A stretch of DNA of 37,281 bases. Source: Actinomycetota bacterium. GTDB lineage: Bacteria; Actinomycetota; Actinomycetes; JACCUZ01. The DNA lies in assembly GCA_030841035.1 (NCBI GenBank), contig JAVEDI010000046.1, positions 1-37,281 on the forward strand. Direction: 5' to 3'. Under the pieces are notes generated by a model. That model saw only the letters and a program-made list of their open reading frames with translations, did no database searches and was not told the origin of the DNA. The position numbers were made by a program, and so were the translations under genes. Within the stretch, counting starts at the first letter, position 1; every line of letters starts with the position of its first letter. Shown here piece after piece: positions 1 through 37,281 of this stretch.

Positions 1-1
1 C

Positions 2-400
2 GCCAAGCTGCACGAGCTGCTGTCCCATAACGAGGGCTCCGGCCTGCTGTTCAAGATCCGCAACGACCCCCGGGTGACCACCGTCGGGCGCTGGCTGCGC
101 CGCTTCTCCCTCGACGAGCTGCCCCAGCTGTTCAACGTGCTCGGCGGCAGCATGAGCCTGGTCGGCCCCCGCCCGCACGTCACCCGTGAGGACGAGCAGT
201 ACGGCTTCGACATGGCCCGCCGGCTGCTCGTCAAGCCCGGCATCACGGGCCTGTGGCAGGTCAGCGGCCGCTCGGACCTCTCGTGGGAGGACAGCGTCCG
301 GCTCGACCTCTACTACGTGGAGAACTGGTCGTTCACGGCCGACATCCAGATCCTGTGGAAGACGCTGTACGCCGTCGCGGCCAGTCGCGGCGCGTACTGA
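2..400 (+). CDS. Bacterial sugar transferase (polyprenyl glycosylphosphotransferase), 3' part only
   Basis: The frame is open from the window edge, so the N-terminus and any membrane segments are missing. The visible 132 residues are the C-terminal catalytic part of the family that moves a sugar-1-phosphate from a nucleotide sugar onto undecaprenyl phosphate, the first step of exopolysaccharide or capsule repeat-unit assembly at the inner membrane face. Diagnostic motifs are [47 protein letters not shown] and the tail WKTLYAV..SRGAY. The domain runs to the normal family end, so the 3' end is intact. A 59-base gap separates it from the next gene, which has its own likely promoter. Sugar specificity cannot be read from this fragment. 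Confidence 0.9.
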
Positions 401-447
401 CCCTCGCCGTCGGGTCGCCCTGCGGGTGGTGCGGCTGGCCCGGACGG

Positions 448-453
448 CATACT
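448..453 (+). promoter_or_regulatory. Putative -10 hexamer of a leaderless rluD transcript
   Basis: CATACT (5 of 6 to TATACT) lies exactly 6 bases before the GTG at 460, so transcription would start at or next to the start codon. There is no Shine-Dalgarno sequence before the GTG. The same geometry recurs elsewhere in the window. No clear -35 is seen. Confidence 0.5.
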
Positions 454-459
454 CGACCG

Positions 460-1389
460 GTGACCGACCGTCGATCCCTGCCCGTCCCCGACGGTCTCGC
501 CGGCGAGCGTCTGGACGCCGCCCTCGCCCGCCTGTTCGGCCTCTCGCGCACCAAGGCTGCCGAGCTGGTCGCCGCCGGCGCGGTGCGGCTGGACGGCGCC
601 GAGGCGGCGAAGTCCGATCGCGTGACGCCGGGGGCGTGGCTGGAGGTCGACCTGCCGCCGGCCCCCGGACCCGTCGCGACGGTGGCCGAGCCGGTGCCCG
701 GGATGCGCGTCGTGCACGACGACGAGGACATCGTGGTGGTCGACAAGCCGGTGGGCGTGGCCGCCCACCCGAGCCCCGGGTGGACCGGTCCGACCGTCGT
801 GGGCGGCCTGCAGGCAGCCGGCTTCCGGGTGTCGACCAGCGGCGCCGCGGAGCGCCAGGGTGTCGTGCACCGGCTCGACGTGGGGACCAGCGGTCTGATG
901 GTCGTCGCGAAGTCGGAGCACGCCTACACGGTGCTCAAGCGCGCCTTCAGGGAGCGCACGGTCGAGAAGGTGTACCACGCGCTCGTCCAGGGGCATCCCG
1001 ACCCGCTACGTGGCACGGTGGACGCCCCCATCGACCGGCACCCGACCCACGACTACAAGTGGGCCGTCGTCGCCGACGGCAAGCCGAGCATCACCCACTA
1101 CGAGACGCTCGAGGCGCACCGTGGCGCGAGCCTGCTGGAGATCCACCTCGAGACAGGACGGACCCACCAGATCCGGGTGCACATGGCGGCACTGCGCCAC
1201 CCCTGCGTGGGCGACCTGACCTACGGCGCCGACCCCACGCTGGCCGCCCGGCTGGGCGTGGGCCGCCAGTGGCTGCACGCGCTCGGCCTGGCCTTCGAGC
1301 ACCCCGGCACCGGAGAGCGGGTCGAGTTCGCGAGCGACTACCCCGCTGACCTCGCGCAGTCTCTCGCCCGACTGCGCGAGCCGGCGTGA
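460..1389 (+). CDS. rluD: RluA/RluD-family 23S rRNA pseudouridine synthase
   Basis: The 309-residue product should isomerise specific uridines to pseudouridine in 23S rRNA. An S4 RNA-binding domain occupies about residues 12-60 ([21 protein letters not shown]). The catalytic domain follows, with the signature [12 protein letters not shown] whose Asp140 is the expected nucleophile, then [11 protein letters not shown] and CVGDLTYG. The frame is open further upstream, but GTG 460 is chosen because the S4 domain begins right after it and a -10 hexamer sits 6 bases before it. The stop overlaps the next start (GTGA, 1386-1389), so the acetyltransferase is probably translationally coupled. In many actinobacteria lspA precedes this gene; here a sugar transferase does. 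Which uridines are modified cannot be told from sequence. Confidence 0.92.
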
Positions 1390-1886
1390 GCGCGCGGGCG
1401 GATCGCCCCGCACCCGCGGACCGCGCGGTGGGTGATGTCCGCCTCGCCCGCTCCGCGCAGGACGTGGCGCTCGCCTACGCGATCCGGGCGGAGGTCTTCG
1501 TGGTCGAGCAGGGCGTCCCCACCGACCTGGAGCTGGACGACCTGGACGGCGACGCCGATCACTTCCTCGCCTACGCGCACGGGCGGCCCGTGGGCGCGGC
1601 CCGCCTGGTCGTCGAGCGGCCCGGCTTCCCGGGTGCGCCCGACGCCCCCGGCCCGGTCGGTCACCTGGGCCGGCTCGCCGTCCGGCGCGGCATGCGCGGG
1701 AGCGGGCTGGGGGTCGCCCTGGTCCGGGCCGTCGAGGCGCGGGCCCGCCAGCGCGGTCTGGCCGTGATGGCCCTGTCGGCCCAGACCTATGCGATCGGGT
1801 TCTATGAGCGGCTGGGCTACACCGCGCACGGGCCGGAGTTCGACGATGCGGGCCTCCCGCACCGCTGGATGACCGCGACGCTGTGA
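1386..1886 (+). CDS. GNAT-family N-acetyltransferase (ElaA/YjcF-like)
   Basis: This 166-residue protein has one GNAT fold. Visible landmarks are [16 protein letters not shown] near residue 31, typical of the ElaA/YjcF subgroup, the beta4/acetyl-CoA segment [17 protein letters not shown] (R/Q-x-x-G-x-G/A-type pyrophosphate loop) around residues 93-109, and the C-terminal [14 protein letters not shown]. It should transfer an acetyl group from acetyl-CoA to an amine, but the substrate is unknown. It starts at a GTG that overlaps the rluD stop by four bases, so it forms a two-gene operon with rluD. Length and motifs are complete. Confidence 0.88.
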
Positions 1887-1943
1887 CTGCCCGCCCCCCG
1901 CCGGACCGGGGCGCCACGACTGCCCCGTTCGGCGGCACCTGGC

Positions 1944-2051
1944 TACGCTGGGTAACTTCAGCAAATCGTAAGGTAACTGACAGGTGGGCCAAGAAGGGTG
2001 GCGGCGTGCCGCGCACCCTGGCACCCGCAACCGATCCACGGGGGTTTCGAC
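1944..2051 (+). promoter_or_regulatory. Putative promoter and structured 5' leader upstream of small ORF and cell-wall hydrolase
   Basis: TACGCT (1944-1949) fits a -10 element. It is followed by two copies of GGTAACT (1951-1957 and 1972-1978) spaced 21 bases apart, about two helical turns, as an operator might be. A hairpin follows: GGGTG (1996-2000) pairs with CACCC (2014-2018) around an inner GCGG/CCGC stem. The region then runs through a G-rich stretch (2040-2044) to the ATG at 2052. Cell-wall lytic genes in actinobacteria often have regulatory leaders, but no known riboswitch class is clearly matched by eye. Confidence 0.35.
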
Positions 2052-2225
2052 ATGGCCTGGCTCAGCGCACCGTCCGCACACCGCCTGGCACGCGTCCTCG
2101 CCACACTCGCCGCCCTGCCCGGCGCACTGGCGGGCGCGCTGCTCTCCGGCTCGCCGCGCGCCGACACCGCCGTGGGCAGGTTCGTCCCCCTTGCGCCGCG
2201 CCGGGGCGGCGCCGGGCCCGGATGA
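2052..2225 (+). CDS. Small hydrophobic ORF overlapping the hydrolase start
   Basis: This 57-codon frame starts at ATG 2052 and ends with a TGA that overlaps the ATG of the next gene (ATGA, 2222-2225), the usual layout of a coupled pair. Third codon positions are about 88 percent G or C, like the real genes around it. The product has a basic start, then a hydrophobic alanine/leucine-rich stretch (about residues 12-33) resembling a signal sequence or membrane helix, and a polar, arginine/glycine-rich tail. I recognise no family. It could be a small membrane peptide, a leader peptide that tunes translation of the hydrolase, or chance. A G-rich stretch 8-12 bases before the ATG may serve as a weak ribosome-binding site. 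Confidence 0.4.
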   Translation: MAWLSAPSAHRLARVLATLAALPGALAGALLSGSPRADTAVGRFVPLAPRRGGAGPG

Positions 2226-3316
2226 GCCGAGGTCCGCGCGCGCACCTGCGGGGCCTGCTGCTGTCGGTGTCCTGCGCGGTCCTGGTCGCCGCGACGGGCC
2301 CCGCCGCCCCGGCCAGGGCCGCCCTCGACGCCACGGCCGGCGTACGGCTGACCGGAGGCGACATCTCCTGGCCGAACTGTCCGAAGGGCATGGGCATCCC
2401 GAGCCGGCGCGGCGAAGGGAAGCCGTTGCCCCTCGGCTCGGCGCGCTTCGTCCTCCTCGGGCTGACGAACGGCCCCGGTTTCACGGCCGACCCGTGCCTC
2501 GCCGACCACGTCGCCTATGCCCGCCGGGCCCGGCTGTGGACCGGGGCCTACGCGATGACGACGTTCCCGACCGCCAGCCAGCAGGCGGCCTACGGCGCCA
2601 CCGGGCCGTGGTCGCCCGCATCCGTGCCTGGTCAGCTGCGCAACGCCGGCTACGCGCAGGCGATGTTCAACGTGAGCTCGATGCGCTCGGTCGGTCTCGA
2701 CGTACCCATGGTGTGGGTGGACGTGGAGCCCTACCCGGTCGCGCCGTGGTCGCGCAGTCGCCCGGCCAACCGTGACGTGGTCCGGGGGGCGGTGCGGGCC
2801 TACGAGGACAGCGGCTACCGGGTCGGCTTCTACTCCTACGACGGCGGTTGGCGGGCCGTCGTCGGGGCCTGGCGCCAGCCGGCGTACGCCGCCTGGGTCC
2901 CGGTCGGGCACGCGCGCCACGGCTACGCGGCGGCGTCGGCGCGCTGCGGCCGGGCGAGCTTCTCGGGCGGGCGCGTGCTGCTCGCCCAGTGGATCGAGGC
3001 CGACCGTGACCGCGACCTGACCTGCCCGGCGCTCACCGGGCGTGCGGCCGGGCCGCACCCGCTGACCCGCTGGATCGACCGGCGGCTGCACCAGGGGTCG
3101 CGTGGCGCCGCGGTGCGCGCGCTGCAGCAGGCGATCGGCGTCCACGTGGACGGCGTCTTCGGGGAGCGGACCCGCGCCGCGCTGGTGGGGTTCCAGCGGG
3201 CGCGGGGCCTGGTCGCCGACGGGGTCACCGGCCGTCCCACGTGGCAGGCACTCGGCGCCGGGCGCCGGCTGCCGCAGCGGCCGTCGCGGCTGGCGGAGGT
3301 CTTCACCGCCTACTGA
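2222..3316 (+). CDS. Secreted GH25/DUF1906-like protein with peptidoglycan-binding domain
   Basis: The 364-residue product begins with a signal peptide (basic residues 1-10, hydrophobic core to about 26, likely cleavage near ARA at 31-33). The central domain (about residues 40-275) looks like a GH25/DUF1906 TIM-barrel glycosidase: GGDISWPNC at its start, a central VWVDVEPYP with Asp167 and Glu169 as candidate acidic catalytic residues, and [12 protein letters not shown]. The C-terminus (about 280-350) is a PG_binding_1 domain ([30 protein letters not shown]). It therefore probably binds, and may cleave, cell-wall glycan outside the cell. The frame is open back to 1883, but ATG 2222 is preferred because the signal peptide starts there and it overlaps the small upstream ORF. 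Enzymatic activity is inferred, not certain. Confidence 0.82.
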
Positions 3317-3415
3317 TCGGACCGGCAGAGCCTCGCCCTCGACCCGCGGGCGTGGCGACACGCCGAGCACCCTGGGACGCACCACGACACGCCGAAGGCC
3401 GCCCGTCGGGCCACC

Positions 3416-3421
3416 TAGGGT
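3416..3421 (+). promoter_or_regulatory. Putative -10 element of dnaE1
   Basis: TAGGGT at 3416-3421 lies in the 142-base gap after the hydrolase gene and would give a leader of about 30 bases. A Shine-Dalgarno GGAGG at 3443-3447 precedes the ATG at 3459 by 11 bases. No convincing -35 is visible. Nothing else recognisable lies in this gap. Confidence 0.4.
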
Positions 3422-3458
3422 GGAGGTCTCGCACGCACCACCGGAGGCACTTCCCAGC

Positions 3459-6400
3459 ATGGGCTCACCCGACTCGTTCGTGCACCTGCACGTGCACACG
3501 GAGTACTCCATGCTCGACGGCGCCGCTCGGCTGAGCGACCTGTTCGCCGAGACGTCGCGGATGGGCATGCCCGCCCTGGCCATGACCGACCACGGCAACG
3601 TCTTCGGTGCCTACGACTTCTGGAAGAAGGCCACGGCGGCCGGCGTCAAGCCGATCATCGGGACCGAGGCCTACGTCACCCCGCGCACGCACCGGTCCGA
3701 CCGCAGCCGGGTCAAGTGGGGCGTCGGCGGCGGCGACGACGTCTCCGGTGGCGGTGCGTTCACCCACATGACGCTGCTGGCCGAGAACACCGCAGGCATG
3801 CACAACCTGTTCCGCCTCTCCTCCCGGGCCAGCCTCGAGGGGTTCTTCTACAAGCCGCGCATGGACCGCGAGCTGCTCTCGACCTACGCCTCGGGGCTGA
3901 TCGCCACCACCGGCTGCCCGTCCGGCGAGGTGCAGACGTTCTTGCGGCTCGGACAGTACGACGAGGCGCTCGCAGCAGCGGCCGAGTTCCGCGACATCTT
4001 CGGGGCCGGCAACTACTTCCTCGAGCTGATGGAGCACGGCCTCGAGATCGAGTCCCGGGTCCGCGCCGACCTGCTCCGGCTGGCCAAGGACCTCGACCTG
4101 CCGGTCGTGGCCACCAACGACCTGCACTACACGAACAAGCAGGACGCTGCGGCGCACGAGGTGCTGCTCTGCGTCCAGTCCGGTTCGACGATGGCCGACC
4201 CCAAGCGGTTCAAGCTCGAGGGCGAGGACTACTACCTGAAGTCGCCGGAGGAGATGCGCCGGGTGTGGCGCGAGCTGCCCGAGGCCTGCGACAACACGCT
4301 GCTGATCGCCGAGCGCTGCACCGTGTCCTTCGCCGAGGGCGAGGGCCGCTACATGCCGCGGTTCCCGTGCCCTCCGGGGGAGTCGGAGCAGTCCTGGTTC
4401 GTCAAGGAGGTCGAGGTCGGCCTGGGCCGGCGCTACCCGGGCGGCGTCAGCGACGAGGTGCGCAAGCGCGCGGACTACGAGACCGAGGTCATCTGCAGCA
4501 AGGGCTACGCCGGCTACTTCCTGGTGGTCGCCGACTTCATCAACTGGGCCAAGGACAACCGCATCCGGGTCGGCCCCGGCCGTGGTTCCGGAGCGGGCGC
4601 CATGACGGCGTACGCCATGGGCGTCACCGACCTCGATCCGCTCGTCCACGGCCTGATCTTCGAGCGGTTCCTCAACCCCGAGCGCATGTCGATGCCCGAC
4701 TTCGACGTCGACTTCGACGAGCGTCGCCGCGGCGAGGTGATCCGCTACGTCACCGACAAGTACGGCGACGACCGGGTCGCCCAGATCGTCACCTACGGCA
4801 CCATCAAGGCCAAGCAGGCGATGAAGGACTCCGCGCGGGTCCTCGGCTACCCCTACGCCCTGGGCGACCAGCTCACCAAGCTGATGCCACCGGCCGTCAT
4901 GGGCAAGGACATCCCGCTCGGCGGCATCTTCGACCCGACCCACAAGCGCTACTCCGAGGGCGGCGAGTTCCGGGCCCGCTACGAGTCCGACCCGGACGCG
5001 AAGCGGGTGGTCGACACCGCGCGCGGCCTGGAGAACCTCAAGCGCCAGTGGGGCGTGCACGCCGCGGGCGTCATCATGTCCAGCGAGCCGTTGCTCGACG
5101 TCGTCCCGATCATGAAGCGGGAGCAGGACGGGCAAATCATCACCCAGTTCGACTACCCGAGCTGCGAGGCGCTCGGCATGGTCAAGATGGACTTCCTCGG
5201 GCTGCGCAACCTCACGATCCTCGACGACGCGCTGCGGAACATCGAGGCCAACCGTGGCCAGATCATCGATCTGGACGTGCTGAGCAAGGACCTCACCGAC
5301 CCGGCCACCTACGACCTGCTGGCGCGCGGCGACACCCTGGGCGTCTTCCAGTTCGACGGCGGTCCGATGCGCAGCCTGCTGCGGGCGATGCGTCCCGACA
5401 ACTTCGAGGACATCTCCGCCGTGGGCGCGCTCTACCGGCCGGGACCGATGGGAGCCGGGTCCCACACGAAGTACGCGCTGCGCAAGAACGGCCAGGAGCC
5501 CATCACGCCCATCCACCCCGAGCTGGCGGCACCGCTGGCGGAGATCCTCGGGGCGACCTACGGCCTGATCGTCTACCAGGAGCAGGTGCTGCTGATCGCC
5601 CAGAAGCTGGCCGGCTACACCCTCGGCAAGGCCGACCTGTTGCGCAAGGCGATGGGCAAGAAGAAGCGCGAGGTGCTCGACGCCGAGTTCGTCGGGTTCT
5701 CCGAGGGCATGGCGGCCAACGGCTACTCGATGGCGGCCATCAAGACGCTGTGGGACATCCTCGTCCCGTTCTCCGACTATGCGTTCAACAAGGCCCACAG
5801 CGCGGCCTACGGCCTGGTGTCCTACTGGACCGCCTACCTCAAGGCCAACTTCCCGGCCGAGTACATGGCGGCCCTGCTGACGTCCGTGCGCGACGACAAG
5901 GACAAGTCCGCGCTCTACCTCAACGAGTGCCGCCGGATGGGCATCAAGGTGCTGCCGCCGGACGTCAACGAGTCGGACTCCGACTACACCCCGCGCGGCA
6001 CCGACATCCGCTTCGGGCTCTCGGCCATCCGCAACGTCGGAGAGAACGTCGTGGCCAGCATCGCCGGGACCCGCGAGGCGAAGGGCCGCTTCAGCGGCTT
6101 CTACGACTTCCTGCGCAAGGTCGAACCGGTCGCCTGCAACAAGAAGACCGTGGAGTCCCTGATCAAGGCCGGTGCGTTCGACTCGCTCGGTGACTCGCGG
6201 CGGGGCCTGCTCCACGTGCACGCCGAGGCCATCGACTCGTTCATGGACACCAAGCGCAACGAGGCGCACGGCCAGTTCGACCTCTTCGGGGGTGGCGAGG
6301 AGAGCGACCCCGACGACCCTCACGGGCTCGCCGTGACGCCTGCGGTCCCGGTGGGCGAGTGGGACAAGTCCGTGCTGCTGGCCTACGAGCGGGAGATGCT

Positions 6401-6995
6401 CGGGCTCTACGTGTCCGACCACCCGCTGTTCGGCATCGAGCACGTCCTCGCGGCCGCGGCCGAGTGCTCGATCGCGTCGCTCACCGGTTCCGAGGAGCGC
6501 TCCGACGGGTCGGTCGTCACGATCGGGGGCCTCGTCAGCGGGCTGCAGCGCAAGGTGACCAGGAAGGGTGACGTCTGGGCCATCGCCACCGTCGAGGACC
6601 TGGAGGGCGCGATCGAGGTCATGCTCTTCCCGCAGACCTACCAGCTCTACGCGACGAGCCTCGCCGAGGACGCGGTCGTGCTGGTCAAGGGCCGCGTCGA
6701 CCGTCGCGACGACGTGCCCAAGCTCATCGCGATGGACCTCACGCTGCCCGACCTGTCCGACGGCCCCCGCGGCCCCGTGGTCATCTCCCTCCCGCTGACC
6801 CGGTGTACGCCGCCGGTGGTCGAGCGCCTCAAGGAGGTGCTCGTCACCCATCCCGGGCCCACCGAGGTGCACCTGCAGCTGCAGTCGGCCACCCGCACGA
6901 AGGTGCTGCGGCTCGACGACGGCTTGCGGGTCAACCCGTCACCCGCCCTGATGGGCGACCTGAAGGCGCTGCTCGGCGCGGCCTGCCTGAGCTGA
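3459..6995 (+). CDS. dnaE: DNA polymerase III alpha subunit (replicative, DnaE1)
   Basis: The 1178-residue product is full length for the chromosomal replicase DnaE1. The PHP domain comes first ([13 protein letters not shown] at residues 8-20, MTDHGN near 42); in mycobacterial DnaE1 this domain is the proofreading exonuclease, and the metal-binding histidines look preserved here. The polymerase core follows, with [10 protein letters not shown] and the catalytic aspartates in [10 protein letters not shown] (Asp414, Asp416, Asp418), then [12 protein letters not shown] and the fingers region. A helix-hairpin-helix region and a C-terminal OB fold (about residues 1020-1090, [14 protein letters not shown]) end the protein. 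ATG 3459 is chosen for its upstream GGAGG and because the PHP domain begins immediately. It is transcribed alone. Confidence 0.97.
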
Positions 6996-7045
6996 GCCGA
7001 GGCGGCGCCCGCGTCGTCGCCCGAGCGCCCTGGGAGGATGGCTGC

Positions 7046-7783
7046 GTGAGCCCCGACACCCGAGAAGAGCTGAACACCGGGGCGCGGATCGCCCTCGGCG
7101 TGCTGGCCGCCGGCGTACCCGCCGGTGTGGTGTGGTGGTTGCTCGCCCCCGTCCCGCGGGTCGTCGTGCGCGGTCCCGGTGTCTTCCTGGTCAACGGGGA
7201 GAGCGAGACCGCGATCGCAGCCGACGGCTGGTTCGCGGTCTGCACGGCCACGGCGGGCCTGGTGGCCGCCCTGGTGGTCTTCGCGCTGGCCCGACGGACC
7301 CCGGTCGGGGCCCTGCTCGGGCTGAGCGTCGGCGGTCTGGCAGCGGCGCTGCTCGCCTGGCGGCTGGGGGTGCTGCTCGGCCCGGACTCCGTGCGCAGCA
7401 GCGCCAAGGGCCTGGCGGACGGCGCCCGGTTCGACGGCCCGCTCGAGCTGTCGGCGCGGGGGGTGCTGCTGGCCTGGCCGCTCGTGTCCGTCGGGGCCTA
7501 CTTCGCGCTCACCGCCGGTCTCGAGCCGCCCGGGTCCCGCTCCGGCGACCTCCCCGGGGGAGGGCGGCGCTTCCCCGTCACCGTCCTGCGACCCGGCTAC
7601 GCCATCGAGGAGGTCGACGAGCTGCTGGGCGGGGTGGAGGCCGGCGACGTGACCGCCGAGCAGGTGCGGGCGGCCTCGTTCTCCTCGACCCGGCTGCGCC
7701 GCGGCTACGACGAGGCCAGCGTCGACGCCGCGCTGGTCGCGGTGACCGAGCGGCTCACCCGCCGCGACCCGGTCGACGGATAG
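7046..7783 (+). CDS. Four-helix membrane protein with C-terminal DivIVA-like repeats
   Basis: The 245-residue product starts at GTG 7046 behind a GGGAGGA site (7032-7038). Four hydrophobic segments lie at about residues 13-34, 57-80, 84-104 and 137-157. The C-terminal part (about 178-240) is soluble and holds two short DivI1A-type motifs, FPVTVLRPGYAIEEVDELL and STRLRRGYDEASVDAAL, which resemble the membrane-curvature-sensing segments of DivIVA/Wag31. A polar-growth or envelope role can be guessed but not shown. The gene converges on the ybaK-like gene and their 3' ends overlap by 29 bases. GAGGAT at 7034-7039, 6 bases before the GTG, could alternatively be a -10 element. Confidence 0.75.
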   Translation: MSPDTREELNTGARIALGVLAAGVPAGVVWWLLAPVPRVVVRGPGVFLVNGESETAIAADGWFAVCTATAGLVAALVVFALARRTPVGALLGLSVGGLAAALLAWRLGVLLGPDSVRSSAKGLADGARFDGPLELSARGVLLAWPLVSVGAYFALTAGLEPPGSRSGDLPGGGRRFPVTVLRPGYAIEEVDELLGGVEAGDVTAEQVRAASFSSTRLRRGYDEASVDAALVAVTERLTRRDPVDG

Positions 7784-8267
7784 CGCACACCGTCGCCCCG
7801 GTGACGCGCACCAGGTCGTCGGGACGCAGGCAGACCTGCAGCCCGCGGCGGCCGGCGGACACGTAGACCTGCGCGTCGTCGTGCACCGAGGTGTCGATCA
7901 GCGTCGGCAGCCGCGTCCGCGTCCCGAGCGGGCTGATGCCCCCCACGACGTACCCGGTGGCCCGCTGCGCGTCCTCCGGTTGCGCCATGGCCGCCCGCTT
8001 GCCGCCCGCGGCCGCGGCCAGCGCCTTGAGGTCGAGCGCGCCGCTCACCGGCACGACCGCGACGACCAGCCGCCCGTCGACCCGCGCCAGCAGCGTCTTG
8101 AACACCCGGTCAGGACTCACGCCGAGGGCCGTGGCCGCCTGCTCCCCGTAGGAGGCCGCACCCGGGTCGTGCGCGTAGGGGTGCAGGGCGAACGCCACCC
8201 CGGCCCGGGAGAGCGCGACGGTGGCGGGCGTCGAGCCGCCGCCCTCCCCGGTCGTCGCAGGGCTCAG
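7755..8267 (-). CDS. ybaK: YbaK/EbsC-type aminoacyl-tRNA deacylase, probable CTG start
   Basis: The product is a single YbaK domain that should hydrolyse mischarged Cys-tRNA(Pro), a translation quality-control step in the cytoplasm. Landmarks are FALHPYAHDP, DRVFKTLLARVDG with its expected catalytic lysine, and YVVGGISPLGTRTRLPT. The first ATG/GTG/TTG in frame is GTG 8198 (147 residues), but the conserved family N-terminus (GGSTPATVALSRAGVAF) is encoded upstream of it. No ATG, GTG or TTG occurs in frame before the upstream stop at 8339-8337. CTG 8267 overlaps the stop of the LON gene in a CTGA arrangement identical to the ATGA/GTGA overlaps elsewhere here, and GGTGAG lies just upstream. The CTG start gives 170 residues, a normal family length. 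Family assignment is firm; the start is inferred. Confidence 0.85.
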   Translation of the reverse strand: MSPATTGEGGGSTPATVALSRAGVAFALHPYAHDPGAASYGEQAATALGVSPDRVFKTLLARVDGRLVVAVVPVSGALDLKALAAAAGGKRAAMAQPEDAQRATGYVVGGISPLGTRTRLPTLIDTSVHDDAQVYVSAGRRGLQVCLRPDDLVRVTGATVCAIRRPGRGG

Positions 8268-8935
8268 TTGTGACTCACCGCCGTGCGGGTCAGCTCGACG
8301 GCCGGCACGGAGGGCAGCAGCCGCAGCAGCGTGGTCTCACGACGCAGGATGGCCAGCTCGTAGCGCAGCCGGCTGGCCGTGTCGGGCTGCGCCAGCAGGG
8401 CCTGCTTGTCCGAGCGGTCGAGCACGGACGCGGCCGCCACGAGGTAGGACAGCATCGTCGGGTCCTCCGGCAGGTCCTCCCCGGCCTGCGCGCCACCACC
8501 GCCGGTGAGGACCGAGCGGTACGCGCGGAAGACCGTGCCGACCCCGCGCGCCAGGCTGTCGGAGCCCGCGCCCACGGGTTCGTCGAGGAACTCGACCTCG
8601 GCCTGCAGGTAGGGCCGGTGGTCCTGCGGGTCGAGGAGCGACTCGACACGGAACCGGCGGGAGCCGGCCGTGACGAGGTCGAAGCGGCCGTCGTCGTACG
8701 CCTCGACCTGGTGCAGCTGCGCCAGGCAGCCGACGTCGTACAGGGCATGGACCCCGTCGGCCCCCACCTCGCGACCCTCGCGGATGGCAACCACGCCGAA
8801 GGCACGCTCCGCCTCGGGCCCCGCGATCAGATCCCGCACGAGGGCGCGGTAGCGGTCCTCGAAGACGTGCAGCGGCAGCAGCACGCCGGGGAAGAGCACC
8901 GTCCCCAGGGGGAACAGCGGCAGCCGCTGGGTCAC
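8264..8935 (-). CDS. Stand-alone LON substrate-binding domain protein
   Basis: The 223-residue product matches the N-terminal LON domain (PF02190 type) without the ATPase or protease domains. Landmarks are [26 protein letters not shown] at the very N-terminus, [13 protein letters not shown], and [14 protein letters not shown]. The C-terminal part (about 150-223) is helical. In Lon protease this domain recognises substrates; the function of solo versions is not established. The GTG at 8935 lies 6 bases after a TAGGCT -10 hexamer, so the message is probably leaderless. The stop overlaps the likely start of the downstream ybaK-like gene, so the two form a minus-strand operon divergent from hisD. 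Confidence 0.88.
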
Positions 8936-8941
8936 GGGCGA

Positions 8942-8947
8942 AGCCTA
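8942..8947 (-). promoter_or_regulatory. Putative -10 hexamer of leaderless LON-ybaK transcript
   Basis: Read on the minus strand, TAGGCT is followed by exactly 6 bases and then the GTG start of the LON gene. This is a good TAnnnT match with no ribosome-binding site between, in the 89-base divergent gap shared with hisD. Confidence 0.55.
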
Positions 8948-9012
8948 TGACCGCCGGTGCGGGCAGCGAGCCGGCCCCTGGACGGGTCGAGCACCATCGC
9001 CGGCCCGCTCCG

Positions 9013-9018
9013 TAGACT
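9013..9018 (+). promoter_or_regulatory. Putative -10 hexamer of leaderless hisD transcript
   Basis: TAGACT lies 6 bases before the GTG start of hisD at 9025, leaving no room for a leader or ribosome-binding site. A weak TCGAGC about 20 bases upstream is the only -35 candidate. It would drive hisD-hisC-hisB. Confidence 0.55.
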
Positions 9019-9024
9019 CGGCGG

Positions 9025-10380
9025 GTGATTTCCCGAGTCGACCTGCGCGGCAGGCAGCCGTCCCGCGTCGAGCTGCGCGAGGTGCTGCCCCGGGCCGAGG
9101 CCAGTGTCGAGGTCGCCCTCGACGTGGTCCGCCCGATCTGCGAGGACGTGCGCCACCGCGGGGCAGCCGCCGTGCGCGAGCTCAGCCAGCGCTTCGACGG
9201 CGTCGACGTGGCACGCACCCGGGTGCCGGGGGCCGCGCTGCAGGCGGCCCTCGACGGCCTGGACCCGCTGGTCCGGGCGGCGCTGGAGGAGGCGGCCCGG
9301 CGCACCCGCCTGGTCCACGAGGCGCAGCGGCGCAGCGACGCGACCGTCGAGGTGGCGCCCGGCGGGCGGGTCACGGAGCGGTGGGTCCCGGTAGGCCGCG
9401 TCGGGCTCTACGTGCCGGGCGGCCTGCTCGCCTACCCGTCGAGCGTGGTCATGAACGTCGTGCCCGCCCAGGTCGCCGGCGTCGCCTCGCTCGCCGTGGC
9501 GAGCCCCCCGCAGCGCAGCAACGACGGCCTGCCCGACCCGGTCGTCCTCGCGGCCTGTGCGCTGCTGGGCGTCGACGAGGTGCACGCCGTCGGGGGAGCC
9601 CAGGCGATCGCGATGTTCGCCTACGGCACCGAGGACTGCGAGCCGGTCGACGTGGTCAGCGGCCCCGGCAACGTCTACGTCGCCTCGGCGAAGCGGCTGC
9701 TCAAGGGCGTCATCGGCACCGACGCCGAGGCGGGGCCGACCGAGATCGCCATCCTCGCCGACGACACGGCCGACCCGGCGTTCCTCGCGGCCGACCTGGT
9801 CGCCCAGGCCGAGCACGACGCCAACGCCTCGTGCCTGCTGGTCACCCCGTGCCCCGAGCTGCTCGACGCCGTGGACGCCGAGCTGGCCCGGCAGGTGCCG
9901 GCCACCCGCCACTCCGAGCGCGTGCGCACCGCCTTGACCCACCAGTCGGCGCACGTGCTCGTCGACGACCTCGAGCAGGGCCTGGCCGTCGTCGACGAGT
10001 GGGCGGCCGAGCACCTCGAGGTGGTGACCCGCGACGCCGCCGGCTGGGCGGCGCGCGTGACCAACGCGGGTGCGGTCTTCGTCGGGCCGTGGGCGCCGGT
10101 CTCGCTCGGCGACTACCTCGCCGGTTCCAACCACGTGCTGCCCACGGGCGGCACGGCCCGCCACACCGGTGGGCTGTCCGTGCAGAGCTTCCTGCGCAGC
10201 ATGCACGTGGTCGACTACACCCGGGAGGCGCTCGCCGAAGTCGCGCCCCTCATCGACGCGCTCGGCGGCAGCGAGGACCTGCACGCCCACGTCGAGGCCG
10301 TGCGTGCCCGCGTCCCGCGCACGACCGCGGTGACGCCCGGTCACGACAGCCGCCGCGCCGGCGCGGCGGCCGAGCGGTGA
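9025..10380 (+). CDS. hisD: Histidinol dehydrogenase
   Basis: The 451-residue product catalyses the last two steps of histidine synthesis, NAD-dependent oxidation of histidinol to histidine using zinc. Family landmarks are [22 protein letters not shown] around residues 126-147, the [13 protein letters not shown] segment, [14 protein letters not shown] near 212, the [10 protein letters not shown] and [10 protein letters not shown] segments near 240-275, and [17 protein letters not shown] near 356. The length is slightly above the usual 430-440 because of a C-terminal extension rich in arginine and alanine. GTG 9025 is supported by the adjacent -10 hexamer. The stop overlaps the hisC start by four bases (GTGA), so translation is coupled. 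Confidence 0.96.
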
Positions 10381-11462
10381 GCATCGACGGCCTGCTGCGC
10401 CACGACCTGCGCGGCCGCACGCCCTACGGCGCACCCCAGCTGGACGTCGCCGTCCGGCTGAACACCAACGAGAACCCGCACCCGCCCTCGCCGGCGCTCG
10501 TGCAGGACCTCGCGGCACGCGTGGCCGAGGCCGCCCGGTCCATGAACCGCTATCCGGACCGTGACGCGGTGGGCCTGCGGAGCGGCCTGGCGGCCTACCT
10601 GACCCGTTCGACGGGGCAGCAGCTGGGGACCGAGCAGGTCTGGGCGGCCAACGGCAGCAACGAGATCCTCCAGCAGCTGCTCCAGGCGTTCGGCGGCGAG
10701 GGGCGTACGGCGCTCGGCTTCGAGCCGACGTACTCGATGCACCACCTCATCGCCCAGGCCACCGCCACCCGCTACGTCGCCGCCGCGCGGCTGCCGGACT
10801 TCCGGCTGCGGCCCGAGCAGGCCGCCTCGGCGGTTCGCGAGCGGGCGCCCGACGTGGTGTTCCTCTGCTCGCCGAACAACCCGACCGGCACGGCGCTCGA
10901 CCTCGAGGTGATCGAGGCGGTGTACGACGCCGCACAGGGGCTGGTCATCGTGGACGAGGCCTACGCCGAGTTCAGCCGCCGGCCCTCGGCGGTCTCGTTG
11001 CTGCCGGGCCGGGAGCGGCTGGTCGTGACCCGCACCATGTCCAAGGCGTTCGCGTTCGCCGCGGCCCGGCTCGGCTACCTCGCCGCCGATCCGGCGGTGG
11101 TCGACGCGCTGCAGCTGGTGCGCCTGCCCTACCACCTCTCGGTGCTCTCCCAAGCGGCCGCGCTGGCCGCGCTCGCGCACGCCGACGAGCTGATCGCGAC
11201 GGTCGAGGAGGTCATCGTGCAGCGCGACCGGCTGGTCGAGGAGATCGCGGCGCTCGGCCTCGAGGTCGTCGAGTCGGACGCGAACTTCGTGCTGTTCGGT
11301 CGGTTCGCCGACCAGCACCTGACCTGGCAGGGTCTGCTCGACCGCGGCGTGCTGGTGCGCGACGTGGGTCTCACGGGCTGGTTGCGCGTGACGGCCGGGA
11401 CGAAGCACGAGACGAGCGCCTTTCTCGAGGCGCTCGCTGAGGGCATGGGAGAGGTGGTCTGA
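10377..11462 (+). CDS. hisC: Histidinol-phosphate aminotransferase
   Basis: The 361-residue product is a class I/II PLP-dependent aminotransferase that converts imidazole acetol phosphate and glutamate to histidinol phosphate and 2-oxoglutarate. The N-terminal [11 protein letters not shown] is the classic HisC signature. [19 protein letters not shown] and the Schiff-base lysine Lys223 in [16 protein letters not shown] follow, and the C-terminal [12 protein letters not shown] carries the phosphate-binding arginine. GTG 10377 overlaps the hisD stop. The next gene begins directly after the TGA, so hisD, hisC and hisB are one translationally linked unit. Confidence 0.96.
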
Positions 11463-12059
11463 GTGGCGCCGAGGGCTCGCTCCGCGGTGGTCGACCGCAC
11501 GACGAAGGAGTCCGACGTCCACATCGAGCTCGAGCTCGACGGCAGCGGTGCCGTCGACGTCGAGACCGGGGTGCCGTTCTACGACCACATGCTGTCCCAG
11601 CTGGGCAAGCACGCCGGGTTCGACCTGGTGGTGCGCACCACGGGCGACCTCGCCGTCGATGCGCACCACACGGTCGAGGACACCTCGATCGCCCTCGGTC
11701 AGGCGCTGCGCGAGGCGCTGGGCGACAAGGCCGGCATCCGCCGCTTCGGCGACGCGACCGTGCCGCTGGACGAGACGCTGGTGCAGGCCGCCGTCGACCT
11801 CTCCGGGCGGCCCTACGTCGTGCACGAGCAGCCGCAGGTCGTCGAGCTGATCGGCAGCTACGACACCACGCTGACCCGTCACATCTGGGAGTCGCTGACG
11901 GCGAGCGCGCAGATCTGCCTGCACGTGCGGGTGCTGGCCGGGCAGAACGCCCACCACGTCATGGAGGCGCAGTTCAAGGCGGTCGCCCGGGCGCTGCGCG
12001 ATGCCGTCGCCCTCGACGACCGGGTCGCCGGCGTGCCCTCGACCAAGGGCACGCTGTAG
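11463..12059 (+). CDS. hisB: Imidazoleglycerol-phosphate dehydratase
   Basis: The 198-residue product is the monofunctional dehydratase that makes imidazole acetol phosphate; the phosphatase domain found in enterobacterial HisB is absent, as is normal in actinobacteria. Metal-binding and active-site motifs are all visible: [20 protein letters not shown] near residue 36, [17 protein letters not shown] near 60, PLDE near 100, and [21 protein letters not shown] near 161. The GTG start follows the hisC stop with no gap. The next gene has a 35-base gap and a possible weak promoter of its own. Confidence 0.96.
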
Positions 12060-12094
12060 CGCGGGCATCGGACGGGGACCGCACGATCGAGGTC

Positions 12095-12886
12095 GTGCAG
12101 CACCCCGACCGCTCCTCGGCGCGGCTGCTGCTGGTCGACGGCACGCCGCAGTCCCTCGTCGACCTCGCCGAGCCGACGTACCTCGGCTTCGAGTACGTCC
12201 GCCGGCTCGGCCACGTCGTCGACCTCATGGCCGAGCCGGGACGGCCGCTGGCCGTCGTGCACCTGGGGGCGGGCGGCCTGAGCCTCGCCCGGTACGTCGC
12301 CGCCACGCGCCCGGGGTCGCGCCAGCGTGCCGTCGAGGTCTCGCCCGAGGTGGCCGCCCTGGTCCGCGCCGAGCTGCCGCTGCCGCGCGGCGTGACGGTG
12401 CCGGTGCAGGTGGCCGACGCCCGGCAGGCGCTGGCCCGGATGCGCGACGACTGCGCCGAGCTGGTGGTCCTCGACGTGTTCGCCGGGGCGAGGACCCCGG
12501 CGCACCTGACGTCGGTGGAGGCGGTGACCGACGTGGCCCGGGTGCTGCGACCGGGCGGCGTCCTGGCCGTGAACGTGGCGGACGGGCCGCCGCTGGACTT
12601 CGCGCGCCGGCAGGTGGCCACGGTCGCCGCCGTCCTGCGCCAGGTCGCGGTCCTCGCGGAACCGGCGATCTGGCGGCGGCGACGTTTCGGCAACCTGGTG
12701 CTCGTGGGCTGCGACCGGTCGCTGCCGCTGGCCGGCCTGACCCGCCGCTGCGCGGCCGACCTGGCGCCCGCCAGGGTCGAGTCGGGGGAGTCGCTGCAGC
12801 GGTTCGTGTCCGGTGCCCGACCGGTCACGGATGCGGACGCGGTGCCCTCGCCTGCGGTGCCGCGAGGGCTGTTCGGCCCCCGCTGA
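12095..12886 (+). CDS. Spermidine synthase-like, SAM-dependent methyltransferase fold protein
   Basis: The 263-residue product has a Rossmann methyltransferase fold close to polyamine aminopropyltransferases (COG0421). Visible motifs are the nucleoside-binding loop VVHLGAGGLSLARYVAATRPG, the acidic end of strand 2 in AVEVSPEVAALV, VVLDVFAGARTPAHLT and RVLRPGGVLAVNVADGPPL. The classical GGGDG loop is altered to GAGG, and the usual catalytic Asp-containing segment reads VLDVFAG. Similar stand-alone genes occur in many actinobacteria without proof of polyamine synthesis. It sits 35 bases after hisB, so it may be cotranscribed, and a weak CACGAT hexamer 7 bases before the GTG is possible. It converges on the small gene at 12902. 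Confidence 0.75.
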   Translation: MQHPDRSSARLLLVDGTPQSLVDLAEPTYLGFEYVRRLGHVVDLMAEPGRPLAVVHLGAGGLSLARYVAATRPGSRQRAVEVSPEVAALVRAELPLPRGVTVPVQVADARQALARMRDDCAELVVLDVFAGARTPAHLTSVEAVTDVARVLRPGGVLAVNVADGPPLDFARRQVATVAAVLRQVAVLAEPAIWRRRRFGNLVLVGCDRSLPLAGLTRRCAADLAPARVESGESLQRFVSGARPVTDADAVPSPAVPRGLFGPR

Positions 12887-12901
12887 GCGCCGCAGCCGCG
12901 A

Positions 12902-13120
12902 TCACATGAACAGCCAGCCGGAGACCGTCAGCACGCTGAGCGTGACCACGACGGCCAGCACGTCGAACGCCAGCCGGCGCCCGTGTGCCGGCGGCGCCGG
13001 GGGGAGCGGGCTGAGCGCCATCTCCTGGGCGACGTGCTGCTGGAGCTCGATCGACTCCGCGAGCACCCGGTGCCCGACATCGTCGCGATGCTGCCCGATT
13101 CCCAGGTGTCCCGTGGTCAT
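12902..13120 (-). CDS. Small C-terminally membrane-anchored protein (72 aa)
   Basis: I do not recognise a family. The product starts at ATG 13120 and has a polar N-terminal half with many His, Gln and Glu residues, a proline-rich linker (PLPPAPPAHGRR), and a single hydrophobic segment at about residues 50-72 that runs to the last residue, as in a tail-anchored protein. The gene fills the space between the spermidine-synthase-like gene (15 bases away, converging) and hisH (divergent, 81 bases away). No other plausible gene occupies this strand, and the helix, length and fit between neighbours support it. TACCAC lies 6 bases before the ATG but lacks the final T of a -10 element. Confidence 0.6.
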   Translation of the reverse strand: MTTGHLGIGQHRDDVGHRVLAESIELQQHVAQEMALSPLPPAPPAHGRRLAFDVLAVVVTLSVLTVSGWLFM

Positions 13121-13189
13121 GCATCCGTGGTACTCCCGGGCTCGGTCTCACGCCATGGCGCAGAGGGACCATGCCCGGGGGGCCTCACG

Positions 13190-13195
13190 TAGCCT
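13190..13195 (+). promoter_or_regulatory. Putative -10 hexamer of leaderless hisH transcript
   Basis: TAGCCT is followed by 6 bases and the ATG of hisH at 13202. There is no Shine-Dalgarno sequence. It would start the second his operon (hisH, small membrane protein, hisA, Rid gene, hisF). Confidence 0.55.
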
Positions 13196-13201
13196 TTCGG
13201 T

Positions 13202-13834
13202 ATGAGTCAGCCCCGCGTCGTGGTGCTCGATCACGGGTCGGGCAACCTGCGCTCGGCCGAGCGCGCCCTGTCCGCGGCAGGCGCGGACACGGTGATCAGC
13301 GACGACCCTGGCGCGGCGTTCGCAGCCGACGGCCTGGTGGTGCCCGGGGTGGGCGCCTTCGCGACCTGCATGGCGGGGCTACGCGGCGTGCTCGGTCACC
13401 AGGTGATCGGCAGGCGGCTGGCGGGCGGCAGGCCGGTGCTCGGCATCTGCGTCGGCATGCAGGTCCTGTTCGAAGAGGGCAACGAGCACGGCGTACGCAC
13501 CGAGGGGTGCGGCGAGTGGCCGGGTCTCGTGCAGCAGCTCTCGGCGCCCGTGCTGCCGCACATGGGCTGGAACACCGTGAGCGTGCCGGCCGGCTCGACG
13601 CTGTTCACGGGGGTGGAGCAGGAGCGCTTCTACTTCGTGCACTCCTATGCCGTGCGCCGCTTCGACCTGCAGCCGGCGCCGCCGCTCACGCCACCCCTGG
13701 TCACGTGGTCCGAGCACGGCGAGCGGTTCGTCGCGGCCGTGGAGAACGGCCCGCTCTCGGCGACCCAGTTCCACCCGGAGAAATCCGGGGCCGCCGGTGC
13801 CCGGCTGCTGGCCAACTGGGTGGGGTCGCTGTGA
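13202..13834 (+). CDS. hisH: Imidazole glycerol phosphate synthase, glutamine amidotransferase subunit
   Basis: The 210-residue class I glutaminase subunit releases ammonia for HisF, with which it makes imidazole glycerol phosphate and AICAR. Landmarks are [16 protein letters not shown] at the N-terminus, PGVGAF near 50, the nucleophile Cys83 in [18 protein letters not shown] near 118, FYFVHSYA and the His-Glu pair in TQFHPEKSG near 190. It is the first gene of the second his cluster. A 19-base gap leads to the small membrane protein gene, and the partner hisF lies three genes downstream. Confidence 0.96.
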
Positions 13835-13853
13835 CCCCCGGGGCGAGCCGCCG

Positions 13854-14192
13854 GTGAGCAGGGAACGCGCCCGGCGGCGGCTGGAGCGCGAACGCGACGA
13901 GGCCGCGCGGCGCAGCGCTGCGGACCGGTCGCGCCGGCGCAGGGTCCGCCGGCAGGCCCGGCGCGACGCGCTCGCCGCCCTGGTGCCCGCGCGGCCCCGG
14001 GGGCAGCGCCAGCACGGCCTCCTGGCCCGGCGCCGCCGCACGCAGAACGGCGTCATCGCCTGCCTGGTGCTCGCCTCCCAGCTCGTGGTCTGGCTGATCA
14101 GCCCCGACCCGTGGGTGCGGGGCACTGCGGCCGTGCTGGCCGTCATCCTCACCCCCGTCCTCGTCACCCTCACCCTCGACCGGAGGCCCTGA
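13854..14192 (+). CDS. Small basic two-helix membrane protein in the his operon
   Basis: The 112-residue product starts at GTG 13854. Residues 1-60 are strongly basic, dominated by Arg and Ala ([18 protein letters not shown]), and the C-terminal half has two hydrophobic segments (about 64-80 and 87-105) separated by SPDPWVRG. I know of no named function; similar short membrane proteins are often found among actinobacterial his genes. The TGA overlaps the hisA ATG by one base (TGATG), so the gene is cotranscribed and translationally linked with hisA. The arginine-rich start could bind nucleic acid or phospholipid head groups, which is a guess. Confidence 0.7.
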
Positions 14193-14917
14193 TGCCCGCG
14201 CTCGTCCTGCTGCCCGCCGTCGACGTCTCCGACGGGCAGGCGGTCCGCCTCGTTCGTGGCGAGCTCGGCAGCGAGACGTCCTACGGCGACCCGCTCGCCG
14301 CCGCGCAGGCCTGGCAGGACGCAGGAGCGCGCTGGATCCATCTCGTGGACCTCGACGCGGCGTTCGGGCGGGGGCAGAACCACGCGCTGCTCGCCGACGT
14401 GGTCGGGCGCCTGGACGTGCAGGTCGAGCTGTCGGGTGGCATCCGCGACGACGCCGCCCTCGAGGCCGCCCTCGCCACCGGCTGCGCGCGGGTGAACATC
14501 GGCACGGCCGCCCTCGAGGACCCCCAGTGGTGCGCGGCCGCGATCGCGCGTCACGGGGAGCGCATCGCGGTGGGGCTCGACGTGCGCGGGACCACGCTGG
14601 CCGCCCGCGGCTGGACCCGCGACGGCGGTGAGCTCTACGACGTGCTGGGCCGGCTCGACAAGGAAGGCTGCGCCCGGTACGTCGTCACCGACGTCGGACG
14701 GGACGGGACCATGACGGGGCCCAACCTGGACCTGCTGCGCAACGTCTGCGCCGCCACCGATGCGCCGGTGGTCGCCTCGGGCGGGGTCTCGAGCCTCGAG
14801 GACCTGCGCGCGATCGCCGGCCTGGTGCCCGACGGCGTGGAGGGGGCGATCGTCGGGAAGGCGTTGTACGCCGGGGCCTTCACCCTCGAGGAAGCCCTTG
14901 CGGCGGTGACCGCGTGA
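14192..14917 (+). CDS. priA: Phosphoribosyl isomerase A (HisA, probably bifunctional HisA/TrpF)
   Basis: The 241-residue (beta-alpha)8 barrel isomerises ProFAR to PRFAR in histidine synthesis. In actinobacteria lacking trpF the same protein (PriA) also isomerises phosphoribosyl anthranilate for tryptophan. Here Asp11 (LLPAVDV) and Asp in [14 protein letters not shown] are the catalytic pair, Arg19 (AVRLVRG) matches the PriA-specific arginine, and Arg139/Trp141 in ARGWTRDGG match the substrate-switching Arg143/Trp145 of mycobacterial PriA. The nearby trp cluster has no trpF, which fits dual function. ATG 14192 is preceded by CGGAGG (14181-14186) and overlaps the previous stop. Bifunctionality is inferred. 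Confidence 0.93.
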
Positions 14918-15306
14918 GCCGGCGTCTGTCCAGCGGCGCGCCGTTCGAGCCGATCGTCGGGTACAGCCGCGCGGTCGCGGCCGGCGACCACATCTGGGTC
15001 TCCGGCTGCACGTCGATCCTCGACGGCGACGTCGTGTACGAGGGTGACGTCTTCGCGCAGGCCGAGCAGGCGATCCGCAACGTCGCGTGGGCGCTGGGCG
15101 AGCTGGATGCCTCGCTCGAGGACGTGGTCCGCACCCGCATCTACGTCCTGGACATCTCCCGCTGGCGCGAGGTCGGCCAGGCGCACGCCGCAGCGTTCGC
15201 CGCGGCCCCGCCGGCCACCTCCCTCGTGCAGGTGTCGGCACTGATCGACCCGCGGATGCTCGTCGAGGTCGAGGCGGTCGCCTACAAGCCCGGGTCGGGA
15301 TGGTGA
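14914..15306 (+). CDS. Rid-family (YjgF/UK114) protein
   Basis: The 130-residue product is a single chorismate-mutase-like fold of the Rid family, usually a trimer. Landmarks are [17 protein letters not shown] near residue 23, [32 protein letters not shown] at 50-81, and [21 protein letters not shown] at the C-terminus. RidA proper hydrolyses reactive enamine/imine intermediates using a conserved arginine in an ARS motif just before the last strands; here the corresponding place reads ATSL, so that arginine seems absent and imine hydrolase activity is uncertain. GTG 14914 overlaps the hisA stop (GTGA) and hisF follows after 7 bases, which suggests a role linked to histidine synthesis. Confidence 0.88.
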
Positions 15307-15313
15307 CCCGCTG

Positions 15314-16084
15314 ATGGGCGTCGCCGTGCGGGTCATCCCGTGCCTGGACGTCGACGCGGGGCGCGTGGTGAAGGGCGTCAACTTCACTGACCTGCGCGAC
15401 GCGGGTGACCCCGTGGAGATGGCCCGGGTCTATGACGCCGAGGGAGCCGACGAGCTGACCTTCCTCGACATCACCGCCTCGAGCGGTTCACGGGAGACGA
15501 CCTACGACGTCGTGCGCCGTACCGCCGAGCAGGTGTTCATCCCGCTCACGGTGGGCGGCGGGGTGCGCAGCGTCGACGACGTCGACCGGCTGCTGCGGGC
15601 GGGGGCCGACAAGGTCGGCGTCAACACCGCGGCCGTTGCCCGGCCGCAGCTGGTGACCGAGATCGCCGCTCGGTTCGGTGCGCAGGTGCTCGTCCTGTCG
15701 GTCGACGCCCGCCGTTGCACCGGTGACGTGCGCACCGACTCGGGCTACGAGGTCACGACCCACGGCGGTCGGCGTGGCACGGGGCTCGACGCCGTCGCAT
15801 GGGCCGCGCAGTGCGCCGCAGCCGGTGCCGGCGAGATCCTGCTCAACTCGATGGACGCCGATGGGACGCAGGCCGGCTTCGACCTGGAGATGATCCGGGC
15901 GGTGCGCGCCGAGGTGACCGTGCCGGTCATCGCGAGCGGGGGAGCGGGCGCGCTCGACCACTTCCCCGCCGCGGTCGAGGCCGGGGCCGATGCCGTGCTG
16001 GCGGCGAGCATCTTCCACTTCGGCCAGCAGCGGATCGGTGAGGTCAAGGACGCGCTGCGTGCCGCCGGTCACCCGGTGCGCTGA
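15314..16084 (+). CDS. hisF: Imidazole glycerol phosphate synthase, cyclase subunit
   Basis: The 256-residue (beta-alpha)8 barrel joins HisH to convert PRFAR and ammonia to imidazole glycerol phosphate and AICAR. The first catalytic Asp is in [18 protein letters not shown] (Asp12), the phosphate-binding and ring-closure motifs [12 protein letters not shown] and [11 protein letters not shown] are intact, and the second Asp is in [11 protein letters not shown]. The start ATG 15314 follows the Rid gene by 7 bases. The gene converges on the minus-strand TIGR03085-like gene with only 16 bases between stops and no recognisable terminator. Confidence 0.97.
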
Positions 16085-16100
16085 TCCGCGGCCTGCGCCG

Positions 16101-16730
16101 TCAGACGGTGAGCCCGGTGCCGTCCAGCGCGTCGCGCACCTCGGGTGGCCCGTCGATCTCCAGCCGGGCGTGGTCGCGTCGACCGAACAGGTAGAGCAGC
16201 AGCTCGGCAGGCTCGCCGGTCAGCGTCACCCGCGGCTCGCCCTCGCGCGCCACGATCGCCGTACCGTCGGGGCGGCGCAGCTCGACACCGCCCGGCAGGT
16301 GGCGCAACGCCATCCTGGCGCGGCCCCGGACGGTGAGCCAGAGGCGGTCCTGCACCGTGGCGGGCAGCCGACGCGGCGTCCAGCCCTGCCGCGCCCGCCG
16401 GACGTCCTCGTGGTGCACGAGATACTCCGTGGTGTTGAGCAGCCGGTCGGCCGGTCCCCATCCGAACGCCGACCACCGCGGCGGACCGTCGCGCACCATG
16501 GTCACCAGCTCGTCGTAGGGCCGACGCGCGTAGCCCTCCTGCACCGAGGCCGTGTGTCCCGCGAGCGCCGCGACCACGAGACCCACCGCGGCATCGGCCC
16601 GTCGCTCACGGGCGAGCAGGTGCGCCGCCAGGTCGCGGGTGGTCCACCCTTCGCAGAGGGTGGGCGCATCGGGGCCGAGCTCACCGAGCAGCGTGGCCAG
16701 CTGGGCCCGCTCGTACCGGGCGATGCTCAT
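16101..16730 (-). CDS. TIGR03085-type DinB/MDMPI-like metal-binding protein
   Basis: The 209-residue product resembles the actinobacterial TIGR03085 family of the DinB / mycothiol-dependent maleylpyruvate isomerase N-terminal superfamily. Landmarks are [20 protein letters not shown] at the N-terminus, TLCEGWTTRDLAAHLLARERR (residues 24-44, with the first metal-ligand histidine), TEYLVHHEDVRRARQGW near 100 (further histidines), and a C-terminal SCP2-like segment (VTLTGEPAELLLYLFGR). A thiol- or metal-dependent reaction is likely but the substrate is unknown. The ATG overlaps the stop of the upstream MinD-like gene (ATGA, minus strand), so the two are coupled. Confidence 0.85.
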   Translation of the reverse strand: MSIARYERAQLATLLGELGPDAPTLCEGWTTRDLAAHLLARERRADAAVGLVVAALAGHTASVQEGYARRPYDELVTMVRDGPPRWSAFGWGPADRLLNTTEYLVHHEDVRRARQGWTPRRLPATVQDRLWLTVRGRARMALRHLPGGVELRRPDGTAIVAREGEPRVTLTGEPAELLLYLFGRRDHARLEIDGPPEVRDALDGTGLTV

Positions 16731-18070
16731 CGCGACCCCGGCACGGCCGCTGTCGTGGCGAAGCCGTCGCCCACCGCCGCGGCAAGCTCTCGGTAGGCGT
16801 CGGCGGTCGCGTCGTCGAGCTCCGCGAGGTCGAGCACGCCCCCCGCCTCGAGGTGGCGGTCGTAGGGAATGGTGACGACCGCGCGGCACCGCGCGGAGAA
16901 GTGCCTCTGCAGCTGCTGGACGTCGACCATCCCGCCGCCGGGCCGCACCGAGGAGATGACGACCACCGCGTCGCGGGCCAGGTGGTCGAAGCCGTGCGCT
17001 TCGAGCCAGTCCAGTGTCGCGCTCGCACTGCGTGAGCCGTCGAGGCTCGCGGAGCTGACGAGCACCAGGGAGCTGGCCAGGCCGAGGATGCCGCGCATCG
17101 CGTCGTGCAGCAGGCCGGTGCCGCAGTCGGTGAGCAGGAGGTTGTAGAAGCGCTCGAGGATGTCGACGGTGTCGCGGTAGTCGCGCTCGCTGAACGCCGC
17201 AGAGACGTGCGGGTCACTGTCGGAGGCGAGCACCTCGAGGCGTGTCGGGGACTGCGACGTGAACGCGCGTACGTCGGAGTAGCGGTGCACCCGGTCGCGC
17301 TCGGCCAGCAGGTGGCGCACCGTCGCGCCGGACTCGCGGGGGACCCGTTCGCCCAGCGTGCCGCGGTCGGGGTTGGCGTCGACGGCGACGACCCGGTCAC
17401 CGCGCAGCTCGGCGAACATCGCACCGAGCGCGGCCGTGGTGGTCGTCTTGCCGACGCCGCCCTTGAGGCTGATGACCGCGACCCGGTGGCATCCCGCGAC
17501 CGGCGTGCGGGCCCGGGCGCTCAGCGCGGCGCGGCGGCGGTCGGCCCGGGACGGGCCGAGGTTCCACCGGCCACCGGTGACGGCGTACACGCTCTTGCGC
17601 CAGCCGCTCTGCGGCCGGGCGCGGCGGGTCTTGAGCACCGTGGCGGCGGTCAGCGACTGCGCGCCGACGGGCACCGGGACGGCGGGCGGGCCCGGGGCGG
17701 GCCCGGGGGCGACCGGCACCGGGGCGACCGGCACCGGGGCGACCGGCACCGGGGCCGGGGCGACCGGCACCGGGGCCGGGGCGACCGGTGGGCCGTCCGA
17801 GGGTGGGCGCGGCGGTGCCGCGTGCCGGGGGCCGTCCGGCGCTGACGCCGCCGGCGCCGGCGGCGTCAGGTCGACCACGAACGACGCGGTCTGGGGGCCC
17901 AGGTCGTAGGAGGGGGTCGCGAGGCTCCGGGCCCGCACCTCGAGCAGCTCGTCGTAGCCCTGCGCCCCGTCGGCCTCCTCCGGCGGCGCCTCGGACCACC
18001 CGTCGTGCGGCGGCGAGCCGAGGCGGTGAAGGTGGGAGAAGTCGTGGGCGCTCCCGTCGGGCCGGGCCAT
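16727..18070 (-). CDS. MinD/ParA-like P-loop ATPase with Pro/Val-rich N-terminal repeats
   Basis: The 447-residue protein has three parts: an acidic/hydrophilic N-terminus (1-70), a low-complexity Pro-Val-Ala tract (about 70-140) with repeated PVAPVPVAP-like units, and a SIMIBI ATPase domain (about 195-447). The deviant Walker A is KGGVGKTT starting at Lys203, followed by [17 protein letters not shown] and [10 protein letters not shown]. This layout, a Pro-rich leader ahead of a MinD-like domain, resembles EspI/Rv3876-type ATPases associated with ESX secretion and similar orphan actinobacterial proteins. No ESX genes are near. AAGGAGAG just before ATG 18070 is a good ribosome-binding site. 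The partner gene is the coupled TIGR03085-like gene. Confidence 0.85.
17708..17790. repeat. 15-base GC-rich tandem repeat inside the MinD-like gene
   Basis: The unit GCGACCGGCACCGGG recurs five times in near-perfect form, some copies separated by an extra 6-base GGGCCG-type insert. On the coding (minus) strand it encodes the Pro-Val-Ala tract. Copy-number slippage would keep the frame because all units are multiples of three. Confidence 0.85.
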
Positions 18071-18161
18071 GAGTTCTCTCCTTCTGGTCAGGCGCAGGAA
18101 GTCGGGAGTAGGGGTCGATACGTCGCCGATGGACGTCCTGCCGGGTCGTCACCTGCGAGTC

Positions 18162-18167
18162 AGGGTA
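18162..18167 (-). promoter_or_regulatory. Putative -10 of the MinD-like operon
   Basis: On the minus strand TACCCT is preceded, 18 bases upstream, by TTCGGG as a weak -35. It would give a leader of about 85 bases before ATG 18070. The 189-base divergent gap (18071-18259) also holds the hisI -10 hexamer and nothing else recognisable. Confidence 0.4.
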
Positions 18168-18247
18168 GACGAAGGGCCATTTCCGCCCGAATCACCTGCC
18201 CGGCGCGACGGCGCCGGGTGGTCCGCCCGGGGGACGAGCAAGCCGGG

Positions 18248-18253
18248 GACAAT
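18248..18253 (+). promoter_or_regulatory. Putative -10 hexamer of leaderless hisI transcript
   Basis: GACAAT lies exactly 6 bases before the ATG of hisI at 18260. No ribosome-binding site fits between them. Confidence 0.5.
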
Positions 18254-18259
18254 GAGGGC

Positions 18260-18649
18260 ATGTCCCTGCCCGGCCGTTCCCGCGCGGTCCGTCCCTCCGA
18301 GCTCGACCCGACGATCGCGGGGCGGCTCAAGCGCGACCCCGACGGCCTGGTGGCCGCCGTCGTCCAGCAGCACGACACGGGTGAGGTGCTGATGGTGGGG
18401 TGGCTCGACGACGAGGCGCTGCACCGGACCCTGACCAGCGGCCGGGCGACGTACTGGAGCCGCAGCCGGCAGGAGTACTGGCGCAAGGGCGACACGTCCG
18501 GGCACGTGCAGCACGTGCTCGAGGTCCGGCTCGACTGCGACGGGGACGCGGTGCTGATCAAGGTCGACCAGGTGGGCGCCGCCTGTCACACCGGTGAGCG
18601 GGCCTGCTTCGATGCCGACGTCCTGCTGGCCGGCCCACGTGGCGGCTGA
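18260..18649 (+). CDS. hisI: Phosphoribosyl-AMP cyclohydrolase
   Basis: The 129-residue product is the monofunctional HisI that opens the purine ring of phosphoribosyl-AMP (third step of histidine synthesis) using zinc and magnesium. Landmarks are [38 protein letters not shown] near residue 73, the metal site LDCDGDA with its cysteine and aspartates, and CHTGERACF near 109. No fused HisE pyrophosphohydrolase is present. The frame is open upstream, but ATG 18260 is chosen from the -10 hexamer 6 bases before it and the normal family length. trpE follows 22 bases later with its own -10 hexamer. Confidence 0.96.
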
Positions 18650-18658
18650 CCCGGCAGC

Positions 18659-18664
18659 CACAAT
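18659..18664 (+). promoter_or_regulatory. Putative -10 hexamer of leaderless trpE transcript
   Basis: CACAAT is followed by 7 bases and ATG 18672. It lies in the 22-base gap after hisI, leaving no room for a transcribed leader, leader peptide or attenuator. Confidence 0.5.
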
Positions 18665-18671
18665 GGGGACC

Positions 18672-20183
18672 ATGAGCACCGGCGACGCCGTACCCGACCT
18701 CGCGGCCTTCCGCGCTCTCGCCGGCGACCGCCGCGTCATCCCGGTGACCCGGCGACTGCTCGCCGACGGGGAGACGCCGGTGGGCATCTACCGCAAGCTC
18801 GCCGACGGTCGCCCCGGCACGTTCCTGCTCGAGTCCGCGGAGCACGGCCGGGTCTGGTCGCGATACTCCTTCATCGGAGCGCGCTGCCACGCGACGTTGA
18901 CCGAGCGCGACGGCCAGGCGGTCTGGGACGGTGAGCCCCCGGTGGGCGTACCGGTGGACGGCGACCCCCTGCTGGCCTTGCGCGAGACGATCGAGGTGCT
19001 GCGCACGCCGCACCTGCCCGACCTCCCGCCGTTGACCGGCGGCCTCGTGGGGTTCGTGTCGTACGACGCCGTGCGGCGGCTCGAGCGGTTGCCGCAGCTG
19101 GCCGTCGACGACCTGCAGGTGCCCGAGCTGGCCATGATGCTCGCGACCGACCTGGCGGTGCTCGACCACGCCGACGGCTCGGTGCTGCTGATCGCGAACG
19201 CCATCAACTACGACGCCACCGACGAGCGCGTCGACTGGGCCTACCAGGACGCCGTGGCCCGTCTCGACCGCATGACGGCCGACCTGTCCCGCCCGGCTGC
19301 GGCGACGGCCGCCAGCTACGCGACCGACGTGACACCGACCTACACCCGACGGCGCGACGCGGACCAGTACGCCGCAGCGGTCGAGCGGGCGAAGGAGGAG
19401 ATCAAGGCCGGCGAGGCCTTCCAGGTCGTGGTGAGCCAGCGGTTCGAGATGCGGACCGAGGCGGACGCGCTCGACATCTACCGGATGCTGCGGGTGACCA
19501 ACCCGAGCCCCTACATGTACCTGCTGCGGTTCGACGGGTTCGACGTCGTCGGGTCGAGCCCCGAGGCGCTCGTGAAGGTGACCGACGGCCGGGCGCTGCT
19601 GCATCCCATCGCGGGTACCCGCTGGCGCGGCGAGACACCCGAGGAGGACGCCGCGCTGGCCTGCGACCTGCTGGCCGACCCCAAGGAGCGCGCCGAGCAC
19701 CTGATGCTGGTGGACCTCGGCCGCAACGACCTGGGCCGGGTCTGCGAGCCGGGCAGCGTCGAGGTCGTCGACTTCATGTCCGTCGAGCGCTACAGCCACG
19801 TGATGCACATCGTCTCGACGGTCACGGGTGCCGTGCGCGACGGCCTGACGGCGTACGACGTGATGGCAGCCTGCTTCCCCGCCGGCACGCTGTCCGGCGC
19901 CCCCAAGCCGCGGGCGATGGAGCTCATCGAGGAGCTCGAGCCGACCCGCCGGGGCCTGTACGGCGGGTGTGTCGGCTACCTCGACTTCGCCGGTGACCTG
20001 GACACCGCGATCGCGATCCGTACCGCGCTGCTGCGCGACGGGACCGCCTACGTGCAGGCCGGCGGCGGGATCGTCGCGGACTCCGACCCGGTGGCCGAGG
20101 ACACCGAGTGCCGCAACAAGGCGATGGCGGTGCTGCGCGCCATCGCGACCGCGGGCACGCTGCGCACCGTCGGCAGCCCGTGA
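18672..20183 (+). CDS. trpE: Anthranilate synthase component I
   Basis: The 503-residue product converts chorismate to anthranilate with ammonia from a TrpG partner that is not in this window. The N-terminal domain carries the tryptophan-feedback segment LLESAE near residue 52. The chorismate-binding domain shows [22 protein letters not shown] near 237, [72 protein letters not shown] and GGIVADSDP. Two in-frame ATGs (18663, 18672) are possible; the second is preferred because the first lies within the -10 hexamer. The stop overlaps the start of the next membrane-protein gene (GTGA). trpG and trpD are also absent nearby. Confidence 0.97.
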
Positions 20184-20695
20184 GCGACCGCCGTGGCATG
20201 GTCGTCGCGCTGTCCGTGACGGCGCTCGGCGCGCTCCTGGTGCTGGGTACCTCGCGGCCGCCGCGGTGGTCGGCCGGCGGGGCGCGGCTGACGGGTGGCG
20301 GGGTCCCTGCGGCCGGGGCACTGGCCCTCGTGGCGCTGGCGGGTGTCGGGCTCCTGCTGCTCGCGCGGGGCCCCGCCCGTTCGGCCGTCGGCGTCCTCCT
20401 GGTGCTCTGCGGGGTGGCGGTCGTGCTGATCGACGTGCTGACGGCGAGCGCGCGCCAGGGTGGCCTCTTCGCCTACGCCCCGCTCGACGCCCGGCAGCTG
20501 CAGGCGCACCGGTCGGTGTGGTTCTGGCTGACGGCTGCCGGGGGGGTCGGGATCGCCGTGGGTGGCGCGATGACGACGGCGCGCGGGCACCGCTGGCCAT
20601 CGTCGCGACGCGACTACGCGGCGCCCGGCCAGACGCTGCCGGCCCACACGGATGCCTGGACGGCCATCGACCGCGGCGAGGACCCGACACTCTGA
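20180..20695 (+). CDS. Trp biosynthesis-associated membrane protein (TIGR02234-like)
   Basis: The 171-residue product has four hydrophobic segments (about residues 7-24, 43-62, 65-88 and 111-133) and a short polar tail. Position directly after trpE with a GTGA overlap, size and topology match the actinobacterial family known only as the Trp biosynthesis-associated membrane protein. The consistently conserved neighbourhood suggests a role in tryptophan metabolism or transport of an intermediate, but no reaction is known. GTG 20180 is chosen because of the overlap and because the first helix begins just after it. Confidence 0.85.
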
Positions 20696-20722
20696 CCGGC
20701 CTCAGGCGGTGGCTGGCACAAT
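20692..20722 (+). promoter_or_regulatory. Putative promoter of the HGxxPAAW gene
   Basis: CTGACC (20692-20697) and CACAAT (20717-20722) are spaced by 19 bases and match -35/-10 elements; the -35 overlaps the preceding stop codon. A leader of roughly 22 bases follows, with AAGGAG just before ATG 20752. Confidence 0.45.
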
Positions 20723-20751
20723 CGGCTGCGCAGCCGAGGAGAAGGAGCCCC

Positions 20752-20988
20752 ATGTCCACGCACCACGGGAACACGCCGGCAGCCTGGACCGCCGTGACCA
20801 TCATGTTCCTCGGGTTCCTGATCAGCGGTGTCGCGCTGCCGCTGGCCCTGCCGTGGCTCTTCTTCGTCGGGCTCGGCATCGTCGTGCTCGGTGTCGTCGT
20901 CGGCAAGGTCATGCAGATGATGGGGATGGGCAACACGGTGACGTACAAGGACGGGCGCGACCCCGAGTACGACGCGAACACCGGCTGA
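20752..20988 (+). CDS. HGxxPAAW family small membrane protein
   Basis: The 78-residue product begins with the family-defining HGNTPAAW at residues 5-12. Two hydrophobic segments follow (about 16-34 and 37-53), then a Met/Gly segment [10 protein letters not shown] and a polar tail ending PEYDANTG. This family is confined to actinobacteria and is commonly beside trp genes; its role is unknown. A good AAGGAG lies 5-8 bases before the ATG. Confidence 0.88.
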
Positions 20989-21025
20989 GCGGGCCGGCAC
21001 GCCCTTGCCTGCGGGCGCTGTCCAC

Positions 21026-21031
21026 TACGCT
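21026..21031 (+). promoter_or_regulatory. Putative -10 of the CD225-DUF2752 gene pair
   Basis: TACGCT lies 42 bases before the CD225 gene start, with TTGCCT 15 bases further upstream as a possible -35 at short spacing. AGGGAG (21063-21068) is the ribosome-binding site. Confidence 0.35.
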
Positions 21032-21073
21032 CTCGCGCAGTCGCCCCGTGGGGGGCGCCGACAGGGAGCCACG

Positions 21074-21493
21074 ATGAGCGACGAGGGCAGCGCGACACCC
21101 GACCCGTACCAGCCACCGAAGGACCCGCCGGAGGGGACCGGCCCGCCCTGGGAGCAACCCGCCTCCGGCCAGCCCACCTACGGGCAGCCCCCCACCGGCC
21201 AACCCCCCTATGGCCAGCCCGCCTACGGCCAGCCCACCTACGGTGGCGAGCCGCCGCCCAACTACCTCGTCTGGGCGATCCTCAGCACGATCTTCTGCTG
21301 CCTGCCGCTGGGCATCGCGTCGATCGTGTTCGCCGCGCAGGTCAACAGCAAGTGGTCCGCCGGCGACGTGGCAGGCGCACAGGACGCGTCGCGCAAGGCC
21401 AAGCAGTTCGCGATCTGGTCCGCGGTGGCGGGCGCCATCATCGTCGCGATCTACCTGGTCGTCGTGGTCGTCGCGGTCACTAGCAACAGCTGA
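21074..21493 (+). CDS. CD225/dispanin-family membrane protein
   Basis: The 139-residue product has a Pro/Gly/Gln/Tyr-rich N-terminus with imperfect repeats of the type YGQPPTGQP and YGQPAYGQP (about residues 34-58). The CD225 domain follows: [28 protein letters not shown] with its paired cysteines, a short amphipathic linker containing [14 protein letters not shown], and a second hydrophobic helix at the C-terminus. In animals this family includes the antiviral IFITM proteins; bacterial members have no established role. The DUF2752 gene follows after 22 bases, a frequent pairing. Confidence 0.88.
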
Positions 21494-21515
21494 GCACGAG
21501 AGGCGAGGCGACCCG

Positions 21516-21962
21516 ATGACCCTCGTCCCGACGCGGTCGCTCGCGAGCGGGCCGCTCCTCCCAGCCCGGCGGGGCGCAGCGCTGCGGCGTCCTGCCGCCG
21601 TCGCGCTGGTCGCCGTGATGGTGGTGCTCATCGTGGCCACGGTCGACCCGGAGGAGAGCGGTCACTACCCGACCTGCCCCTTCCTCGCGCTCACCGGCCA
21701 CTGGTGCCCCGGCTGCGGGTCGCTCAGGGCGATCCACGCTCTCGCCCACGGCCAGGTCGCCACGGCGGCGAGTCGCAACGTGCTCACCGTCGCAGCCCTG
21801 CCGCTGCTCGGCTGGCTCTGGTTGCGGTGGGTGGGTCGCAGCTGGCGCGGGGAGCCGCGGCCGCAGCCCGCGCGTCCCGTTCTGGTCTGGGCACTGCTCG
21901 CTCTCGTGCTCGTCTTCTGGCTGGTGCGCAACCTGAGCGTCGGCGCGGCCCTCGCCCCCTAG
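21516..21962 (+). CDS. DUF2752 membrane protein
   Basis: The 148-residue product has an N-terminal helix (about 29-46), the family signature [23 protein letters not shown] (residues 57-79) with three closely spaced cysteines, a helix near 91-108, and a C-terminal helix near 124-145. The cysteine motif suggests metal or thiol chemistry at the membrane, but the family is uncharacterised. It sits 22 bases after the CD225 gene and is probably cotranscribed. The frame is open upstream, but ATG 21516 is the first sensible start, and upstream codons overlap the CD225 coding frame. Confidence 0.85.
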
Positions 21963-21997
21963 CCGACCGCGATTCTTCGTGTCGCAGGTGCCGCAGT

Positions 21998-22003
21998 TAC
22001 CCT
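21998..22003 (+). promoter_or_regulatory. Putative -10 of the trpCBA operon
   Basis: TACCCT in the 103-base gap after the DUF2752 gene gives a leader of roughly 55 bases before GTG 22066. GAGGAG (22051-22056) is the ribosome-binding site. The leader has no tryptophan codon cluster or obvious attenuator hairpin with a T run. Confidence 0.4.
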
Positions 22004-22065
22004 GGGGGCATCTGCGCCGGAGGGCAGGCGACCGACCGGCCGGGCGAGACGAGGAGACCGATCGC

Positions 22066-22872
22066 GTGAGCGTGCTCGATGACATCCTGACAGGTGTCCG
22101 CGCCGACCTCTCGATCCGCCAGGAGCGCACCAGTCTCGACCAGCTCAAGGCGCGCGCCGCGACGCGCCCCGAGTGCCGCAACCCGATGGCGGTGCTGCGC
22201 GGCGACGGGGTAGCCGTCATCGCGGAGGTGAAGCGGTCGAGCCCCTCCAAGGGCGCTCTGGCCGCCATAGCCGACCCGGCCGCACTCGCGGGCGACTACG
22301 AGGCCGGGGGCGCCGCAGTCATCAGCGTGCTCACCGAGGAGCGACGTTTCGGCGGCAGCCTCGACGACCTCGTCGCGGTGCGACGCTCGGTCGACGTACC
22401 GGTGCTGCGCAAGGACTTCATCGTCGGCAGCTATCAGCTGTGGGAGGCCCGGGCCTACGGCGCCGACCTCGCGTTGCTCATCGTCGCGGCCCTTGAGCAG
22501 AACGCGCTCGTGTCCCTTGTCGAGCGGGCGCAGTCGTTGGGGCTGACCCCGCTCGTCGAGTGCCACACGGTCGAGGAGGTCAAGAGGGCAGCCGACGCCG
22601 GCGCCACCATCATCGGGGTGAACGCCCGTGACCTGCACACGCTGGAGGTGGACCGCAACGTGTTCCCCCAGGTGGCCCCGCACATCCCTGAGGGCATCGT
22701 GCGCGTGGCGGAGTCCGGTGTCCGCGGACCGCATGACGTCCTCGAGTACGCGCGGGCGGGCGCCGACGCCGTGCTGGTCGGCGAGTCGCTGGTCACCGGC
22801 CGTGACCCGCGCTCCGCGGTCGCGGACCTGGTTGCCGCAGGCGCGCACCCGGCGTTGAAGCACGACCGATGA
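22066..22872 (+). CDS. trpC: Indole-3-glycerol phosphate synthase
   Basis: The 268-residue (beta-alpha)8 barrel closes the indole ring from carboxyphenylamino-deoxyribulose phosphate. Landmarks are [15 protein letters not shown] with the catalytic lysine, [34 protein letters not shown] with the second lysine, [21 protein letters not shown] and [12 protein letters not shown]. It is monofunctional, without a TrpF domain, as expected if PriA supplies that activity. GTG 22066 is chosen for its upstream GAGGAG. The stop overlaps trpB by four bases (ATGA). Confidence 0.96.
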
Positions 22873-24131
22873 GCACGCCCGACGCGAGCGGCCACTTCGG
22901 TGCCTACGGCGGACGGTTCGTCCCCGAGGCACTCATGGCCGCGCTCGACGAGCTCACGGTCGCCTTCGAGAAGGCCCGACAGGACGAGCGGTTCCAGGGG
23001 GAGCTGGCGGGGCTGCTCTCGTCGTACGCCGGGCGCCCGAGCCCGGTCACCGAGGCGAGGCGCTTCGGTGAGCACGCAGGCGGGGCGCGCGTCCTGCTCA
23101 AGCGCGAGGACCTGAACCACACCGGCTCGCACAAGATCAACAACGTGCTGGGCCAGGCGCTGCTGACCCGTGGGATGGGCAAGACGCGCGTCATCGCGGA
23201 GACCGGCGCCGGACAGCACGGCGTCGCCACAGCCACCGCCGCCGCGCTGCTCGACCTCGAGTGCGTGGTCTACATGGGTGAGCAGGACACCCGCCGGCAG
23301 GCGCTCAACGTCGCGCGGATGCGCCTGCTCGGTGCCGAGGTCGTGCCCGTCACGGCGGGCAGCCGCACCCTCAAGGATGCGATGAACGAGGCGATGCGCG
23401 ACTGGGTCACCAACGTCGACTCGACGCACTACCTCATCGGCAGCGTGGCGGGACCGCACCCGTTCCCGATGATGGTCCGCGACTTCCAGCGCATCATCGG
23501 TGACGAGGCGCGCACGCAGGTCATCGACCTGACGGGACGGCTGCCCGACGCCGTGGCGGCCTGTGTCGGCGGCGGGTCCAACGCGATGGGCATCTTCGCC
23601 GCCTTCCTCGACGATGCCGACGTGCGGCTCTACGGCTTCGAGGCGGCCGGTGACGGCGTCGAGACGGGGCGCCACGCGGCCAGCATCACCGGTGGCTCGC
23701 CGGGAGTGCTGCACGGCTCGCGGTCCTACGTGCTGCAGGACGACATGGGACAGACCATCGAGAGCCACTCCATCAGCGCCGGTCTCGACTACCCCGGTGT
23801 GGGGCCGCAGCACGCCTACCTGCACGACACCGGCCGCGCGACCTACCGGCCGATCACCGATGTGCGGGCGATGGACGCCTTCCGGCTGCTGTGCCGCACG
23901 GAGGGCATCATCCCCGCGATCGAGAGCGCGCACGCGCTGGCGGGTGCTCTCGACATCGGCAGGGAGCTGGGAGCCGACGCCACGGTGCTCGTGAACCTGT
24001 CCGGACGCGGAGACAAGGACGTCGACACGGCCGCCACCTGGTTCGGCGTCGTCTCCGACGAGGAGTTGCTCGCCGCTGCCCGGGCGAGCGTTGCCGAGCC
24101 CGCGCAGGACGCGTCGGGTGAGGGCTGGTGA
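22869..24131 (+). CDS. trpB: Tryptophan synthase beta chain
   Basis: The 420-residue PLP enzyme condenses indole with serine. [14 protein letters not shown] opens the protein. The PLP lysine is Lys89 in [10 protein letters not shown], the catalytic glutamate lies in AETGAGQHG, and the phosphate-binding loop is [10 protein letters not shown]. The protein also has LDYPGVGP and the C-terminal NLSGRGDKD. Length is slightly above the usual 400 because of a short C-terminal tail. It is translationally coupled to trpC (ATGA overlap) and to trpA (GTGA overlap), consistent with the alpha2-beta2 complex. Confidence 0.97.
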
Positions 24132-24937
24132 GCAGGCTCGGCGAGGTGCTGGCCGCAGCCAAGGCCGACGGTCGCGCCGCCTTGATCGGCTACCTGCCTG
24201 CGGGCTACCCGTCGGTCGAGCACGGTGCCGCCGCGATGACGGCGATGGTGGAGGCCGGCGTCGACATCGTGGAGGTCGGGCTGCCCTACTCCGACCCGTT
24301 GATGGACGGTCCGACGATCCAGACGGCCGTCGAGCGGTCCCTGGCCCGGCGCACCACGACGGCGGACGTGCTCGACACGGTCCGCGAGGTGGCCAAGACC
24401 GGCGCCGCAACGCTGGTGATGAGCTACTGGAACCCGATCAACCGCTTCGGGGTACGCCGCTTCGCCGACGAGATGGTCGCAGCCGGCGGCGCCGGTGTCA
24501 TCACGCCGGACCTGACGCCCGACGAGGCGGGGGAGTGGCTCGAGGCCACCGACGCCACCGGGCTCGACCGTATCTTCCTCGTCGCGCCGTCCTCGACCGA
24601 TGTGCGGCTGCGCTACACCGCCCAGCACTGCTCCGGATTCGTCTACGCCGCCTCGACGATGGGTGTCACCGGCAGCCGCACGTCGGTCGGTAGTGCTGCA
24701 CAGGCACTGGTCGCCCGGACCCGCGCCGTGACCGACCTGCCGATCTGTGTCGGTCTGGGGGTGTCCGACGCGGACCAGGCGGCCCAGGTCGCGTCGTTCG
24801 CCGACGGGGTGATCGTGGGGTCGGCCTTCGTGCGTCGGCTGCTGGACGCGCCGTCGCCCGAGGCCGGGCGGGACGCCGTCGCCGCACTGGCGGACGAGCT
24901 GGCCGCCGGCGTACGCCGCGGCGCACGCCACGTCTGA
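24128..24937 (+). CDS. trpA: Tryptophan synthase alpha chain
   Basis: The 269-residue (beta-alpha)8 barrel cleaves indole-3-glycerol phosphate to indole, which is channelled to TrpB. Landmarks are [10 protein letters not shown], the catalytic Glu49 and Asp60 in [55 protein letters not shown] and [14 protein letters not shown] 24128 overlaps the trpB stop. It is the last gene of the trp cluster, and three hairpins follow. Confidence 0.97.
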
Positions 24938-24960
24938 CGCACCCTGACCCGACAAGGCAG

Positions 24961-24998
24961 CTCGCCGGCGCCTGACCGAGAGGTCAGACGCCGGCGAG
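24961..24998. terminator. Strong hairpin after trpA (bidirectional)
   Basis: CTCGCCGGCG (24961-24970) pairs with 24989-24998 and, across one C-A mismatch, CTGACC (24972-24977) pairs with GGTCAG (24982-24987) around a GAGA tetraloop. It begins 23 bases after the trpA stop. No T run follows, as is common for high-GC actinobacterial terminators. Confidence 0.75.
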
Positions 24999-25060
24999 CC
25001 GTTGCCCTCGGGCCGGAGGGGGCGGCCTGGGGATCGGGGTGGTCGGCTTGCTCGGACCGG

Positions 25061-25102
25061 GCACGGTGCCTCGCTCTGGGGGGGTAGAGCAAGGCACCGT
25101 GC
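25061..25102. terminator. Second strong hairpin between convergent genes
   Basis: GCACGGTGCCT (25061-25071) pairs with 25092-25102; after one mismatch GCTCT (25073-25077) pairs with AGAGC (25086-25090). The loop is seven G and one T. It lies between trpA and the converging secreted-protein gene. Confidence 0.75.
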
Positions 25103-25110
25103 TGGTCGGG

Positions 25111-25156
25111 GACCGGGAAGTAGCGCCGCTCCGCTCGCTTCCGCTACTTCCCGGTC
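25111..25156. terminator. 15-base perfect inverted repeat overlapping the end of the secreted-protein gene
   Basis: GACCGGGAAGTAGCG (25111-25125) is the exact reverse complement of 25142-25156, with a 16-base spacer. The right arm contains the last three codons and the TAG stop of the minus-strand gene, so the mRNA would fold across its own stop codon. Confidence 0.75.
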
Positions 25157-28100
25157 CCTGTCAGTCCAGCGCTCACCGTCGTCGGGAGGCTGGTGGTGTC
25201 ACCGGCGACCACGAGTGACGCGCTGTATCCGATTGCAGCCGTGGGCCTCAAGGAGACCGTGATGCTGCAGGTCTTGCCCGGCGCCAGCGTCGTGGCCACG
25301 CAGCCCGCGCCGTTGTTCACGACCGCGAAGCTGGCCGCCTGCGCCCCGGTGATCGACGCCGACCCGACCCGGAATGCGATCGTGCCGGAGTTCTTCACCG
25401 TCACCGACTGGGTCTTGGTCGTGTTGCGGTTGACCGTGCCGAAGGTGACCGGGCTCGGTGAGATGGTGAAGGTCGAGCCCGCTCCGGTGCCGCTGAGCGA
25501 CACCTGGGTGGGTGTCCCGGTCGCGTTGTGGGCGATGGAGAGGCTCGCCGTGCGCGCGCCGATGGCCTTCGGCGCGAACTTCACCGTGATGAGGCAGGTC
25601 CCGGCCGGAGCGATCGAGCCGCACGGCGCGCTGGTCACCGAGAAGTCGCCCGCCGCGGCACCTGCGATCGTCACGGCGCCGATGTTCAGCGCAGCCGTAC
25701 CGGTGTTCTTCACCGTGGTCGACAGACTCGGCGTGGCCGGTGCCGTGACGGTCCCGAAGGACAGCACACCGGGGGTCACCGAGATGGCCGGTGCCGTGGC
25801 CGCGTCGCCGATACCGGTGAGCTTCACCGTCAGGACGGGCCCGGTTGCCGGCGTGATCCGCAGCGTCGCGGTCTTCGCGCCCGCGGAGTGCGGTGCGAAG
25901 CTGACGCTGACGGCACACGTCGTGTCGGTGGCCTTCGTGGCGGAGGAGCAGCTGTCCGTGCCGATCGCGAACTCCCCTGCGTTCGCCCCGGTCAGGGCCA
26001 CGCCGGAGATCGTGGTCGGCGAGGTCGCCACGTTGGTCACCGTGATCGTCTGCGCGTCACCGGTCTGGCCGACCTGCGCGTGTCCGAGGTCCACCGTGTT
26101 CTTGTCGCTCACGAGCGGGCCGGCGAGCTTGCCCGAGACCGTGAACCTGTCCGTGGTGGACTCGATGTTGCCCGCCAGGTCGGTGATCGCGGCGTAGTTG
26201 ACCGGACCGTCGGCACCCGCCGGCACGTACGTCCCACCGACGATCTTGTGGAGGGCGGTGGGGCTGCCCAGGTAGCCCACCGGTGCGGCCGGCGCGGCGG
26301 CCGGGTCCCATCGGGGGAAGCTCTGGGCGATGCGACTGCCGAGGGCGGCGGAGAAGTCGCACGTGGCGGGTGCGACCGGGGCGCAGCCGACGTCCTGGGT
26401 GCCCTGGTTGCGGGCGAGTCCACCGACGGCGTTCGTCGTGAACGGCACGGGGCCGTACGGCGTCACGAAGATGTAGTCGGCGTTCGGGCACAGCCCCCTG
26501 GTGACCGAGATGCGCAACCGACCGAAGGTCGTCTGCTCCCCGGCCGCCGGGGCGCCGTTCGCGAACGAGCCTTCCAGCGCCACGCGCAGCTGTGCTGTGC
26601 CCGGCGTGGTCTGCCCGCCGCAGCCCGTTGTGGGCAGGGCGTCCGAGTCCGCGATCGAGTAGAAGAACTCGGCCGGGAAGTTGGTCGGGAACACGGTCGG
26701 GCTTGCCGGGTTGAAGCCGGCGTCACCCAGGACGATGCAGTTGACGTCAGCCGGGTCCAGGCACTGTCCGACGCGCACGCCGTTGCTGTCCTGGTACCAG
26801 TGCGGGAAGCCGTTGTCCCCGTCGTGGGTCGCCGACACTGCCGGGTCCGCGTTGGAGCCGACACCCGTCAGCGCGACGGTGTGCGTGCCGCCCGGCGCGT
26901 TGTCCTGCACCACGAGGTCCGCGGTGAGCGAGCCGGCCGAGGCTGGTGCGAACACCACGTCGACCTTGCAGACCTCACCGGAGCCCAGTGACGTGCCGCT
27001 GCAGCTGTCGTGCAGGATGCTGAAGGAGGACGCATTGGCGCCGCCCAGGCTCACTGCTCCTACGTCGAGCGCCGCGTTGCCGCCCGCGTTCGAGACCGAG
27101 ATGGTCTGCGGGGCGCTGACCTTGCCCACGTGCAGCGGCACGAACGTCGCGCTGCGTGGAGTGAAGCTGATGGCCGGCGTGGCGCCGACCGCCCCACCGA
27201 TCCCGTGCAGCGCCACGAGAACCGGGTCGTTGAGACCGGTGTGGTGCACGGTCAACGTGGCGTCACGGTCGCCCACCGCCGTCGGGCTGAAGGACACCTG
27301 CGCGGTGCAGCTGTCGCCGACGCCCAGGGTCAGGCCCGGGCAGGTGCCCGGCGCGACGTTGAAGTCGCCGGCGTCCACGCCGGAGATGGCCAACGTGTTG
27401 ACGGTCAGTGGCTCGATGCCGGTGTTGGTGAAGGTCACCGGCCGGTTGCCCGACGTCGAGCTCACGGCCGTGGAGGGCAGCTCCAGCGACTTCGTGGAGG
27501 GCTCCAGCGGCCCGCGGAGCTTGCCCATCACGGTGAACTGGTTCGTCTCGCCGACCGTGTCGCCGTTGGCCTGGGTGATCTTGAAGAAGTTCGCCGGGTG
27601 CACGCCGTCCGGCTTGTACGGAGCTCCGACGACGCTGTGCAGCGTTGTCGCGTCACCGATGTAGCCGGCCGGCGCCGCAGGAGCGACGGCGGGGTCCCAG
27701 CGGAGGAAGCCGCCGAAGACGCGGCTGGAGAGCGCCTCGCTGAAGTCGCACACGTCCGGCGCGACGGGCGCGCAGCCCACGTCGTCGGTGGCACGTGCCC
27801 GGGCGAGGCCGCCGCTGGCGTTGGTCGTGAAGGTGCTCTCGCCGTAGGGGTGGGTGAAGGTGTACGTCGTGTTCGGGCAGAGGCCGCCGGTCACCGCGAA
27901 ACGGATGCGACCGAAGGTCATCTGGTCACCAGGGATGGGACCGGCGCCGGTGAACGCCCCCTCGACGGCGCTGCGCATGAACGCCTTGCCAGGAGCGGAG
28001 CCGTTGCAGCCGGGCGTCGTGATGATGTCCGAGTCAGCGACGGTGTAGAAGAACTCCTCCGGGAAGTTGGTCGGGAAGACAAGCGGCTGCGCCGGGTTGA

Positions 28101-29790
28101 AGAAGTCGTCGGGCAGCACGACGCAGTTGGGGTCCTGCGGGTCGATGCACTGGTCGAGCTTGACGCCGTTCTCGTCCCGGTACCAGCCGGGGAACCCGTC
28201 GCTCGTGCCAGCCGCATCGGGCGCCACGGCGGCGAAGCCGCCGGTGCCGGTGCCGGTCACGTTCACGAAGTGCGGGCTGCCCTGGTCGTTGGACTCGACG
28301 ACCAGGCGGGTCGCGTGGTCTCCGGCCACCGAGGGCACGAAGATGACGTCCACCTGGCAGGCAGCGCCCGGGTCGACGAACTTGCCCGAGCAGGTGTCGC
28401 GGGTGACCAGGTAGTGGCTCGAGCCGGAGCCGTTGGAGCCGTCGAGGAACACCTTGTTGATCTTCAGCGGCGCCTGGCCGGTGTTGCCGATGGTCAGGGT
28501 CTTGGGTGCGCTGGTCGTGCGCACCCGCGTGGCCGGGAAGGCCAGGGCTGCCGGCGGCGCGGGGGTGAACTCGATGGAGGGCGCGTCGCCCACGTTGATC
28601 CCCCGGCCCGTCACGTCGACGCGCAAGGGCGAGCGCACGCCCCCCGTGGAGCTCACCTCGAGGGCTGCGGTGACCCGACCGGCGACGGCCGGGGTGTAGG
28701 TCAGGTCGACCGTGCAGGTCGCGTCGCGGCCGAGCACGAGGGCCGGCGTACATCCGTTGGTGGCACCGGGTACCGCGGAGAACGCGGCGGCGGCGTCGCC
28801 GGTCATCGTCAGGGCGCCGATGGTGACCGGTGCCTTGTCCAGGTTGGTGACCGTGAGGGTCTTCGCGGGGCTGGTGGTGAGCACGGTCTGGCCACCGAAG
28901 TCGAACGGCGACGGGTCGCCGGACAGCGAGCCGGCGGTCTTGCCGGCCACCGTGAACTGGTCCGTGGTCAGTCCCAGGTCGTGGTTGCCGCTGTCGAGGA
29001 TCGCGAAGGCGTTGCCTGCGGTGCCGCCGACGATGGTGTGAGGGGTGACCGCGTCACCGAGGTAGCCCTGCGGAGCCGCGGGCGCGACTGCGGGGTTCCA
29101 CCGCAGGAAGCCGTCGGCGGCCGTGCCGAAGACGCGGCTGGAACCCGCCTGTGCGAAGTTGCAGCGCGACGGTGCGACCGGGACGCAGCCGATGTCCTCG
29201 GTGCCCACGTTGGCGGGGATGGCGCCCGCGGCGTTCGTCGTGAGCGACGCGGTGCCGAACGGGTGGCGGAAGTGGTAGGTCGTGTTGGGGCAGAGACCGC
29301 TGGTGACCTTGACGCGGATCCGGCCGAAGACCATCTGGTCGCCGGCTGCGGGGGCGCCGTTCACGAACGCTCCCTCCAGGGCCAGCCGGACGGTTGCCTT
29401 GCCGGGCGCGGTGCCCAGGCAGCCGGCCGTCTGGACGATGTCCGAGTCGGCGAGCGCGTAGAAGAACTCGTCCGGGTAGTTGGTCGGGAACACCGTGGGC
29501 CGGGTCGGGTCGAACGTGTCGCTGGCCACGACCACACAGTTGGGGTCGTTGGGGTCGATGCACTGCTCGACGCGGTTTCCGGCGGAGTCCTCGTACCAGG
29601 ACGGGAAGCCGCCCACGGGATCGACCGTGGCGGCCGGGCGGCCCGCCGCGGCGGCCGGGGACGCGGCGGCCAGGACCCCGACCACCAGCATCTGCAGCAC
29701 GAGCGCGAGAACCGTACAGAGCGTGGAGCCGGACCGGATGACCGGCCGGCCTGAACCCGGCAACAGCCGGGAACGGGTGGACGTACTCAT
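25144..29790 (-). CDS. Large secreted repeat protein: three six-Cys modules with seven Ig-like (choice-of-anchor D / HYDIN-like) domains
   Basis: The 1548-residue product starts at ATG 29790 behind AGGAGG; the frame is open to 29850 but the signal peptide begins at this ATG. Residues 1-49 are a signal peptide (hydrophobic core 24-43, AAAAG near 46-50). Three copies of a module of about 225 residues follow at 60-284, 531-757 and 992-1221. Each starts GFPxWYxD, has QC-DPxDxNC, FPTNxPxEFFY-xxADSD, FGRxRxxVTxGLCPN, GC-PVAP-x-C(N/D)F, RWxPA-APAAPxGYxG, and ends FTVxGK, with six conserved cysteines. Ig-like domains with one cysteine pair each fill 285-530 (two), 758-991 (two) and 1222-1548 (three). 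There is no LPXTG motif or C-terminal helix, so it is probably released. I know of no named family for the module; adhesive or matrix roles are guesses. Confidence 0.88.
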   Translation of the reverse strand: MSTSTRSRLLPGSGRPVIRSGSTLCTVLALVLQMLVVGVLAAASPAAAAGRPAATVDPVGGFPSWYEDSAGNRVEQCIDPNDPNCVVVASDTFDPTRPTVFPTNYPDEFFYALADSDIVQTAGCLGTAPGKATVRLALEGAFVNGAPAAGDQMVFGRIRVKVTSGLCPNTTYHFRHPFGTASLTTNAAGAIPANVGTEDIGCVPVAPSRCNFAQAGSSRVFGTAADGFLRWNPAVAPAAPQGYLGDAVTPHTIVGGTAGNAFAILDSGNHDLGLTTDQFTVAGKTAGSLSGDPSPFDFGGQTVLTTSPAKTLTVTNLDKAPVTIGALTMTGDAAAAFSAVPGATNGCTPALVLGRDATCTVDLTYTPAVAGRVTAALEVSSTGGVRSPLRVDVTGRGINVGDAPSIEFTPAPPAALAFPATRVRTTSAPKTLTIGNTGQAPLKINKVFLDGSNGSGSSHYLVTRDTCSGKFVDPGAACQVDVIFVPSVAGDHATRLVVESNDQGSPHFVNVTGTGTGGFAAVAPDAAGTSDGFPGWYRDENGVKLDQCIDPQDPNCVVLPDDFFNPAQPLVFPTNFPEEFFYTVADSDIITTPGCNGSAPGKAFMRSAVEGAFTGAGPIPGDQMTFGRIRFAVTGGLCPNTTYTFTHPYGESTFTTNASGGLARARATDDVGCAPVAPDVCDFSEALSSRVFGGFLRWDPAVAPAAPAGYIGDATTLHSVVGAPYKPDGVHPANFFKITQANGDTVGETNQFTVMGKLRGPLEPSTKSLELPSTAVSSTSGNRPVTFTNTGIEPLTVNTLAISGVDAGDFNVAPGTCPGLTLGVGDSCTAQVSFSPTAVGDRDATLTVHHTGLNDPVLVALHGIGGAVGATPAISFTPRSATFVPLHVGKVSAPQTISVSNAGGNAALDVGAVSLGGANASSFSILHDSCSGTSLGSGEVCKVDVVFAPASAGSLTADLVVQDNAPGGTHTVALTGVGSNADPAVSATHDGDNGFPHWYQDSNGVRVGQCLDPADVNCIVLGDAGFNPASPTVFPTNFPAEFFYSIADSDALPTTGCGGQTTPGTAQLRVALEGSFANGAPAAGEQTTFGRLRISVTRGLCPNADYIFVTPYGPVPFTTNAVGGLARNQGTQDVGCAPVAPATCDFSAALGSRIAQSFPRWDPAAAPAAPVGYLGSPTALHKIVGGTYVPAGADGPVNYAAITDLAGNIESTTDRFTVSGKLAGPLVSDKNTVDLGHAQVGQTGDAQTITVTNVATSPTTISGVALTGANAGEFAIGTDSCSSATKATDTTCAVSVSFAPHSAGAKTATLRITPATGPVLTVKLTGIGDAATAPAISVTPGVLSFGTVTAPATPSLSTTVKNTGTAALNIGAVTIAGAAAGDFSVTSAPCGSIAPAGTCLITVKFAPKAIGARTASLSIAHNATGTPTQVSLSGTGAGSTFTISPSPVTFGTVNRNTTKTQSVTVKNSGTIAFRVGSASITGAQAASFAVVNNGAGCVATTLAPGKTCSITVSLRPTAAIGYSASLVVAGDTTSLPTTVSAGLTGTGK
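26128..29613 (-). repeat. Three-fold repeated coding unit (module copies at 29613-28939, 28200-27520, 26817-26128)
   Basis: The three module copies are similar over their whole length at protein level, by eye more than half of aligned positions being identical, and each is followed by a pair of Ig-like domains. The start-to-start distance is 471 then 461 residues, so the protein looks like triplication of a unit of roughly 1.4 kb, with an extra terminal Ig-like domain. Confidence 0.85.
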
Positions 29791-30097
29791 GGCAGACCTC
29801 CTGCGAGCGGGTGTACTGCCTCGACGGTCCGAGGAAGGCGCAGCTGTCACCAGCCCCCACCGGGTGAGCGGGGGCGCCTAAAATTGGGGGGGGTCGGGGG
29901 TGGTGCTACGACCACCCTCCCCTGGTCGCATCCCGTTGCTCGGTGAGCCCGTCCCGGCGACCCCGCGCACGGATCGTGCGCCTTCGGTCACGGCGTGTTC
30001 GAGTCGCCGACCTCACGCGGGCGGGGAGACCTGGCCGAGGGAAATCCGTCAGGTTGCGCCGACATAGTCGGGCAGACGGATCGAGAGGACGTTCTCC
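29791..30097. promoter_or_regulatory. Divergent intergenic region between secreted protein and two-component genes
   Basis: This 307-base stretch has no plausible gene. Next to the secreted-protein gene it holds the AGGAGG ribosome-binding site (29797-29803). Further right are an imperfect GCCCCC/GGGGGC hairpin (29853-29875), the only A/T-rich hexamer TAAAAT (29879-29884), a G8-TC-G5 tract (29886-29900) and a GGGTGGT/ACCACCC stem (29898-29917). Near the response regulator are the palindrome CCGAC-ATA-GTCGG (30059-30071), which includes CATAGT as a possible -10, and GAGAGGA (30083-30089) as its ribosome-binding site. Exact promoters are not assignable by eye. Confidence 0.5.
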
Positions 30098-30856
30098 ATG
30101 CCATACGCCCGCGATGGGGGCACCAGTGCGCCGCAGCGTGCGCAGGAGTCGCAGCCGAGCACGGTCCGGCTGCTCGTCGTCGACGACCACCGGACCATCG
30201 CCGACCTGTTGGCCGTGGCCCTGCGGCACGAGACCGACATCGAGTTCGTCGGCCACGCCGCCACCGCGCGCCAGGGCATCGAGCTGGCGGCGGCGCTGCG
30301 GCCGGACGTGGTGCTGATGGACTTCGCGCTGCCTGACCTCGACGGCCTGCAAGCCACCGCAGCGATCGTCGCCGAGCAGCCCGACACCCGCGTCATCCTG
30401 CTGACCGCCTCGTCCGAGCCGCGCCTGATCGCCCACGCCGCGGCCGTCGGCGCGTGCGCCTTCGTGCCCAAGAGCGCCGGCCTGGACGTGCTCCTGGACG
30501 CGGTGCGCGGTGCCCGGCAGGGTGCCATGGTCGTCGACCCCGGCCTGCTGGGCGCTCTCGCGGACCTGGCCGAGGGCACGTTGCGCCGGTCCGAGGAGTC
30601 GGCGACGGCCTCCGTCTCCCTGACCACCCGCGAGCGGGAGGTCCTCGGCATGCTCGCTGCGGGCATCGACGTGGGCGGGGTGTCCCGTCGCCTGGGGATC
30701 AGCCAGCACACCTGCCGCGGCTACGTGAAGAGCGTGCTGGCCAAGCTCGGCTGCCACTCGCAGCTGCAGGCGGTGGTCGTCGCGACCCGGCTGGGCCTGC
30801 TGGACCTGCCGCCCGATCAGCAGCCTGTCGCTCGCGCCGTCGGCTGGGGCGCCTGA
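30098..30856 (+). CDS. NarL/FixJ-family response regulator
   Basis: The 252-residue product has an N-terminal receiver domain (about residues 27-145) with VVDDHRT acidic residues, phosphoacceptor Asp75 in VLMDFALPDLDG, the switch segment LLTASSE and Lys in FVPKSAG. A linker leads to a LuxR-type helix-turn-helix (about 175-240: LTTREREVLGMLAAG, ISQHTCRGYVKSVLAKL). The GVSRRLGISQHTCRGYVKSV recognition helices are intact, so it should bind DNA when phosphorylated. The histidine kinase follows after three bases and is the obvious partner. The gene is divergent from the large secreted-protein gene, a candidate target. Confidence 0.93.
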   Translation: MPYARDGGTSAPQRAQESQPSTVRLLVVDDHRTIADLLAVALRHETDIEFVGHAATARQGIELAAALRPDVVLMDFALPDLDGLQATAAIVAEQPDTRVILLTASSEPRLIAHAAAVGACAFVPKSAGLDVLLDAVRGARQGAMVVDPGLLGALADLAEGTLRRSEESATASVSLTTREREVLGMLAAGIDVGGVSRRLGISQHTCRGYVKSVLAKLGCHSQLQAVVVATRLGLLDLPPDQQPVARAVGWGA

Positions 30857-30859
30857 CCC

Positions 30860-32257
30860 GTGACACGGCCCCGCTCGGCGGTCCGCCGGGCCCTCCTGCT
30901 GCACCTGGTGACGAGCCTGGTGGTCCTCGTGGTCGCCGGCCTCGGCGCCGTGGTGTGCGTGCAGCGGGTCGTGGCCGGCGAGGTGGAGCGCAACGCCGTC
31001 GCGGAGAGCCGGCTGGTCGCCCACGAGGTGTTCGCGCCGCTGGTGACCGACGGCGTTCGCGCCGGTGACCCGCGCGCACTGGCCGTGCTCGACCGGGCCG
31101 TGCGCTCTCGCACCCACGGCAGCCTGTTGCTGCGCGTGAAGATCTGGGATCAGCAGGGACGGGTGCTCTACTCCGACGCGTCCGCATTGATCGGCAAGCG
31201 GTTCCCGCTCGAGGACGACGACCTCGCGGTGCTGCGCACCCAGGGGTCCGAGTCGAACGTGTCCGACGTCAGTCGGCCCGAGAACGTGTTCGAGCGCGGC
31301 CTCGCCCCGGTGATCGAGGTGTACGTCGGTGTGCGTGACGCAGCCGACCGGCCCGCCGTCGTCGAGATCTACTTCTCGGCCGCCAACATGCACCGCCAGG
31401 AGGTCGAGCTCAGCACCCGCCTCACGCTGGTCTCGTTGCTGGCACTCGCCTTCCTCGCGCTGCTGCTGGTGCCGCTCTCGCTGCGACTGGCCCGCCGCGT
31501 CGAGCGCTACGAGAGGGAACGGCTCGCGATGCTGCGCCTGGCGGTCGACGCCTCCGCCGACGAGCGCCGCCGGCTCGCACGCGAGCTGCACGACGGTGTG
31601 GTGCAGGACCTGTCGGGCACCCGCTACGTGCTGGCATCGGTCGAGAAGCAGCTCGCGGACAGCGACCTGCCCGAGCTGAGGGGAACCGTGCGCATCGCGC
31701 TCGACGTGATCCTCGTGCAGATCGAGGCGCTGCGGAGCCTGACGTCGACGCTCTTCTCGCCGAACCCGGCCGGCACGGACGTGACCGAGGTGCTCGCCGG
31801 ACTGGGCCGTGACGCCGAGGCGCGCGGCCTGAAGGTTCGCCTGGACATCGGTCCCCTTCCGCCGCTGCCGGCGACCGTGGCCGAGTCGCTCACCCAGGTG
31901 GCCCGGGAGGCACTTCGCAACGTCGTGTCGCATGCCGGTGCAAGTGGCGCGACCGTCTCGCTCACCGCGAGCGGCGACGAGGTCACGCTGGTGATCGCGG
32001 ACGACGGCTGCGGGTTCCATCCCGAACGCGCCCACACCGTGCCGCTCGGTCACCTCGGCCTGCAGCTGCTGCAGGCCTCGGCCCAGCGGGCCCGGGGTTC
32101 GCTGACGATCGACTCGCAGATCGGCCGTGGCACCCAGGTCCGGCTGGTCATCCCCGTGCGCCGTGGCGAGCCGGACCTGGCCGACCTGTGGCCCGGTGCC
32201 GAACCGTCGCCGGCCGAGGAGCTCACGGCCGCCGCCGCGGGGTCCCGCTCCGGCTGA
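30860..32257 (+). CDS. Membrane sensor histidine kinase (HisKA_3/NarX type)
   Basis: The 465-residue product has a first membrane helix at about residues 12-35, an extracytoplasmic sensor region of about 150 residues (containing KIWDQQGRVLYSD and GKRFPL, like a small Cache-type domain), and a second helix near 189-210. The dimerisation/phosphotransfer motif is RRRLARELHDGVVQDLSG with phosphorylatable His244. The HATPase domain follows, with an N box around REALRNVVSHAGA and the G1 box DDGCGFHPE near 380. This architecture pairs with NarL-type regulators. GTG 30860 begins three bases after the regulator stop, so the two form an operon. The signal is unknown; extracellular sensing is likely. 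Confidence 0.93.
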   Translation: MTRPRSAVRRALLLHLVTSLVVLVVAGLGAVVCVQRVVAGEVERNAVAESRLVAHEVFAPLVTDGVRAGDPRALAVLDRAVRSRTHGSLLLRVKIWDQQGRVLYSDASALIGKRFPLEDDDLAVLRTQGSESNVSDVSRPENVFERGLAPVIEVYVGVRDAADRPAVVEIYFSAANMHRQEVELSTRLTLVSLLALAFLALLLVPLSLRLARRVERYERERLAMLRLAVDASADERRRLARELHDGVVQDLSGTRYVLASVEKQLADSDLPELRGTVRIALDVILVQIEALRSLTSTLFSPNPAGTDVTEVLAGLGRDAEARGLKVRLDIGPLPPLPATVAESLTQVAREALRNVVSHAGASGATVSLTASGDEVTLVIADDGCGFHPERAHTVPLGHLGLQLLQASAQRARGSLTIDSQIGRGTQVRLVIPVRRGEPDLADLWPGAEPSPAEELTAAAAGSRSG

Positions 32258-32287
32258 TCCGCCGCGTCGCCGTCGGCGTCGCGCCAG

Positions 32288-32293
32288 TAGCCT
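32288..32293 (+). promoter_or_regulatory. Putative -10 hexamer of leaderless lgt transcript
   Basis: TAGCCT lies 8 bases before ATG 32302 of lgt, with no ribosome-binding site between. The gap to the upstream kinase gene is 44 bases. Confidence 0.45.
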
Positions 32294-32301
32294 GGGGCGC
32301 G

Positions 32302-33204
32302 ATGACTCTCGCCTCCATCCCGAGCCCGACCACCGGCGTGTGGCACCTCGGGCCGTTCCCCCTCCGCGCCTACGCGCTGTGCATCATCGCGGGGGTCATG
32401 CTCGCGGTCTGGCTCGGCGAGAAGCGCTGGGTGGCGCGCGGCGGGCGGCCCGGCGACGTCACCGAGGTCGCGACGTGGATGGTGCCCTTCGGGATCGTCG
32501 GTGGCCGGCTGTACCACGTGCTGACGACCCCGCAGCCCTACTTCGGCGCCCAGGGGGAGCCGATCCACGCGCTCTACATCTGGCAGGGCGGGCTGGGCAT
32601 CTGGGGGGCGATCACGCTCGGCGGCATAGGCGCCTGGATCGGCTGTCGCCGCCGGGGCATCCCGCTGCCGCCGTTCGCCGACGCGCTGGCGCCGGGCATC
32701 GCCCTCGCGCAGGCCGTCGGCCGGTTCGGCAACTACTTCAACCAGGAGCTGTACGGCCGGCCGACCGATCTGCCCTGGGGACTGCAGATCGACCCGGAGC
32801 ACCGGCCCGACGGCCTGGAGGACCAGGCCACCTACCACCCGACGTTCCTCTACGAGGCCATCTGGGACGTGGGCGTCGCGGCCCTGGTGGTCTGGGCCGA
32901 CCGCCGGTTCAAGCTGGGCCACGGGCGGGCGTTCGCCCTCTACGTCGCGGCCTACACGGTCGGACGGTCCTGGATCGAGGCGCTGCGGGTCGACCCGGCG
33001 AACCGCCTGCTCGGGCTACGCCTCAACGACTGGACCAGCCTGGTGGTGTTCCTCGGGGCCGTGGCCTACTTCGGGGTGTCCGCCCGGCTGCGGCCCGGGC
33101 GGGAGACGGTGCACCGGGGCGCCCACGAGCCCCCTGGCCCGGGCACAGGCGCGGGCGAAGGCACGGACACGGACACGGACACGGACACGGAGATCACCGC
33201 GTGA
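32302..33204 (+). CDS. lgt: Prolipoprotein diacylglyceryl transferase
   Basis: The 300-residue polytopic membrane enzyme moves diacylglycerol from phosphatidylglycerol to the lipobox cysteine of prolipoproteins. The N-terminal WHLGPFPLRAYALCIIAGV is typical, and the family signature GRFGNYFNQELYG starts at residue 140. YHPTFLYEAIWD and the conserved GRSWIEALRVDP follow, with seven hydrophobic segments. The C-terminus beyond about 265 is a soluble, Pro/Gly-rich tail ending in Thr-Asp repeats. The frame is open upstream, but ATG 32302 is chosen for the -10 hexamer and normal N-terminus. The stop overlaps the next GTG by four bases. Confidence 0.95.
   Translation: MTLASIPSPTTGVWHLGPFPLRAYALCIIAGVMLAVWLGEKRWVARGGRPGDVTEVATWMVPFGIVGGRLYHVLTTPQPYFGAQGEPIHALYIWQGGLGIWGAITLGGIGAWIGCRRRGIPLPPFADALAPGIALAQAVGRFGNYFNQELYGRPTDLPWGLQIDPEHRPDGLEDQATYHPTFLYEAIWDVGVAALVVWADRRFKLGHGRAFALYVAAYTVGRSWIEALRVDPANRLLGLRLNDWTSLVVFLGAVAYFGVSARLRPGRETVHRGAHEPPGPGTGAGEGTDTDTDTDTEITA
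33161..33190. repeat. 6-base tandem repeat in the lgt 3' end
   Basis: ACGGAC is repeated about five times in tandem and encodes the Thr-Asp repeats at the Lgt C-terminus. The unit is a multiple of three, so copy-number changes keep the frame. Confidence 0.85.
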
Positions 33205-33938
33205 GCGTCCCCGAGGAAGCCCAGCAGCGGGCCGCGCACGAGCTCGAGCGCATCCAGCACGAGCACTCCGACGTGACCGGGGGCTGGCTGCGCCCGGCGG
33301 TCTTCGGTGCCTCCGACGGGCTGGTCAGCAACCTGGCCCTCATCGCGGGGGTGGCCGGCGGCACCAGCGACAGCCGGACCGTGCTGCTCGCCGGGTTGGC
33401 GGGCCTCGCGGCCGGCGCCTTCTCGATGGCGGCGGGGGAGTACATCTCGGTGCGCTCGCAGGCCGAGCAGGGACTCGCGGAGATCGAGACGGAGCGCATC
33501 GAGATCGCCCGGCGGCCGCAGGCCGAGGAGCGTGAGCTCGCCCAGATGTACGTCGCCAAGGGGCTCGAGCCCGACCTGGCCGTCGAGGTCGCCCGAGCGC
33601 TCTCCCGGGACCCGCAGACGGCGCTGGAGGTGCACGTCCGGGAGGAGCTCGGCCTGGACATGGGCGCCCTGCCGTCCGCCACGCTGGCGGCCGGGTCCTC
33701 CTTCGCCTCGTTCGCCGTCGGCGCTCTGCTGCCCGTGCTGCCCTACCTCGTCGGCGCCGCGGCGATCTGGCCGTCGGTCGTGCTGACCATGGCCGGGTTG
33801 TTCCTCTGCGGGGCGTTCGTCACCCGCCTCACCCCGCGGCCCTGGTGGTACGGCGGCCTGCGCCAGGTGGCCGTCGGCGCCGTCGCCGCCGCGGTGACCT
33901 ACGCCTTCGGCTCCATCGTCGGCGCCGGGCTCGGCTGA
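33201..33938 (+). CDS. VIT1/CCC1-family iron/manganese transporter
   Basis: The 245-residue membrane protein matches the VIT1/CCC1 family, which moves Fe2+ or Mn2+ out of the cytoplasm. Membrane segment 1 carries RPAVFGASDGLVSNLALIAGVAGG; the next has AGAFSMAAGEYISVRSQ, whose Met/Glu residues line the metal path. A cytoplasmic helical metal-binding domain rich in Glu follows (ETERIEIARRPQAEERELAQMY, near 95-117). Three more hydrophobic segments end the protein. GTG 33201 overlaps the lgt stop, so it is cotranscribed with lgt. The metal transported cannot be decided from sequence. Confidence 0.9.
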   Translation: MSVPEEAQQRAAHELERIQHEHSDVTGGWLRPAVFGASDGLVSNLALIAGVAGGTSDSRTVLLAGLAGLAAGAFSMAAGEYISVRSQAEQGLAEIETERIEIARRPQAEERELAQMYVAKGLEPDLAVEVARALSRDPQTALEVHVREELGLDMGALPSATLAAGSSFASFAVGALLPVLPYLVGAAAIWPSVVLTMAGLFLCGAFVTRLTPRPWWYGGLRQVAVGAVAAAVTYAFGSIVGAGLG

Positions 33939-33988
33939 CGCGCGGGGCCGCGCGATCCGGGGCCCGCCCGGCGTCCTGTGCACGCCGG
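33939..33988 (+). terminator. Two GC-rich hairpins after the lgt-VIT1 operon
   Basis: CGCGCG (33939-33944) pairs with 33949-33954 directly after the stop codon, and CCGGCGT (33968-33974) pairs with ACGCCGG (33982-33988). No T run follows. They lie before the gltB promoter region and plausibly end the upstream transcript. Confidence 0.5.
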
Positions 33989-33999
33989 ACCGGGTTCGT

Positions 34000-34030
34000 T
34001 TGACGGAAACATGTTCGTCACAGGTACCCT
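34000..34030 (+). promoter_or_regulatory. Putative gltB promoter with GlnR-like half-sites
   Basis: TTGACG (34000-34005) and TACCCT (34025-34030), spaced by 19 bases, resemble -35/-10 elements. Between them GAAAC (34006-34010) and GTCAC (34017-34021) are spaced by 6 bases, as in the central half-sites of a GlnR box; the outer half-sites are not matched. Confidence 0.45.
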
Positions 34031-34141
34031 GATCGTCGTACCGCAGGGCCAGCGCTGTCCCTCGGTCGATGCCACGCCGACGACCACCGGCCTGCCGCCT
34101 GCCGGTTCCCCCGGCCCGCCATCGACGAGAAGGACGCGACG

Positions 34142-37100
34142 ATGACCGTGACACCTGTGCCGCCCGTGCGATCCGTCAGCAGGGGCGCCGCGGCGCAGCC
34201 GCAGGGCCTGTACGACGGCCTGCACGAGCACGACGCCTGCGGCGTCGCCTTCGTCGCCACGCTCTCCGGCCAGCCCTCGCACGAGATCGTCGACCAGGCG
34301 CTCACGGCCCTGCGCAACCTGGACCACCGCGGCGCCTCTGGCGCCGAGCCGGACAGCGGCGACGGCGCCGGCATCCTGACCCAGATCCCCGACGCGCTGC
34401 TGCGCGACGTGACGGCCTTCGACCTGCCTGACAAGGGCGGCTACGCCGTCGGCTGCGCCTTCCTGCCCGACGACGACGGGCGCGCCGCCGAGGCGCGCGG
34501 GATCATCGAGCGGATCGCCGCCGAGGAGGGGCTCGCGGTGCTGGGCTGGCGCGACGTCCCGACCGTGCCCGGGCTGCTCGGCGCCACCGCGCGCCGGGTC
34601 ATGCCGCGCTTCCAGCAGGTCTTCGTGGCCGCCGCCAGCGGTCGGCTCGTCGGCATGGCGCTCGAACGCATGGCGTTCTGCTTGCGCAAGCGGGCCGAGC
34701 ACGAGGCCGACGTCTACTTCCCGTCGCTCTCCTCGCGGACCATCGTCTACAAGGGAATGCTGACCACGGCCCAGCTCGAGCCGTTCTTCCCCGACCTCTC
34801 CGACCGCCGCTACGTCAGCGAGCTCGCCCTGGTGCACTCGCGCTTCTCCACCAACACGTTCCCCTCCTGGCCGCTGGCCCACCCCTACCGGCTGATCGCG
34901 CACAACGGCGAGATCAACACGGTGAAGGGCAACCGCAACTGGATGGCCGCGCGGGAGAGCCAGCTCGCCAGCGACCTGCTGCCCGGTGACATGGAGCGGC
35001 TGCTGCCCGTCTGCACCCCCGGCGCCAGCGACTCGGCGTCCTTCGACGAGGTGCTCGAGCTGTTGCACATGTCGGGCCGGTCGCTGCCCCATGCGGTGCT
35101 CATGATGATCCCGGAGGCGTGGGAGAACCATGCCGAGATGGATCCCGCGCGCCGTGCCTTCTACGAGTTCCACGCCTCGCTGATGGAGCCCTGGGACGGC
35201 CCGGCGTGCATCACCTTCACCGACGGCTCGCTGATCGGTGCCGTCCTCGACCGCAACGGCCTGCGGCCCAGTCGCTACTGGGTCACCGAGGACGGGCTGG
35301 TCGTGCTGGCCAGCGAGGTGGGGGTGCTGGATCTCGATCCCGCGACCGTGGTGCGCAAGGGCCGGCTGCAGCCCGGCCGGATGTTCCTGGTCGACACCGA
35401 CCGTGGTCGCATCGTCGACGACGCCGAGATCAAGGCCGAGCTGTCCGCCGACGCGCCGTACGACGAGTGGTTGCACGCCGGCCAGGTCCACCTCTCGGAG
35501 CTGCCGGAGCGGGAGCACGTGGTGCACACCCGCGCGAGCGTCACCCGCCGGCAGCAGACCTTCGGCTACACCGAGGAGGAGCTGCGGGTCCTGCTCACGC
35601 CGATGGCCCGTGGCGGCGCCGAGCCGATCGGCTCGATGGGCACCGACACGCCCGTCGCCGCGCTGTCCAACCGCTCTCGTCCGCTCTTCGACTACTTCAC
35701 CCAGCTCTTCGCGCAGGTGACCAACCCGCCGCTGGACGCGATCCGCGAGGAGCTGGTCACCTCCCTCGGCGTCTCGATCGGTCCGGACCAGAACCTGCTC
35801 GCCGCCACGCCCGCACACTGCCGACAGGTCGTTCTCGACTTCCCCGTCATCGACAACGACGAGCTCGCCAAGATCGTGCACGTCAACCGGGACGGTGACC
35901 TGCCGGGGTTCGCGGCGACGCGCGTACGAGGGCTCTACCCGGTGGCCGGCGGCGGCCCGGCCCTGGAGCTGCGGCTGGAGCAGATCTTCGAGGAGGTCAC
36001 CGCGGCGGTGAACGAGGGCGCGCGCTTCGTCGTGCTCTCCGACCGCGACTCCGACGCCGAGTGGGCGCCGATCCCCTCCCTCCTGCTCACGAGCGCGGTG
36101 CACCACCACCTCATCCGCGCGAGGACCCGCACGCAGGTCGGTCTCGTCGTCGAGGCCGGGGACGTGCGCGAGGTGCACCACGTCGCGCTGCTCATCGGCT
36201 ACGGCGCGTCGGCCGTGAACCCCTATCTCGCGATGGAGTCCGTCGAGGACCTCGCGGCGCGCGGTCTGGTGCCCGGCGTCGAACCCGAGAAGGCCGTGCG
36301 CAACCTGCTCAAGGCGCTGGGCAAGGGTGTCCTCAAGGTCATGTCCAAGATGGGCATCTCGACCGTCGCGTCCTATCACGGTGCGCAGGTCTTCGAGGCC
36401 GTCGGCCTGGACCACGCGCTCGTCGAGCGCTACTTCACGGGAACCGCGTCCAAGCTGGGTGGTGTCGGCCTCGACGTGCTCGCGGCCGAGGTGCGGACCC
36501 GCCACCGCACGGCGTACGCATCCCGCCCCACCGCGACGGCGCACCGCACGCTCGACGTCGGGGGCGAGTACCAGTGGCGCCGCGAGGGTGAGCTGCACCT
36601 GTTCAACCCCGAGACGGTCTTCCGGCTGCAGCACTCGACCCGCGCGCGTCGCTACGACGTCTTCAAGCAGTACACCAAGGCCGTCGACGAGCAGTCCGAA
36701 CGGCTGATGACGCTGCGCGGCCTCTTCCGCTTCAAGGAGAGCGGGCGTACGCCGGTGCCTCTCGACGAGGTCGAGCCGGTGTCGGAGATCGTGAAGCGCT
36801 TCTCGACCGGCGCGATGTCCTACGGCTCGATCTCCCAGGAGGCGCACGAGAACCTCGCGATCGCGATGAACCGGCTCGGCGGCAAGTCGAACACCGGTGA
36901 GGGCGGCGAGGACTCCGAACGTCTCTACGACGAGCGCCGGTCGGCCGTCAAGCAGGTGGCCAGCGGCCGTTTCGGCGTGACGAGCGAGTACCTCGTCAAC
37001 GCCGACGACCTGCAGATCAAGATGGCGCAGGGCGCGAAGCCGGGGGAGGGTGGCCAGCTGCCCGGCAACAAGGTCTACCCGTGGATCGCCCGCACGCGGC

Positions 37101-37281
37101 ACTCGACACCGGGTGTCGGCCTCATCTCCCCGCCGCCGCACCACGACATCTACTCGATCGAGGACCTGGCGCAGCTGATCCACGACCTCAAGAACGCCAA
37201 CAACCGGGCACGGGTGCACGTGAAGCTCGTCTCCGAGGTGGGCGTCGGCACGGTCGCGGCCGGCGTCAGCAAGGCGCACGC
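34142..37281 (+). CDS. gltB: Glutamate synthase (NADPH) large subunit, 5' part
   Basis: The frame runs off the window; 1046 of roughly 1500 residues are seen. GltB makes two glutamates from glutamine and 2-oxoglutarate with electrons from GltD. The first 32 residues are a propeptide, and Cys33 in [10 protein letters not shown] is the glutaminase nucleophile after processing. The class II amidotransferase domain extends to about 410 ([49 protein letters not shown]). A central domain follows, then the start of the FMN-binding synthase domain ([49 protein letters not shown]). The 3Fe-4S cysteines would lie just beyond the window. AGAAGGA precedes the ATG by 7 bases. Confidence 0.96.

Follow-up and report, generated by a model that had tools for sequence, protein, structure and literature searches.

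The window, the whole stretch of 37,281 nucleotides analyzed here, contains on its minus strand a gene (25144..29790) for an apparently secreted protein of 1548 residues that carries three copies of one module. The translation opens with MSTSTRS, and third-codon GC is 0.92. The sequence AGGAGG lies six bases upstream of the ATG at 29790 (29797-29802, minus strand), and this start is therefore preferred over an upstream in-frame GTG that would give a product of 1568 residues. The gene is located between trpA (24128-24937) and a regulator/kinase pair on the opposite strand (30098-32257); lgt and a glutamate synthase gene come after the pair. The first gene of the pair (30098..30856, plus strand) encodes a NarL/LuxR-type response regulator (Response_reg E 1e-22, GerE E 1e-13) and is divergent from the three-module gene. 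The second (30860..32257, plus strand) encodes a sensor histidine kinase that combines an N-terminal sensor region with HisKA_3 and HATPase_c domains. The start-site positions place both divergent starts around a common intergenic region (29791..30097). A divergent-promoter motif was considered for this region and rejected because neither a sigma-70-like site nor a convincing repeat was found in it. Two near-perfect inverted repeats with stems of 18 and 17 bp (24960-24999 and 25061-25102) separate trpA from the 3' end of the three-module gene; they are probably terminators of these convergent genes and were not listed by a terminator scan that requires a T-run. The trp gene group also contains a CD225/dispanin-type small membrane protein (21005-21493).

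The protein is organized as a signal peptide and three modules, with two, two, and three Ig domains following modules 1, 2, and 3, respectively (all features on the minus strand). The putative signal peptide (residues 1-49; 29644..29790) ends in SPAAAA and is followed by GRPA at the likely cleavage site; hydropathy peaks at 2.47 in the 19-residue window starting at residue 25. Module 1 spans residues 61-284 (28939..29610) and contains cysteines 77, 85, 124, 167, 202, and 210. Module 2 spans residues 532-757 (27520..28197) with cysteines 548, 556, 595, 638, 673, and 681, and module 3 spans residues 994-1221 (26128..26811) with cysteines 1010, 1018, 1057, 1101, 1136, and 1144. The modules are separated by two choice-of-anchor-D/HYDIN Ig domains (residues 285-531; 28198..28938; cysteine pairs 347/359 and 467/478), whose boundaries are deduced from the module ends and the cysteines, and by two choice-of-anchor-D Ig domains (residues 758-993; 26812..27519; cysteine pairs 817/828 and 930/941). 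Three more complete the C terminus (residues 1222-1548; 25147..26127; cysteine pairs 1281/1292, 1390/1399, and 1497/1508). The number of Ig domains assigned to each gap follows the cysteine pairs. Seven stretches of spacer match the choice-of-anchor D profile NF012200 at 354.9 bits (the cut-off being 45), which bears out the interleaved choice-of-anchor D/HYDIN Ig domains described in the first-pass annotation. The seven spacers are thus members of the choice-of-anchor D/HYDIN-VesB-CFA65 Ig family (NF012200, PF22544); the matches are confined to them and leave the GFPxWYxD modules uncovered. Of the 33 cysteines, the modules contain 18 and the seven Ig domains 14 (a pair per domain), with the remaining 1 located in the signal peptide, so that every cysteine of the mature protein would be able to pair.

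The three modules are 224-228 residues long, begin with GFPxWY, end with FTVxGK, and carry six cysteines in matching positions. They are 57-59% identical to one another, and modules 2 and 3 match module 1 with E 4e-82 and 8e-73, values that exclude a chance repeat and establish the threefold repetition that had been read from the 1548-residue sequence. Neither an LPXTG-like motif nor a C-terminal membrane segment was found in the protein, and there was no convincing case of a sortase-type anchor (LPXTG-type motif plus C-terminal membrane segment) among 37 relatives. Together with the hydropathy peak, these data agree with the earlier reading of a signal peptide and no anchor: the protein looks exported and released.

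The module was also said to lack a named domain, and the search for a strong Pfam match to it returned none. The modules of this protein have no Pfam match, and scanning 25 and 45 family members singly gave only isolated matches at chance level. No module exceeds a curated NCBIfam cut-off (best E 0.018, for a single member among 45), and the PDB sequences contain no match. Judged by sequence, the family is uncatalogued in these libraries. Its 59 full-length members come from Actinomycetota, Myxococcota, and Alphaproteobacteria. In the same genome, a one-module query retrieved seven modules, carried by four genes. Profile searches recovered the module from 6 of 394 class genomes and 10 of 396 phylum genomes (both counts include the genome of the window) and from 5 of 189 genomes sampled around Minicystis (phylum Myxococcota). 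Since so few of the sampled genomes contain it, the family is rare and patchy in distribution. Named records with the module are a Myxococcales MAG, Minicystis rosea, and an Acidimicrobiaceae MAG, and it is present on plasmids of Arthrobacter, Skermanella, and Indioceanicola. A viral or phage origin was rejected: phages and viral contigs gave no module match, and a search of predicted viral structures gave no confident one.

The alignment of the 59 modules refines the earlier description of a six-cysteine module. The description holds for all three modules of this protein, but all six cysteines are present in only 17 of the 59 modules, and they were rejected as a family signature. The six-cysteine form is that of the three-module type and of a Myxococcales relative. 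The invariant residues are D8, P117, G119, G195, and F219, and C17 and C25 are near-universal (58/59). The cysteine patterns are CC--CC (23 modules), CCCCCC (17), CC---- (10), CCCC-- (5), and others (4). Cysteines are gained or lost as the pairs 17-25, 64-107, and 142-150, of which only 17-25 is near-universal; this paired occurrence suggests that the same pairs form the disulfides of the module.

Modules 1 and 2 pair in the tree with modules 1 and 2 of a three-module protein from genome G288 (100% bootstrap; 72% and 64% identity), and module 3 groups with module 3 of the same protein and with the first modules of Acidimicrobiia. These groupings show that the three-module array has been maintained as a unit. 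In two Acidimicrobiia genomes (G396 and G397; loci L105 and L106) the three-module gene has expanded locally to two or more tandem copies behind a kinase/regulator pair. Where the N terminus of a relative is complete, the signal peptide is followed by the first module. The partner domains are exclusively of the spacer or binding kind: PKD, Big_5, Big_13, fn3, CHB_HEX_C_1, FG-GAP, and HYDIN Ig. The module is the sole constant part, placed after the signal peptide, while the spacers change freely, and for this reason it probably fills a recognition or assembly role.

Structure prediction and fold searches revealed no known fold identical to that of the module. AlphaFold2 modeled module 1 from 25 alignment rows with a pLDDT of 93.6 and a single-module relative of 40% identity from 45 rows with a pLDDT of 96.1. 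The two models, built from different lead sequences, are all-beta with identical strand order and form one beta-barrel domain. Foldseek returned no PDB match below E 0.05 for either model. In VIA-align, Cu/Zn superoxide dismutase (SOD) barrels ranked first for both, with a Z of 6.8 over ~103 aligned residues and rmsd of 3.4 and 3.8, and for the second model SODs occupied the first ten rows (Z 5.5-6.8), with the rest at or below 4.5 except for one non-SOD at 5.5. A Z below 8 may reflect only a common arrangement and does not establish homology or the eight-stranded Greek-key barrel of the SODs. Compared with Sod_Cu (PF00080), the module has an extra N-terminal segment of ~50 residues that is barely covered by the structural matches and carries the near-universal cysteine pair.

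The structural ranking raises the idea that the module might be a Cu/Zn SOD-type enzyme or metal protein in its own right, and the segment GLCPNTTYHFRHPFG aligns by eye with the copper-ligand segment of SOD1. We consider this very improbable. There is no histidine among the columns conserved in at least 85% of the 59 modules, hmmscan found no Sod_Cu match to the modules, hhalign detected no profile similarity to 16 actinobacterial SODs, and the structural scores (Foldseek E 0.05 or worse, Z below 8) fall within the range of common arrangements. SOD membership was rejected on the lack of sequence or profile similarity and of conserved metal-ligand histidines, and the module is treated as SOD-like by predicted barrel topology, not as a SOD. 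The CHRD domain (PF07452), which we take to be another possible barrel relative, is likewise a small secreted beta domain; hhalign against 22 actinobacterial CHRD sequences showed no profile similarity, and CHRD membership was rejected. The genome also encodes a CHRD-domain protein (G000:C80:97-423).

The gene neighborhoods point to a connection with extracellular multicopper oxidases. In the genome of the window (contig C84) and in genomes G009, G237, G547, and G823, a single-module gene has a CueO/bilirubin-oxidase/CotA-type multicopper oxidase at a distance of no more than 4 kb. These are 5 of 33 module genes where 0.32 were expected, ~15 times expectation with P ~2e-5 in a test that was chosen after the first cases had been seen and with lineages that are partly dependent (the C84 and G237 modules are sisters). 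The nearest solved structures to the oxidase beside the C84 module gene are bilirubin oxidase (2xll, E 3e-94) and CotA laccase (1gsk, E 2e-62), which are kin of the neighboring enzyme, not of the module. A related oxidase is present in genome G001 of the same genus, and no module was found near it. The Arthrobacter plasmid has oxidase genes on both sides of its module gene, the Skermanella plasmid has an oxidase and an SCO gene upstream, and in G576 an MnxG-type giant oxidase adjoins the module gene. One stretch of G237 holds an oxidase, a signal peptidase I, the module gene, and a kinase/regulator. Signal peptidase I genes accompany oxidase and module genes at L042 5548 (G009) and L043 5862 (G237) and might encode a dedicated export protease. 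The oxidase set was corrected by reading the sequences and by separate profiles: an initial cluster had been over-merged through shared spacer domains, and L092_9, L093_6, L096_2, L096_6, and L041_2 were removed. The C-terminal domain of ~95 residues found in single-module proteins has a counterpart at the C terminus of the Arthrobacter oxidase L065_8 (E 2e-14). The plasmid oxidase and the neighboring module protein that share it are encoded at L065 5965-7935 and 8610-10697, and the domain perhaps serves in targeting or attachment.

These data bear on the reading of the protein as a general released adhesin or matrix protein whose module binds a surface or polysaccharide, with the oxidases marking only shared islands of secreted surface chemistry. 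The purely noncatalytic partner domains fit this reading, as do the anchorless, repeated, multidomain architecture of the protein and the 28 of 33 module genes that have no oxidase within 4 kb. It does not account well for an excess of nearby oxidases that recurs across phyla, for the C-terminal domain common to module proteins and an oxidase, or for the adjacency of related kinases to MnxG-like oxidases in this genome. We hold the adhesin reading to be only slightly less likely than a role as oxidase partner.

The genome has four kinases of this family, one of them beside the three-module gene. Two sister kinase/regulator pairs, on C44 and C94, adjoin giant MnxG-like multicopper oxidases of 1696 (L111 11350-16437) and 1992 residues (L110 979-6954); the sister kinase on C13 adjoins neither an MnxG-like oxidase nor a module gene. 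A third MnxG-like oxidase is on C8 (L118 14816-19501). The three oxidases match the MnxG profile NF041487 with 112 to 393 bits. They are MnxG relatives and not equivalogs, and because their scores are far short of the 3100 bits set as the equivalog cut-off, Mn(II) as their substrate is a guess. The G396 and G397 giant oxidases match another oxidase profile and were rejected as MnxG-type. In the phylum, MnxG-like oxidases occur in 6 of 396 genomes and share 4 of these with the modules, a co-occurrence confounded by family f58.

The regulator/kinase pair is a constant neighbor of the three-module genes. A NarL-type pair adjoins those of G288, G396, and G397 as well as a one-module gene of G237, and among three-module loci that share this architecture and whose flanks are known, 4 of 4 have it as a neighbor, in three gene orders. 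The three-module gene of G001 was left out of this count because its architecture differs and the contig breaks off beside it, with one flank missing. By rough arithmetic the chance of kinase adjacency in three independent three-module cases is ~3e-7. G288 and G237 each have one full-length kinase homologue, and both adjoin the module gene; at other sites in G396 and G397, kinase homologues have no oxidase next to them.

This linkage, which persists in differing orientations and includes the sole full-length homologue in two genomes, would also be expected if the three-module protein were the extracellular part of the sensory pathway, capturing a ligand to present it to the histidine kinase or to titrate it away. 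We judge that arrangement improbable. A target gene under control of the pair accounts for the same linkage, the sister kinases adjoin oxidases and not module proteins, and most single-module genes have no kinase neighbor.

We tentatively prefer a reading in which the protein, made under regulation and released, serves extracellular multicopper-oxidase chemistry, possibly the oxidation of Mn(II), as a partner or matrix protein. Most likely it would act as a released scaffold or matrix partner in such oxidation outside the cell. The protein would be exported and released with its module cysteines paired 17-25, 64-107, and 142-150, giving three disulfide-stapled beta-barrel domains spaced by HYDIN-type Ig domains. 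The adjacent NarL-type pair would sense an extracellular signal and control the gene. The released protein would cooperate with extracellular multicopper oxidases as a scaffold, a matrix, or a substrate- or metal-presenting partner, and the oxidase would perform the chemistry on Mn(II), another metal, or phenolic substrates. The association of the protein with oxidases is deduced from gene neighborhoods, and the chief weaknesses of the partner model are that no oxidase gene lies beside this gene or beside most module genes and that the proximity test is post hoc. The first-pass suggestion of an adhesin, matrix, or ligand-binding protein is retained in its matrix sense and narrowed by the neighborhood to an oxidase partner under a two-component switch. 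A broader proposal, that the GFPxWYxD family works with extracellular multicopper oxidases in several phyla and that an expanded kinase/regulator family in this genome controls both the MnxG-like oxidases and the three-module protein, is unlikely to hold in full.

In type, this is a familiar protein: secreted, with multiple Ig domains and a recurrent module. The interest of this one lies in a domain family with a confidently predicted fold that has members in three or more phyla, no entry in Pfam or NCBIfam, and gene neighbors that suggest a testable role as an extracellular multicopper-oxidase partner. If the role is correct, bacterial oxidation of metals or phenols beyond the Pseudomonas and Bacillus models would gain a regulator and the noncatalytic parts that have been missing, and the module profile could be used to search for such oxidation systems. 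The literature searched contained neither the oxidase/regulator association of the module nor a description of a regulated extracellular oxidation and matrix system, and no link between choice-of-anchor D and multicopper oxidases was found in it.

The module neighborhoods can be compared with the Mn(II)-oxidation type of Pseudomonas putida GB-1. In that organism an SCO-family gene is part of the mnxG operon, and control of the Mn oxidases falls to the two-component system MnxS1/MnxS2/MnxR (PMC8218464). The operon genes named in the available portion of that account do not include the module protein (PMC8218464). The regulators beside the module genes are NarL/LuxR-type, unlike those of the P. 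putida system, and the MnxG-like proteins described here fall below the MnxG equivalog cut-off, unlike the P. putida type. The same set of an oxidase, an SCO gene, and a two-component system nevertheless recurs around module genes, and the P. putida GB-1 system may be viewed as a parallel to these neighborhoods rather than as a claim of homology.
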